Of a stretch of 57,269 bases of DNA, positions 1 to 57,269 are shown one piece after another. The stretch is from Sulfurovum sp. Its GTDB lineage: Bacteria > Campylobacterota > Campylobacteria > Campylobacterales > Sulfurovaceae. Each line of letters starts with the position of its first letter. Position 1 is the first letter of the stretch. Position numbers and translations under genes: made by a program. The notes below the pieces were generated by a model that had not been told where the DNA came from, ran no database searches, and saw nothing but the letters and a program-made list of their open reading frames with translations. The stretch lies in NCBI GenBank assembly GCA_030949325.1, contig JAUZSQ010000086.1, positions 1-57,269 of the forward strand, given 5' to 3'.

Positions 1-43
1 TTTATTTTATGCCTTATCGGTGATTCAACTTCTCAAAATTTTT

Positions 44-52
44 TGCTATAAT
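44..52 (+). promoter_or_regulatory. Extended -10 promoter upstream of the first gene
   Basis: TGCTATAAT is an exact extended -10 element (TGnTATAAT) preceded by a run of T residues. It lies about 20 bases before the start codon at 69/72 and has no clear -35 box. This is the usual Campylobacterota sigma-70 arrangement. Function is inferred from sequence only. Confidence 0.6.
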
Positions 53-68
53 AGAACCAAAGGATAGC

Positions 69-587
69 ATGATGGTAACAAATGAAGAATTGACAAACGC
101 AATATTACGATTGGAAAAAGCACAAGAGAAAACGGATGAGCAGATGAAAAAAACGGATAAACAGATAAAAGCACTCTCTCAAAATATAGATGGAGTCAAT
201 AAATCTATAGGTTTGGAAGTAGAAGAGTTCTTTTATTCATCGCTCAAAAAAAATCCAACTATTGCCAATGTAAACTTTGATTATGTCTATCAGAATGATA
301 AAAGGAATTTAAGAGGTAAAACACAAGAGATTGATATATTATTGGAAAATGGAAACCATATAGCAGTCGTAGAGGTCAAAAATAGAGTGAGCCAAAATAG
401 TATAGACCAATTAGATAAGATAATGGATAATTTCTACTATTTTCATAGAGATTATGAGGATTATAAACTCATAGGAGCATTAGCAGGTAAAATATTTCCA
501 AAACACCTACAAACACAAGCTCTCAAAAAAGGTTATAGTGTCATCACTCAACAAGGTGACCATATAGAACAGATAAATCCAAAATAG
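69..587 (+). CDS. Coiled-coil protein with PD-(D/E)XK nuclease-like domain
   Basis: A 172-residue protein. Residues 1-45 are charged and heptad-like (many K, Q, E), suggesting a coiled coil. Residues 48-135 look like a PD-(D/E)XK nuclease fold: an acidic EIDILLE strand is followed by VVEVK, which supplies the D-x(n)-ExK catalytic signature. Such DUF3782-like proteins are common in Campylobacterota and cyanobacteria; whether they cut DNA is generally unknown. Two adjacent ATG codons (69 and 72) follow AAAGGA at 59-64; the second has the better spacing. The gene appears to be a single transcription unit with its own extended -10 box, followed by a REP-like hairpin pair. The nuclease role is inferred from the motif alone. 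Confidence 0.6.
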   Translation: MMVTNEELTNAILRLEKAQEKTDEQMKKTDKQIKALSQNIDGVNKSIGLEVEEFFYSSLKKNPTIANVNFDYVYQNDKRNLRGKTQEIDILLENGNHIAVVEVKNRVSQNSIDQLDKIMDNFYYFHRDYEDYKLIGALAGKIFPKHLQTQALKKGYSVITQQGDHIEQINPK

Positions 588-622
588 TTTTTCTTCATTA
601 AATATACATTATCTAACTTTTT

Positions 623-682
623 GGGTAGGCACAAGACCTACCCCTACGGCTCATCATGCTTATGTAGGGGTAAATCTGACCC
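623..682. repeat. REP-like hairpin pair (copies a and b)
   Basis: GGGTAGG (623-629) pairs with CCTACCC (637-643) in a perfect 7-bp hairpin ending in CTAC. A related half-copy, GTAGGGGTA..TGACCC, follows at 664-682 in the opposite orientation, so CCCCTAC (641-647) can also pair with GTAGGGG (664-670). The same GTAGGGG-headed hairpin occurs at 24365-24457. The pair fills the gap between two convergent genes, a usual place for REP elements, and may also help terminate transcription. Confidence 0.55.
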
Positions 683-740
683 ATATCTCGGCTAATCATA
701 TTCAAAATGAGGATAAGCTACCTCTTCCCAAATCTACTGC

Positions 741-1325
741 TTAACCCTTTATATCAAGACTACAAGCACTCACCTCATAGCTAAAGTGATGTAGTTTGGG
801 CAGTGCTTTTTTAACATCATGTAGGCTATAGGGTTTTAAAGGGTTTTCTTCTATACATAGCCATACAAGACTTGGTATGTTGAGTATGGAGTCTAGGTTT
901 TCTAGCTTATTATACGCAACATCCAAAAATACCAAGAGTTCTTTATCTGTGAGGCATTGAAGGTCAGAGATTTGATTGTGGTTGGCTTCTACTTTTTTGA
1001 GTCTTTGCATATTGCTTAGGGGTCTGATGTCACTTATTTTATTGTCTTTCATAAAGATGTGTCTTATCTTGGGTAGTGTATAGAGTACATCAATAGATTC
1101 TATATTATTATCAGAGAATGACAGTTTGTGTAAGTTGATGAGGGGGGCAATTGCCTCTATGGAAGTGAGTTTGTTTCGTGAGAGAGAAAGTGAGCCTAGC
1201 CATGTGAGTTCGGCGATGGATTCAGGTATGGTTTCTAATCCTAAACCACTAAGGTTTAAGTAGGGTATTTTTTCTGCTTTACAGAGGGCTATCTTTTCTT
1301 GGGCTATATCAATAGGTTGTGGCAT
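741..1325 (-). CDS. Leucine-rich-repeat protein
   Basis: About 194 residues from the ATG at 1325. At least five tandem 21-22 residue repeats of the LxxLxxLxLxxNxIxxI type run through residues 25-165, like the SDS22 or internalin subclass. There is no signal peptide and no membrane segment, so a cytoplasmic protein-binding role is likely; the partner is unknown. An upstream in-frame ATG at 1355 sits inside a TGCTATGAT -10 box, so I prefer the internal ATG (MPQPIDIAQ). The gene is divergent from the NtrC-like gene and shares its promoter region. Codon use resembles its neighbours. Confidence 0.65.
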   Translation of the reverse strand: MPQPIDIAQEKIALCKAEKIPYLNLSGLGLETIPESIAELTWLGSLSLSRNKLTSIEAIAPLINLHKLSFSDNNIESIDVLYTLPKIRHIFMKDNKISDIRPLSNMQRLKKVEANHNQISDLQCLTDKELLVFLDVAYNKLENLDSILNIPSLVWLCIEENPLKPYSLHDVKKALPKLHHFSYEVSACSLDIKG

Positions 1326-1350
1326 GTATTCACTTTGTATAAGATAGATT

Positions 1351-1400
1351 ATCATAGCATAATTTTGTATGTTTATTCTTTTAGAAAGATATGCTATGAT
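1351..1400. promoter_or_regulatory. Divergent promoter pair forming an 11-bp inverted repeat
   Basis: ATCATAGCATA (1351-1361) and TATGCTATGAT (1390-1400) are exact reverse complements separated by 28 bases. Each arm contains an extended -10 box (TGCTATGAT) pointing outward, one toward the leucine-rich-repeat gene and one toward the NtrC-like gene. Either this is two divergent promoters, or the symmetry is also an operator. Confidence 0.5.
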
Positions 1401-1427
1401 GAAAAGTAATCACATAAAGAGAGTCTT

Positions 1428-2161
1428 ATGGAAACATTTTTTACTACATCAAATCAGATACAAGATATTATCAAAAGCTTTAACTTGACCAAAACACTTT
1501 TTGTCTCTTCTATCCTTATCGGAGAAGCACATACAGGCAAGAAAGTACTGGCACGGTATTTGTTTCCTGATACGCCTATGGTCTCAGGTAGTAATCAAAA
1601 AGAAGTAGAAGAAGCCTTAGGGCAATATGATGCATTGATTATTAGTAATTTTGAAAAATTGAGCAATCCCAATAGGCTCAATTTTGCGAACAAGCGTATT
1701 ATTGCTACAGCTGATTATCTAGGCAATCCTGAAGTGATTGATACACTGTTTGCCTTTATTTATACTATGCCTTCACTCTTGGAACGTAGTGGGGATGTAG
1801 CGTATTTGAAAGATTTGTTTATCGTAGAGGCTAGAGAAATATTGATGCTTAGTCGCAAGAGGTAGAGCCTAGTGAAGTACCTATAGATTTGAGTAAAAAT
1901 AGTAAAAGTCTTAAAAAGTCTATTTTTAGCTATTTGAGTCGTGCTAGTATGGATGCAGAGGATATTCAAGAAGTATTAAGAGGGTATTTCTTGAGGCATT
2001 TGGAAGGTAAGGATGAATATAAAGCGTATTTGGGTCTATATGAAAAGCCTTTGATAGAAGCAGGGCTTGAAAAGTTTGGTTCTCAATTACAGCTTTCACA
2101 GGTGTTGGGTATCAATAGAAATACATTGAGGAAAAAGATACATGAACAGCACATCGATTAA
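1428..2161 (+). pseudogene. Truncated NtrC-like regulator (frameshifted)
   Basis: A reading frame interrupted once; repaired it encodes about 244 residues. The first part (1428-1865) has a vestigial AAA+ nucleotide-binding loop, GEAHTGKK, where NtrC proteins have GESGTGKE. The second part, in frame from 1853, ends in a Fis-type helix-turn-helix (LSQVLGINRNTLRKKI). The break is one missing base near 1853-1862. There is no receiver domain and no GAFTGA loop, so a sigma-54 activator function is unlikely; it may bind DNA only. It overlaps the NtrB-like gene by 20 bases and lies upstream of two amtB-glnK pairs, so a role in nitrogen control is inferred from context. The break could be a sequencing error. 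Confidence 0.6.
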
Positions 2162-2843
2162 TTTTGAGTCTTTTATAGAATGGGACAATAGTCCTTTTAT
2201 TCTCTTTAGCAATCAAGGTAAAATACTTTATCTCAATCATACAGCAGAGATACTCTTTGGCTACGTGTCTCAGCGAGAACTCTATGATATGGCTGTGTCG
2301 TATGCACCTCAGGACTTTGGCAATAGGCTTAGTGTCTTGTCCTTGACCTATGATGTGCTTGTTTTCTATGCTATTCATGTGAGCTATGAAAATGAAAACG
2401 AAATTGCCTTACGTCTCTATCCTACCCCTTGTATCCAAACCTTACCCAAACTCCAAAGCGATAGATTGACCCTTACTGATATTAATATCTTGCTTGAAGC
2501 GAACCTCTCTTTGTTTAGAAGCCAAAACCGTAGTGCTTTTACCCTTTTTACTGACCAAGATTTACCTCCATTTAAGATAGACCAAAATAGCTTTTCCAAA
2601 CTTTTACGCAAAGTATTAGAGACGTTTAGAGATACGGAGTCTATGGATATTAGCTTGAAACTATTGATTGGTCAACATGTGATTATCGAAAATACCAAGA
2701 GGGCGATGATACAGTTGACGATACATTCGAGTCATAGAGAAGTACAAAATGATAAAGAAATTGCAAAGCTTTCTTTGCAAAATCAAATCAAATGTTTTCA
2801 TACTGAGCAATTTATAAAGCTTGAAATTCCTCTGCTTCTCTAA
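2142..2843 (+). CDS. Degenerate NtrB-like PAS protein
   Basis: A 233-residue protein. Residues 8-60 resemble a PAS domain (FILFSNQGKILYLNHTAEILFGY). The remainder resembles a histidine-kinase core, but I see no conserved phosphoacceptor histidine box and no glycine-rich ATP-binding boxes. Only a stretch around residues 145-165 (DQNSFSKLLRKVLETF) recalls the N-box helix. It is therefore probably a sensor that no longer phosphorylates. Its start overlaps the NtrC-like gene, indicating translational coupling, and amtB follows about 100 bases later. A nitrogen-sensing role is inferred from neighbours, not shown by catalytic motifs. Confidence 0.55.
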   Translation: MNSTSINFESFIEWDNSPFILFSNQGKILYLNHTAEILFGYVSQRELYDMAVSYAPQDFGNRLSVLSLTYDVLVFYAIHVSYENENEIALRLYPTPCIQTLPKLQSDRLTLTDINILLEANLSLFRSQNRSAFTLFTDQDLPPFKIDQNSFSKLLRKVLETFRDTESMDISLKLLIGQHVIIENTKRAMIQLTIHSSHREVQNDKEIAKLSLQNQIKCFHTEQFIKLEIPLLL

Positions 2844-2940
2844 AGTATTTTTCTAGTGCTTAAATATGAGGCACTTTTATCACCATAGTACATACACTTT
2901 ATGCTATTGTACGGCTGTAAATAATTTTAAAGGAATTAGC

Positions 2941-4248
2941 ATGAAATTAAAACTTTCAGCTCTACTGGCATTTTTGTTGCCTATTGTGGCGTTTGCAGAA
3001 GATACACTTGACTCGGGAGACACAGCGTGGATGATGGTATCTACAGCATTTGTACTTCTTATGACACCAGCAGGATTGGCACTCTTTTATGGTGGTATGA
3101 CAAGAAGTAAGAATGTACTCAATACTTACGCGATGGTTATGGGTGCTTTTGTAGTGGCTTTTGTAGTATGGATTTTGGCAGGATATTCTATAGCCTTTGG
3201 TACCTCTGAAAATGAAACGATTCAAAATGTATTTGGTGGATTCAACCATATTATGCTCAATGGCATTGCATGGACTGACTTGAGTGGAACGTATCCAACG
3301 TATGTATTTATTGCATTCCAAGGTACTTTTGCAGCGATTGCTGTAGCGATTGCTTCAGGTTCTGTGATTGGACGTATGAAGTTTTCTACATGGATGATTA
3401 TCGTCGTATTATGGGGTCTTGTGGTCTATGCTCCTATTACGCACATGGTATGGGGTGGAGATGGTGCATACTTGTTTGATGCAGGTGCATTAGACTTTGC
3501 TGGTGGTACAGTAGTACACATGAATGGTGGTTTAGCTGGTCTTATTCTTGCTATCTTGCTAGGGAAAAGAGTGGGATACAACAGTGTAGCAATGAAGCCT
3601 TATAGTATCTTACTTACAGCCGTAGGTGCATCGCTTCTATGGTTTGGTTGGTATGGATTTAATGGTGGTTCTGCATTTGGTGCAAACGCTATTGCTGGAT
3701 TGGCTGTGATGACAACGACTGTGGCTACAGCTGTTGCTGGTATTACTTGGATGCTTCTTGAGTGGATTATCTTTAAGAAACCTACACTTCTTGGGATTGC
3801 TTCAGGTATTATCGCAGGACTCGTAGCGATTACACCTGCTGCTGGATTTGTGAGCGTTGGTGGAGCATTTGTACTAGGTATTGTAGGTGCAATTATTGCA
3901 TTCTTTGGTATTATCAAATTGAAAAAAATCTTCGGTTATGATGATTCTCTTGATGCCTTTGCTATTCACTTCCTAGCAGGACTATGGGGAGCATTGGCTG
4001 TAGCATTCTTAGCCCTTGATGACAAAGACCTTTTATGGGATGGACCACTCAAAGAATCAGGTGATAGACTAGGACAATTTTGGGTACAACTAGAGTCTGT
4101 ATTGATTGTTGGAGCATGGACGTTGGTAGGGACAATCATTGTTTTCTATATTGCATCGGCATTAACAGGTGGAGCAAGAGTAGATGAAGACACAGAACAA
4201 CAAGGTCTTGATGAAACCATTCATGGTGAAAAAGTAAACAACGCCTAA
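2941..4248 (+). CDS. amtB: Ammonium transporter AmtB (first copy)
   Basis: A 435-residue integral membrane channel for ammonium/ammonia. The start ATG at 2941 follows AAAGGAATT and opens a signal peptide (residues 1-20, ending AFAEDT), typical of AmtB. About eleven transmembrane helices follow. The two pore histidines sit in VVHMNGGLAGL and IHFLAGLWG, and the family signature GLALFYGGM is near the N terminus. The short hydrophilic tail (DEDTEQQGLDETIHGE) is the usual PII-regulated C terminus. glnK lies 31 bases downstream, the classical coupling in which GlnK plugs the channel when nitrogen is plentiful. A longer reading frame begins at 2866 but lacks a ribosome-binding site. Confidence 0.95.
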   Translation: MKLKLSALLAFLLPIVAFAEDTLDSGDTAWMMVSTAFVLLMTPAGLALFYGGMTRSKNVLNTYAMVMGAFVVAFVVWILAGYSIAFGTSENETIQNVFGGFNHIMLNGIAWTDLSGTYPTYVFIAFQGTFAAIAVAIASGSVIGRMKFSTWMIIVVLWGLVVYAPITHMVWGGDGAYLFDAGALDFAGGTVVHMNGGLAGLILAILLGKRVGYNSVAMKPYSILLTAVGASLLWFGWYGFNGGSAFGANAIAGLAVMTTTVATAVAGITWMLLEWIIFKKPTLLGIASGIIAGLVAITPAAGFVSVGGAFVLGIVGAIIAFFGIIKLKKIFGYDDSLDAFAIHFLAGLWGALAVAFLALDDKDLLWDGPLKESGDRLGQFWVQLESVLIVGAWTLVGTIIVFYIASALTGGARVDEDTEQQGLDETIHGEKVNNA

Positions 4249-4264
4249 GCGTGTTTACTTATGA

Positions 4265-4624
<360 letters not shown>

Positions 4625-4631
4625 GCACTAA

Positions 4632-4658
4632 ACTAAAGAAGTATTTTACTTCTTTAGT
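4632..4658 (+). terminator. 12-bp perfect hairpin after glnK
   Basis: ACTAAAGAAGTA and TACTTCTTTAGT form a perfect 12-bp stem with a TTT loop. The downstream tract (CTCTTTCCCCC) is only partly T-rich. It may terminate the first amtB-glnK transcript, or act as a processing site or stabiliser between the two ammonium modules. Confidence 0.6.
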
Positions 4659-4738
4659 CTCTTTCCCCCTTTCCCCTTTACTAACTCTCTTATTATATTT
4701 TGGATAGAATATACCTTATTTACTATTTTAAGGAGTAT

Positions 4739-5917
4739 ATGACAATGGAAATGAATTATGTTATTGATACACTTTTTACACTTTTTGCAATGACACTGAT
4801 TATCTTTATGGTACCAGGCTTTGCGATGCTCGAAGCAGGATTGGTACGAACAAAGAATGTAACGGCTGTATTGACCGTCAATCTTATGGTCTATGCTGTA
4901 GCCTCTTTGGTTTTTTTACTCATAGGATACAAGATGGCTTTTGGCTCTTGGGAATTCCAAACAGGCATTAGTGCTTGGGCATTTTTCCTTTTTCAAATGG
5001 CATTTGTGGGTAAAACTGTCAATATTATGTCAGGAGGGGTGAGTGAACGAACACGGATTATCCCTTTGGCTTTATTTACGGTTGTGATGGCAGGGATTAT
5101 TTATCCTTTGGTAGTCAATGTCACATGGGGAACCAATATCCTAGAAGGTACGATGTTTGATATTTCAGCCATGCACGATTTGGCAGGATGTACGGTCATA
5201 CATTCTACAGGGGCATGGGCATTACTCGCAGCGATTTTGATTTTGGGTCCAAGACGTGGACGCTATACCAAAGATGGCAAAATCCGTGTGATTCCTGCGT
5301 CGAATATTCCGTTGGTAGTCTTAGGTGCATTACTCTTGTGGATTGGTTGGTTTGGTTTTAATGGTGGCTCAGTAGGTGCTATCTCTAGTAAAGAAAATGC
5401 CGATTTAGTCGCTCTTACTATTATGAATACCAATACAGGAGGTCTAGCAGGGGCTATTTCTGTAGGTATTATTATGTATATACAATACAGACGTTTTGAT
5501 ATTACGATGATTCTCAATGGTGCCTTAGGTGGCTTGGTCTCTGTCACAGCTGGAGCTGATATGTTTGATATTTATACGCCTATTTATGTAGGGGCTATTG
5601 GTGGGGGTATTGTGGTACTGGGCGTAGCATTATTTGATAAACTCCGTCTTGATGACCCCGTGGGGGCTTTATCTGTGCATTTACTCAATGGTATTTGGGG
5701 GACGATTGCCGTGGCAATCTTTGCTGATGTATCACTTTGGGCACAGGTCAAAGGTATATTGGTTGTGGGTGTCTTTGCCTTTACCTCGTCATTTGTTGTG
5801 ATGTTTATCATCAATAAAATGACTGCATTTAGAGCCTCAGATGATGAGCAACTTCAAGGTCTTGACATTGCTGAATGTGGTGTAGAAGCTTACCCTGAAT
5901 TTAAACGAAGTATTTAA
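4739..5917 (+). CDS. amtB: Ammonium transporter AmtB (second copy)
   Basis: About 392 residues from ATG 4739 (or 390 from ATG 4745, which is better spaced from AGGAG at 4731-4735). It is a second Amt/Rh family channel, clearly diverged from the first: no cleavable signal peptide is seen, and the N terminus begins directly with a membrane segment. Pore histidines lie in CTVIHSTGAW and VHLLNGIWG. The C-terminal tail contains LQGLDIAECG, typical of PII-bound Amt proteins. It has its own downstream glnK at 5938 only 20 bases away. Two amtB-glnK pairs in a row suggest transporters tuned to different ammonium levels. Confidence 0.93.
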   Translation: MTMEMNYVIDTLFTLFAMTLIIFMVPGFAMLEAGLVRTKNVTAVLTVNLMVYAVASLVFLLIGYKMAFGSWEFQTGISAWAFFLFQMAFVGKTVNIMSGGVSERTRIIPLALFTVVMAGIIYPLVVNVTWGTNILEGTMFDISAMHDLAGCTVIHSTGAWALLAAILILGPRRGRYTKDGKIRVIPASNIPLVVLGALLLWIGWFGFNGGSVGAISSKENADLVALTIMNTNTGGLAGAISVGIIMYIQYRRFDITMILNGALGGLVSVTAGADMFDIYTPIYVGAIGGGIVVLGVALFDKLRLDDPVGALSVHLLNGIWGTIAVAIFADVSLWAQVKGILVVGVFAFTSSFVVMFIINKMTAFRASDDEQLQGLDIAECGVEAYPEFKRSI

Positions 5918-5925
5918 ACTAATAA

Positions 5926-6279
<354 letters not shown>

Positions 6280-6320
6280 GAGACTTCTTCACTTTCAGCA
6301 CATTTGGCTAAAATTGCACT

Positions 6321-6326
6321 TATAAT
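6321..6326 (+). promoter_or_regulatory. -10 box for the ABC-F/hem operon
   Basis: TATAAT lies 18 bases upstream of the TTG start at 6345, with no strong -35 box. It is the best promoter candidate for the long operon that runs to hemC. Confidence 0.5.
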
Positions 6327-6344
6327 TATACAGAAGGATAGAAC

Positions 6345-7952
6345 TTGCTTAGTACAGTAAATTTGACACAACGATATGGTAAAAGAGTACTTTTTGATAA
6401 GATTAGCATGACCCTTGATGTAGGGAAGCGTTATGGTTTTATCGGTGCAAATGGTGCAGGGAAATCTACTTTTATGAAGATTCTTGCAGGAGAATTGGAG
6501 CAAAGCGATGGAGAGGTACAATTACAATCAGGACTGAAACTAGGGATGCTTTCTCAAAATCAATATGCTTTTGAAGAATTTACCCTAAGCGATGCGGTAC
6601 TTTATGGCAATAAAAAGCTTTTCGATGCCCAAAAAGAGAAAGAAAAACTCTATATGGAAGGCGATTTTGAAGATGATGCTGTCAACAATCGCTTAGGTGA
6701 ATTGGAAATGATATGTGCCGATGAAGACCCTACTTATGAGTCGGATGTCAAAATAGAAAAACTTTTGCAATCTTTAGGCTTTCCTAGTACCCAACATTCT
6801 GAACTTATGTCTTCACTCACAGGAGGGGACAAATTTAAAATCCTTTTGGCACAAGTGCTATTTTTGAAGCCTGATGTCTTGCTACTAGATGAGCCAACGA
6901 ACAACCTTGATATGGCGACGATTTCATGGCTAGAAAATGAACTCAAACGCCATGAAGGTACGTTGATGGTTATTTCGCATGATAGACATTTCCTCAATGG
7001 CGTGGTCACACATATTCTTGACCTAGACTTCCAAAATATCCGTGAATTTAAGGGCAGTTATGATGAGTGGTATATCGCAGCAAACCTTATTGCCAAACAA
7101 GCAGAAACAGACAGAGCCAAAGGATTGAAAGAAAAAGAAGAACTCGAAGGGTTTATTCGACGTTTCTCAGCCAATGCCTCCAAAGCCAAACAAGCCACAT
7201 CAAGACAAAAGCAATTGGACAAGCTAGATGTTCAAGCCATTCAACTCTCTTCACGTCGTGACCCTTCTATTATGTTTAAGGCACACCGTGAAATAGGCAA
7301 TGAAGTACTAGAGATAGAAAACCTTTCTAAGTCTTATGATGGTAACGTAGTGTTTGAAAACTTCAATCTCAAAGTCACTCCTGAAGACAAAATCGCACTT
7401 ATTGGTACCAATGGTGTAGGCAAGACTACCTTGCTCAAATTGATGATGGACGAAATCCAAGCCGATACAGGTACTATTAAATGGGGACAAACCATTACCT
7501 ATTCCTATTTCCCTCAAAATACTACCGATAAGGTTGTAGGAGATGAGATTTTGGCACAATGGATACAAGGATTTGACCCCAAGTGGCATATTGATGATAT
7601 TCGTAAAACCTTAGGACGTATGCTTTTTTCTGGTGAAGAACAAAAGAAAAAGATAGATGCCTGTTCAGGGGGAGAAAAACACCGTGTCATGATGTCCAAA
7701 ATGATGATGGATGATGCCAATTTCTTGGTGATGGATGAACCCAATAACCATTTGGACTTAGAAGCCATTGTCGCAGTAGGTGAAGCCTTGCATAATTATA
7801 AGGGAGGTGTGATTTGTGTCTCTCACGATAGAGAACTCATTGATGCCTTTGCCAATAGAATTATTCAAATCAATGAGGATGGTACTATCATTGACTTCAA
7901 GGGTGATTATGAAAGCTTTGTGGAACAACAAAAGAAGAAAAAGTTGTGTTAA
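6345..7952 (+). CDS. ABC-F family ATPase (YbiT/Uup-like)
   Basis: A 535-residue soluble protein with two ABC ATPase domains and no membrane segments, the ABC-F architecture. Walker A motifs are GANGAGKST (about residue 35) and GTNGVGKTT (about 351). Signature motifs are LTGGDKFK and CSGGEKHR; Walker B motifs are LLLDEPTNNLD and LVMDEPNNHLD. The linker (about 240-300) is rich in K, E and A, as expected for the region that reaches into the ribosomal E site. These proteins regulate translation or rescue ribosomes. The start is TTG at 6345, preceded by AGAAGGA. The next gene overlaps its end by 7 bases. Confidence 0.9.
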   Translation: MLSTVNLTQRYGKRVLFDKISMTLDVGKRYGFIGANGAGKSTFMKILAGELEQSDGEVQLQSGLKLGMLSQNQYAFEEFTLSDAVLYGNKKLFDAQKEKEKLYMEGDFEDDAVNNRLGELEMICADEDPTYESDVKIEKLLQSLGFPSTQHSELMSSLTGGDKFKILLAQVLFLKPDVLLLDEPTNNLDMATISWLENELKRHEGTLMVISHDRHFLNGVVTHILDLDFQNIREFKGSYDEWYIAANLIAKQAETDRAKGLKEKEELEGFIRRFSANASKAKQATSRQKQLDKLDVQAIQLSSRRDPSIMFKAHREIGNEVLEIENLSKSYDGNVVFENFNLKVTPEDKIALIGTNGVGKTTLLKLMMDEIQADTGTIKWGQTITYSYFPQNTTDKVVGDEILAQWIQGFDPKWHIDDIRKTLGRMLFSGEEQKKKIDACSGGEKHRVMMSKMMMDDANFLVMDEPNNHLDLEAIVAVGEALHNYKGGVICVSHDRELIDAFANRIIQINEDGTIIDFKGDYESFVEQQKKKKLC

Positions 7953-8842
7953 CTGCCGTCGAAAGAAAGATAGAACAGTTTATCATAGATTTGGATGACA
8001 AAGAAGTGTCTGCTTTATATGCCAAGCTTCCTCATGGCAAGAGGCTTAGAGCCAAGCTTATTTTGAGTATCGCAGGGACTTCTTTGCTTGTGGTCAAGAC
8101 AGCAGCGATTGTGGAGATGATTCATGCTGCTTCTTTGTTGCATGATGATGTGATAGATGATGCTGATACACGCCGTGCCAAACCTTCTCTCAATGCACTT
8201 TATGGTAACAAAACAGCCATTATGCTAGGGGATATTTTGTATTCCAAAGGCTTGTTTGAATTGACCAATATTTCTACAGATGTTGCAAGTATCATTTCTC
8301 ATGCTGTCATGCAGTTGAGTCTAGGAGAGCTAAAAGATGTGTCACTTTCCAAAAGCTTTAATAGCAATAAGAGCATCTACCTAGCAATGATTTACCAAAA
8401 AACGGCTTCACTTATGGAAGCTTCAGCAGGGGCAGCTGCCTTGTTGTCAGGTAAAGATAAAGTAGCCTATATGACCTATGGACGTAATTTGGGTATGGCG
8501 TTTCAAATGATAGATGACTTATTGGATATTACAACCGATAGCCAGACTTTGGGCAAACCTGCCTTGCATGATTTTGAAGAGGGTAAAACCACTTTACCTT
8601 ATATTTATCTTTATGAAGCGATGGATAGCGTAGAACAACAAAAGCTTCAATCCTTGCATGGCAAAGCCTTAAATAGCGAAGAACAAGCATGGATTAAAGA
8701 GATGATGTATGACAAAGCTGTGATTCAACGTGCCTTTGATGAAGCCAAAGTTTTGGTAGAAGAAGCGATTACTTTGATGAACGCTAGAGGAGAATCTGCG
8801 TTGAGTGGTATTGCTATGGCAATGATAGAGAGGGAGTTTTAA
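7946..8842 (+). CDS. ispB: Polyprenyl diphosphate synthase
   Basis: A 298-residue trans-prenyltransferase. The first aspartate-rich motif is in HDDVIDDADTRR and the second in MIDDLLDI, which chelate magnesium and bind the diphosphates of the allylic substrate and IPP. Length and motifs fit octaprenyl/heptaprenyl synthases that make the menaquinone side chain; a shorter-chain product cannot be excluded. The start is GTG at 7946, inside the end of the ABC-F gene, and its stop shares one base with the hemA start, so translation is probably coupled. Confidence 0.88.
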   Translation: MLTAVERKIEQFIIDLDDKEVSALYAKLPHGKRLRAKLILSIAGTSLLVVKTAAIVEMIHAASLLHDDVIDDADTRRAKPSLNALYGNKTAIMLGDILYSKGLFELTNISTDVASIISHAVMQLSLGELKDVSLSKSFNSNKSIYLAMIYQKTASLMEASAGAAALLSGKDKVAYMTYGRNLGMAFQMIDDLLDITTDSQTLGKPALHDFEEGKTTLPYIYLYEAMDSVEQQKLQSLHGKALNSEEQAWIKEMMYDKAVIQRAFDEAKVLVEEAITLMNARGESALSGIAMAMIEREF

Positions 8843-10149
8843 TGTATTATCAGGTCATAAGCTTTTCACACAAAAATTGTGACCAAGAGATGCGTGAGCA
8901 GTTGGCATTTACGGATGATAGCCAAAAGCTCGAATTCCTCAATCTGCTTACGGGCTTTGAATTTGTGCATGAAGCTTTTATTATTTCTACTTGTAACCGT
9001 GTAGAGATTGTCTTGGCTACACGCGACAATTTTTCTTCTTATCATGCGATATTAGGACTGATGGCAGGTAAATCCAAGTTAAACTTTTATGCACTCAAAA
9101 GCACCGCGAAACGTTATGATGATGAAGATGCCGTAGCACATATCTTTGCTGTTGTATCGTCTTTGGAGTCTTTGGTCATTGGTGAATCTCAAATTACAGG
9201 TCAAGTCAAAGAATCCTTTATGCTCTCTAGGAGTAATGCTACAGCAGGAGCAAAGCTCAATCGTATGCTCGTCTATGCACTCAAATGTGCAGCAGAGGTA
9301 CGCAATGTGACGCGTATTTCACAAAAACCTATCTCTATCGCTTCGGTAGCTGTAGCACAAGCCAACAGCCTTTTGGGTGAAAATATGGCAGGGATGACAG
9401 CCATTGTCATTGGTGCTGGTGAGATGGGTGTTTTGGCTACTAAGCATCTGCTTCGTGCAGGTTGTGATGTGGTACTCTTGGGTAGAGATAGAGAGAAGCT
9501 TGATGCTATTGTCCAAACACTAGGTGAGAATGTCAAAGCAGATACGATGGATACACTTGTCAAATATCTGAACCGTTACCGTTTGGTATTTACGGCGACA
9601 TCTGCGATAGAGCCTATTATTGAACGCAGTATGATTGAGAATACTGCTATGCAACGCTATTGGTTTGATATGGCAATTCCCAAAGATATAGAAGAGATGA
9701 ATATACCGAAGCTTCAACTCTTTAGAATAGATGATTTACGCAGTATTTCTCAGACCAATCATGCCTTACGAGAAGAACAAGCCGTTCGTGCAGAAGAGAT
9801 AGTCCAAGAGTATAAAGAAGCATTTTATGCATGGCTACGGGCCTTGTCGGTTGAGCCATTGATTAAGCAAATGCGACTACAAGTAGAAGAAGCTATTGAT
9901 GTAGAGATGAAGAGGGCGATTCGTAAAGGTTTTGTACCTTTGGAATCTGAAGAAAATATGCGTAAGATGGCAGTACAGATGTTCAAACGTTTTTTACATG
10001 ACCCTACCCAAAACTTACGACAATCTTCTACAGACAAAGAAAATGCAAACTGTATTGAATCTGTCAAAGGTATATTTAATATAGACACCGAAAATATAGA
10101 TGTCAAAGTCTATAAAGATGACCACCACACTAAAGGATACAATGGATGA
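8842..10149 (+). CDS. hemA: Glutamyl-tRNA reductase
   Basis: A 435-residue enzyme that reduces glutamyl-tRNA(Glu) to glutamate-1-semialdehyde with NADPH, the first committed step of the C5 route to tetrapyrroles. The catalytic cysteine is in ISTCNRVEI (about residue 51). The family motif [10 protein letters not shown] and the NADPH Rossmann loop VIGAGEMG (about residue 190) are present, followed by the helical dimerisation domain. It sits between a prenyl synthase and proS, with ATGA overlap to proS; hemC is three genes downstream. Confidence 0.95.
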
Positions 10150-11399
10150 GATTTTCAAGATTATTAAGCCCTACCAGTAAGCAGACCCCTAATGATGCCA
10201 CGTTAGCCAGTCATATTTATCTTATTCGTGCAGGATATATACAATCAGTAGGAGATTCAGGACTCTATAATTATTTGCCTTTGGGCAAAAAGATATTAGA
10301 CAAAGTCAGTGCCGTAGTCAAAGAAGAACTCGACAAAGTAGGATGCCAAGAGGTGAGCCTTTCTTTTGTGACACCACAGAGTTTATGGGATGAATCAGGG
10401 CGTTCACAAGAGTATGGCAAAGAGCTTTTACGTTTTAAAGACCGTAAAGACAATGATTATTTACTTAGCCCCACCAATGAAGAAGCAATGGTCAATCTCG
10501 TACGAAATACAGTCAAAAGTTATAAGCAATTACCCTTAAATCTATATCAAATCAATCTTAAGTTTCGTGATGAAATAAGACCCCGTTTTGGCTTGATGCG
10601 TGGGCGTGAATTTTTGATGAAAGATGCCTATAGTTTTCATGCAAGTACCCAAGATATGCAACGTGAATTTAGCGTCATGGAAGAGACTTACAAGAAGATA
10701 TTTACCCGTCTAGGACTTGATTTTAGGGTCGTTCAAGCAGATTCAGGACAAATCGGTGGAGAAGGTAGCAAAGAGTTTATGCTTTTAGCAGACTCTGGCG
10801 AAGATGATATTATTGTCTGTGATGCTTGTGATTATGGAGCCAATGTAGAAGTAGCTACGGATGCCTCAGAGGGTGATATTTGTGCTTGTGGAGCGTCGTT
10901 GCGTATGACCAAAGGCATAGAAGCAGGGCATATCTTTCAGCTAGGAAGCAAATATTCCGAAGCACTCAAAGCCACGTTTCTCAATGACCAAGGCAAGGCA
11001 CAAGCCTACCAAATGGGTACGTATGGTATTGGGGTGAGCCGATTACTCGCAGGTATTATCGAACAAAACCATGATGACAAAGGCTGTATCTGGACAAAAG
11101 CCTCAGCCCCTTTTGACTTACATATCATTGTCTCAAACATCAAAGACGAAGCCCAACTCGCCTTGGGTGAACGTGTGTATGAGATGCTTAAGGCTAGAGG
11201 GATTGATGTCTTGTTGGATGAGCGAAAAGACAGGTTTGGAGCCAAGATAAAAGATTATGAACTGATGGGTGTACCTTATGGACTCATCATTGGCAAAAAT
11301 CTTAGTAATGGCATGGTAGAATTTGTCACACGTCAAGGTATGGACAAAACCGAAGTAGATGCTACTGAGTTAGATAGCTTTTTAGCAGAGGTATTATAA
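10146..11399 (+). CDS. proS: Prolyl-tRNA synthetase lacking the editing (INS) domain
   Basis: A 417-residue class II aminoacyl-tRNA synthetase charging tRNA(Pro). Motif 2 is visible in [21 protein letters not shown], motif 3 in [16 protein letters not shown], and the anticodon-binding domain in [19 protein letters not shown]. Bacterial ProRS usually has about 570 residues because a roughly 180-residue YbaK-like INS domain lies between motifs 2 and 3. Here [16 protein letters not shown] joins the two sides directly, so that domain, which removes mischarged alanine, is missing. The reading frame is open throughout. A CxxC...CxC pattern near residues 225-250 may bind zinc. No free-standing editing domain is in the window. 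Confidence 0.92.
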
Positions 11400-11825
11400 A
11401 TGATATTTGTAGTCATTCCTTTTTTCCTTTTGGAGCTATACTTTTCTTTGCAAACAGGAGAAGAGATAGGATTCTTTTGGACAGTGGTATGGATATTGCT
11501 TAGTTTTGTCGTAGGAATGCGTCTTTTGAAAAAGTCTCAACATACCATGCTAGGCAATATAGAAGCGATGAAGCAGGGTAAACTCGATATGCAAAAGTTC
11601 AAAAATGCCAATCTTTCTTATTTTATAGGTGCGATTTTACTCATCATTCCAGGGGTATTTTCTGACTTTTTAGGTGTTTCTGCCTTGATTTATACGTATT
11701 ATTTACAATTTATGGTTAGAATAACACCAGAACAACCAAATAAACATTTTAACCCCCAAGGAGATGATAATGTCATTGATGTCGAAATTATTGATGAGTA
11801 CAGTCGTAGCGACCGTAACTCTTAG
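11400..11825 (+). CDS. fxsA: FxsA family membrane protein
   Basis: A 141-residue membrane protein with hydrophobic segments at about residues 1-15, 22-40 and 70-95 and a charged tail. The segment order and the sequence FFLLELYFSLQTGEEIGFFWT match the FxsA/YtzA family, whose E. coli member relieves exclusion of phage T7 by the F plasmid; the cellular function is otherwise unknown. It starts immediately after the proS stop codon. Its last 56 bases overlap the next gene, whose ribosome-binding site and start codon are therefore inside fxsA. Confidence 0.8.
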   Translation: MIFVVIPFFLLELYFSLQTGEEIGFFWTVVWILLSFVVGMRLLKKSQHTMLGNIEAMKQGKLDMQKFKNANLSYFIGAILLIIPGVFSDFLGVSALIYTYYLQFMVRITPEQPNKHFNPQGDDNVIDVEIIDEYSRSDRNS

Positions 11826-12603
11826 TGCCAATAGCACACCCGATACAAAAGATTTAATTAAGTATGTAAAAACCTCTGTGGTTCAAAACCCCAAAGTCAC
11901 TATCAAAGGTGTCACGGTCGTAGAATCTACAACTCACAAAGACTTAGCAGGATGGAATATCTTGCTTACGACTATGGATTTGGAGTATCAAGGCAAAGAA
12001 ATTCATGCACCTGAGACGATGTTTATCAAAGATGGCATGATTACAGGACAACTCAGCAACCTCAAAACAGGTCAAAATTATCGTAATGATATTAAGCCTA
12101 CTGTGCCTGAGTCGTATTATGATGATGCACACCTTTTGTTTGGAAATAAAGATGCGACGCATAAAGTCCTTATCTTTTCTGACCCACAGTGTCCATTTTG
12201 TCAAACCCTAGTACCCAAAATATTTGCAGAAGCCAAAGCCCACCCTACCAAGATAGCTATTTATTATTATCACTTACCTTTACTTCGTATTCACCCTGTC
12301 TCTGATGTGCTAACGCGTGTGATGCATGTGGCACAACATGAAGGCAAGATGAATGTAGTAGAGAAAATATATAGTCTCAAAATCGACCCCAAAGAGACCA
12401 ATGTAACCAAAATTCTTTCAGCTGTCAAATCACACACAGGATATAGTGTCAGTGCCGATGCTATCAACAAAAAATCAGTCAAAGATTCCCTCAAATCAGA
12501 TGAATTATTGGCTGGAAAAATGATGGTTTCTGGAACACCGACGATTTATATTGATGGTGTATGGGACAAAGAACGTACAGGATATACCAAACTTAGCAAA
12601 TAA
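11770..12603 (+). CDS. Periplasmic thiol-disulfide protein, DsbC/DsbG-like
   Basis: About 277 residues with an N-terminal signal peptide (MSLMSKLLMSTVVATVTLSA). The C-terminal half has a thioredoxin fold with active site DPQCPFCQ (about residues 136-143) and cis-proline loop SGTPTIYID. The N-terminal half may be the dimerisation region of a DsbC/DsbG-type isomerase. I chose ATG 11770 because AAGGAG at 11758-11763 is ideally spaced; ATG 11764 is also in frame. It lies in the hem operon, where a helper for c-type cytochrome or other disulfide chemistry would fit, but that is inferred. Confidence 0.82.
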   Translation: MSLMSKLLMSTVVATVTLSANSTPDTKDLIKYVKTSVVQNPKVTIKGVTVVESTTHKDLAGWNILLTTMDLEYQGKEIHAPETMFIKDGMITGQLSNLKTGQNYRNDIKPTVPESYYDDAHLLFGNKDATHKVLIFSDPQCPFCQTLVPKIFAEAKAHPTKIAIYYYHLPLLRIHPVSDVLTRVMHVAQHEGKMNVVEKIYSLKIDPKETNVTKILSAVKSHTGYSVSADAINKKSVKDSLKSDELLAGKMMVSGTPTIYIDGVWDKERTGYTKLSK

Positions 12604-12608
12604 AGAGA

Positions 12609-13571
12609 GTGCTCAACGTGGAAAAACTTATTATCGCTACAAGGGCTAGTAATCTAGCACTGTGGCAAGCCTATCATATCAAGGAACGCATTGAAACAGC
12701 ATTTCCTAATATTACAGTAGAACTCAACAAAATTACCTCTATGGGTGATAAAATCCTTGATAAGCCTTTGGCATTGATAGGAGGCAAGGGACATTTTACC
12801 AAAGAGCTTGAAGATACCATGCTCTTAGGTCATGCCGATATTGCCGTGCATTCACTCAAAGACGTACCCACTTATATCCCTGAGGGCTTGGAACTGTGTG
12901 CGATTACACAGCGTCAAGACCAAAGTGATGTCTTGCTGTCTCATATCTATAAAAACTTAGATGATTTACCACAAGGGGCAAGGGTAGGGACTACCAGTTT
13001 ACGTCGTCGTATGCAACTACTCCAACGCCGTCCAGACCTCAAAGTCAAAGAGCTTCGAGGCAATGTCAACACACGACTAGGCAAACTCAAAGCAGGTCAG
13101 TATGACGCTATTATCTTGGCATACATTGGTTTGTATCGCTTGGACTTACTCAAAGACATTCCTTTTGTAGAAAAGTTAGCCTTTGCTATCCCTCCGATGG
13201 GTCAAGCTTCCTTAGGTATAGAAATCGTCGCATCAAACGATAGAGTACGCGCAATTGCTATGAGTCTTAACGATAAAAATACCTTCATCGTTACAAAACT
13301 AGAACGTGATTTTGTTTCTAGTATAGGTGCAGGGTGTTCAGCTCCTGTGGCTGTCAATGCGATGATTGAGGGTGATGAGATAGTTATCAAAGCCATGTTA
13401 GGCTACCCCGATGGTACACACATCATGCACAAAGAACGCAGAGCCAAAGTTTCACAGAGTGATACTCTAGGTACGCAACTCGCCCAAGCGATGATTGATG
13501 AAGGTGCTTTAGATATCTTGGCAAAAGCAGAGAGTATTGCCTTTAAAGATGAAATGCCTGAGAGACTTTAG
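12609..13571 (+). CDS. hemC: Porphobilinogen deaminase (hydroxymethylbilane synthase)
   Basis: About 320 residues. It condenses four porphobilinogens into hydroxymethylbilane in haem and corrin synthesis. Visible features are the N-terminal IIATRASNLALWQAY, the catalytic HSLKDVPT segment, the TTSLRRRMQL arginine cluster, and the cofactor cysteine in GAGCSAPVAV. The start is GTG at 12609 or 12618. The gene is 5 bases after the thiol protein and is the last gene of the plus-strand operon; it converges on the lipoprotein gene only 6 bases away. Confidence 0.95.
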   Translation: MLNVEKLIIATRASNLALWQAYHIKERIETAFPNITVELNKITSMGDKILDKPLALIGGKGHFTKELEDTMLLGHADIAVHSLKDVPTYIPEGLELCAITQRQDQSDVLLSHIYKNLDDLPQGARVGTTSLRRRMQLLQRRPDLKVKELRGNVNTRLGKLKAGQYDAIILAYIGLYRLDLLKDIPFVEKLAFAIPPMGQASLGIEIVASNDRVRAIAMSLNDKNTFIVTKLERDFVSSIGAGCSAPVAVNAMIEGDEIVIKAMLGYPDGTHIMHKERRAKVSQSDTLGTQLAQAMIDEGALDILAKAESIAFKDEMPERL

Positions 13572-13577
13572 GGTTGT

Positions 13578-14590
13578 TTAATACCTCACTTTTTGTAGTG
13601 TATAGGTTTTGGGTGCTGTTTGTTGTGAGACGAGTTTGAGTAGGTCGGCATAGAGTACATATTGATTGCTTCCTACTGTAGTCACTGCGGTGGGAGAGGT
13701 TTGTCCTGTAAGCATAGTACCTGTAATTGTGGCTGTTTTCCATGTATCGCTTGAAGTCATTTGATAGACAGCATTACCATGGGTTGAGGCTGAAAGATTG
13801 TTACTTACAACGCTTAGTGTATTGCCTGAGAGTTCTAGTCCATCGAGTTGGCTTAGTTTTTCTTCTGTGCTGAGATTGTCTTGATTGAAGAGGATTTCTG
13901 TTACTTCTTTACTGTCATCAAGTGAGACTTTGTAGAGTTTGGCTTGGGCATAGTGTGAGACGATGAGAAAACCTTCTGTGTGATAGACAATACCATTGAG
14001 ACCAAATTCCCCTTGATTGATATCCCATAGATAGCTTGTGACAAAGATTTCTTTTTGTCCTTGAGCATCAATTTTATAAATATGAGGCGAGAAACTATCG
14101 GTAACATAGATATTGTTTTGTTTATCTACTGTGACATCATTGGCAAAATGCCCTTCCATGGGGGAGAGTGTTGCTAAATCATAGTAGGCTTTTTTGTACT
14201 TTGGTATCTAAGTCATAGACAGCCAATCCTGCGACTCTTCCTATGCTTTCTTGACTTGCCGAGGGATTAAATCCGAGATTACTATTACACACGAGGAGTT
14301 GATTATTTTTGCTATCAACGAGTATTCCCATAGTGCTAATGAGCTTTTCATCAGAGATAAATAGACTATATTCACCCGTGCTACTGATGGTATGGACATT
14401 GCCTTGTGTGTATGAACCTACATAAAATGTATTTTTCTGATGACTGTAACTTAGGCTTTCTGGGTAGAGACCTTCTGCTTCAAATATGATGCTGTCTGTT
14501 ATCTTGTCTGCTTTTGAGTCTGAGTTACATGCTGTAAAAAACCAAGGTAGATGCCAGTAGTCCGATGCTAAGTAGTGTATGTTGTTTCAT
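13578..14590 (-). pseudogene. Beta-propeller lipoprotein (frameshifted twice)
   Basis: The repaired frame encodes about 336 residues. It begins at ATG 14590 with a lipoprotein signal: the lipobox reads VFTAC once one base in the A6/T6 run at 14536-14541 is removed. A second one-base excess in the run at 14190-14195 restores the junction to the long C-terminal frame. Repeated blades (NDVTVDKQNNIYVTDS, and similar strands with YVGS and LVCNS) suggest an SMP-30/NHL-type beta-propeller exported to the cell envelope. The substrate is unknown. Both breaks lie in homopolymers and are probably sequencing errors. Confidence 0.6.
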
Positions 14591-14662
14591 TTTAAATCCT
14601 TTAAATAATAAGCATATTATAAAGGAACTAAGACCTAAAAAGTATGAGAAATGGCACAGATA

Positions 14663-15518
14663 CTATTGGTTTTGTAGGCGAAAGACCTTGGGTGTCATGC
14701 CATAATACTTTTTTGAACTGTACGCCAAACCATGAAGCCGTGCTATAGCCACAGGTAGTGGCAATAGCCGTAATAGATTGTTCTGTATTGGACAACAAAA
14801 GTCCTGCTTCTTCCATGCGTTTGCTATTGAGCCATGCTTTGGGTTGCATACCAAAAGATTTTTGCATGGCATGGCGTAGTTCACTTTTGCTCACAGATGC
14901 TATTTTACTCATATCTTCTACACTAAAAAGCAAGTCTATATTGGCTTCTAAAATATGTTTTATTCTCTCTTTTGAGGTAAGACTTATCGTTTTTAGAAAT
15001 GCTCCGAAGACTTTGTTTTGTGTCTGTAATAAGTGCAAAAACATCTCTTGCGTTTTGAGTTTGATGATTTCATTTTGATAATCAAGCTTTTGATTGGCTT
15101 GTAAAGTATAAGAGTGAATCAGTGCAGAAAGAAAGGTATCACAAGAGAAAGAGACCACATCTAAAGAGCGATAAGGCTTCAAATCCAAATGATACTTAGC
15201 AATAAAATTCATGATGAAATCATCATTAAAATAGACCATCAAAGCCTGATAAGTACCTGCTTCATTGATAATCTCACTCATAAAATAATTGCCCTGCGTA
15301 AGTAAAAGAATATCTCCCTCACCAAGCATAATATCCGTATTTTTAGAAGTGAGTCTCTTGCTTCCTTGTATGATTAAAATCATCACATGGGTGGTACTTC
15401 GCACAGCAATCTTCTCTTGGGTTCTTTGGGTAGAGTAGGTTAAAGTAAAGAGTGAATCAGAACTAATCACTGCGTGGGGATGCTTTTGCAAAAAATGGTT
15501 GGGTACAATATAGGTCAT
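14663..15518 (-). CDS. AraC family transcriptional regulator (one likely base error)
   Basis: About 284 residues once corrected. The N-terminal 150 residues form a sensory cupin-like domain; the C-terminal 100 residues carry two AraC helix-turn-helix motifs (SVEDMSKIASVSKSELRHAMQ and ITAIATTCGYSTASWFGVQFKK). As read, the frame continues to 14628 with an unrelated tail. Removing one base from the A6 run (14709-14714 on the plus strand) gives the canonical AraC ending, FKKYYGMTPKVFRLQN, with a stop at 14663. An AGCTATGAT -10 box and AGGAG lie just upstream. It precedes a lipoprotein and follows two AsmA-like genes, but its targets are unknown. Confidence 0.8.
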
Positions 15519-15531
15519 ACTCCTATCATAG

Positions 15532-17055
15532 CTAAATAGGATTAAAAGATATGCTATGTTGTCCTAAAAAAAATACTTTCATAAAAGAAGCACCTACATC
15601 GGTTGCTAAGTCTTTGGCTACGTTTCCTAAGGGCATACTTTCTATAATTTTTCTTGTATTTTTGCCTATGAGTTTATCGACTTGCTTGTCCATTTGGTAG
15701 CGTACGAGTTTTTGCATGTTGAGGTTGACTTTGGGTTTGTCTAAGGGACCATAGACTTTTCCTGCAAATTCTTGCTTTTGCATCTTGAAATCAAAGTAGG
15801 CATTGATGGTAGATTTTTGGGTGTTGATAGTCGTATTGTTGAGATAGATATGACTGCGTTCATTGGCAAGGTGCAAATCTCCTAGAATGATACTGTTGTG
15901 GTAGGTGAGGTTGAGGCTAGAGTTGTCAAAGGTTTCGTGCAAGAGATTGACCCCTGCTTTTTTGTAGATGACATCCACGAGTTTACAATGTAAAAATTTG
16001 GCATTTTTGAGTGTGGTATTGACGACAAGGGTTTCTTGTACAAAGTTGTAGTAGAGCTTACCTGTGGCATGGGCTGTGAGTATAGTAGGAAAGGGAAAAA
16101 GGTGTAGGATTTGATGTAGCTGTGCATCCTTAAGGGTGACGCTAAGTCCTTCTTTTTCAAAGACAAAATCGGTCATACCTCCAAAGCTTTTGGAAAGTCC
16201 TGTGACTGTAAAGTCTTTGCCATAGGATATCTCTCCCATGGCATAAAAGCTTCCTCGATACTTGTTGCCTAGTAGGGATTCTAGTTTACTTAAGTCTTGG
16301 ATATCGAGGACATAGTGGGCTTTGGCTGTTTTGGCTTCTTGCTGGTAAATACCTTTGGTGATATGTAACAAAAGGTGAGGGGAGGTAGCATCCATAATAA
16401 ATGTATGCGTATCGTCTTGTATTTTGACCTTGGTATGCAAGGAGAGGGGGATACCTTGAAAGTCTTTGTCTTTGACATCATAGGTAATCACTCCTCTTTT
16501 GTGGGTATTACTCATAATATCAAAATGCACGCTGGCATTGGCTTTTCCTTTGATGAGTGCTGTTTGTCCAAGGAGTCTGAGTAGTTTGGTAGAATTGATA
16601 TCGTACATATCTAAGGTGATGTCTTCTACTTTGTTAGGATATTTGATGGCTTGATATTTTATTTTGCCATCGAGTGCTGTCCCTTGACCTTTGAGCATGA
16701 GTCTGCTAAATAGACCTTGGACATTGCCGTGAATATTAATGATGTCATCTATCTTACATTCTTCTGTGGCGATACAGTCACTGGTGAGGGTATAGTCCAT
16801 ATTCATACGCGTATCATCCAAGTAGCCATCAAGTATGAGTTTGGCTTTTCTTTGTATGTTGACTTCAATATGTACCTGTGGATATTCAGAGAGGATAATA
16901 TCTTTGACCTCTATTTGCACATCGGTTTTTTCACTGAGTTGGGTACTAATGAGACCATAGACCGTGCTATTGCCCATGGGAGTAAAGAGGAGATAAAAGA
17001 GTATTACAGACAGCACAAGAAGCAAGTAAATAAAATATTTGAAAAATACGAACAT
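15532..17055 (-). CDS. AsmA-like envelope protein (short paralog)
   Basis: About 507 residues from ATG 17055, which follows AGAGGATAG. One N-terminal membrane anchor is followed by a long beta-strand-rich region of the AsmA/TamB type, expected in the periplasm. It is a paralog of the next gene upstream: both share MDYTL, G-x-G-x-AL-x-G...YQAIK, GLSKSFGG and a C-terminal MPLG..AKDLA..VG motif. AsmA-like proteins are thought to move phospholipids between membranes. The last ten residues look spurious: removing one base from A8 at 15566-15573 gives the ending VFF as in the paralog, with a stop at 15564. Confidence 0.65.
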   Translation of the reverse strand: MFVFFKYFIYLLLVLSVILFYLLFTPMGNSTVYGLISTQLSEKTDVQIEVKDIILSEYPQVHIEVNIQRKAKLILDGYLDDTRMNMDYTLTSDCIATEECKIDDIINIHGNVQGLFSRLMLKGQGTALDGKIKYQAIKYPNKVEDITLDMYDINSTKLLRLLGQTALIKGKANASVHFDIMSNTHKRGVITYDVKDKDFQGIPLSLHTKVKIQDDTHTFIMDATSPHLLLHITKGIYQQEAKTAKAHYVLDIQDLSKLESLLGNKYRGSFYAMGEISYGKDFTVTGLSKSFGGMTDFVFEKEGLSVTLKDAQLHQILHLFPFPTILTAHATGKLYYNFVQETLVVNTTLKNAKFLHCKLVDVIYKKAGVNLLHETFDNSSLNLTYHNSIILGDLHLANERSHIYLNNTTINTQKSTINAYFDFKMQKQEFAGKVYGPLDKPKVNLNMQKLVRYQMDKQVDKLIGKNTRKIIESMPLGNVAKDLATDVGASFMKVFFLGQHSISFNPI

Positions 17056-17121
17056 CAGGCTATCCTCTGTCAAAATCTAATAGAGTATCATACCATAGAG
17101 TTAATGATAAATCATTGGCTT

Positions 17122-19779
17122 TTAGAAAAAAACGCCCATAAATGCTCCACCTACACCACTAGCCATATCTTTTGCCGTAGTTCCCATAGGGAGTTGGTCC
17201 ATCATTTTACGATTTTTTTCTCCTACAAAGGTATCTAATTGCTTGTCCATTTCATGGCGAATCAGCTTTTGAAGATTGAGCTTGATTTGGGGATTGTCTA
17301 AGGTACCATAGATTTTACCAGTAAAAGCTTGTGCTTGTATCTTGACATCAAACAAGGCATTGACACTGTTGATTGACTTGTCTATTTGGGCATCGGTAAT
17401 ATAAAAGTGACTGCTATTATTTTCAAGCATGAGGTTTGCCAAAATCCTATCCTTGTGATAGTTGATTTCCAAAGTAGAAAGCCCAAAGGTCTCTTGCAGG
17501 AGGTCTATATTGGAGGCTTCATAGACATCATTGACCACTGTACTAGGCAAAAACTTGGCATGTTGAAGGTCAGCGTTGATGTCTAAAGATTCACTAGCAA
17601 AGTCATAATCAATACGCGCATTCGTAAGGGCATCAAGTATCAAAGGATAAGGAAAAAGTTTCATAATACGTTCCAAAGAAGCATTGGCTATCTCTATCCC
17701 CAATCGTCCATTGGCATAATGAAACTCCGTAAATCCTCCAAAGGTTTTGGAAAGTCCATGAATAGTAAAATTGCCTTCATGTTCTACTGTGCCTACAGCA
17801 TATACCTCTCCTGAGTAGGGATGTGACAAGAGGGGTTCGAGTGTGGAGAGTTCTGTCACATCTAGGGTATAAAATGTTTTGAGTTTTTGGCTTTTTAAGT
17901 TGAACTCTCCTTTTTCTAGTTTGACTTTGGCAGAGTCTAGTGTAATATGGGCGTTAAAGTCTATTTTGTTACTATCGATTTTTATCTTACTCTCTAGGGC
18001 TAAAGGAAGCTGTGCATAGCTAGAGTCTTTGAGCCTATAATCTATAGTACCTTTTTGATATACAGAAGACAGCAGGTCAAAGTCTAGACGTATATCTGCC
18101 TTGCCTGAGGGCAGTTGAGGGTATCCTAGCAAGGTAGAGAGCTTTAACGCGTGTATATTTTGTAGTGAGATATGTATGTCTTCTAGTTGTTTAGATGTTT
18201 TAATCGCTTGATACTCAACCTCACCTTCAAGGGCAAAGCCTTTGCCTTCTATTTGTAAGCGTTTGAGTGGACCCGAAATATGTCCTGTAAGATTGATATC
18301 ATCTTCAATGGTACATATATGACTAGGAATCCTTGCAGAAACAAGACTATAATCCATACTCATCCACTTGGGATTTATCATACCATTGAGACTGAGGTCA
18401 TAATGCTTTTGCACTTTGGCATCGAATCGTATATAGGTATCTTTTGCCTTGGTATATCGGTCTATCTTGACAAATATTTTCCCTTTGAGTGTGTAGGTAT
18501 CTAGGCTTATATCTATGTTTGTTTTGATAGAATCATTACGGCTATTGATGTAAGTATCGTTTAGCCGAATATGATTTTTGGTATTTTCTAAGTGTAACTC
18601 GCTATAAAGTTTCCCTTCAATAGTATGAAGTTTCAAACTATTGTGCCTAAAGTGTTCTTTAGAGAGATTTACTTCCAATGATGTATAAAGGTCTTTGCTC
18701 AAAGAGCTTTCTCGAAAGACCAGCTCGGAGAGTTTCCCTTCAAATGACAGATTTCTATCACTTAGGTGATATGCTCCTAAACCTGAGACATTGCTATCAA
18801 AAAGTGTCTCAATAGAGAGCTTCTTTAACAAAGGAGACAGAGGCAAAGTATCAATATCAAAGCGAATCTTCTTATCTTGATATTCTAAGGTGATAAGCCC
18901 TCCAAAGCCTTCTACCAAGCCTTTGGCTCTGACTTTTTTGTCATAAACAATCTGTCCTTGACTGTGTATCGGACTATTGAGCTGAAACTTCAAAAGCTTT
19001 TCTACAACTAGTGCATCGGGTATATCCAATACATACATCGCTTCGCCTAGTTTACTCTCTCTATGATATTTCCCTTGGGTAATCTGAAGTTTCGCACCTA
19101 GGGTATTGATATCTACAGCAAAAGTATAATGGCTGTCGTCTATGTGTATATCACTATGAATATTAAGAGCGATTCCTTCATAATCCTTATCATGAATATC
19201 AATACTGATATGACCTTGTCGCGTCTCTTTGTTGATAACCCCCAGAGTAAAGGTAGCATTGACCTCTGCGTTTACATGCACTTTTTCACCGAGGAGTTCA
19301 AATATTTTACGCGAACTAGCCTTTTGAAGATGGATGAAGACATCTCTAAACCCATGGCGTTTTTTGATGCCTGAATAGCGAATAAAGCCACTAAGTACTT
19401 TACCTTCACCTTCAATGAGCAGATTTTTAGAGCTACCTTTGAGTGTGCCTCTAATGGCTACCTTGTCATGAATACGAGCATTATTACTCTGTATAGACTC
19501 ACTATCAAGTGTATAATCCATATCAAAAATTTTGTTCTCATACTTTCCTTTTAGCAAGAAAGTATATTTCCTCTCAACTATGATTTTGGCTGAGAGCTGA
19601 GGGTAATCATGCAGGTCTATAGATTTGACTTTGATATCCACATTATTTTTGGCAGTCAAGATATACGAGAGCATATAATAGCCTTGTTTTGTCCCTAGCG
19701 AAGTATAAAATACATAATAAAGTAACAAAAGAACAAGCAAGAGTAGCACAGCAAGGATTTTTAAAATCTTAATCATCAT
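17122..19779 (-). CDS. AsmA-like envelope protein with two internal modules
   Basis: An 885-residue protein with an N-terminal membrane anchor (residues 7-30) and a very long beta-rich periplasmic region. Two homologous modules are visible, each containing MDY(T/S)L, a GxGxxLxG strand and a GFGG/TFGG motif (about residues 80-300 and 480-700). The 507-residue neighbour has one such module. This modular growth is typical of AsmA/TamB-like bridge proteins, whose repeated strands form a hydrophobic groove for lipid. The C terminus (QLPMGTTAKDMASGVG) is shared with the paralog. The two genes are 66 bases apart on the same strand. Lipid transport is inferred from family resemblance. Confidence 0.65.
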   Translation of the reverse strand: MMIKILKILAVLLLLVLLLLYYVFYTSLGTKQGYYMLSYILTAKNNVDIKVKSIDLHDYPQLSAKIIVERKYTFLLKGKYENKIFDMDYTLDSESIQSNNARIHDKVAIRGTLKGSSKNLLIEGEGKVLSGFIRYSGIKKRHGFRDVFIHLQKASSRKIFELLGEKVHVNAEVNATFTLGVINKETRQGHISIDIHDKDYEGIALNIHSDIHIDDSHYTFAVDINTLGAKLQITQGKYHRESKLGEAMYVLDIPDALVVEKLLKFQLNSPIHSQGQIVYDKKVRAKGLVEGFGGLITLEYQDKKIRFDIDTLPLSPLLKKLSIETLFDSNVSGLGAYHLSDRNLSFEGKLSELVFRESSLSKDLYTSLEVNLSKEHFRHNSLKLHTIEGKLYSELHLENTKNHIRLNDTYINSRNDSIKTNIDISLDTYTLKGKIFVKIDRYTKAKDTYIRFDAKVQKHYDLSLNGMINPKWMSMDYSLVSARIPSHICTIEDDINLTGHISGPLKRLQIEGKGFALEGEVEYQAIKTSKQLEDIHISLQNIHALKLSTLLGYPQLPSGKADIRLDFDLLSSVYQKGTIDYRLKDSSYAQLPLALESKIKIDSNKIDFNAHITLDSAKVKLEKGEFNLKSQKLKTFYTLDVTELSTLEPLLSHPYSGEVYAVGTVEHEGNFTIHGLSKTFGGFTEFHYANGRLGIEIANASLERIMKLFPYPLILDALTNARIDYDFASESLDINADLQHAKFLPSTVVNDVYEASNIDLLQETFGLSTLEINYHKDRILANLMLENNSSHFYITDAQIDKSINSVNALFDVKIQAQAFTGKIYGTLDNPQIKLNLQKLIRHEMDKQLDTFVGEKNRKMMDQLPMGTTAKDMASGVGGAFMGVFF

Positions 19780-19838
19780 AATAGAGAATGCCTTTTTGAT
19801 ATGATAGCATAATCATCTAGTATACATTACATTATGGT

Positions 19839-19844
19839 TATAAT
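19839..19844 (+). promoter_or_regulatory. -10 box upstream of ubiD
   Basis: TATAAT about 29 bases before the ubiD start at 19873, in a T-rich stretch. It lies in the 93-base divergent region shared with the AsmA-like gene. Confidence 0.5.
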
Positions 19845-19872
19845 ATTTTTTATGAAACCCTAAGGATATGTA

Positions 19873-21701
19873 ATGAAAGACGTAGTACAATGGCTCAAAG
19901 AAAATGGCGATTTAAAGATAATAGACGAGCCTCTTGATGTAGAACTTGAAATCCCTCATGTAGCATATATAGAGGTCAAAAGTGAGAATTCTCGTCCTCT
20001 ACTTTTTACCAATCCCATCAACAAAGCCAAGGGTATCAAATACGATATGCCTGTACTTATGAATATCTTTGCCTCTAAAGAACTCACCGAAAAAAATCTT
20101 TGCAAAACACCCTGATGCACTTGCCCAAGGTATTGATGCACTGCTCAAACTCAAACCACCCAAGGGATTCAAAGCCAAACTTGCCATGCTTCCGAAGCTT
20201 TGGTCTTTGAAAAATGTCTTTCCCAAGCGTCTTAAAGGTAAAGGTGAATGTCAAGAAATTATTATTCCCAAAGAGCAAGTAGATTTAGACACACTCCCTA
20301 TTCTCAAAACTTGGGAAGAAGATGGAGGAGCATTTATCACTATGGGACAAGTCTATACCCAAAGCCTTGACGGAGAAATGCAAAATCTAGGGATGTACCG
20401 ACTACAACAATACGACAAAAACCGTCTAGGAATGCATTGGCAAATCCACAAAGATGCCTCACACTTTTTTGACCAATACCAAAAAGCAGGAAAGAAAATG
20501 CCAATTTCTGTAGCTATCGGTGGTGACCCTCTGTATATTTGGTGTGGTCAAGCCCCTATGCCTTATGGAATGTTTGAGATGCTACTTTATGGATATGTGC
20601 GTAATAGCAATGCACAACTGGTCAAGTCCATTAGCAATGATATTTATATTCCTCGTGACGTGGATATAGTCATAGAAGGTTTTGTTGACCCCACACTCAC
20701 AGAAATAGAAGGTCCTTTTGGTGACCATACGGGATACTATACGCTCAAAGAGCCTTTTCCTGTGATGGATGTTGAGACGATTACGATGAAGAAAAATCCT
20801 GTCTTTCAAGCGACAGTCGTAGGCAAACCCCCACTAGAAGACAAATACATGGGTTGGGCAACAGAACGTATATTCTTGCCTATGCTTAAACCCATGGCTC
20901 CTGATTTGATTGATTATAATATGCCAGAAAACGGTGTATTTCATAATCTTATCATCGCAAAAATGCAAACCCTTTACAAAGGTCACGCCATGCAGTTCAT
21001 GCACGCATTTTGGGGTGTAGGACAGATGTCTTTTGTCAAACACGCTCTTTTTGTCGGCGAAGATGCACCCGAACTAGAAAACAGTGAAGCCCTCATCGAA
21101 CATATCCTCAACAGATTAGACCCTGCTAAAATACTGATTACCCAAGGCATTGTAGACCACCTAGACCACTCGTCAAGCGAACAATTCGTAGGAGGTAAGC
21201 TAGGACTTGATGCCACAGGAGCTGAGGTAAAAGACGGTATAGAAAGTCTCGATATCAGCGACAAAGACTTGCTCAACAAAATGCAAGACATAGACCCCGA
21301 ACATCAAAACCCTCACCCAATACATGAGCCATACCAAAAACCCAGTCTGCGTCATCGCCGTAGAAAAAACCTATGCTCAATTAGCACTTATCGAAAAACT
21401 AGAAACACTCCAAGACCACATCAAAGTTCTCATCATCGTAGATACGATGAACAACAATATCAACGACCCTTATATGCTCATTTGGAGAGTCGTAAACAAT
21501 ATAGACGCAAGTAGAGATGTCATCTTAAAACCCTTCATAGCCATAGATGCCACAAACAAAAGTGCCATAGACGGCTTCCAAAGAGAATGGCCAAAAGACA
21601 CCCACTGTACCAAAGAAGTCTTAGATATGTTACAAAAAAAGGGGCTGATTGATATAGATGAAGCGTTTATTCGGAAGTTTGGGTTGTTGGGCTTTGAATG
21701 A
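19873..21701 (+). CDS. ubiD: UbiD family decarboxylase (frameshifted twice in this sequence)
   Basis: The repaired frame encodes about 608 residues, the normal length for the Campylobacterota UbiD-type enzyme assigned to menaquinone synthesis. UbiD enzymes use prenylated FMN to decarboxylate aromatic acids. Visible motifs include IEGPFGDHTGYYTL and the central MWGQ-like FWGVGQMSFVKH. One extra base in A7 (20090-20096) breaks residues 1-74 from the rest: the repaired join reads LTEKIFAKHPDALAQG. One extra base in C4 (21295-21298) separates the C-terminal 130 residues: the repaired join reads DPNIKTLTQYMSHT. Both are probably sequencing errors. The gene lies downstream of hemC as in relatives, with accessory genes inserted between. 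Confidence 0.82.
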
Positions 21702-21711
21702 GGAATTTGTC

Positions 21712-21861
21712 ATGATATCAACGGCAAAATTATTTCAAAATGGACAAAGTCAGGCTGTGAGATTGCCCAAAGAATTTAGATTTGACAAACTCACCAAATC
21801 CGATGATTTTATGCAAACAAGAGAAGAACCTATACAAAAAATAAACCTCAAAGGGTATTAG
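21712..21861 (+). pseudogene. Internally deleted VapB-type antitoxin remnant
   Basis: A 49-residue frame preceded by GAGGA. Residues 1-24 (TAKLFQNGQSQAVRLPKEF) match the SpoVT/AbrB DNA-binding arm of VapB antitoxins. Residues 30-49 (DDFMQTREEPIQKI) match the VapB C terminus that wraps around VapC. About 25 residues normally lying between them are absent, without a frameshift. No VapC toxin gene follows. It is probably a decaying orphan, though a minimal DNA-binding protein is possible. Confidence 0.6.
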
Positions 21862-21952
21862 TATTGAGTTTGGATAATTGGGTCTAGTAATAGCCCTATA
21901 AAAGTATATTTTCAGTATAATTCAAAATATTATCATCTAAAGGAAATTTATT

Positions 21953-22246
21953 ATGTACACAGTTATTGTAGAACACGAATGTGCTTGTTTTAAAAAAAGT
22001 GAATACGAAAATAATACTACTTTTGAGACACAAACAGAGGCGTATCATTATGCCAATATTGTCGTAGAGCTTATGAATGATGAGTTTTGTAGCAGACACC
22101 TCTTTAGGGCTCAGAGATATGATGGCGATACTTTTCTCATTCGGGTAGCTCCCAATACAACTGCCAATGCACACATTACTTGTGATACGGGCTGTGATTC
22201 TACAGACACTTGGACGCTTGAAGATACCAACACTTCTAAAGGTTAA
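21953..22246 (+). CDS. Small cysteine-containing protein of unknown function
   Basis: A 97-residue soluble protein with five cysteines: HECACF near the N terminus, one in DEFCSRH, and a CDTGCDS pair near the end. The middle (TQTEAYHYANIVVELMNDEFC) is a likely helix. AAAGGAAA precedes the ATG at 1953 bases into this 20-kb block, a good ribosome-binding site, and the codon use is like the neighbours, so it appears to be a real gene. Metal or Fe-S binding is possible from the cysteines. I do not recognise the family. Confidence 0.6.
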   Translation: MYTVIVEHECACFKKSEYENNTTFETQTEAYHYANIVVELMNDEFCSRHLFRAQRYDGDTFLIRVAPNTTANAHITCDTGCDSTDTWTLEDTNTSKG

Positions 22247-22250
22247 TGAG

Positions 22251-22502
22251 CTAATCCACAACAAGCCTATAGCGTACGGATAGCGTTTTGGCTACTATAG
22301 AATGAACAGTAAAAAGTAATTTACTTTCAATCACTCCAATTTTTTTGATAAAGCGTTTTGTAGATAGATTACGAATCTGAAAAGTATCAATTGCAGAATC
22401 TTTAGTGAGATAATTATCTTGTGTAGGTTCGCACTTTATCATCCAAGGCACTAGAGTATACGTTTCCTTCCATCCTGTGATGGGTTGAGGTTGACTAGCC
22501 AT
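22251..22502 (-). CDS. Putative toxin, short PemK/MazF-like
   Basis: An 83-residue protein starting 3 bases after the stop of a ribbon-helix-helix antitoxin gene, the order expected of a type II toxin-antitoxin pair. The segment KDSAIDTFQIRNLSTKRFIKKIG resembles the C-terminal half of PemK/MazF endoribonucleases (DQIR...K/RxxKKIG). The N-terminal strand region that normally carries the first part of the fold and the RP motif is absent, so the protein may be N-terminally truncated and inactive. Alternatively it is an unrecognised compact toxin. It converges on the gene at 21953, leaving 4 bases. Confidence 0.45.
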   Translation of the reverse strand: MASQPQPITGWKETYTLVPWMIKCEPTQDNYLTKDSAIDTFQIRNLSTKRFIKKIGVIESKLLFTVHSIVAKTLSVRYRLVVD

Positions 22503-22505
22503 ATT

Positions 22506-22769
22506 TCAGACTGTTTTATAATCATATAAATCCTCCTCAAAATCAAGCCAATCTGTGAGTTCAGGATTATTTTCGTACTCTTTTTCCATCAAGTTTACAG
22601 CTTTTTGCCATTTTTCTTTCTCTTTTTGTTCGACATAGGCTTTGAGAGCTTCTTTATATATACTGGACATACTGGTTTGAAACTCATTTTTAAGGGCATT
22701 GAGTTGTTCTTTGAGTTCATAAGGGATAGTAACGGTAATCTTTTCTGCTTTTTGTGCCGAAAGTGTCAT
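22506..22769 (-). CDS. Ribbon-helix-helix antitoxin
   Basis: An 87-residue protein. Residues 9-50 form a ribbon-helix-helix DNA-binding domain (KITVTIPYELKEQLNALKNE) and residues 50-87 an acidic, probably flexible tail (ELTDWLDFEEDLYDY) suited to bind a toxin. The start ATG follows AAGGAGAAT. The promoter upstream is a perfect TTGACA-17-TATAAT with an inverted repeat over the -10 box, as expected for autoregulation. The downstream partner is the 83-residue protein at 22251. Confidence 0.7.
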   Translation of the reverse strand: MTLSAQKAEKITVTIPYELKEQLNALKNEFQTSMSSIYKEALKAYVEQKEKEKWQKAVNLMEKEYENNPELTDWLDFEEDLYDYKTV

Positions 22770-22790
22770 AATATTCTCCTTATCTTTTTA

Positions 22791-22822
22791 CTTATTATAA
22801 TCAAAGTAATAAGATATGTCAA
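22791..22822 (-). promoter_or_regulatory. Consensus sigma-70 promoter with operator-like inverted repeat
   Basis: On the minus strand TTGACA (22817-22822) and TATAAT (22794-22799) are separated by exactly 17 bases. CTTATTA (22791-22797) and TAATAAG (22807-22813) form a 7-bp inverted repeat with a 9-base spacer that covers the -10 box, a likely binding site for the antitoxin itself. A perfect -35 box is unusual in Campylobacterota, hinting at acquisition from elsewhere. Confidence 0.7.
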
Positions 22823-22842
22823 GGAGAGAATAAAGCTATACC

Positions 22843-23259
22843 TTATGTGACGTTTTCCATCATCTCAAACCAATCTCTGTCAAAGATAGTTTTGACATAG
22901 GTTTCGCCGTGGGGGACGGAGCATTTGCTACAGTCTTGATGGATGGCATCATCAGTGATAAACTGTCCTCCCTCTTTGGATTTGATACTACACGCAGAGA
23001 AGAGGGTTCTGCCTTCTCGGACATGGTATCCTTTGTCTTTGAAACGAAAGTTTGGACAGGCACAGAGGTAGCAGTTGAGTCCTCTTAGGTCATGGCACTT
23101 TTTGTTTTCTTTGTAGAGAGGACAGAAGTCAGGTTCCTTCTCCACCATGTTTTCAAATCGAAAATAATGCACGACCTCCGTATCACTGAGATGCTCTAGT
23201 CTATCCATAATCTTTTTGTGTTTTTCTCCATGGGCATAAAACCATTCACTGTACGTCAT
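22843..23259 (-). CDS. Cysteine-rich protein of unknown function
   Basis: A 138-residue soluble protein with eight cysteines: CPLY-x5-KC, then NCYLCACPNFR, SAC, and DCSKC. The spacing suggests one or two Fe-S clusters or zinc sites. N-terminal residues 1-35 (SEWFYAHGEKHKKIMDRLEHLS) are helical. A similar architecture occurs as a conserved hypothetical in sulfur-oxidising Campylobacterota. It is a single gene, divergent from the peroxiredoxin gene with 132 bases between. No function is assigned. Confidence 0.6.
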   Translation of the reverse strand: MTYSEWFYAHGEKHKKIMDRLEHLSDTEVVHYFRFENMVEKEPDFCPLYKENKKCHDLRGLNCYLCACPNFRFKDKGYHVREGRTLFSACSIKSKEGGQFITDDAIHQDCSKCSVPHGETYVKTIFDRDWFEMMENVT

Positions 23260-23391
23260 AGTATTCCTTTGGGGTTGGTCTAATAGAGGATTATACCCAA
23301 ATTTATCACGGAGTTTTAAGGCTTTAATGCTTCTTTAAAACTAATACGATAATATGCATTTGTTAATCAAAATTATTATATAGGAATTATC

Positions 23392-23988
23392 ATGTTAGTA
23401 ACTAAAAAAGCTCCAGATTTCACAGCAACAGCAGTCCTTGCAGACGGTCAAATAGTAGATGGGTTCAACCTTATGGAAAACCTAGGCGAAAAAGGTGCAG
23501 TACTTTTTTTCTATCCACTTGACTTTACTTTTGTATGTCCTTCAGAAATCATTGCATTCTCAAAAAGAGCAGCAGATTTTAGAGAAAGAGGCGTAAATAT
23601 TATTGGTGTTTCTGTTGATTCACAATTTTCTCACTTTGCATGGAGAGAAACAGCAGTAGCTGAAGGTGGTATTGGTAGAGTTGATATGCCTTTAGTAGCA
23701 GACCTTAACAAGCAAATTGCTAGAGATTATGATGTACTTCTTGACGATGCTGTAGCACTTAGAGGTTCTTTCCTTATTGATGCTGATGGTACTGTTAGAC
23801 ATGCTGTTATCAATGACCTTCCATTAGGAAGAAACATTGACGAAATGCTTAGAATGGTAGATACTATGCTTTTCACTAACGAACATGGTGAAGTTTGTCC
23901 TGCTGGTTGGGTCAAAGGTGACGAAGGTATGAAAGCCGATACTGCTGGTGTAGCTGAATATCTTGCAAAACACGAAGGCGACCTTTAG
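23392..23988 (+). CDS. 2-Cys peroxiredoxin (AhpC/TSA family)
   Basis: A 198-residue enzyme that reduces hydrogen peroxide and organic peroxides. The peroxidatic cysteine is in YPLDFTFVCPSEI (about residue 49) and the resolving cysteine in GEVCPAGW (about 170), so it is a typical 2-Cys Prx with an electron donor such as thioredoxin. Length and motifs are standard. The start follows TAGGAATTATC. A 9-bp hairpin follows the stop codon. It is a single-gene unit. Codons are strongly biased toward a few choices, consistent with high expression. Confidence 0.95.
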   Translation: MLVTKKAPDFTATAVLADGQIVDGFNLMENLGEKGAVLFFYPLDFTFVCPSEIIAFSKRAADFRERGVNIIGVSVDSQFSHFAWRETAVAEGGIGRVDMPLVADLNKQIARDYDVLLDDAVALRGSFLIDADGTVRHAVINDLPLGRNIDEMLRMVDTMLFTNEHGEVCPAGWVKGDEGMKADTAGVAEYLAKHEGDL

Positions 23989-23994
23989 TCGTTG

Positions 23995-24018
23995 ATATTC
24001 CCCTTCTTTGGGGAATAT
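23995..24018 (+). terminator. Hairpin after the peroxiredoxin gene
   Basis: ATATTCCCC and GGGGAATAT form a perfect 9-bp stem with a TTCTTT loop, beginning 7 bases after the stop codon. The T-tract after it is weak, but position and strength make it the likely terminator. Confidence 0.65.
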
Positions 24019-24144
24019 ATAACTAAGTATATTGAGATATGTTTAGTTGTATAAAATTAAGTAATAGTACAGTATAATCACCTAAAATCATTTCTTTCCT
24101 TAACGATAGCAAGAGATGAGGGACACTATTGAGAAACAGTAGGG

Positions 24145-24337
24145 ATAGACCATGTCACAGGCTTGGAGTGGCAAAATGCTATAGACTATTATGAAGCCTT
24201 AGCTTTAGATGGATGAAATTGGAGATTCCCTAACTTCTGCAAACTATGCATGGGTTGTAAATCTTTACTATGGTAATGACAACTCTAACTATAAGAACCT
24301 TAGTAATTATGTGCGTTGTGTAAGAGCCAGACAGTAG
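24145..24337 (+). pseudogene. Remnant of a DUF1566 domain protein
   Basis: One frame reads IDHVTGLEWQNAIDYYEALA, then a stop codon where the family has Y or a similar residue, then NWRFPN. It resumes in another frame with YAWVVNLYYGND..NYVRCVRARQ and a stop at 24335-24337. The order TGLxWQ, AIxYC, WRLPN, YVRCVR is characteristic of DUF1566 (Lcl C-terminal) domains. The part between WRFPN and YAWV is mostly lost. This is real decay: an internal deletion and a stop, not just a homopolymer slip. Confidence 0.6.
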
Positions 24338-24364
24338 ATTTTTTTCTTTTGTATCTTTGATGAT

Positions 24365-24390
24365 GTAGGGGTAGAGCCATGTCTCTACCC
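24365..24390. repeat. REP-like hairpin, copy c
   Basis: GGGTAGAG (24369-24376) and CTCTACCC (24383-24390) form a perfect 8-bp stem with loop CCATGT, headed by GTAG. It is related by sequence and structure to copy d in inverted orientation 41 bases downstream. Confidence 0.65.
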
Positions 24391-24431
24391 TTTGGGTGTA
24401 TTGTGGGTATTTGGATTTTATCGCATATCAA

Positions 24432-24457
24432 GGGCAGACACATGGGTCTGCCCCTAC
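24432..24457. repeat. REP-like hairpin, copy d (inverted)
   Basis: GGGCAGAC (24432-24439) and GTCTGCCC (24446-24453) form a perfect 8-bp stem with loop ACATGG, ending in CTAC. Read on the opposite strand it is GTAGGGGCAGAC.., matching copy c except at two base pairs that both changed in a compensating way. Copies c and d together make a REPIN-like inverted doublet. Confidence 0.65.
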
Positions 24458-24488
24458 GGAATTTTGAATGATTTTAGATTTACTATGA

Positions 24489-24494
24489 TATAAT
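24489..24494 (+). promoter_or_regulatory. -10 box for the candidate antisense RNA
   Basis: TATAAT on the plus strand, about 10 bases before the structured segment that begins near 24501. It would drive an RNA antisense to the small hydrophobic ORF at 24540-24602. Confidence 0.45.
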
Positions 24495-24500
24495 ACAGCC

Positions 24501-24640
24501 AGTTGGGACAGGAAGAGAGTTGAAGCTCTCTTCAAGTTTTTAATATAATCGTTCTGTTAGTAATAGCAGAATGACCATAACAATTAAAATGCGTGCTAGC
24601 ATTGTTACTCCTTTATTAAAGGCTAACCCTGTCCCTACCT
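24501..24640 (+). ncRNA. Candidate Sib-like antisense RNA
   Basis: A plus-strand transcript from the TATAAT at 24489 would run opposite the whole small toxin-like ORF and its ribosome-binding site. It can fold into a multibranch structure closed by GGGACAGG (24505-24512) with CCTGTCCC (24628-24635). Inside are hairpins GAAGAGAG/CTCTCTTC (24512-24533), TTCTG/CAGAA (near 24552-24571) and CCTTT/AAAGG (24610-24622). The layout, a 5' hairpin followed by antisense to a 20-residue hydrophobic peptide, resembles E. coli Sib RNAs. The 3' end is not defined. An early stop is possible because the first hairpin is followed by five T residues. Confidence 0.45.
24540..24602 (-). CDS. Ibs-like 20-residue hydrophobic peptide (candidate type I toxin)
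   Basis: ATG at 24602 opens a 20-residue peptide, MLARILIVMVILLLLTERLY, ending in TAA. AAAGGAG is spaced five bases before the ATG, an excellent ribosome-binding site, and is partly hidden in the hairpin CCTTTAATAAAGG. The pattern (short charged start, about 13 hydrophobic residues, polar end with terminal Y) is like the Ibs toxins of E. coli, which insert in the inner membrane. A minus-strand TATAAT at 24688-24693 would give an 80-base leader. The opposite strand appears to encode an antisense RNA. The ORF is too short for gene finders; the similarity is by eye. Confidence 0.5.
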   Translation of the reverse strand: MLARILIVMVILLLLTERLY

Positions 24641-24687
24641 AACACCTCGCAATGCCAATCACACACCATCGCCCAACTAGCACAGAA

Positions 24688-24693
24688 ATTATA
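24688..24693 (-). promoter_or_regulatory. -10 box for the small toxin-like mRNA
   Basis: On the minus strand GGCTATAAT contains a consensus -10 box. Transcription would start near 24681 and give a leader of about 80 bases before the ATG at 24602, containing GGGACAGG that can pair with CCTGTCCC downstream of the ORF. Confidence 0.45.
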
Positions 24694-24710
24694 GCCAATT
24701 TTATATGAGA

Positions 24711-24735
24711 TGTAGGGTGCTGTTTTCAACGCACC
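24711..24735 (-). terminator. Hairpin following yggS (REP-related)
   Basis: GGTGC (24716-24720) and GCACC (24731-24735), extended by GTT/AAC after one bulged base, form a hairpin directly after the yggS stop codon. The head GTAGGG recalls the REP-like copies. It may end the rseP-yggS transcript. Confidence 0.45.
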
Positions 24736-24736
24736 A

Positions 24737-25427
24737 TTAACCCTTAAAAATAGCAGACCCTACTCTCACGAGGTTTGAGCCACATTGTATGGCAAGTTTA
24801 TAATCTCCACTCATGCCCATAGAACAGATTTTTGCTCCATCTTTTTGGAGACTTTCATAGAGTTTATAGGTCTCTTCAAAGTTGTTTTGAATGATTTTTC
24901 TATGGACCGTATTCATACCGATAGTCATCAGACCTTTGAGTTGGATTTGAGGGTAGTTTTCTTTGATTTCTTGGAAGACATCGTAGGCTTGTTCTGTGGG
25001 TATGCCTGATTTGGTGAATTCTTTGGATGCATTGATTTGCAGAAGACAAGACATTTTTTGGTTTTTGCTTAGGAGTTTTTTATTGAGTTCGTCTGCGAGT
25101 TCCAAAGTGTCCAAAGAGTGCATGAGGGTAGGGCGTAGGTCTATGAGATTGTTGATTTTATTTTTTTTGGACTGAGCCTATCATGTGCCATTCTATGGGG
25201 AGGTCTTCGAGTATGCCCATGCGTTTTTTGAGTTGTTGGATTTGGTTTTCGCCAAAGGCCCTTTGCCCTAAGCTATAGAGGGTTTCGATATTGTCTATAT
25301 GGCTATATTTTGCCACGGTGACGAGTTTGACAATATGGTGTTCACTCACGGTAATGCGTGAGGCTTCTATGTTCCAGATGACTTCATCGAGGTTGGCTCT
25401 GAGTTGTTCTTTGTTTAGTATAGTCAT
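24737..25427 (-). CDS. yggS: Pyridoxal phosphate homeostasis protein (frameshifted in this sequence)
   Basis: The repaired frame encodes about 229 residues of the YggS/PLPBP family, a fold-type III PLP-binding protein without known catalysis that keeps free PLP in balance. The PLP lysine is in LVTVAKYSHID (about residue 34), and motifs GENQIQQL, WHMIGSVQKN and SMGMSGDYKLAI are present. One extra base in the T8 run (25161-25168) splits it; removing it joins GSVQK to NKINNLIDLRPTLMHSLD. It starts 2 bases after the rseP stop, so the two are co-transcribed. Confidence 0.85.
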
Positions 25428-25429
25428 GT

Positions 25430-26483
25430 TTACTCCATTAATCTATTGATGTCATTGTACAGTCCTAGCATCATCAGCATGATGAGTAGTACCCATCCTA
25501 CGATAGTTATGTACATCATAACAGTTTGGTTAGCCATTTTCCCTGTTATCATTTCGTAAAGGTTAAACATAATATGTCCACCATCGAGTGCAGGGATAGG
25601 CAGTAGGTTGAGTACACCTAGGTTGACTGATATTAGTGCGGTAAAAAAAGAGCAGGGCTAGAAGGCTAGAATTACTAGCCTCTGCTGTGACATCGACAAT
25701 GGTGATAATGCCTCCTACTTTGTCAGTACCTACGGCTCCTGTGAGGAGTTTTTGGATACTTTGGACAATCATCATGGAGGCTTTTTGGGTTTGCTCCCAA
25801 GCATAGCCAAAGCCATCATAGAGACCAAAGAAGAGTATTTCCTTTGTGCCTAAGGGTGCTATTCCGATGATGTGTCTTTGGATAGTCTCACCAAACATAT
25901 TGGTATCTTCTATGAGTTTGGGGATGAGAGAGAGAGAGACTAGGGTATGGTTTCTATCAACAAGCAGGTGAATATTGCTAGGATTTTTAGTGATTTGTGG
26001 GCTTATTTCTTCCCAATAGTGTATAGAATGACCATTGATTTGGAGGATTCTATCGCCTTTTTGTACTCCTGCGTGTTGGGCAGGGCTGTCTTTACTGATA
26101 TTGCCTATGTCTGTGAGCAGTTTGGGTACACCCATCATGGACATAGCAAAATACAAAATGAAGGCCAATAAAAAGTTGGCAAAGGGACCTGCTAGGAGGA
26201 TGATAATACGTTGCCACGGCTTTTTGACAGCATAAGAGTCTTCATCGTAGGAGATTTTGCTAGGGTCAGCGTCATCTTGCCCTTTCATTTGTACATAGCC
26301 ACCTAGAGGAATGGCAGAGATGGTCCAAAGGGTTTTGCCTATTTGACGGCTGAGGAGTTTTTTGCCAAAGCCTATACTAAAGACATTGACCTGTACACCA
26401 AAAAATCGTGCAGCGATAAAATGTCCTAATTCATGAAAGAAAATAAGAAAAGATAAAATCAGTATTGCAGTAAAAATGCCCAT
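25430..26483 (-). CDS. rseP: RIP zinc metalloprotease RseP (frameshifted in this sequence)
   Basis: The repaired frame encodes about 350 residues. This site-2 protease cleaves within the inner membrane, typically of anti-sigma factors or signal peptide remnants. The zinc site HELGH is in the first membrane segment (about residue 17), a PDZ domain spans about 110-185 (DSPAQHAGVQKGDRILQING), and the second zinc motif lies in NLLPIPALDGGH. One extra base in A7 (25643-25649) breaks the frame before this motif. Since rseP is usually essential, this is likely a sequencing error. In relatives it often follows pgsA; here a porin and a coiled-coil gene lie between. Confidence 0.88.
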
Positions 26484-26599
26484 AAAAGTCCTAGCTGTTG
26501 TAAAATATAATGAATTATAGCCTAGAGTTGTAAAAAAAGGCTATAGATTAAAGGGTTCATAGAATTTTTTGCTAAAATAGGGATATAAGGATTTATAGA

Positions 26600-27589
26600 A
26601 TGAATGAAGATAATGAGATAATAGAAGAAGTCATAGTAAAAGCACCTAAAGTAAAAGTAGTTCAAAGCTATGTAGAAGCACAGCGTCTAGTAGAAGAGGC
26701 GAAGCATATTGTAAAAGAGTCAGACCATGAGAGCGAAGCGTGTAAACTGCTCTTAGAGAGTGACCTCAAAGAGTATGAGGTAGCCAAAGAGAGCTTGGAG
26801 AGTGGTGGATTAGAGGTTTGTGTCTCTTTGCTAGAGGAGTTAGGCTATATTGAGTTCTTGAGTAGTAGAGACGAAGAGGCAAATAAAGGCTTTGAACCCA
26901 ATGAGACTATTGTGCCTATGTATGTACAAAATGTCTCTAGTGGTCGCTTTACGGGGCTATTGTCAGCACTTTTGGCAGGGACGGTATCACTGATAGGCTT
27001 GGTGTATTTAGCGACTGAGAAATTGGGGATGACTTTGGATATTAGCCAAATACCGTCAGGGGAGACGATGGGAACTATTGTGTCATGGTTTGCTACGCTT
27101 GTAGGCTTAGAGCAGAGTGTGTATGTGGGAACAGCTGTATTGTTTGTAGCTTCTGCTTCTATTATGGCAGTGATTTATGCCCTGCGTGTGATACTTAAGG
27201 GGAAGCATAATATGCATTTTGCACAGACGCAGTTAGAAAAAGCCCAAGCCTACAAAGAAGCCAAAGAGGAATGTAATTGGGAGATGGATAAAGTAGAAGT
27301 ACACATGAAAGAGACGCTACATACCTTAAAAATGTATGAAGTACTCTTTAGGGAGCAAAAAGGTAAACTTGAACGTATTTTACATATTGAAGGTGCTAAG
27401 TCCAATGAAGAAGAGTATCATGCTCAGTCTTTGTTAGAAATTAGGGATACGAAGTCTTTGATAGAAATGATTCAAGATTTTATGGCGATAGCGATATCAG
27501 ATGAAGGAAAACTTTCAGAACAATCTATACAGTATTTGGAACTATCAAGAGAGAAGATTAACAAGGTATTGGCTAGGTTTTATCAGTAG
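26600..27589 (+). CDS. Membrane protein with flanking coiled coils, unknown function
   Basis: A 329-residue protein. Residues 1-95 are acidic and helical, residues 118-140 and 175-200 are two membrane segments (LLSALLAGTVSLIGLVYLA and LFVASASIMAVIYALRVIL), and residues 205-329 are a long charged helix, probably coiled coil. The topology puts both soluble arms on the same, probably cytoplasmic, side. No enzymatic motif is seen. TTTTTTGCTAAAAT just upstream is a good extended -10 box, and AAGGA precedes the ATG. I do not recognise the family; a scaffold or envelope-stress role is possible but unsupported. Confidence 0.6.
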   Translation: MNEDNEIIEEVIVKAPKVKVVQSYVEAQRLVEEAKHIVKESDHESEACKLLLESDLKEYEVAKESLESGGLEVCVSLLEELGYIEFLSSRDEEANKGFEPNETIVPMYVQNVSSGRFTGLLSALLAGTVSLIGLVYLATEKLGMTLDISQIPSGETMGTIVSWFATLVGLEQSVYVGTAVLFVASASIMAVIYALRVILKGKHNMHFAQTQLEKAQAYKEAKEECNWEMDKVEVHMKETLHTLKMYEVLFREQKGKLERILHIEGAKSNEEEYHAQSLLEIRDTKSLIEMIQDFMAIAISDEGKLSEQSIQYLELSREKINKVLARFYQ

Positions 27590-27591
27590 AT

Positions 27592-27611
27592 ACTCTCCCC
27601 TTAGGGAGAGT
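27592..27611. terminator. Bidirectional hairpin between convergent genes
   Basis: ACTCTCCC and GGGAGAGT form an 8-bp stem with a short CTTA loop, 2 bases after the coiled-coil gene stop and 42 bases past the porin stop. It probably serves both transcripts. Confidence 0.55.
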
Positions 27612-27653
27612 GAGGGTATTTAACAAATGTTTCTAAGGGAATCTTTTAAGAGA

Positions 27654-28798
27654 CTAAAATGTATAAGTAGCAATCACTTCAAGTGCATCTTCAGCATCAA
27701 ATTCATCAATATTGACATCATAATCAGTGGAAGTATAAATGACAGCTAGGTTTATAGAATCACTCATATCATAGGCTAAGATAAGGTCAAGCTCAGAACC
27801 TTCATCACCATAAGCAGCATAAGATACTTCAGTACTAATTCCTGCTAATTCTGTAGAAGCAGATACTTTCCATGAAAGTGTATCTTCATTTGCTACTCCT
27901 ACAGTTGAAGCAAATGAATTCCATGAAGAGGTATAAAAGTTATCTCTTTCTACGATACCAGCAGGAGCATCTGTGACACTAGATACCGCAGCAAGAAGTC
28001 CAATACTACCAATCGTTGTCTCAGCTTTTACAGCATAAGCATCAGAATCTAGTCCTGTTGCATAATCTGTTGTCACATATTGTGCTGCAACACTGACCGA
28101 ACCAAAGTTATACCCACCATCTACATATACTTGTGTATAATCACCAGCATCAATATTAGAATACCATGCACTTGCAGATAATGCATCTTTGCCATAGGTA
28201 GCACCTAAGATATAGTTATCTCCACCATTAATATCTGTAAGGTCAGTAAAGTCATCTCCAGCATTTACGCCTCTTATCTTAGTGATATACATAGCCATAA
28301 GAGTAAGGTTTTCAACAGAATTATTGACGATAGTATAAGCTTCAAATGCACTAGGAGCTAGTAACCAATCAAATGAACCAAACATCGGTGTATCAAGTAG
28401 TTGACGACCCAGTATCAATGAGGTATCACCAAATTTAGCAGTGATGTTTGCTACGTTAAAGTATGCACCTGTTTCTTTGCCTTCAAAGTAACCAAATGGT
28501 TCTTCGCTCATGAGGTTTGTAAATCCAACGGCTGTAAAGTTTGCTGTGATACCATCAAATAATGTATGTGATACATCTAAAGTCACGGCAGTACCAAGTG
28601 CTGAACTATCCCCATCAAAAAGGTCAACGCTATCTGTTGTGTAATAATATGCTTGTGCTTTACCAGAGATAGTTGTAGCAGATGCTTCTACTACTGGAGC
28701 TACTACTACTACTACTTTGCGGGAGCTGTGACTTCACCACCTGCGAAGGCTGAGCTCAGGGCTAATACTGCTACTAGACTTAATCGTGTTAATTTCAT
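27654..28798 (-). CDS. Outer-membrane porin (frameshifted near the signal peptide)
   Basis: The repaired frame encodes about 381 residues. It starts at ATG 28798, after TAAGGAATTAAA, with a clear signal peptide (residues 1-19, ALSSAFA). The mature part is made of alternating strands rich in Y, A, S, D and G and ends in the beta-barrel signature TYTF. It is like the OprD-related porins of Campylobacterota. One base is missing near 28717, just before a run of GTA codons that encodes repeated valines (AKVVVVVAP). Upstream are 11-bp direct repeats and a palindrome. The substrate is unknown. Confidence 0.75.
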
Positions 28799-28832
28799 TT
28801 TAATTCCTTATTATAATTAATATAAGGGAATA

Positions 28833-28865
28833 TTAACAAATTGTTAATTAATTGTTAATTAATTA
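28833..28865 (-). promoter_or_regulatory. Direct repeats and palindrome upstream of the porin
   Basis: AATTGTTAATT occurs twice in tandem (28839-28849 and 28850-28860), followed by AATTA, an 11-bp period that places the copies on one face of DNA. TTAACAA-A-TTGTTAA (28833-28847) is also palindromic. It lies 35-67 bases upstream of the porin start and is a plausible regulator-binding site. Confidence 0.45.
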
Positions 28866-28886
28866 TTGACCCAATGTTAATGAATG

Positions 28887-28905
28887 GTGATTAATTTTTA
28901 ATCAC
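28887..28905 (-). terminator. Hairpin after pgsA
   Basis: GTGATTAA and TTAATCAC form an 8-bp stem with a three-base loop, starting 5 bases past the pgsA stop. On the minus strand it is the likely terminator of the pyrD-to-pgsA operon. Confidence 0.55.
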
Positions 28906-28909
28906 ATAG

Positions 28910-29452
28910 CTACTTTAGGGGTATTTTAAAGAAGTCTCGGACATATTCATAGCCAGAATAGAGCGTGAGGGCTACAGCTACCCATAATAAGAGTGTCGCA
29001 CCCTCCCAATCCATAAGTAAAAACCCAATGGCTATCATTTGTACTACGGTTTTTACTTTACCCATCCATGAAGCCGAGATATCCAAGCCTTGACTTACAG
29101 CAGAGACACGAAGACCTGTGATAAATAATTCTCGTGAGATAATGAGAAATATCGCCCATTCATTGGCACGTTCGAGCATCATAAGTCCCAAAAACCCTGC
29201 CAAGGTCAGCATCTTGTCTGCTAGAGGGTCAAGGATACTCCCTAGAGTTGTGACTTGGTCAAAGGTACGTGCAATATAGCCATCAAAGAAATCGGTAGCA
29301 CTGGCTACAACAAAAATAAATGCAGCGATAAAGTCTAGCCATGTGTAATGGATATTCTGAAGTAAGCTACAATCACGATTGACCAACAGAAAAAACATCA
29401 CAGGTGCTAGAAGAAGACGGATAAAGGCTAGGGTATTGGGTATATTAAACAT
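28910..29452 (-). CDS. pgsA: CDP-diacylglycerol-glycerol-3-phosphate 3-phosphatidyltransferase
   Basis: A 180-residue inner-membrane enzyme making phosphatidylglycerophosphate, the precursor of phosphatidylglycerol and cardiolipin. The CDP-alcohol phosphotransferase motif DG-x2-AR-x8-G-x3-D-x3-D is complete (DGYIARTF...GSILDPLAD, about residues 55-80). About five membrane segments are visible. It begins 2 bases after the fabL stop in the operon pyrD-M16-dapA-fabL-pgsA, a gene order seen in other Campylobacterota. Confidence 0.93.
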   Translation of the reverse strand: MFNIPNTLAFIRLLLAPVMFFLLVNRDCSLLQNIHYTWLDFIAAFIFVVASATDFFDGYIARTFDQVTTLGSILDPLADKMLTLAGFLGLMMLERANEWAIFLIISRELFITGLRVSAVSQGLDISASWMGKVKTVVQMIAIGFLLMDWEGATLLLWVAVALTLYSGYEYVRDFFKIPLK

Positions 29453-29454
29453 AT

Positions 29455-30243
29455 TTAACGAAAAGTTGTTCCACCATCAACAACAAGGGTTTGTCCTGTA
29501 ATCCATGAGGCTTCTTCGGTACAAAGGAAATAGACAGAACCAGCCAAATCATCAGGTTTTCCCATACGATTGACGGCTGAGCGTTTAATGGTCTCAGCCT
29601 TGACTTCTTCATAATTGGTAAAGGCTTTGAGTGCATCGGTATCAATAGGACCTCCACTTACGGCATTGACTCTAATACCCATTTCTCCAAGTTCTACAGC
29701 TGCGTAACGGCTCATAGCTTCTACGGCTGCTTTGTTGGTACCATGTCCTGCATAGTTTTCTATATAGATAAGGTTTCCAGTAGAAGAAAGTGTGACTATC
29801 GCTCCTCCTCCGACTTTGTCCATACGTTTGGCTGCTTCTTGGCTTCCTGAGACGAAAGCCCCCACAGTAGCTGTATAAATATTGGTTAAGCCTTTTTTCG
29901 GACGTAAACGCATAAATTTACCATAGCCACCTACGACTGGACGACCATAAATCATGGCATTACTCACAAAGAAATCAATTCTATCGAAATCTTCATCAAT
30001 AGCCAAGAAGAGAGGTTTAAACTCATCAAGCTCCAAGATATTTAGAGGATAGGCTTTGGCTTTAATACCATATTTAGCTTCTAAATCAGAGGCTATCTCT
30101 TGAGCTATCTCTTTATTGGAATTATAGGTAAAGGCAATATTGACACCATTTTGAGCAAATTTCTCTGCAACAGCTTTACCAATACCTTTGGTAGCACCTG
30201 TAATGACAAGTGTTTTGCCCTTCATTCCTGATAGTTCTGACAT
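29455..30243 (-). CDS. fabL: Enoyl-ACP reductase, FabL-like
   Basis: A 262-residue short-chain dehydrogenase fold protein. The N-terminal nucleotide loop is TGATKGIG. The catalytic tyrosine and lysine are spaced Y-x6-K (NYAGHGTNKAA), the spacing of enoyl reductases, not the Y-x3-K of ordinary SDR enzymes. NAVSGGPIDTDALKAF and GQTLVVDGG strongly recall Bacillus FabL. It would reduce enoyl-ACP with NAD(P)H in the last step of fatty-acid elongation. Whether a FabI also exists cannot be seen here. It is packed between dapA and pgsA with 1-2 base gaps. Confidence 0.75.
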   Translation of the reverse strand: MSELSGMKGKTLVITGATKGIGKAVAEKFAQNGVNIAFTYNSNKEIAQEIASDLEAKYGIKAKAYPLNILELDEFKPLFLAIDEDFDRIDFFVSNAMIYGRPVVGGYGKFMRLRPKKGLTNIYTATVGAFVSGSQEAAKRMDKVGGGAIVTLSSTGNLIYIENYAGHGTNKAAVEAMSRYAAVELGEMGIRVNAVSGGPIDTDALKAFTNYEEVKAETIKRSAVNRMGKPDDLAGSVYFLCTEEASWITGQTLVVDGGTTFR

Positions 30244-30244
30244 C

Positions 30245-31139
30245 TTACGCTCCTACTATAGTATATTTTTTCATTACATTTTCTAGTTGTTTCATGTTCT
30301 GTACACTTGGAGGGACTAAGGGAAGTCGATATTCAAGTGTATCAATAAGTCCTGCGATATACATCGCAGCCTTGATTGGAATGGGGTTTGATTCACAAAA
30401 GAGTACTTTGTTTATATCAAAGAGTGCATCATTAAGTGCTTTGGCTGTAGCAAAATCTCCTGCTAGTGAGGCATGGGCAAGGTCTGCTTTCATATCAGGC
30501 AAGAGATTCGCCGTAACTGAGGTAATCCCCTTGGCACCAGAAGCCATCAAAGGAAAGTCAATGGCATCATCACCAGAAAAGATATACAGTTCAGGGATTT
30601 TTTGCCAAGAGTTCTACGGTTCGCTCAATGGAACCAGTGGCTTCTTTGATACCCATGATATTCTCTACATCATCAAAGAGTCTTTTGACTGTTGAGGGCA
30701 AGATATCCACACCCGTTCGTCCAGGTACATTATAGAGCATAAAAGGCACTTCTACAGCAGAGGCAATGGCTTTATAATGTTGATAAAGACCTTCTTGGCT
30801 TGGCTTGTTGTAGTAAGGACTGACCGAAAATATCGCATCAACTCCAGCTTTTTGGGCATGAATGGCAATATCTATGGCTTCATGTGTGGCGTTACTTCCT
30901 GCCCCTGCTAGGACTTTGGTTTTGGTACCTTTACATACTTCAACTGCAATCTCAATACAACGCTTATGCTCATCATGGCTCAATGTTGCTGATTCACCCG
31001 TAGTGCCTACAGGACAGACAGCATCAATATGGTTATTGATTTGTCTTTGAATGAGTTTGGCAAAGGTTGGCTCATCTAAAACCCCATTTTTAAAAGGCGT
31101 AATCAGTGCCGTTGAAGCACCTGTTATATAGTTGTTCAT
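30245..31139 (-). CDS. dapA: 4-hydroxy-tetrahydrodipicolinate synthase (frameshifted in this sequence)
   Basis: The repaired frame encodes about 297 residues, the standard DapA length. It condenses pyruvate and aspartate semialdehyde in lysine and diaminopimelate synthesis. The TIM-barrel motifs [14 protein letters not shown] and YNVPGRTG, and the Schiff-base lysine in GIKEATG, are present. One extra base in T6 (30598-30603) breaks it; removing one gives [15 protein letters not shown]. As DapA is needed for peptidoglycan, the break is very likely a sequencing error. It begins 8 bases after the M16 protease gene. Confidence 0.9.
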
Positions 31140-31147
31140 CTTCTATC

Positions 31148-32449
31148 CTAGTTCTTTTTAAGTATCACAGTGGTTGAAAAGTCATGGTCAAAATACTTTT
31201 TGGCTGTGTTGGAAATATCTTTGAGTGTAAGTTTATCTAATTTCTCTTCATATTCAAGTAAAGGGGTGATATTTCCCTTGACATAATAGTCTCCATACAA
31301 AGAAGCTACCGAACTTGAACTCTCCAAGGCATAAATAAACTCTGCTTTGGTATTGATTTTAACTTTGTCTAGTTCTGCTTGGGTGACTGAGCCATCTTTG
31401 AGTTTATCCAGCTGTAGGAGTATCTCTGCTTCCAAGGTTTTCAAATTGGCATCAGGGCTACACATTGCCATAATCAAAAAGACTCCTGCGTCGCTGAGTT
31501 CCATATTATAACCGTATATTTGATTGGCTAATTGCTTTTCGTTGACAATAGTCTTTTCAAACCATGAGCTTTTTCCTGCACTCAAAATATGTGAAATCGC
31601 AGAAAGAGCCACTTGGTCATCATGGGCATAATTGGGAATACTATAGCTAATGGCTAGGGTATCGACGCTATTGCCCTCTTTGTGCAATACAGCTCTTTTA
31701 CTTCCATCACTTTTGGGTTCTACTGCAATGACTTTGGGGATGTCTTTGGTATTTTTGATAGTCCCAAAGTATTTTTGGGCTTGGGTAAAGACTTCTTTTG
31801 CTTCAATATCACCAGCTACGATTAAAATAGCATTCGATGGCTGATAGTATTGCTTATAAAAGCTTCTAATATCTTCTATCTTCCATGACAAAATATCTTC
31901 CATAAAGCCAATAGGTAACCAATGGTAAGGATGATAAGTAAAGTGTGTGTTAAAGAGTCTAAAATAGAGATAACCCATAGGATTATTGTCTGTACGAAGT
32001 CTTCTCTCTTCTGCTACTACGTCACGTTCTTTTTGGAATTCACCATCATCAAGGCTCAGGTTTTCCATCAGTTCAGAAAACAAATCCAAAGTCATAGGTA
32101 GGTTTTTACTGGCTGTCTTGATATAATAATGTGTTTTATCAAAGCCCGTTGCGGCATTGGTTACTCCACCACGGCTCTTGACAATCGTATCAAATTCACC
32201 TTCTTTGAGCTTATCTGTAGATTTGAATGAGAGGTGTTCTAGCATATGAGCCATACCACTTTTGCCCATCACTTCATTGCGACTGCCTACCTTGTAATAA
32301 ATGTCACTTGTAATCACACCTGAGTGATTGTCCATAGGAATAACCACAATTTGCATTCCATTCTCTAACGTCTTTGTCACATGCTTGGGCAATGAATTCG
32401 CCATAAGTACTCCTGTAAGTAGTAATAATATAAAAGATAAATGTTTCAT
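31148..32449 (-). CDS. M16 family zinc protease
   Basis: A 433-residue peptidase with an N-terminal signal peptide (MKHLSFILLLLTGVLMANS), so periplasmic. The inverted zinc motif HxxEH is in MAHMLEHLSF (about residues 67-71), with the distal glutamate in VVAEERRLRT. The C-terminal half is the inactive homologous domain (about 195-430) that completes the clamshell. Genes of this kind sit directly upstream of dapA in Campylobacter and its relatives. It shares one base with the pyrD stop (TAATG). Confidence 0.88.
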   Translation of the reverse strand: MKHLSFILLLLTGVLMANSLPKHVTKTLENGMQIVVIPMDNHSGVITSDIYYKVGSRNEVMGKSGMAHMLEHLSFKSTDKLKEGEFDTIVKSRGGVTNAATGFDKTHYYIKTASKNLPMTLDLFSELMENLSLDDGEFQKERDVVAEERRLRTDNNPMGYLYFRLFNTHFTYHPYHWLPIGFMEDILSWKIEDIRSFYKQYYQPSNAILIVAGDIEAKEVFTQAQKYFGTIKNTKDIPKVIAVEPKSDGSKRAVLHKEGNSVDTLAISYSIPNYAHDDQVALSAISHILSAGKSSWFEKTIVNEKQLANQIYGYNMELSDAGVFLIMAMCSPDANLKTLEAEILLQLDKLKDGSVTQAELDKVKINTKAEFIYALESSSSVASLYGDYYVKGNITPLLEYEEKLDKLTLKDISNTAKKYFDHDFSTTVILKKN

Positions 32450-33525
32450 TATTTCCAGTCTGCTCCGATAGCTTCACGGATATGCGTGTATCCATCTTTT
32501 TCTAAGCATTCTATAATGCCTTGATTTATCTCTTTGATGAGGGTAGGTCCTTGATAGACAAGCATAGAATAGACTTGTACCAATGACGCACCTGCCTTGA
32601 TACGTTTATACGCTTCTTCAGCAGAGTCGATACCCCCTACGGAAATGAGTAGAGTCTTATCATAGAAGGCTTCTCCTATAGCACGAAAAAGCGTATAAGA
32701 TTTCTTGCTGAGTAACGCCCCTGAAATACCTCCAAAGTCTTGAGCGTGTTCGCTAAGGCTATAGTCAATGGTGGTATTGGTGGCAATAATTCCTGATGCT
32801 CCTGCATCAACGGCTGATTTACACAGCAAAAGGGCATCGGCTATTTCCATATCGGGTGCAATTTTGAGTAAGATAGGTTGAGAAGTGATTTTTTGACCAA
32901 GGGTAAAAATGGCTTTGATGAATGTCTCATTTTGTAAATCACGCAAACCAGGGGTATTGGGAGAAGAGATATTAATCACCACATAATCCCCATGGTCTTT
33001 ATATTTATAAAAGAGTGCTTCATAATCGTTGAGGGCATCTTCTTCAGAGGTGAGCTTATTTTTGCCAATATTAATGCCTATAGGATAATCAAAAAATTGA
33101 ATATTTTTCAGGCGTTTGAGCATATACTCAGCCCCCTTGTTGTTGAAGCCCATAGCATTTTGGATAGAAGAATCTTCTATGAGCCTAAACAGTCTAGGTT
33201 TAGGATTACCTTCTTGTGCTTTGGGGGTGACTGTACCAATCTCTGTAAATCCAAAACCTAGCGTCGGCATGGCTTTGATGTATTGACCATTTTTATCAAA
33301 TCCAGCACCTAAGCCCACAGGGTTGAGAAAATCACGCCCAAAAAAGCGTTGTTGGATACTTTTGTGGGTCACAAAGTATTGCTTGGTCATCAAGCGTAAA
33401 AGAGGAGGGCAGTGCGCTATGGTACGAAGACCTATACCTGCTAGGGTATGGGCTGTTTCGGGGTCAAATTTAAACAGTATTTTTTTGAGGGTGGTATAAG
33501 AAAAAAGGGACACTATAATCTCCAT
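32449..33525 (-). CDS. pyrD: Dihydroorotate dehydrogenase (quinone), class 2
   Basis: A 358-residue FMN enzyme that oxidises dihydroorotate to orotate in pyrimidine synthesis and passes electrons to the quinone pool. The class 2 type is indicated by the N-terminal helical extension (residues 1-45), the serine base in NISSPNTPGLR, and YSMLVYQGP near the end. Other motifs are NPVGLGAGFDKN and GIIATNTT. It is the first gene of the minus-strand run that includes the M16 protease, dapA, fabL and pgsA. Confidence 0.93.
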   Translation of the reverse strand: MEIIVSLFSYTTLKKILFKFDPETAHTLAGIGLRTIAHCPPLLRLMTKQYFVTHKSIQQRFFGRDFLNPVGLGAGFDKNGQYIKAMPTLGFGFTEIGTVTPKAQEGNPKPRLFRLIEDSSIQNAMGFNNKGAEYMLKRLKNIQFFDYPIGINIGKNKLTSEEDALNDYEALFYKYKDHGDYVVINISSPNTPGLRDLQNETFIKAIFTLGQKITSQPILLKIAPDMEIADALLLCKSAVDAGASGIIATNTTIDYSLSEHAQDFGGISGALLSKKSYTLFRAIGEAFYDKTLLISVGGIDSAEEAYKRIKAGASLVQVYSMLVYQGPTLIKEINQGIIECLEKDGYTHIREAIGADWK

Positions 33526-33553
33526 AATAAGTTAAAGTGATTATAGCTAAATA

Positions 33554-34135
33554 TCAATAAAAGTAGTGTAAACTAAAGGTAATACCATTCATTGTATCAA
33601 GAGGTTCTAGTCTATCCATGAGATAGTAGTGGTATCCAATGTCTAAGTCTAGGTTATCTGTGATATAAAAGAGCATTCCCACATCAAAACCATAGTAGCC
33701 ATCAGAGGTAGAGATGACACTGTCTTCACTATTGGCTTCATTGAGTGAAATAGCATTTTCGTTATAGGCTACGATAAGGCTTTCATCATACAAAATATAT
33801 CCTAGAGTCACCCCTACATAAGGTCGTATTTTGGCTGTACCAAACATATCATCCATGATAATATAATCTACACTGAGGTCAAAGGTTTGAAAGTCACTAG
33901 AAGTCTCATAGCTAAAAGTAGTACGATAGTCTTTTGTTTGCATACCATATTGTAAACCAAAGGTAGTCACATCTTCAGATTCTGGATTATTGAGACGGTT
34001 GGGTGCTTCTGTCACGGTGGGTTGTAATTCTATGGTATGGAGTGAACCTGTAATACCAAAGAAAGGATAGCTACCCTCTCCTGCTTGTAAGGTATGGTAT
34101 AAAAAGGTAAAGAGTATTAGTAGTCTGCTCATCAA
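33554..34135 (-). CDS. Small outer-membrane beta-barrel protein
   Basis: A 193-residue protein with a signal peptide (MMSRLLILFTFLYHTLQAGE) and alternating strands with aromatic residues, ending in FSLHYFY, a beta-barrel C-terminal signature. It looks like an eight-strand OmpA/OprF-like or OmpW-like barrel (YVGVTLGYILYDE and YGFDVGMLFY are typical strands). It is 28 bases upstream of pyrD on the same strand. The function is unknown. Confidence 0.65.
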   Translation of the reverse strand: MMSRLLILFTFLYHTLQAGEGSYPFFGITGSLHTIELQPTVTEAPNRLNNPESEDVTTFGLQYGMQTKDYRTTFSYETSSDFQTFDLSVDYIIMDDMFGTAKIRPYVGVTLGYILYDESLIVAYNENAISLNEANSEDSVISTSDGYYGFDVGMLFYITDNLDLDIGYHYYLMDRLEPLDTMNGITFSLHYFY

Positions 34136-34197
34136 AGTCTCCTAGTGTAAGTATTTTATGCCATTCTAGCTTTATTTATGTTAAAGTCGGTTTGAGA

Positions 34198-36006
34198 CTA
34201 TTCAACCGTGACACTCTTTGCCAAATTTCTTGGCATATCGACATCATTACCCAAGCGTACAGCAATTTCAAGAGCAAAGAGTTGGGTCACTACCATCATT
34301 TCAAAGAATTCTACCATAGGATGAAAGCTATATTTAGTTTGGATAAAGTCATCAGCCAAGGCAAAAGGCTCAGGTGAGATAGCACAAATAGTTGCATCTC
34401 TAGCCGAGAGTTCTTCGACATTGGATTTGATTTTTTCATAATGCATACTTTTGGGCATGAGGGCAATGGTAAAGAGTTCACTGTCTGCTAGGGCAATAGG
34501 ACCATGTTTCATCTCTCCTGCTGGATAGCCTTCGGCATGGAGGTAGCTAATTTCTTTGAGTTTCAACGCACCCTCTAGTGCCAAAGGATAGAAAATATCT
34601 CGACCGATAAAAAAGAATCCATGTCCATGTAAATAACGCTTGGAAAGACGATGGAGTTTCTCATGGAGTACATCTGAGACTTGCAGACTCTTAGGAATGT
34701 GGAGCATGGCATCTATCTCTTTTTGGAGTATCTCTTGAGTGATAGTCTTTTTCGTTTGACCGATATAAAGTGATAATATCCATAATACCATGGTTTGTGT
34801 GGCAAAGGCTTTGGTACTAGCCACGCCTTTTTCTATCCCTGCTCGTGTGAGAATGGCTGTATCACTCTCTCTTACAATAGACGAATTATCTACATTACAA
34901 ATACTGAGGCTTTTGAGTCCTGCCCTTTTTGCCATTTTGAGTGCTTCTAGGGTATCGGCAGTTTCGCCACTTTGAGAAATGGTGATGAAGAGGGTATCAG
35001 GAGTGAGCAGAGGCTCTTTGTATCTAAATTCTGACGCAATTTCTATATCACAGCGTATTTTGGAAAGACGTTCAAACAGATACGCAGAGGTCAAAGCCGA
35101 ATGATAGCTTGTCCCACAGGCACAGATTTTAATGGCTTTAATATCTTGAAAAAAGTCTGCATCTAGCTCATCTAAGACAATACTATGGTCTAATACACGC
35201 CCCATCATCGTATCACTCATCACCGTACTTTGTTCGTAAATTTCTTTTTCCATAAAAAATCTATAGCCATCTTTTTGTGCTAAGACTTTGTCTGTGCAGA
35301 GTACTTGTGTGCTAAAGTCTTTTTTGCCATGGGCATCAAAGAGGTGCAACTTCCCTTTTGAAGCATAACCATACTCTCCATCTTCGAGATAATAGACCGC
35401 TGTGGCTTTGCCAATAATAGGCGTATCAGAAGAGGCAAAATAGATATCATCCCCCTCAAAACCTACGAGCATAGGAGAGCCATGTTTGGCAAAATAAATC
35501 GTTTGGGTATCTGCTTTACTAATAAGCAAGGTGGCATACGCACCTTTTAGCTTATCTAGGGTTTGCGTAAACGCTTCAAAGACTGAATCGGCTGTTTTAT
35601 GTTCGTCTTCAAAGAGGTGTACAATCGTTTCGGTATCGGTTTGACTCACAAACTTCACCCCTTTGGCTTGTAGGGATTTTTTGAGTGCTTGATAGTTTTC
35701 TATGATACCGTTGTGTACGACATAAGAGTAGTCACCCAAGTGTGGATGGGCATTGAGTTCTGTGGGTTTACCATGTGTTGCCCAGCGTGTATGACCAATA
35801 GAGATACCAAAACCTTGGCTTTGATAGTCTTTGGTTTTATCTTTGAGGTTTGAGAGTTTACCAATGGCTTTAAAGTGATGAATCGTATCGTCTTGAATGA
35901 CTGCCATCCCTGCGGAATCATAGCCACGGTATTCTAATTCTTGAAGAGAATCTAAGAGAATCTCTTTTTTTTCTTTGAAGCCTACATATCCTACAATTCC
36001 ACACAT
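34198..36006 (-). CDS. glmS: Glutamine-fructose-6-phosphate aminotransferase
   Basis: A 602-residue enzyme that makes glucosamine-6-phosphate from fructose-6-phosphate and glutamine for peptidoglycan and LPS. The catalytic N-terminal cysteine is residue 2 (MCGIVGYVG). The glutaminase domain occupies about 1-215, with GHTRWATHG; two SIS sugar-isomerase domains follow (ISQSGETADTLEAL and GRDIFYPLALEGALKLKEISY), and the C-terminal PRNLAKSVTVE is canonical. It starts 1 base after the glnD stop, so the two genes, both tied to glutamine, are co-transcribed. Confidence 0.96.
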   Translation of the reverse strand: MCGIVGYVGFKEKKEILLDSLQELEYRGYDSAGMAVIQDDTIHHFKAIGKLSNLKDKTKDYQSQGFGISIGHTRWATHGKPTELNAHPHLGDYSYVVHNGIIENYQALKKSLQAKGVKFVSQTDTETIVHLFEDEHKTADSVFEAFTQTLDKLKGAYATLLISKADTQTIYFAKHGSPMLVGFEGDDIYFASSDTPIIGKATAVYYLEDGEYGYASKGKLHLFDAHGKKDFSTQVLCTDKVLAQKDGYRFFMEKEIYEQSTVMSDTMMGRVLDHSIVLDELDADFFQDIKAIKICACGTSYHSALTSAYLFERLSKIRCDIEIASEFRYKEPLLTPDTLFITISQSGETADTLEALKMAKRAGLKSLSICNVDNSSIVRESDTAILTRAGIEKGVASTKAFATQTMVLWILSLYIGQTKKTITQEILQKEIDAMLHIPKSLQVSDVLHEKLHRLSKRYLHGHGFFFIGRDIFYPLALEGALKLKEISYLHAEGYPAGEMKHGPIALADSELFTIALMPKSMHYEKIKSNVEELSARDATICAISPEPFALADDFIQTKYSFHPMVEFFEMMVVTQLFALEIAVRLGNDVDMPRNLAKSVTVE

Positions 36007-36007
36007 A

Positions 36008-38473
36008 TTATCGTTCTCCTGTCAATTTTTCTACTATATTGTCAACATTATGACAAAAGTTTCCATTCTTTTGGATAAGAAACATATCTCTTACCCTATT
36101 TTTGCCTGTGTGTATTTTGGCTGTGACAATATCTATCTCCATTTGGTCAAAGAGTTGCATAATAAAACAGAGCAAACCTTTTTGATTTTTACTCGTAAGC
36201 GTCATAAGGGCAGTGGTTTTGGAATGCTCACAGTCTATGGCTAAGGTTTCTTTGTCAATCTTGATAATAGCACAATCATAAGGGCTTTTCCTACTAAAAG
36301 AGGCTTCGATAATCGCTTCAATCCTCGCTAAGTCTTCTTCGTCAATGCTTGAAGAAAAATCAATCCTAAAATATTTTTGCTCATTAAAAAGTTTACAAAT
36401 ATCCATATTGACCACTTCGAGTGGAGAGAGCTTAGCAAGTAAATAACTGAGGTTAAAGGTCTGGTTACGGATGATTTCAATAGTGAGATAGTTGTCATTG
36501 CTAATATGATAGGCATAGTGTTTCGTTTCAAAGGCTTTTTTGGCAATATTTACAATATGCTGAGGTGTATAGCGTAAGAAAAGTAGATTAGACGGAATGG
36601 TAAGTATCTTTTTTTGTTCAGATTTTTTGAGTGCTATAAAATCATCATGTTTCTTGAGTACAGATTCTTTTTTCCCTCTTTTAGAAGCTTCATCTAGTAT
36701 TTGGGTATTGTCCAAGACTTCCATTGATTGCTTGTAGAGTCTGCGTATCAGCTTGGCATTAAAAGAGTTATAAATATCATTTCCCACCCCTGACATATCG
36801 GCATAGGTCAAGATATAAATCATATCTAGCAATTTTTGGTTAGCAAAGTGTGAGGTAAAGCGTAAGACAATCGTTTCATTATATATGTCTTCTCGTTGAG
36901 CCACATTGGACATAAGTGTATGATAAAGGATAGGGTCTCACCCATTTGAATAAGGCTTGCTTCAATCTGTAACTTTTTGGCAAAGACTTTCAATAGCGAT
37001 ACCCCTACAAAATGGTGATTACGTTTGCGTCCTTTTCCTCCGTCATGTAAAAAAGGTCACCATTTTGAGCAAGGCTTTCTCATCTGGACTCAGTTGCATA
37101 AAAAGATTTTGGATAAAGCTATCGTCTATATTTTCAAGGTAATACATACAGCGTATAGAATGAATATCTACGGCATATTGATGGTATCCATCAAATTGTG
37201 GTAAATCTACGACACCTTTGATAGGTACAATCACATATTTGAGCAAACGAGCATAGGAGAGGGTTCGTAAGACCCCATGGCTATGAGGCTGATAGAAAAT
37301 CTCTCTGATAATAGCATACAGTGCTTCATCGGGGCGTGTACTTATTTTTATCTCAATGAGCCTTTGCAAAAAAGAAGGATGTGCATAAAAGGGCTTTTGT
37401 GCATGGGAATTAAGTTGTTTTAATAATCCATGTAGGGTATGGGACTTGGGATAAATATAGTTTTTACTAGGGTCTACTTCTACATAGCTATGGGTGAGCT
37501 TGTCAATCCAAATACTACTATAAAGTCGAATAATTTTAAGTGATTCGGTTACTTTTTGCGAAAATTTGGTATGCCCTTTGGCTGTTTGCTCAAATCCTAA
37601 GAGTTGTGAAACACTAGGAATCAGGTCAAGGCGTAATTTGTCCTCTTTTTTGTGACATACCAAATGCAAAGCAGAACGTACACGAAAAAGAAACTCTAAG
37701 GTATTACGAAAAAATCGATACGCTTTTTCGGAGATAATATCCGTGGGCAATTCTTTGATACTTCCTGCATTGTAAAAAATCTTGCCTAGCCAATAGACAA
37801 GATTGGCATCCCTAAATCCTCCTACACCTTCTTTGAGGTTGGGCTCCATCGTTAGAGAAAACCTACGGTGATTTTTGTCTTGTTCTTGGAGTTTGAGCTG
37901 TATAAATTCACGGATATTATGATGACGCATTTGGGTGATAGCATTTTGTGTATCGACCCATATAAAATGAGACCCATCAATAAAACGAGATTCAAGTAGG
38001 GCAGTTTTAATGGTAATATCTGTTTTGGATACTGCAAAGAGTTCTTCTACTGTGTGGACACGATGTCCTAGTTTGAGTCCTGTATCCCAAAGGATGTAGA
38101 GTATTTTTTCTATCATTTCTTTGCTGTTGTATCCTGCTACTTCTTTATAGACTAGCATCAAATCTATATCCGAATGCACACAAAGCTGTTCTCGTCCATA
38201 AGACCCAAGGGCTACAAGGGCAATGGGGACAGAATTTTTCATAGGGGTGTAGTCCCCAAACATAGAACGCAGGGCTACTTTATAGACCAGTTGTAAGATA
38301 GTATCTATCTTCTGTGTATGTTTGACAAGAAAGTCCTTGCCTCCTGAGGTAGAGAAGGTCTCTTCCAAGGTAGCAAAATACGTCTTTATCTCTTGCTTTA
38401 AGACTTTGGCAATTTCAAAATCTTTGGCATTGACATATAAAAGCACTTCTATTTGTACGTTTACTTTTTGCAT
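36008..38473 (-). CDS. glnD: PII uridylyltransferase/uridylyl-removing enzyme (two compensating frameshifts)
   Basis: The repaired frame encodes about 821 residues. GlnD adds UMP to PII proteins when glutamine is low and removes it when high. The nucleotidyltransferase motif is GSYGREQLCVHSDIDLMLVY (about residues 85-105). The HD phosphohydrolase domain has HQYAVDIHSIRCM and, after correction, FLHDGGKGRK. The C-terminal ACT-like region follows (36008-36913). One extra base in A6 (37049-37054) and one missing base near 36911-36918 put the middle in another frame while both ends agree. Its substrates, two GlnK proteins, are at 4280-6279. Confidence 0.85.
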
Positions 38474-38495
38474 TGACTACTCCTAAACTATAAGT

Positions 38496-38504
38496 GTTAT
38501 AATA
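38496..38504 (+). promoter_or_regulatory. Extended -10 box for mqnE
   Basis: TGTTATAAT is an exact extended -10 element 31 bases before the mqnE start, in the short divergent gap with glnD. Confidence 0.6.
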
Positions 38505-38534
38505 CCCAAAATAACTAATCAGAGGTGATAAGCG

Positions 38535-39602
38535 ATGGATTTAATTGAAAAAGTACGCAATAAGATAAGACTTAGCCAAGCAGAAGGTGAAGCACTGTAT
38601 GATTTAGACCTCTATACCTTGGGTGAACTAGCAGACAATATTCGCAAAGCAAAGCATGGGAAGAAGTCGTATTTTAATATCAATCGTCATATTAACCCTA
38701 CGAATGTATGTGCAGATGTTTGCAAGTTTTGTGCCTATTCAGCTACACGTAAAAATCCCCTACAATACACCATGAGCCATGAAAAAATCCTCGAAATTGT
38801 CGCTCATTCGGTGAGTATCGGAGCCAAAGAGATGCACATCGTCTCTGCCCATAATCCCAAAGATGGCGTAGAGTGGTACATGGGTGCATTTAGAAAGATA
38901 AAAGCCCAATATCCTAAGGTACATATCAAAGCGATGACTGCTGCTGAGATAGATTTCTTGACACGCGAATATGGACACTCTTATGATGAAGTACTAGATA
39001 TGATGATAGAAAATGGTGTAGATTCTATGCCAGGAGGAGGAGCTGAAATCTTTGATGAAGGGGTACGCGAATATTTGTGTAAAGGCAAGGTCACTTCTGC
39101 TCAATGGCTAGATATTCACCAAAAATGGCATGAAAGAGGGCGTGAATCCAACGCGACCATGCTTTTTGGTCATGTAGAAACACGCGCACATCGTATAGAC
39201 CACATGATACGTTTGCGTACCTTACAAGATAAAACAGGAGGATTCAATGCTTTTATCCCTTTAGTCTATCAAAGAGAAAACAATTTCTTAAAGGTAGAGC
39301 ATTTTCCTTCAGGGCAAGAAATACTCAAAACCTATGCCATCGCACGTATTTTACTCGATAACATCCCTCATATCAAAGCCTATTGGGTGACTGCGAGTAT
39401 TAATCTAGCACTCATTGCCCAAGAGTTTGGCTGTGATGACTTAGATGGTACGATAGAAAAAGAGTCTATCCAATCAGCAGCAGGTTCAGAAGGGGCAAAG
39501 GGTATGAATCTTGATGACTTTATCGCACTCATTAAAAATGCAGGATTTACCCCTGTAGAAAGAGACAGCTTATATAACGAACTCGAAGTACATGACAGAT
39601 AA
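38535..39602 (+). CDS. mqnE: Aminofutalosine synthase MqnE
   Basis: A 355-residue radical SAM enzyme of the futalosine route to menaquinone. The 4Fe-4S motif CxxxCxxC is in CADVCKFCAY (about residues 56-64). Motifs PGGGAEIF and the C-terminal GCDDLDGTIEKESI support MqnE over its paralog MqnC. It joins 3-[(1-carboxyvinyl)oxy]benzoate to adenosine. The preceding ribosome-binding site is AGAGGTGAT. The next gene overlaps by 11 bases. With the prenyl synthase at 7946 and UbiD at 19873 it accounts for part of the quinone pathway. Confidence 0.88.
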   Translation: MDLIEKVRNKIRLSQAEGEALYDLDLYTLGELADNIRKAKHGKKSYFNINRHINPTNVCADVCKFCAYSATRKNPLQYTMSHEKILEIVAHSVSIGAKEMHIVSAHNPKDGVEWYMGAFRKIKAQYPKVHIKAMTAAEIDFLTREYGHSYDEVLDMMIENGVDSMPGGGAEIFDEGVREYLCKGKVTSAQWLDIHQKWHERGRESNATMLFGHVETRAHRIDHMIRLRTLQDKTGGFNAFIPLVYQRENNFLKVEHFPSGQEILKTYAIARILLDNIPHIKAYWVTASINLALIAQEFGCDDLDGTIEKESIQSAAGSEGAKGMNLDDFIALIKNAGFTPVERDSLYNELEVHDR

Positions 39603-40071
39603 AATATATTATGGCTACGAAGCCTATAAAGAGGACTTAAAAATCCTCATAAGCAAAATAGACCAACCCTTTGATGCCATATTAGGCATAGCTCGAGGGG
39701 GTTTGTCTATGGCTCAGATGTTGGGGGAGTATTATCATCTGCGTGAAGTCTATAGTATCAATACGATTGGCTATGAAGATACACAGAAAAATGATACGGT
39801 TGAGGTCTTCAATATCCCTAATTTACCCTCAGCCAAAGTAGTATTGATAGTCGATGATATTATAGATTCTGGTGATACACTTATCGAGGTATTGGCTGTC
39901 TTAAATACAAAGTATCCTCAAATACTTTTCTATACAGCCTCACTTTTTTATAAAAAAACTGCTAAAATAACACCAACATGGTATGTTAAAGAACCCAAAG
40001 GATGGATAGACTTCTTTTGGTCAGAAGATTTAAGGAATGAAACACATGGTATTAATGATAGACAATTATGA
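39592..40071 (+). CDS. Phosphoribosyltransferase
   Basis: A 159-residue type I phosphoribosyltransferase. The PRPP-binding loop is VVLIVDDIIDSGDTL (about residues 83-97), with the upstream GIARGG loop. It resembles xanthine-guanine or hypoxanthine phosphoribosyltransferases of the Gpt type, so purine salvage is the likely role; substrate cannot be decided from the sequence. Its start lies inside mqnE, and its end overlaps the next gene by 35 bases, so all three are probably translated together. Confidence 0.78.
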   Translation: MTDKIYYGYEAYKEDLKILISKIDQPFDAILGIARGGLSMAQMLGEYYHLREVYSINTIGYEDTQKNDTVEVFNIPNLPSAKVVLIVDDIIDSGDTLIEVLAVLNTKYPQILFYTASLFYKKTAKITPTWYVKEPKGWIDFFWSEDLRNETHGINDRQL

Positions 40072-40615
40072 TAGCTTTACCTATAACATCGTACAGTACT
40101 GTAGAGAATTAGGTGCAGATTTACACATTATCCGTAATGATGAACTCAGTATCGCAGAGATAAAAGCCCTTAATCCTGCCAAAATCATTCTCTCCCCTGG
40201 ACCTGCGACACCCAATGAAGCAGGAGTCACCCTAAAAGTCATTGAAGCGTTTGGGGATACCACGCCTATTTTTGGTATTTGTCTAGGACACCAAAGCATC
40301 GCCCAAGCCTTTGGTGGCGAAGTCATCCGTGCCAAAAATATGATGCATGGTAAAACATCACAAATAGTAGTGAGTAAGGAGACTGCAATTTTCAAAAACC
40401 TACCCCAAGAATTCAGAGCCACACGCTACCACTCATTAAGCGTCAAAAAGTCCAATTTACCCCAAAATATTATTGCCACATCTTATAGTAAAGATGATGA
40501 TGAGATTATGTCATTGGAGATAAAAGGTAAGCCCATCTATGGTGTACAGTTTCACCCAGAATCTATCATGAGTGAGCATGGACACAAGATGCTTGATAAC
40601 TTTTTGAAGTTGTAA
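40037..40615 (+). CDS. trpG: Anthranilate/aminodeoxychorismate synthase glutaminase subunit
   Basis: A 192-residue class I glutamine amidotransferase that supplies ammonia for anthranilate or 4-amino-4-deoxychorismate synthesis. The triad is complete: cysteine in FGICLGHQS (about residue 82), and histidine and glutamate in QFHPESIMSEHG. IDNYDSFTYN at the start and LSPGPATPNEAG are TrpG/PabA hallmarks. The start may be ATG 40037 or 40046. The partner synthase is not nearby, so whether it serves tryptophan, folate or both is unresolved. Confidence 0.9.
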   Translation: MKHMVLMIDNYDSFTYNIVQYCRELGADLHIIRNDELSIAEIKALNPAKIILSPGPATPNEAGVTLKVIEAFGDTTPIFGICLGHQSIAQAFGGEVIRAKNMMHGKTSQIVVSKETAIFKNLPQEFRATRYHSLSVKKSNLPQNIIATSYSKDDDEIMSLEIKGKPIYGVQFHPESIMSEHGHKMLDNFLKL

Positions 40616-40633
40616 TAAAAAAGGAAATAATCC

Positions 40634-42754
40634 ATGAACGACTTAATTCAAGTAGGAATAGTAAATAAATTATTTAGAATAGAGAATGATAGAATCATCT
40701 ATAAAATAAAACATAAAAAAGATTATTCTTTTTCAGAGGGAACACCTGAGGAAAAAGTACGAGCTGAAACTTTAGTCAAATTGATTGAAGAGTATAGATA
40801 TAATTTAGATAATATAGAATTTGAAGTATCTGCCCAACAAGGTGGAGGGCTTAAATATGCTGATATAGTGATTTATTATCCAAATTCTACTAAAGCTTTT
40901 TTGGTGATAGAACTTAAAGAAGAAAATACAAAAGACAACAAAGATAAAATCAAAAAACAAGCACGAAGTTATGCTAAAACCCAAGAGATAAATACTACAT
41001 ATTATGCTTATAGAATAGGTCAAAGAGAGATAGTTCTTTTTAGGACAAGTGATGACAAAGCCATAGATAAATTTCCTCTTGCTTATAATGATAAAATTAT
41101 TTATAGCTATTTTGATGAGCCTGAAAATGTAGAACCTACAAGTAAATATCAACCTCTTATCGTCTCAAACCCTTATGAACTCAAAAGAATATTTAGTCTT
41201 TGTCATGATGAGATTTGGAATGGTGGAGAGCGAAATGCCCAAGATGCCTTTGATGAGTTTTCTAAAATGCTTTTTCTTAAAATGTATGATGAATTAGAAA
41301 ATATTACAGACAAAGAGCCTTATATTTTCCAAACGAATACACTACAAACAGATGAAGCGTTACAATATATTATCGTAAAGAAATATAATAAAGCCCGAAA
41401 AGATAAAGTAAACAAAGATAAAGAGATTTTGACAGCAATTAGTCTTAATAAATCTCAAATACATTTTATAGTTAAAGAGCTTCAACAATATTCACTTATA
41501 GATACAGATAATGACCCTAAGGGTTTGGCATTTGAAACTTTTATAGAGCATTATATGAAAGGGGAATTTGGACAATTTTTTACGCCTAGAAATATTGTTG
41601 ATTTTATGCTTAAAATCTCTCCTATTAATTTAGATACAAAGTTTAATTACAAATCTACTGTTTTAGACCCTTGTTGTGGAAGTGGTTCTTTTTTAGTGCA
41701 TTTGATTATGAATTATAAAAATAAAACAACAGATGAAAATGGTAAAAGACAGAAAGTAAGTAAAAATGGTATGGAAAATGGCAATATTTCGCTAATCATT
41801 CTATTTATGGCGTTGAACTCAATGATAAAATTGCAGTCACAGCCAAAATAAATTTTGCTCTTCATGATGATGGACACGATAATATTCAATGTTCCAATGG
41901 ACTTAACACAGATTATAAGTTCCCTAATTTAAAAGAAAACATTGATTTAGTTTTGACCAATCCCCCTTTTGGTACAGCGATAAAATCAAAAGATTATAAA
42001 GATGAAGAGATAGAAGAGTATTATAAAAATGATAGTGAACTCAAAGAATTTAGAAACTATAAAGATTTTATCTTAACTTCTAAAGTCTTTGATAAGATAG
42101 ATATTTTGAGAAATAAAGTTAAAAAGCTTGATGTTTGGCAAAACTCTATCGCTTCTGAAATGTTATTTTTTGAGCTTTATTATAGAGTCTTAAAAGTAGG
42201 AGGTATCGCACAAGTGGTTATTCCTGATGGTGTACTTGACCAATTCCTCTTCTCAATTTTTTAGAGATTACCTTTTTGAGCATTTTAGAATACTAGCTGT
42301 TATCTCTTTGCCTCAATTTACTTTTAGCCATTATGGAGCAGGAGTAAAAAGTTCTATTGTCATACTCAAAAAATTATCCCAAGAGAAAACAAGAAAAATA
42401 CAAGAGAAGAAAAAAGAGTATTTAGAAGAAGCTTATTATGAGCATCTAGAAGATGGACTTCTTATGTTAGAAAGTCAAAAAGCAGAGATAAGCAAAAATA
42501 AAACGCTTTTAAAAGAAGAGAAAAAAGAACAAAGTGATATTATCAATGATAAAATCAAAGACCATAAAGAAGAAATTAAAGAAAAAGCAGAGATGAAGTT
42601 TAAAAGAAATAAAAAGTTTCAATATCCTATTTTTATGGCAATAGCTGAACACATTGGTTATGATGCAACAGGAAGAGAGACTACCAAAGATGACTTACCT
42701 CAAATCATAGAAGATTATAAAGAATTTTATAAAAAGTTTTATAATGGGTTATAA
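40634..42754 (+). CDS. Fused restriction nuclease and N6-adenine methylase (frameshifted)
   Basis: The repaired frame encodes about 706 residues. Residues 60-170 form an HsdR-N/PD-(D/E)XK nuclease domain (KYADIVIYYPN and FLVIELKEEN). Residues 190-300 are the helical domain of HsdM. The methylase has motif I LDPCCGSGSF, and motif IV NPPFG at 41956. A missing base in A4 (41775-41778) and an extra G near 42239 break it; repaired joins read FANHSIYGVELNDK and PDGVLTNSSSQFF. Nuclease and methylase on one chain with a separate S subunit is the layout of BcgI-like (type IIB) systems. The DNA is AT-rich, suggesting transfer. Confidence 0.8.
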
Positions 42755-44131
42755 AAAATCATTTATACTTGATACGAGTGAAGTGGAGGGAAGAATTGAC
42801 CCATTTTATTATAAGCAAGAGTTTTTGGATTTAGATAATAAACTATAAAAATAAATCATGCAATTTTAAAAAATTATTAAAATTATTACAAAGGGTTCTA
42901 CTCCAATAATGACTAGTAAAGGAATGTGCCATTTTTAAAAGTATTAAACCTAAATGAATTTGAAATAAAAACTAAAAAATTAGATTTCATCTCATTTGAA
43001 ACACATGAAGAAATGAAAAGGTCTCAATTACATGGTGATGAAATTTTGTATACAATGGCAGGGACTATTGGAATAGCTTTTGACTATAATAAAAAATTTG
43101 AACAAGCAAATATTAATCAAGCTATTGCAAAGATAAAACTATTTGAACCTAGTTTAAATAAAATAATAGTTTATTTATTAAATTCTAAAATATGTCAATT
43201 ACAAGCTAAAAGATTTTTAACTGTTTCAGCACAACCAAATATAAATTTTGAGCAAATAAAATCTATTAAAATCCCTCTCCCTCCTTTAAAAATCCAAAAT
43301 ACAATTATTCAAATTATGGATAATGCTTATAAAGTTAAAAAAGAGAATGAACAAAAAGCAAAAGAGCTTTTAAACTCTATTGATATTTATCTCTTAGATA
43401 AGCTTGATATTACTTTGCCTAAAGAGGAAAAGGTAGTAAGTTTTAAAGTAAGTTCAAGTGATATTTTGGGGAGTAGGTTTGACCCAAATTATCATAAAGT
43501 TTATTATAAAGAGTTAGAAGATAGTTTAAATAGTGGAAAGTATGGAATTATTAAATTGGGTAATATCGCAAATGATATAGCTTCTGGAAGTACCCCAAAA
43601 TCTGGAGGAAATGATTATCTTTCTAATGGTAATATTTACTTTTTAAGATTAGTTAATTTAGATAATGATTTAACCATTAATACCACAAAAGCACTTTTTA
43701 TAAAAGAAAAAATACATAATGGAATGTTAAAAAGAAGTCAATTAAAAAAAGGTGATTTATTATTTGGAATAGCTGGAAGTATAGGAAAAATGGCTATTGT
43801 TGATTTAGATATTCAAGCAAATATTAATCAAGCTATAGCATTAATAAGGTTTAAAGATATAGTAAATAATCTTTTTATTGCTTTTATATTAGATTCCATC
43901 TTCACTAAATTACAAATTAAACACTTGCAACGACCTGTAGCACAACCAAATCTAAATACAACAGAATTAAAGTCTATTAAAATCCCCCTGCCACCTTTAG
44001 ATATTCAAAATGAAATAGCCTCTCACATTCAATCGCTAAGAGATGAAGCTAAATTTTTGCAAAAAGAAGCTAAAGAGGTTTTGAAATTTGCTAAAAATGA
44101 GGTTGAAAGTATTATTTTGGGAAAAGTATAA
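42744..44131 (+). CDS. hsdS: Restriction-modification specificity subunit (HsdS-like, frameshifted)
   Basis: It begins at ATG 42744, overlapping the methylase by 11 bases, with GYKKSFILD and RIDPFYYK, then loses frame near 42840, 42880 and 42924; from 42926 it is open to 44131. Two target-recognition domains are visible, each starting with IxxGSTP and containing (M)AGTIG or AGSIG, NINQAIA, and AQPNxN, and ending with the conserved IPLPPLxIQN helix. The two halves are therefore direct repeats, as in normal bipartite S subunits. It determines the DNA site for the fused enzyme upstream. Confidence 0.8.
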
Positions 44132-44132
44132 A

Positions 44133-45232
44133 ATGAAAAGACTTTACTTTTTTTTCTTCCTATCTCTATACGTCATAGCTGTATTTTACCTGTCCATTAC
44201 TACGCCGATTAGTCCTCATGAGGCGAAACTTTTTTATACGTCATCTGAACCTCATGCGATATTTATGCATTGGGGGCATTTATTGCTTAGGGATGCTTTT
44301 TTGGGTGACTTTTTGGGATTGCGTCTATTTTTTATCTTGTTTGGGTTTTTGAGTATAGGGTTATTTTATAAGGTGAGTAGGACGTATTTTAGCTATAAAT
44401 ATGATGCCTATATGGCAACGACGTTGTTTATGTTTTTACCAGGTATCTTGACTGCTAGTACTTTGGTGAATGTGTCTATTATAGTGTTACCAATGGTACT
44501 GTTTTTTATACTATTTTATGAGCGTAAGAATTTTTGGCTCTTAGCAGGGACGATGTTGGGACTTTTTTGGTGCATGAAGCATCTATACTCTTCTTTGTGG
44601 CATTGATGGCTTATAGTATTGTGCATCATGATAAAAAACTACTTTTTAGCTCGACATTTTTTCTCTTGGCTTTTGTGTTTTTGGCAAAAGGTATTGAGAT
44701 TGGAGGGCGACCTTCGGGGCATTTTATTGATATTTTTGGACTCTATTCGACTGTATTTTCTCCCTTGCTTTTTCTGTATTTTTTTTATGTGATGTACCGT
44801 ATCTTGCTAAGAGGCAAAAAGAGCCTTATTTGGTATATTGCTTTTACGGCATTGGCTGTGTCTTTGCTCCTTTCTATTAGACAGCGTGTGTATATTACCG
44901 ATTTTGCTCCGTATGTGACGATTGCTATTATTTTAATGTTGGATATTTTTAATACGAGTTTACGGGTGCGTTTAAAAGTGTTTCAACGACGCTACAAGAG
45001 GGCATTTATGATGCTGATATTTTCTTTGGCTTTGAGTGTGGGTATTATCGTCTTTCACCAAACATTTTTTCTCTTCTCAAAAGACCCTTCTAGTCATTTT
45101 GCTACGCGTATTTACAAGCCTTACTTTTTGGCAAAAGACTTACATTCTAAGGGAATTGAGTGTTATGATGGAGCAAAGGGCAGAGAAGGGTATCAGTTAC
45201 AATATTATAATATACATCCTTGTAGATTTTGA
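44133..45232 (+). CDS. Membrane glycosyltransferase-like protein (frameshifted)
   Basis: The repaired frame encodes about 366 residues with about nine hydrophobic segments. The first loop carries ISPHEAKLFY, which resembles the DE(A)xY acidic motif of GT39/ArnT-type lipid-linked sugar transferases, although an H replaces the usual first D. The rest is poorly conserved. One missing base in T6 (44563-44568) breaks it; the repaired join reads GLFLVHEASILFF. It starts just after the S subunit gene and precedes aclB by 130 bases, without an evident link to either. Confidence 0.5.
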
Positions 45233-45362
45233 GAGAGAATACAGTGAAAAACTGTTTCTAAAATACACAATATTTAATTTATACTTATGACTTAAATCAT
45301 ACAAACAAAACTTAAAACTACTTCATGCTAAAATCACAAGAACTACATAAAAGGAGAACTCG

Positions 45363-46701
45363 ATGGCTCAAAAGGCGATTAGAGAGTATGACGCAAAGTC
45401 AATTCTAGCAAAACATTGGGATAAGTATTTCCCAGATTTCACTTATGCATATGAGACTGTAATGGTTCAAAATGGAACAGATTTACAAGCACTAGCAAAA
45501 AGCAAAGCATGGTTAAACGAAAAAAATGTTGGTTGCAAAACCAGATATGCTTTTTGGTAAAAGAGGTATGAACAATTTGGTACTTTTCCGTGATGCTAAA
45601 CCAGGGGATGTCACTTTGGCAAAAGCGTCAAGTTGGATAGATGAGAAATCTTCTAGCGAACAAGAAGTATATTTTTCTTTTGATGGAGACAAGCCTACAG
45701 GTGAACCTTCTGTTGATAAATTGACACACTTTATTGTGGAACCATTTACACCTCATGAGCAATCAGAAGAGTATTATGTATCGGCTACTTGTGTAGGTGA
45801 TGATGATGTGATTTATATGTCTGCTGAGGGTGGTATTGCCATTGAAGAAGATTGGGACAATAAAGTAACTGAAATTGCTTTTGCTATCACTGCAACAGAT
45901 GATGAAATTGCTGAGAAAATTAGAGCCAATGTGCCTAAAGATGTGGCAGAAGCGAATAAAGCGAATTTCGCAGAATTTTGTATTGGTTTCTTTAAAGCAT
46001 ACAAAGAGTTAAATTTTGCCTACCTTGAAATCAATCCTTTTGTGATGCAAGGTTCTAAAATTGAGCTTCTTGATATGGTTGCAAAATTAGATGATACGGC
46101 TGGATTTATGATGGTTTCTGAGTGGGGCGATGTGTCTTACCCAACAGCATTTGGAATGGAAGACAAATCTCCAGAAGAAGAAGCAGTAGAACTAGCCGAC
46201 TCTAAAACAGGTGCGTCACTTAAACTGACTCTTCTTAAACCAGAAGCTAGAATATGGACTATGGTTGCTGGTGGTGGAGCGTCTGTTGTATACGCTGATA
46301 CGATTGCAGACATGGCAGGTATTGAAGATTTGGCAAACTACGGAGAATACTCTGGAGGACCAACGACTGGTGAGACTAAATTTTACGCTGAGACACTTTT
46401 TGACCTAATGACTAGAGAAAAAGATCCATCAGGTAGAGGTAAAGTACTTATTATTGGTGGAGCGATTGCAAACTTTACAGATGTGGCTAAAACCTTTACA
46501 GGTATTATTCAAGCATTTGAAAATTACCAAGACAAGCTCAAAGCAATTGATGTCAAAATCTATGTAAGACGTGGTGGACCAAACTATGAAAAAGGTTTGA
46601 AAGACATTAAAGAAGCGGCTGACAGAATGGGTCTTTACATCGAAGTTTATGGACCAGAAACACACGTTACAGATATTGTACGTATGGCACTAGAGAAGTA
46701 A
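45363..46701 (+). CDS. aclB: ATP-citrate lyase, ATP-grasp subunit (frameshifted)
   Basis: The repaired frame encodes about 445 residues. With AclA it cleaves citrate with ATP and CoA into acetyl-CoA and oxaloacetate, the diagnostic step of the reductive TCA cycle. It matches the N-terminal part of animal ACLY (succinyl-CoA synthetase beta-like): KPDMLFGKRG, YLEINPFV, and the citrate-binding YGEYSGGPTTGET. One extra base in A7 (45520-45526) splits residues 1-53 from the rest; repaired it reads WLNEKMLVAKPD. AGGAG precedes the ATG. aclA follows after 9 bases. Confidence 0.93.
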
Positions 46702-46710
46702 GGAGAAGAG

Positions 46711-48525
46711 ATGGAAAGATTATATACGAGAGATACACAAGCGATTTTTTGGAACAATAATAAAACTGCTATTCAGCGAATGTTAGATTATGACTATACA
46801 ATTCAAAGAGAAACACCTTCAGTAGCGGCAATTGTTGCTCCTACTTCAAACAACAAATTTGAGAAATTCTTTTTTGGTGGGGATGAAGTGATGATTCCAT
46901 TGTTTAAATGTACAGCGGACGCTAAAGCTGCACAACCACAAGCAGATGTACTTTTAAACTTTGCCTCATTTCGTTCTGCGTATGATGTGACTATGGAAGC
47001 ACTTGAAGTAGGTGGATTTACCTCTATGATGATTACTGCTGAAGGTATTCCTGAAAGACTTGCACGTGGTATGAACCAAACAGCAAGAGAAGCTGGTGTG
47101 ACTATTATCGGACCTGCAACAGTAGGTGCTATTACGCCTGGTGCATTTAAAGTAGCAAACATTGGTGGTACTATTTCTAATATCATCAATTCTAAACTTC
47201 ACCGTGCAGGTTCATGTGGACTTGTAACACGTTCAGGTGGACTATTTAATGAGCTTTCAAACATCATTTCTATCAATGCTGATGGTATTGCAGAGGGTGT
47301 AGCCATTGGTGGAGACAGATTTGTAGGTTCAGTATTTATTGACAATCTTCTTAGAATGGAGAAAAATCCAGATGTAAAATACATGATTTTACTTGGAGAA
47401 GTGGGTGGTACAGAAGAGTACAAAGTCATTGAAGCCGTTAAAAATGGAACACTTACTAAGCCTATTATTGCTTGGTGTATTGGTACAATTGCTAAACATT
47501 ATGATTCTGGTGTGCAATTTGGTCATGCAGGTGCATCTGCCAATGGTGAAATGGAAACAGCTGAGTATAAAAACAATGCCATGAAAGAAGCAGGTATTCA
47601 TGTACCTGCTTCATTTAATGATTTACCAGAGATTATCAATGGTATATATAAAGAACTTCATGCAGAAGGTATCATCAAAGATATTAAAGACCCTCTCATG
47701 AATACAGTACCAACAGTAAGAAGAAGCAAAGAGTTTATTTGTACTATTTCTGATGACCGTGGTGAAGAGTGTACGTATGCAGGTTTCCCTATCTCTAGCG
47801 TGGCTACTCCTGATACTGGCAAAGGTATTGGTGATGTTATTTCACTTCTATGGTTCAAAAAACAGTATCCAAAATGGGCTACAGAGTTTATTGAAACCGT
47901 GATTAAAACAGTGGCAGATCATGGTCCAGCAGTCTCAGGTGCGCACAATGCTAAAGTAACGGCTAGGGCAGGTAAATCAGTCGTTGAATCACTTGTAACT
48001 GGTCTTCTTACAATTGGTCCTAGATTTGGTGGTGCTATTGATGGTGCGGCTGAACACTTTAAGTATGCAAATGACAATAACCTTACACCTAAAGAATTTT
48101 TAGGTCACATGAAAAAACAAGGTATACCAATTCCAGGTATCGGTCATAGAATTAAGTCATTGAAGAACCCTGATTTACGTGTAACAGGTCTTATGAACTT
48201 TTGCAGCTGAACACTTCCCTAAACTCCTCTTCTTGATTATGCAAGAACAGTAGAAGCCTTAACAACATCTAAAAAAGAGAACTTGATTCTCAACGTTGAT
48301 GGAACGATCGGTATTCTTATGGTAGATATGTGGAGAGCTTTAGGATATGACGAAACAGAGATTAACGAGTTTATCGCAAGCGGAACGCTTAATGCATTCT
48401 TCATCGTAGGACGTTCAATCGGTTTCATCGGTCATGTACTTGATGAAAAACGTCTTGCAATGCCTATGTACAGACACCCAATGGACGACATTTTATATGA
48501 CGTGCCAGAAGCAGAAGAGATTTAG
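46711..48525 (+). CDS. aclA: ATP-citrate lyase, large subunit (two compensating frameshifts)
   Basis: About 604 residues, matching the C-terminal part of animal ACLY: a CoA-ligase part with the phosphohistidine loop in [13 protein letters not shown], and a citrate-synthase-like lyase domain with [15 protein letters not shown] and [16 protein letters not shown]. Both ends are in one frame, but an extra base in T4 (48199-48202) and a missing one at 48221-48223 shift about seven codons between; the repaired stretch reads [23 protein letters not shown] precedes the ATG. This gene and aclB are the best evidence for autotrophic growth. Confidence 0.93.
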
Positions 48526-48571
48526 TCTCTTTTGTTTTACTCTCTATAGCTTAAATACCCAAAGGAATAAA

Positions 48572-49450
48572 ATGGCAGCAGGTTTGTTAGCACTATTTGA
48601 TGATATTGCAATACTCATGGACGATGTAGCAGTGATAGCCAAAGTAGCTACCAAAAAAACAGCTGGAATCTTGGGTGATGATTTAGCCGTGAGTGCTGAG
48701 AAGGCATCAGGGTTTAGTGCTTCACGAGAGCTACCTGTTTTATGGGCTATTGGTAAAGGTTCAATGATTAATAAACTTATCATTTTACCCATGGCTTTTC
48801 TTTTGAGTGCTTTTGTACCATGGACTATTATCCCTATTTTGATGCTCGGAGGCGTGTACTTAGCCTATGAAGGAGCTGAAAAGATTTATGAATACTTCTT
48901 TCACAAAAAAGAGAAAATAGCCCTTACTTCTTTGGAACTCCCTTCAAAAGAAGAAATCTTATACATAGAAGAAAGCAAAATAAAATCAGCCATTTTAACG
49001 GACTTTATTTTATCTGTTGAAATCATTATTATTGCACTCAGTACCGTAACAGAGCAACCTTTAAGCATTCAAATTATTGTGGTTTCATTTATTGCTTTTT
49101 TGGCAACGGTTGGTGTATATGGTTTGGTTGCACTTATCGTACGAATGGATGATTTTGGATATACACTTATTGCAAAAAGTGAAAGAAATGGCTCAGAATC
49201 TTTAGCAAAAGTAGGTAAGTTTTTTGTTCGATTGTTACCCAAAATCATTAAGTCTCTCACGGTGATTGGGACACTCGCCATGCTGTTGGTAGCAGGAGGT
49301 ATTTATGTGCATAATATTCCCCAACTACACAACCTACTACATGCTATCCCCTCAATGATAGGAGAACTTTTCACTGGTCTTATTGTGGGTCTTATCGCAT
49401 TGGCTTTTGTAGAAACTTTTAGAAAGATAAAAAATACACTGACTTCTTAG
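48572..49450 (+). CDS. DUF808 family membrane protein
   Basis: A 292-residue membrane protein starting at ATG 48572 after AAAGGAATAA. The N-terminal block LLALFDDIAILMDDVAVIAK and GILGDDLAVSAEKASGF is diagnostic for DUF808 (YedI family). About six membrane segments follow. No function is established. It begins 46 bases after aclA and may be read through from it; a palindrome followed by T residues lies past its end. Confidence 0.82.
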   Translation: MAAGLLALFDDIAILMDDVAVIAKVATKKTAGILGDDLAVSAEKASGFSASRELPVLWAIGKGSMINKLIILPMAFLLSAFVPWTIIPILMLGGVYLAYEGAEKIYEYFFHKKEKIALTSLELPSKEEILYIEESKIKSAILTDFILSVEIIIIALSTVTEQPLSIQIIVVSFIAFLATVGVYGLVALIVRMDDFGYTLIAKSERNGSESLAKVGKFFVRLLPKIIKSLTVIGTLAMLLVAGGIYVHNIPQLHNLLHAIPSMIGELFTGLIVGLIALAFVETFRKIKNTLTS

Positions 49451-49483
49451 GTTGGGTTAATGCTATTCCCACGATTTTTTCCC

Positions 49484-49500
49484 TCGTTATAACGATTTTT
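49484..49500 (+). terminator. Short palindrome with T-tract after the DUF808 gene
   Basis: TCGTTATAACGA followed by TTTTT. The stem is only four pairs with a TATA loop, so it is a weak terminator candidate. The rest of 49451-49906 is AT-rich and holds only another short hairpin, ATTCTC/GAGAAT (49512-49527); I see no gene in it. Confidence 0.35.
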
Positions 49501-49867
49501 CGTTGTAATGGATTCTCAATCGAGAATGTAAAACTTTATTTAAAAAATACTCTCCAAGTAAGATAACCCTTGTATAAAATTATGTTAAGGCTATCACAAC
49601 ATAATAATCATCAAACTTATGCTAAAACTACCTAAGATACAGGATGTTTTACAATAAAAATTATAGTATTATTGCATTGGGATAGCCTAATAGAACTTAA
49701 TGAGAGAGGATAAGCTAGTAAATATTTCTAAAAGTAGCCTAGCCCTCTTTATTTTGTTAAAATTTTTCAGACCATTTTAGGTTTGAAAAAATAATTACTT
49801 TTTCCCTTTCTATTTATATTTCTTCTTAAACATTCCATAAATAAGTAAAATCTACTATTTTTAATAA

Positions 49868-49873
49868 TATAAT
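49868..49873 (+). promoter_or_regulatory. -10 box upstream of the DISARM-like operon
   Basis: TATAAT 33 bases before the TTG start of drmA in a very AT-rich region. Other near-matches (TATAGT at 49890) are present, so the exact promoter is uncertain. Confidence 0.35.
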
Positions 49874-49906
49874 ATTTGTTAAGATATATTATAGTATAGG
49901 AAAATT

Positions 49907-52900
49907 TTGAATTTACAAGAAAAGAGAGAACAATTTATAACTTTAACAAAGCAACAACTGATAGGAACTCAATTAAAAGACAATCTTTTAGTGGGAGAGA
50001 CACCCTTAAAGAGATTTTTTACAGGTTTCCTTTTTCCAATTTTATCAACTGAAATAGAAGAAGAAATTGATTCTACTCTTGAACCTAAAAAAATGAACAG
50101 ATATATTCCCCCTTCTTCAGCAGGATTTTCATTTTTTATTGTGGGTCAAAATATTAAGTTAAGAGTATTCTATAGTGCAGTTTCTTATACAGATAAAGAC
50201 AATAGAGATGAGTTTAATCAAAAATTTGTGAAACAAGTGTGGGAAAAATCCTATTTAGCAGATGATGGTAAAGAGGTAGAATTTTCATTAAATGGTGCTA
50301 AACAGTATAAAATTTTTGATAAAAAAGCTAGAATAGATGCATTATGGAGACCTTATCGGGAGGGATATATTGTAACTATTACGATGTCTAATAATAAGAA
50401 AATAGATCCAAATATAACGGGTAAAAAGTTTCATCTTGAACAAAATCGTCACACACTTTTTGAAGTAGAATTTAAATGTATTGTTGAAGAGGGTATTATT
50501 GATGTTTATCCTGCTAAAGATAAAGCATTGTTGACTGAAGAAGAGAAAGAAATAGAATTACGATATAAAGATTTGTATATTTATGCTATTGGTCATGGTA
50601 CAGCTGTAAATTGGAAAAGAAATAAACATAGTAAAATGGAAATATGGACAGATTTCTTACCTACCGTTGAAGTGCCACAGGTAACAGCTGATACAGGTGG
50701 TAACACTGATAAAGTTTTAGAATTTAATTTCCTACAAAACTGTGAAGAAGATGATAGTGTTATTGATACCCTTAATATTTTTGTAAATGATTATGATGCT
50801 TGGATATTAAATCAAGAAATACAAGCAAATCAAGAAGAAGATGAAGATAAAGAGACTGCCAAAGAGATTGTCAAAAAGTTAAGCATGGCTAAAACAAGAA
50901 TGCAACAAGGTGTTGATTTATTAAAAAGTGATAAGAATGCGATGATTTCTTTTGCAGTAGCAAATGAAGCAATGTTAAAACAATGGATTTCAGGTGACAG
51001 TAACAGAGGCATTGAAAAGGACTTGTTAGAATATAAGTGGAGACCTTTTCAGTTGGCATTTATCTTAATGACTCTTGAATCTACAACGAATGAAGAGAGT
51101 GATTTTAGAGATACTCTTGATTTAATTTGGTTTCCTACGGGTGGTGGTAAAACAGAAGCCTATTTAGGATTGATGGCGTTTCTTTTTATCTATAGACGAT
51201 TGAAGTATCCTGATAGTTCAGGTGGTACGGTTTCGATTATGCGTTATACGCTTAGATTATTGACTTCGCAACAGTTTTTACGAGCAAGTAAAGTAATATG
51301 TGCTTTGGAGTTGATACGACAAGAAAAAGAAGGTATTTTGGGTAGAGAACCTTTCTCTATAGGCTTATGGGTAGGGAGTGCAAGTTCTCCAAATAATTTT
51401 AGACAAGTTACAAAAATATTGGAAGATAAGCAGTACAGTAAACTGGTATTACATGCTTGTCCTTGGTGTAATACTACTTTTATTGAGAAAAATTACATCT
51501 TAACTCAAAATAGTTTTCATTTTACTTGTCATCATAATATGTGCGATTTTGGAAAAGTTTTAGACAATGTTATTCCTTGTAACGTAGTAGATGAAGCTCT
51601 TTATATAAATCCTCCTAGCCTACTTATCGCAACCGTTGATAAATTTGCACGACTGACATGGGAAGAGTCTGCAGGTCATTTTTTTGGTAAAGGTAATAAT
51701 CGTCCTCCTGAACTCATTATTCAAGATGAACTACATCTTATTGCTAGTGCATTAGGGTCGATTGTTGGTCTTTATGAGGTAGCTATTGAGACGGTATTAC
51801 TCTCTCGTGGCATGAGGGCAAAGTATATTGCTTCTACTGCAACGATTAAAAATGCACAAAAACAGGTACAGACACTTTTTGCCAAAGAGATGGCAATATT
51901 TCCTCCCTCAGGTCTTAGGTATGATGATTCTTATTTTGCCAAAACTATTCCTTTGGAAAAAAAGGCAGGTAGAATGTATATAGGATATTTAGCTCCCTTA
52001 CTAGATAGGCAACATTGTCTTGAACCTTTAGCAGGAGTATTGTTATCCAATCCTATACATCTATTTAAAGATGATGAACAATATATGGATAAGTGGTGGA
52101 CGCAGATAGTTTATCATGGAAGTTTAAAAGGGGTTGGAAATAGTCGAACACTTTATCAAAGTGGAATCAAATCTTATTTGACTAAATTTACGATAGAGAG
52201 TATGAAGAAAGAGATAGATGAACATTATCCTGATTTTCTTGATAGTAAAAACTTAAAAGGTTTTGATGATTTCAAAAAAATTGACAATCCTAATGTTAAA
52301 GCGATTGTTGATAAGTATTTACCCCTGCGAGATATAGAGGTTAAAACTTTAACATCTAATCAAACTGCTGAAGAGAATGCAGGAATATTTGAGGCATTGG
52401 GAAAAAATAAAGATGATAATCAAGCGATTGATGTAGCTTTAGCAACCAATATGATTTCGGTAGGTCTTGATGTTTCCCGTTTGGCACTGATGATAATCAA
52501 TGGACAACCTTTAACTACAGCAGAGTATATACAAGCAAGTAGTCGTGTAGGAAGAGGAGAAACTCCTGGTATGGTTTTTATCAACTATTACAAAACACAA
52601 GCTAGAAGCTTATCTCATTATGAGAATTTTCGCTCTTATCATGACTCTTTTTATCGTTTTGTTGAGCCTTCAAGTTTGACTCCTTTTACTTTTCAGGCAA
52701 GGTCAAGAGCATTACATTCGGCGTTGGTTATAGCCATACGACATAGTGATATTGGTCTCTCCTGCAATGATAAGGCAGGAGAGTTGAACATGGAAAGTGA
52801 TGAGGTAAAGAAAGTTATAAAAGAGATGAAATATCGTTGTACTTTAGCTATAGGGAACAATAAAGAGATAATTAAAAAAGTAGAGAATCATATAGATAAA

Positions 52901-53110
52901 TTATTAAAAGAATGGGAGAATGAAGCTGACTATTGCAAGAAGAATAAAATTAAATTGGTTTACAACTCTAAAGATAGAGGTTCTAATAATCTTATTTGTA
53001 ATTTTGAGGAGAAAAATGGTTTATGGCAGACACTCCAATCAATGAGAAATGTTGAAAGTTCTGCTTTGGTAAAAATTTTGAAAGGGGTAAAGCTAAAAGA
53101 TGAAGCATAG
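49907..53110 (+). CDS. drmA: DISARM-like helicase DrmA
   Basis: A 1067-residue SF2 helicase. Walker A is WFPTGGGKTEAYL (about residue 410), the DExH box is IIQDELHLIAS (about 605), and the helicase C-terminal motif VI is in YIQASSRVGRGETPG (about 885). A four-cysteine insertion (CPWCNTTF...CHHNMC, about 523-550) may bind zinc. The order and the partner DUF1998 gene match DrmA of DISARM phage defence, where DrmAB loads on DNA. The start is TTG at 49907 after AGGAAA. The gene is intact, 1067 codons without frameshift. It overlaps drmB by 11 bases. Confidence 0.78.
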   Translation: MNLQEKREQFITLTKQQLIGTQLKDNLLVGETPLKRFFTGFLFPILSTEIEEEIDSTLEPKKMNRYIPPSSAGFSFFIVGQNIKLRVFYSAVSYTDKDNRDEFNQKFVKQVWEKSYLADDGKEVEFSLNGAKQYKIFDKKARIDALWRPYREGYIVTITMSNNKKIDPNITGKKFHLEQNRHTLFEVEFKCIVEEGIIDVYPAKDKALLTEEEKEIELRYKDLYIYAIGHGTAVNWKRNKHSKMEIWTDFLPTVEVPQVTADTGGNTDKVLEFNFLQNCEEDDSVIDTLNIFVNDYDAWILNQEIQANQEEDEDKETAKEIVKKLSMAKTRMQQGVDLLKSDKNAMISFAVANEAMLKQWISGDSNRGIEKDLLEYKWRPFQLAFILMTLESTTNEESDFRDTLDLIWFPTGGGKTEAYLGLMAFLFIYRRLKYPDSSGGTVSIMRYTLRLLTSQQFLRASKVICALELIRQEKEGILGREPFSIGLWVGSASSPNNFRQVTKILEDKQYSKLVLHACPWCNTTFIEKNYILTQNSFHFTCHHNMCDFGKVLDNVIPCNVVDEALYINPPSLLIATVDKFARLTWEESAGHFFGKGNNRPPELIIQDELHLIASALGSIVGLYEVAIETVLLSRGMRAKYIASTATIKNAQKQVQTLFAKEMAIFPPSGLRYDDSYFAKTIPLEKKAGRMYIGYLAPLLDRQHCLEPLAGVLLSNPIHLFKDDEQYMDKWWTQIVYHGSLKGVGNSRTLYQSGIKSYLTKFTIESMKKEIDEHYPDFLDSKNLKGFDDFKKIDNPNVKAIVDKYLPLRDIEVKTLTSNQTAEENAGIFEALGKNKDDNQAIDVALATNMISVGLDVSRLALMIINGQPLTTAEYIQASSRVGRGETPGMVFINYYKTQARSLSHYENFRSYHDSFYRFVEPSSLTPFTFQARSRALHSALVIAIRHSDIGLSCNDKAGELNMESDEVKKVIKEMKYRCTLAIGNNKEIIKKVENHIDKLLKEWENEADYCKKNKIKLVYNSKDRGSNNLICNFEEKNGLWQTLQSMRNVESSALVKILKGVKLKDEA

Positions 53111-54928
53111 ACAAAAATATACTCTGTACGCTTTTCTCACTTAATGTCTTATGCAGGAGTTGGGGCAATAGTGCGTGGTTCAGAAGATAAATTGATGGCT
53201 ATCACTGATATTCGTTATTGGACAAATAAATCAGATGAAATCACCTCTGTTCTTATTCCCTATGTTACACGAGTTTCTATGGCATTGGGGATAGACAAAG
53301 AGCTTAGAATGCCACCTAAAGCACAAGAGAATGGGCGAGGAGAGATTGAGGGGAGTTATCTTCCTGCTGTGTTGTTTCCTGTTTATGCAAAATGTCAAAA
53401 GTGTGGACTACTGCACAATAATCCTTGGGGAAAACAAGATAAACAATTGACGGAAAATGTACTATGTGAAGTGTGTGAAAGTCAGTTGGAACAGACCACT
53501 TGGTGTTCGGTAAGCAATAAAGGACACTTAAGTGAAGTACCTTGGCACTATATTTGTCATTTAAAATCAGATAAAGAGTGTAAATCAGATTTTGAATCAA
53601 ATTATTTAAAATTGACTACAGATTCAAATGGAAAACGCATTGTAAGATGTCATCGTTGTCAGAGCAGTAATTATTATGAGAAATCACAATTAAAAGTTAT
53701 TAATGGTATCCAACCTTGGATATATACAAAAGCTCCAAAGTTAGAAGATGATGATATTGTTGAGATTTTAGAAGTAAATAGTCCAGGGGTTTATTTACCT
53801 GAACGGGTGAATGCTTTGGTTATTCCTCCTGAATCAAGAATTAGTAAAACCAGTATAGTGGATAGACTCTTTAACAACTCTAAACTATGTCGTGAAATAG
53901 AGAGTATAAAGATACCATTACGAAAAAAAGCTAAGTTAAAAGAAGCTGCAAGAGAGTACCGTTGCAGTGTTGAGGAGATAAAAAAATCACTTAAAGCGAT
54001 AAAAGATGGATACCCTTATTTTGATGAAAATCTTACCATTGGAGATTTGATAGAAGATGAATATGAAGCATTTTTGGAAGAGTTTGAAAATGTGGCTGAC
54101 GATGAGGACTTTGTTACCGTACATAAAACAAAAGAGTTATACGCTTTAAAAGATGAAAATATAGGAAGTGACTTAAAAGCAATTATAATGATGATTGGTA
54201 ACCATATTGTGGCTACAAGGCTTGAGAGAGATACAAGTATTTAAAGGATTTAAGCGAGGTCAACAGAATGAAGACGATGAAAATCTTGTGCCTCCTGATA
54301 TTGTAGGAAAGAGTGATTGGTTACCTGCTATAGAACTTTTTGGAGAAGGAGTTTTCTTCTCTATTGATGAACAGCTATTGTCAAAATGGGAAACCCTTCC
54401 TTCTGTAAGAAAAAGAGCCAATGAAATTTTAGAGCGTTATGAAAAATCAGAGATTACTTTGCATACAGATATTGAAGTTACTCCTAGATTTTTACTCTTA
54501 CATACTTTATCTCATCTGTTAATAAGAGAACTAGAATCAACAGCAGGATATCCAGCGGCTTCTTTAAAGGAACGCATCTATAGTTCAGGAGATAAAAAAA
54601 TGGGAGGGATATTGATTTATACGACAGTTGCTGATATTGTTGGTTCTTTGGGAGGAATTGTAGAGAGTGCAGAACCAAAAGAGTTTTTAACTTTGATGGA
54701 TGGTGTTTTTAAACATGCACAATGGTGTTCACTTGATCCTGTTTGTACAGAACATGAAGGTCAAGGTCCAGCATGGTTGAACGAGCAGCTTGTCACGCTT
54801 GTACTTTGATTCCTGAACCCAGTTGTGAGTATAGCAATGTATTTTTAGATAGAGTTTTTGTAAAAGGGAGTGAGGATTTGGGAATTCCAAATTTTTTAGA
54901 GTTTGTAAAGGGCAATAGTAATGGCTAA
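53100..54928 (+). CDS. drmB: DUF1998 protein DrmB (three frameshifts in this sequence)
   Basis: The repaired frame encodes about 609 residues. The N terminus, after restoring one base in A5 (53113-53117), reads SVRFSHLMSYAGVGAIVRG, typical of DrmB. A zinc-ribbon-like region follows (KCQKCGLLH...CEVCESQ; RCHRCQSS). Two further breaks lie near 54224 (repaired RLREIQVFKGF) and 54783 (repaired AACHACTLIPEPSCE). The C-terminal DUF1998 region contains LLHTLSHLLIRELE and the final cysteine cluster with NVFLDR. It forms the helicase-associated complex with DrmA. It overlaps the next gene by 8 bases. Confidence 0.75.
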
Positions 54929-56330
54929 AATAGCGATAAAAAACTTACCAATAGAAGAAAATAATGAGTATGAAATAGTGATAAATAAAGTCTTAAATAA
55001 AGATATTCTCATAGAATTAAATGAGGAGTATTATACTATTTCTAAGCCTAAAAATAGTTCTTGGAAAGATATTGAATTATTTGAGGGGATGTGCTGTCTC
55101 GTTGCAAAAAAACGTTATGGAGAAAATAATGAATATTCTCGATTAGAACTGATTCAAGTTTTAGATAAAAAAACTACGATAAAACGCAAATTTAAACTTC
55201 CTTGGAATTGATGATTTAAATAAAGACCAAGATAGAGTTTTAAGACTTCCTGAAGATGGTCAGTTTTTAATAGTTGGAGGACCTGGCACAGGAAAGTCTG
55301 TTGTTGCTTTACTTAGAACAATGAAATATCAAAAAAATAGTGATTATGCTTTCTTGACTTTTAATAAAGTTTTATTGACAGCAACCAAGCAATTAGTAAG
55401 TTTTATTTAAATAGCTTTACCTTAGACAGTTGGTTAGGAAAAGCTTATTGGAAGATATTTAAAGAGTATATTCCCAATATGAAAGAGGGGGATAGAAACC
55501 CTGATTATGATAAAGTCATGAAGAACTTAGAAGATAATGGAATAGAAGAGAGTTCATTCCATGTTATTATTGATGAAGGACAAGATAAACCAACAAAATA
55601 TTATGAGTCATTAATGTGTTTTGGGATAGAAAATTTTTTTATTGTTGCCGACCAGAATCAACAAATAACTGAAAATAATTCAAGTAGACAAGAGCTTACT
55701 GACTTATTAGGACTAGAGACAGAAGATATAATTGAATTAAAAGAAAACTATCGGAATTCACATCCTATTGGATTTTTAAGTAATAGTTTTTTTACTGACC
55801 CTGCTAGTCCAAAACCTAAACTTCCATTAGAATCTAAATCATTATTAGGAACACCAACTTTATTTGAGTATGATAACGATGAAGCTTGTGTAAGATTAAT
55901 TTTAAGAGAATTTGATAGAGATAATCGCAATTTAATAGCTGTGGTAGTAGCCAATGATGCTTCTCGAGATACTTATGTAAAAAACTTAGAAAATATGGAA
56001 GTAAAGCTTGATAATCCAAGAGCTTTAATATCGACGTATTCATCTAAAAATAAGACAAGTCCAAATATAAATTTTGGACACAGTGGAATTTTTGTGTTGA
56101 ATGATAAATCCATAAAAGGACTAGAATTTGACATCGTTTTTATTGTTATAGATGGATTTAATATATATAATAATGACATTGATAGCATGAAAAAAAGGTT
56201 TTATGTGATGAGTTCACGAGCTATTAAGAAATTGGTGTTTTTTAAGAGTGAGAATTATAAAGGTGGGGTAGAAGATATTTTGCCAAGTGATGAGAATATA
56301 CTGAAAAGAGAAAGGCTAACTAATGGTTAA
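54921..56330 (+). CDS. UvrD-like SF1 helicase in the DISARM-like operon (frameshifted)
   Basis: The repaired frame encodes about 469 residues. Residues 1-95 are a small N-terminal domain of unknown fold. The ATPase then has Walker A IVGGPGTGKSVVAL, Walker B HVIIDEGQD, motif III-like VADQNQQI, motif IV ELKENYRNS, and a C-terminal KGLEFDIVFIV...MSSRA typical of SF1A helicases. Breaks lie near 55204 and 55400 and compensate each other. It is not one of the named DISARM proteins (DrmC, DrmD, DrmE), so it is an unusual operon member. Its ATG lies within the drmB end; its stop overlaps the next start. Confidence 0.68.
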
Positions 56331-57269
56331 AAAAGATAGATGGTTTGTTCCTACCAATACTGAAAATTTAAAAATGATAATTGCCCAAGGTTTAATATGT
56401 AGTCCAAATGGATTCAAAAAGTATTATAGTGATGTTTTGGAGTTGGTTGATGGCTATATTCCAATTTTTAAAAATGAAGTTGGGAAAGATATTTTAACTT
56501 ATGTTGTGAGTGAAGAGAAAGATTTAGTTCCTATACTTATTGAAATTGATTTAAGAAAAATAACAGGTATAGTCAAAAAAGTTGAAGAGAATAAATTGTT
56601 AGATATTGAGTTACCTGATATAGAAAATATAGATATATTATTTGTTAAGGCACCATTGCCTTTGTCTATTATTTCTAGCATGATTTTTAAATCCAATGAA
56701 GATAAAAAAGTTTTTTATGAGGATTCAAAACTTTATAGTAATGTAGTGTTGGCTGATTTAAAGCTTTCTTCAACTCTAGTAGAACAAAAGATTTTTAAAT
56801 TAAATACTCTTTCAAAAAATTTAATTAATAACTTTCAAAAGATAGAAATAGAAGATATTGATGAGGTAGATTATAATAAAATTTATGCGTATGGAGGATT
56901 ACTTTTAATTCTATTTTATTTTGCTAAAAATGGAAAAATAAGTAATAATACTTATCACTTATTTTGTAAGCTAGAGGAGGAGATAGTAAAGCAAGATATA
57001 GACATCTACGATTATTTTAAAACCTTTACTCTAAATAATATGAGTTTAAAGAAAAAGATGGATGATGGGCTAATTAATATTGCTATACATTCTAAAGATT
57101 TTAAAGAAGATGTATTATATTTTTTACTCTCAGATATATGGGATGAAAAAAGTAAAAAAAGAACAGAAGAACTAGCAAATAAATTAAAAATATTTGAATC
57201 TAATAAGGATAAAACTGTATCTGAACAGTTTAATGAAGCGAAAACACCTTTAGAAAAAATATTATTGAT
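56323..57269 (+). CDS. Unrecognised defence-operon protein (runs off the window end)
   Basis: ATG at 56323 overlaps the helicase stop by 8 bases; the frame is open to the last base, at least 315 residues. The N terminus is WFVPTNTENLKMIIAQGLI, with a following KKYYSDVLELVDGYIPIF. That start, a W/H-x-T-N..NLxxIIxxGL pattern, loosely recalls ADP-ribosyltransferase-fold proteins, but I cannot confirm it. The rest is mixed helix and strand with no motif that I recognise. Tight overlap with drmA, drmB and the SF1 helicase indicates a shared operon. It is AT-rich. The C terminus is outside the window. Confidence 0.6.
   Translation, partial: MVKKDRWFVPTNTENLKMIIAQGLICSPNGFKKYYSDVLELVDGYIPIFKNEVGKDILTYVVSEEKDLVPILIEIDLRKITGIVKKVEENKLLDIELPDIENIDILFVKAPLPLSIISSMIFKSNEDKKVFYEDSKLYSNVVLADLKLSSTLVEQKIFKLNTLSKNLINNFQKIEIEDIDEVDYNKIYAYGGLLLILFYFAKNGKISNNTYHLFCKLEEEIVKQDIDIYDYFKTFTLNNMSLKKKMDDGLINIAIHSKDFKEDVLYFLLSDIWDEKSKKRTEELANKLKIFESNKDKTVSEQFNEAKTPLEKILL

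Follow-up and report, generated by a model that had tools for sequence, protein, structure and literature searches.

Organization of the locus

The window, by which we mean the whole 57,269-nucleotide stretch of Sulfurovum DNA that was analyzed, contains a compact locus in which a short hydrophobic ORF on the minus strand is covered by a putative antisense RNA on the plus strand. The preliminary description had named a 20-residue ORF, an AAAGGAG ribosome site, a TATAAT box on each strand and two arms flanking the ORF. All of these are present and are listed in Table 1 with the further features of the locus. Two resources are cited throughout: A1, a plus-strand alignment of 48 copies, and R1, a covariance model built from 48 copies without the promoter and without any E. 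coli sequence; its genome counts refer to E ≤ 0.001.

Table 1. Features of the locus and of its neighborhood in the window
Feature	Positions	Strand	Remarks
Toxin ORF, MLARILIVMVILLLLTERLY, 20 aa, stop TAA	24602-24540	minus	Read directly from the sequence
Shine-Dalgarno site AAAGGAG of the toxin mRNA (plus strand CTCCTTT)	24614-24608	minus	Tabulated copies: GG site, with 7-10 nt between its end and the start codon; GG at this position was a requirement when copies were extracted
Helix 4, CCTTT/AAAGG hairpin over the Shine-Dalgarno region, CCTTTATTAAAGG (plus)	24610-24622		97.0% of A1 cells paired, in part owing to the scan pattern, in which CCTTT was fixed
Antitoxin -10 box TATAAT, context TATGATATAAT	24489-24494	plus	Exact box before AGTTGGG in 46/50 copies
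Toxin -10 box TATAAT	24693-24688	minus	At most one mismatch in 39/43 readable copies
Conserved body of the putative antitoxin RNA, AGTTGGG to CCTGTCCC	24501-24635	plus	Alignment A1 (48 copies), model R1; putative start ~24500
AGTTGGG box, presumed antitoxin 5′ end	24501-24507	plus	Mean entropy 0.16 bits in A1 columns 1-11, part of the box being demanded at copy extraction
Closing stem, left arm GGGACAGG	24505-24512	plus	98.3% of cells paired in R1-found copies not selected by motif
Closing stem, right arm CCTGTCCC	24628-24635	plus	GTCCC in 45/46 distinct R1-found rows
Helix 2, 5′ hairpin, terminator-like (followed by AAGTTTTTAA)	24512-24533	plus	Both sides change in 6/8 pairs, A1 and A2
Helix 3, hairpin within the ORF region	24548-24575		Both sides change in 7/10 pairs
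Toxin codons 2-5, most variable stretch	24588-24599	minus	Mean entropy 1.49 bits, A1 columns 94-106
Toxin mRNA 5′ leader, putative start	24603-24680	minus	Between-copy likeness on the toxin side: median 61 nt past the body
Leader box AGTTGGGCG	24678-24670	minus	Part of the toxin mRNA 5′ leader
Leader GCATTG	within 24603-24680	minus	Able to pair with the toxin start region (predicted start-codon pairing)
Small palindromic intergenic repeat, GGGCAGACACATGGGTCTGCCCCTACGGA type	24426-24459		Just before the antitoxin promoter
Second palindrome, GTAGGGGTAGAGCCATGTCTCTACCC	24365-24392		Of similar make
PemK/MazF-like protein	22251-22502	minus	Part of a type II toxin-antitoxin-like pair, 22251-22769
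Weakly CcdA-like partner	22506-22769	minus	Ahead of the PemK/MazF-like gene; under the Pfam cut-off
Alanine-racemase-N-domain gene	24737-25427	minus	Beside the element; seemingly two frames; T-run ~25160

The preliminary description had proposed that both RNAs be folded, and stretches of 141-146 nt indeed beat dinucleotide shuffles on either strand (z -5.5 on the minus and -5.7 on the plus strand; 0 of 200 shuffles as good). Longer minus-strand stretches fold less strikingly (z -2.9 and -3.3), and a minus-strand stretch cut at its 3′ end does not rise above shuffles (z -0.9). Rfam at the gathering threshold and ARAGORN returned no match in the window, and a scan for -35/-10 consensus promoters listed neither promoter of the locus, the antitoxin -35 included.

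Near copies of the GGGCAGACACATGGGTCTGCCCCTACGGA-type palindrome lie close to other family copies as well (L051, L066 and L196). The alanine-racemase-N-domain gene, which we take to be of YggS type, appears to be split by a frameshift or an assembly error.

Copies and distribution of the family

The element, searched as a 221-bp segment, recurs at five further places in its own genome (E < 1e-6), two of them matching over most of its length: contig C108 carries a full-length copy that is 89% identical, C38 matches positions 20-161 at 74%, and C36, C77 and C110 hold parts. Among the matches listed, DNA similarity at E < 1e-10 extends to 8 of the 175 genomes of the host's family, and at E ≤ 1, where 134 genomes were counted, the remaining matches are mostly short and at chance level. 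The same proportion, 8/175, was obtained with R1, which also located the family in 31 of the 228 genomes of the family holding the Sulfurimonas copies and in 11 of 397 genomes drawn across the phylum, a patchy distribution. The largest number per genome is 12 full copies (G117), three of them in tandem on a single contig (C16).

A DNA pattern scan of named genomes retrieved 46 stretches, 44 of which belong to Sulfurovum, Sulfurimonas, Sulfurovaceae, Epsilonproteobacteria or Helicobacteraceae records; the remaining two (L073 and L087), outside those groups, are without the toxin ORF. One copy (L081) resides in the cultured named strain Sulfurimonas indica NW8N. A search of plasmids gave no match. 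Two DNA patterns retrieved 54 viral stretches (1 and 53, respectively), in which R1 found nothing above 21.2 bits (E 0.13). This score, reached by chance in 485 kb of AT-rich viral DNA, implies that single R1 scores are not decisive genome-wide.

A larger mobile unit was considered and rejected. On the toxin side, core-adjacent flank likeness has a median length of 61 nt, and 13/212 flank matches extend beyond 120 nt; on the antitoxin side the median is 40 nt, and 12/50 matches extend that far. Two Sulfurimonas-type copies (L179 and L183) both adjoin the glycyl-tRNA synthetase alpha gene, which points to one inherited position. Another copy (L069, genome G054, contig C196) is broken inside the ORF by an insert of more than 100 nt, and in L101, L107 and L071 the toxin frame has lost its stop and runs on, so that these copies are probably decaying.

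A distant relative occurs in a genome of a third family (G304; L187, positions 1430-1620), where R1 scores 40.3 bits. It encodes MQQLLLIVILLMFVITKLH and has a hairpin 3′ of the stop codon. Its leader is different: ahead of the toxin it holds a terminator-like hairpin and then seven consecutive T, which suggests another regulatory layout. In the literature searched we found no report that describes Ibs/Sib, or any other type I pair, from Sulfurovum or Sulfurimonas, and we do not claim their absence from print.

The putative toxin peptide

Two sets of copies were used to examine the ORF. The first, blind to the ORF, comprises 47 DNA-pattern matches in 44 Campylobacterota stretches, and 42 of them contain a frame of 17-21 aa behind the Shine-Dalgarno site with a hydrophobic fraction of at least 0.63. 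Of the other five, one has no frame, one contains an interrupted frame of 11 aa and three have lost the stop (33, 35 and 43 aa). The second set consists of 50 copies with both ends, for which the script required a hydrophobic frame or peptide pattern together with the end motifs; 44 of their source records had been picked by the pattern CCTTT...GGCTRACCCTGTCCC. Selection by peptide pattern, motifs and CCTTT...GGCTRACCCTGTCCC partly builds in both the openness of the frame and A1 stems 1 and 4, and the tests were rerun without those filters on the ORF-blind pattern copies and on the R1-found copies.

The coding tests were applied to the 47 of the 50 selected copies that have an 18-20 aa frame, leaving out L004, L101 and L107. 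The ratio pN/pS is 0.42, and 161 close pairs show 710, 388 and 979 substitutions at codon positions 1, 2 and 3. All 47 frames end in TAA, and 46 start with ATG and one with GTG. Openness alone is weak evidence, since one more toxin-strand frame is open in 43/47 copies and one antisense frame in 38/47. At the level of the peptide, Lys or Arg occupies position -3 in 47/47, and among the 45 distinct peptides tabulated 42 end in Tyr and 3 in Phe. For six peptides submitted to the family libraries, Pfam returned no Ibs match, with one unrelated 9-bit match for one of the six, and NCBIfam returned nothing.

Two further observations concern small frames. In 17/47 copies the leader carries AAGGATGTAACA before the start, creating a start directly followed by a stop (ATGTAA) and overlapping the Shine-Dalgarno site. 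Elsewhere in the genome to which the window belongs (L119 ~1769-1834; G000, contig C78), a further candidate for a small hydrophobic ORF, VKWNKVLIILIIIICLTAKLY, is preceded by AAAGGAGG.

Predicted antitoxin RNA and promoters

On the plus strand, A1 supports four stems, namely the closing stem, the 5′ hairpin, the hairpin of the ORF region and the Shine-Dalgarno hairpin, with 93.0% of cells able to pair. Compensatory cells number 168, where shuffles give 46.5 and slid partners 16-37. Further pair types do not exceed shuffles (429/500 as high). Compensatory pairs are distributed as six in stem 2, seven in stem 3 and one in stem 4. A second alignment, A2, was obtained by running R1 on 57 DNA- and model-found loci, a subset of all matches, which gave 59 matches, 48 of them distinct, in an alignment fitted to R1. 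There, 94.4% of cells pair and 96 are compensatory, where shuffles give 21.3 and slid partners 7-19. The conservation that the preliminary description proposed to look for in relatives was thus recovered: the ORF, the stems, the Shine-Dalgarno site and the -10 boxes are kept in Sulfurovum and Sulfurimonas copies, with compensatory changes.

Cells that tell the strands apart amount, over all four stems of A1, to 68 G-U versus 58 A-C, which indicates that both RNAs may be structured. In the closing stem of the R1-found rows the excess is 10 G-U versus 1 A-C, mostly in one column and perhaps reflecting few events, and this favors the plus-strand RNA. Sequence variation in A1 is low at the 5′ seed and at ORF columns 84-93 (0.10 bits), and high at codons 2-5 and in the loop of the first hairpin (1.40 bits). 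Codons 2-5 are probably a copy-specific recognition site. In IbsC, the N-terminal residues other than V5 are described as dispensable for toxicity in the reports cited (PMC4147584, PMC8309996), and the variability of the N-terminal residues here would fit such a role.

The two putative promoters differ in how closely their -10 boxes follow TATAAT. The frequency of the exact antitoxin -10 box (Table 1) compares with 4/492 background flank windows of 22 nt. The toxin -10 box is exact in 11 of the 43 readable copies, 7 of the 50 being unreadable, and its frequency with at most one mismatch compares with 102/492 background windows. A terminator scan found one candidate, the 5′ hairpin with AAGTTTTTAA, versus 0.3 expected; it listed none after the conserved bodies, and no G+C-rich terminator was found.

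Predicted folding of the toxin mRNA

The full-length toxin mRNA was modeled from AGTTGG to CCCAACT in 43 copies, both ends being assumed. In 40/43 copies the predicted structure pairs the 5′ and 3′ ends (P > 0.5). Pairing of the start codon predominates (0.82), its partner being the leader in 26/43. With shuffled leaders the pairing of the start codon falls to 0.70, lower than the real value in 33/43. On average, the start codon is predicted to be mostly paired in each mRNA form tested.

These models refine two earlier proposals. The Shine-Dalgarno site had been described as sequestered in a hairpin; this agrees with predictions for mRNAs with a shortened leader, where its mean unpaired probability is 0.33, but not with those for the 43 full-length mRNAs, where it is mostly unpaired (0.70). 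Similarly, the fold-back of the mRNA by the flanking arms had been put forward by analogy with type I toxin messages. Closure by GGGACAGG/CCTGTCCC reaches P > 0.5 in only 3 of the 42 readable full-length mRNAs (of 43), where AGUUGGG:CCCAACU prevails instead, whereas with the leader removed it prevails in 42/43. The mRNA of the window illustrates both forms: starting at 24676 it is closed by GGGACAGG/CCTGTCCC (P 0.96), and starting at 24678-24682 this closure drops to P 0.01-0.18 with AGTTGGG/CCCAACT at P 0.80-0.98. Among single folds, the minimum-energy form contains GGGACAGG/CCTGTCCC in two and lacks it in another. We also considered whether 3′ trimming opens the ribosome site, as it does in AapA, and rejected this, since predicted accessibility hardly shifts on average.

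Proposed mode of action

We conclude that the locus is very probably a chromosomal type I toxin-antitoxin pair built on the Ibs/Sib plan. As judged from sequence comparison, the Ibs/Sib-like family to which it belongs in Campylobacterota is genuine, probably of type I, and absent from the family libraries searched. The minus strand would encode a 20 aa toxin, probably a single-helix membrane peptide, and the plus strand would produce, from a stronger-looking promoter, a structured antisense antitoxin that covers the stop codon, coding region, start codon and Shine-Dalgarno site of the toxin. By analogy with Ibs/Sib, an excess of antitoxin would pair with the weaker toxin mRNA, block ribosome entry and expose the resulting duplex to RNase III. 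In addition, the toxin mRNA may be self-inhibited, with its 5′ end paired to its 3′ end and the start codon held in a helix. When the antitoxin falls, the peptide would be made, enter the inner membrane and depolarize it. Published descriptions of the E. coli system (PMC4147584, PMC8309996) report that Sib covers the coding region and ribosome site and prevents translation, that RNase III is implicated, and that IbsC depolarizes the membrane.

A more extended reading, which is tentative and on balance doubtful, combines three proposals: that Ibs/Sib spans two phyla, that its Campylobacterota members form a network with a shared brake and a private lock, and that 5′ trimming acts as a switch. 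The brake would be the near-identical antitoxin 5′ seed AGUUGGGRCA, which matches the 3′ ends of all sister toxin mRNAs, and the lock would lie in codons 2-5 and the start region, which differ from copy to copy. The switch would exchange AGUUGGG:CCCAACU in the full mRNA for GGGACAGG:CCUGUCCC after the loss of a few 5′ nucleotides.

The narrow range reported for type I pairs is thought, according to the account cited (PMC12390103), to stem partly from search bias and from the tiny size of the toxins. The curated models searched here overlook a family of which a single genome can hold as many as 12 full copies, one that would extend the Ibs/Sib plan to sulfur-oxidizing Campylobacterota. It offers a deep second sequence set, in which the toxin residues (the core, the basic residue at -3 and the terminal Tyr) and the pairing sites can be read from variation, and S. 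indica NW8N provides a cultured host.

Relationship to Ibs/Sib and alternative explanations

The resemblance to Ibs of E. coli, suggested in the preliminary description from the peptide pattern, was examined in both directions. Rfam RF00113 (SIB_RNA) was run on twelve host-family genomes, eight carriers and four chosen without copies, and yielded 46 matches at E ≤ 10; family members, on the right strand, account for 25 of these and for 14 of the best 15. The best member scores 25.7 bits, below the gathering score of 56 bits, while the window scores 13.1 and the four non-carriers at most 16.7. In sixteen further genomes, which included seven Sulfurimonas-type carriers and that of the distant relative (G304), members make up 0/21 matches and non-members reach 20.7 bits. 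The top SIB_RNA match in the own genome (C78, L119) and the non-members L202-L205 were inspected and rejected, the parts read showing no family-like ORF at the match. With Pfam PF13956 (Ibs_toxin) the best member reaches 12.1 bits against a cut-off of 27 bits, and members are 1 of 19 weak genome matches.

In the reverse direction, R1 was applied to 4.7 kb of E. coli stretches, and the five Sib RNAs are its top five matches (25.8, 21.7, 17.2, 16.8 and 13.7 bits), compared with at most 12.9 bits in other K-12 DNA (four 50-kb blocks, 200 kb). The match begins 3 nt before the annotated start for sibA, sibB and sibC and 9 nt before it for sibD; that to sibE is partial and begins inside the annotated RNA. 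With a sequence-only profile, sibA, C, D and E each beat all 1000 shuffles and sibB beats 999. When the Ibs peptide was kept, its codons randomised and the flanks shuffled, the scores of sibA-E were reached in 3, 267, 18, 3 and 3 of 500 trials, which indicates likeness beyond the peptide in four of the five sib RNAs. A peptide profile scores best against Ibs at the natural register (31.8, compared with 12.8-20.9 for shifts of 1-3), a score that 3 of 20,000 column shuffles reach and that is helped by picking for a hydrophobic stretch. The likeness to Ibs therefore holds in the matching of the models in both directions, in a peptide score above composition shuffles and in the distance from presumed start to stop; it does not extend to the Rfam and Pfam cut-offs, nor to the Sulfurimonas-type copies searched, which SIB_RNA does not see.

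Common descent with Ibs/Sib is likely on these comparisons, and convergence possible. The latter, which we hold to be somewhat unlikely, supposes that hydrophobic peptides of about 19 aa, when covered by an antisense RNA, come to resemble one another in sequence and that this family, one of its own, reached the type I plan independently. It would account for the scores below the curated cut-offs, the blindness of SIB_RNA to the Sulfurimonas-type copies searched, the recoded Ibs sequences that reach real sib scores, the basic residue at -3 and the patchy occurrence across the phylum. Against it stand a register, strand, helix order and presumed start-to-stop distance that are all as in Ibs/Sib, models that match both ways and, for four of the five sib RNAs, a contribution of the flanks to the match. 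We do not file the family as a member of Ibs/Sib because the curated cut-offs are not reached and the C-terminus differs.

A second alternative concerns the length of the antitoxin. The plus-strand RNA might end at the T-run after the first hairpin (~24545) and pair only with the 3′ end of the toxin mRNA, a reading we regard as rather improbable. The terminator-like 5′ hairpin, the one candidate of the terminator scan, and a TTTT invariant in the 48 A1 rows speak for it. A closing stem requires an RNA that extends to 24635, however, and its A-U to G-U changes, by 10 to 1 A-C, keep pairing on the plus strand only; moreover, the Sib RNAs of E. coli, which follow a similar plan, have annotated lengths of 136-145 nt. 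The Shine-Dalgarno stem cannot be used in this argument because one of its arms was fixed by the search pattern, which makes the short form slightly more likely than it would otherwise be.

It is very improbable that the locus is a divergent form of AapA/IsoA, the type I family of Helicobacter in the same phylum: the shared phylum, a hydrophobic toxin with a basic residue near its C-terminus and mRNA 5′-3′ end pairing would agree with it as described in the reports cited (PMC6733600, PMC8309996), but AapA1 has 30 aa and ends in K29-R30, while the toxins here have 18-20 aa, K/R at -3 and a last Tyr or Phe. Hardly to be credited, finally, is a non-coding MITE-like mobile repeat with inverted ends AGTTGGG/CCCAACT and an incidental ORF, which fits the dispersed, multicopy, tandem, degenerate and interrupted copies but is disfavored by coding conservation (the pN/pS ratio and the ORF retained in the ORF-blind copies), the -10 box on each side and the compensatory changes.

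Comparison with known systems

Among known type I systems, Ldr/Rdl of E. coli is likewise multicopy and tandem and joins a small toxin to an antisense RNA; it differs, in the description available (PMC4147584), by a toxin of 35 aa and an antisense RNA of ~60 nt, and R1 listed no match in the ldrABC stretch. AapA/IsoA of H. pylori shares the Campylobacterota host, multicopy chromosomal type I loci, mRNA 5′-3′ pairing and a positive charge near the C-terminus (PMC6733600, PMC8309996, PMC10537873), and is set apart here by its published description (toxin length and C-terminus) rather than by alignment.

The closest counterpart is Ibs/Sib of E. coli. The differences lie in the phylum, in the closing stem, which here is GGGACAGG/CCTGTCCC, in the G+C-rich terminator, for which we found no equivalent, and in the C-terminus, since the basic residue at -3 occurs in 0/5 Ibs peptides of E. 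coli K-12, whose C-terminus is uncharged. According to the work cited (PMC4147584, PMC8309996), IbsC can be trimmed to 15 residues, residues 6-19 being required. The two systems have in common a hydrophobic peptide of 18-20 aa that mostly ends in Tyr, a predicted antisense RNA over the ORF and the ribosome site, a 5′ hairpin, an ORF hairpin and a closing stem, and several copies per genome, some in tandem. The distance from the presumed antitoxin start to the toxin stop is 39 nt here and 35-40 nt in E. coli Ibs/Sib.
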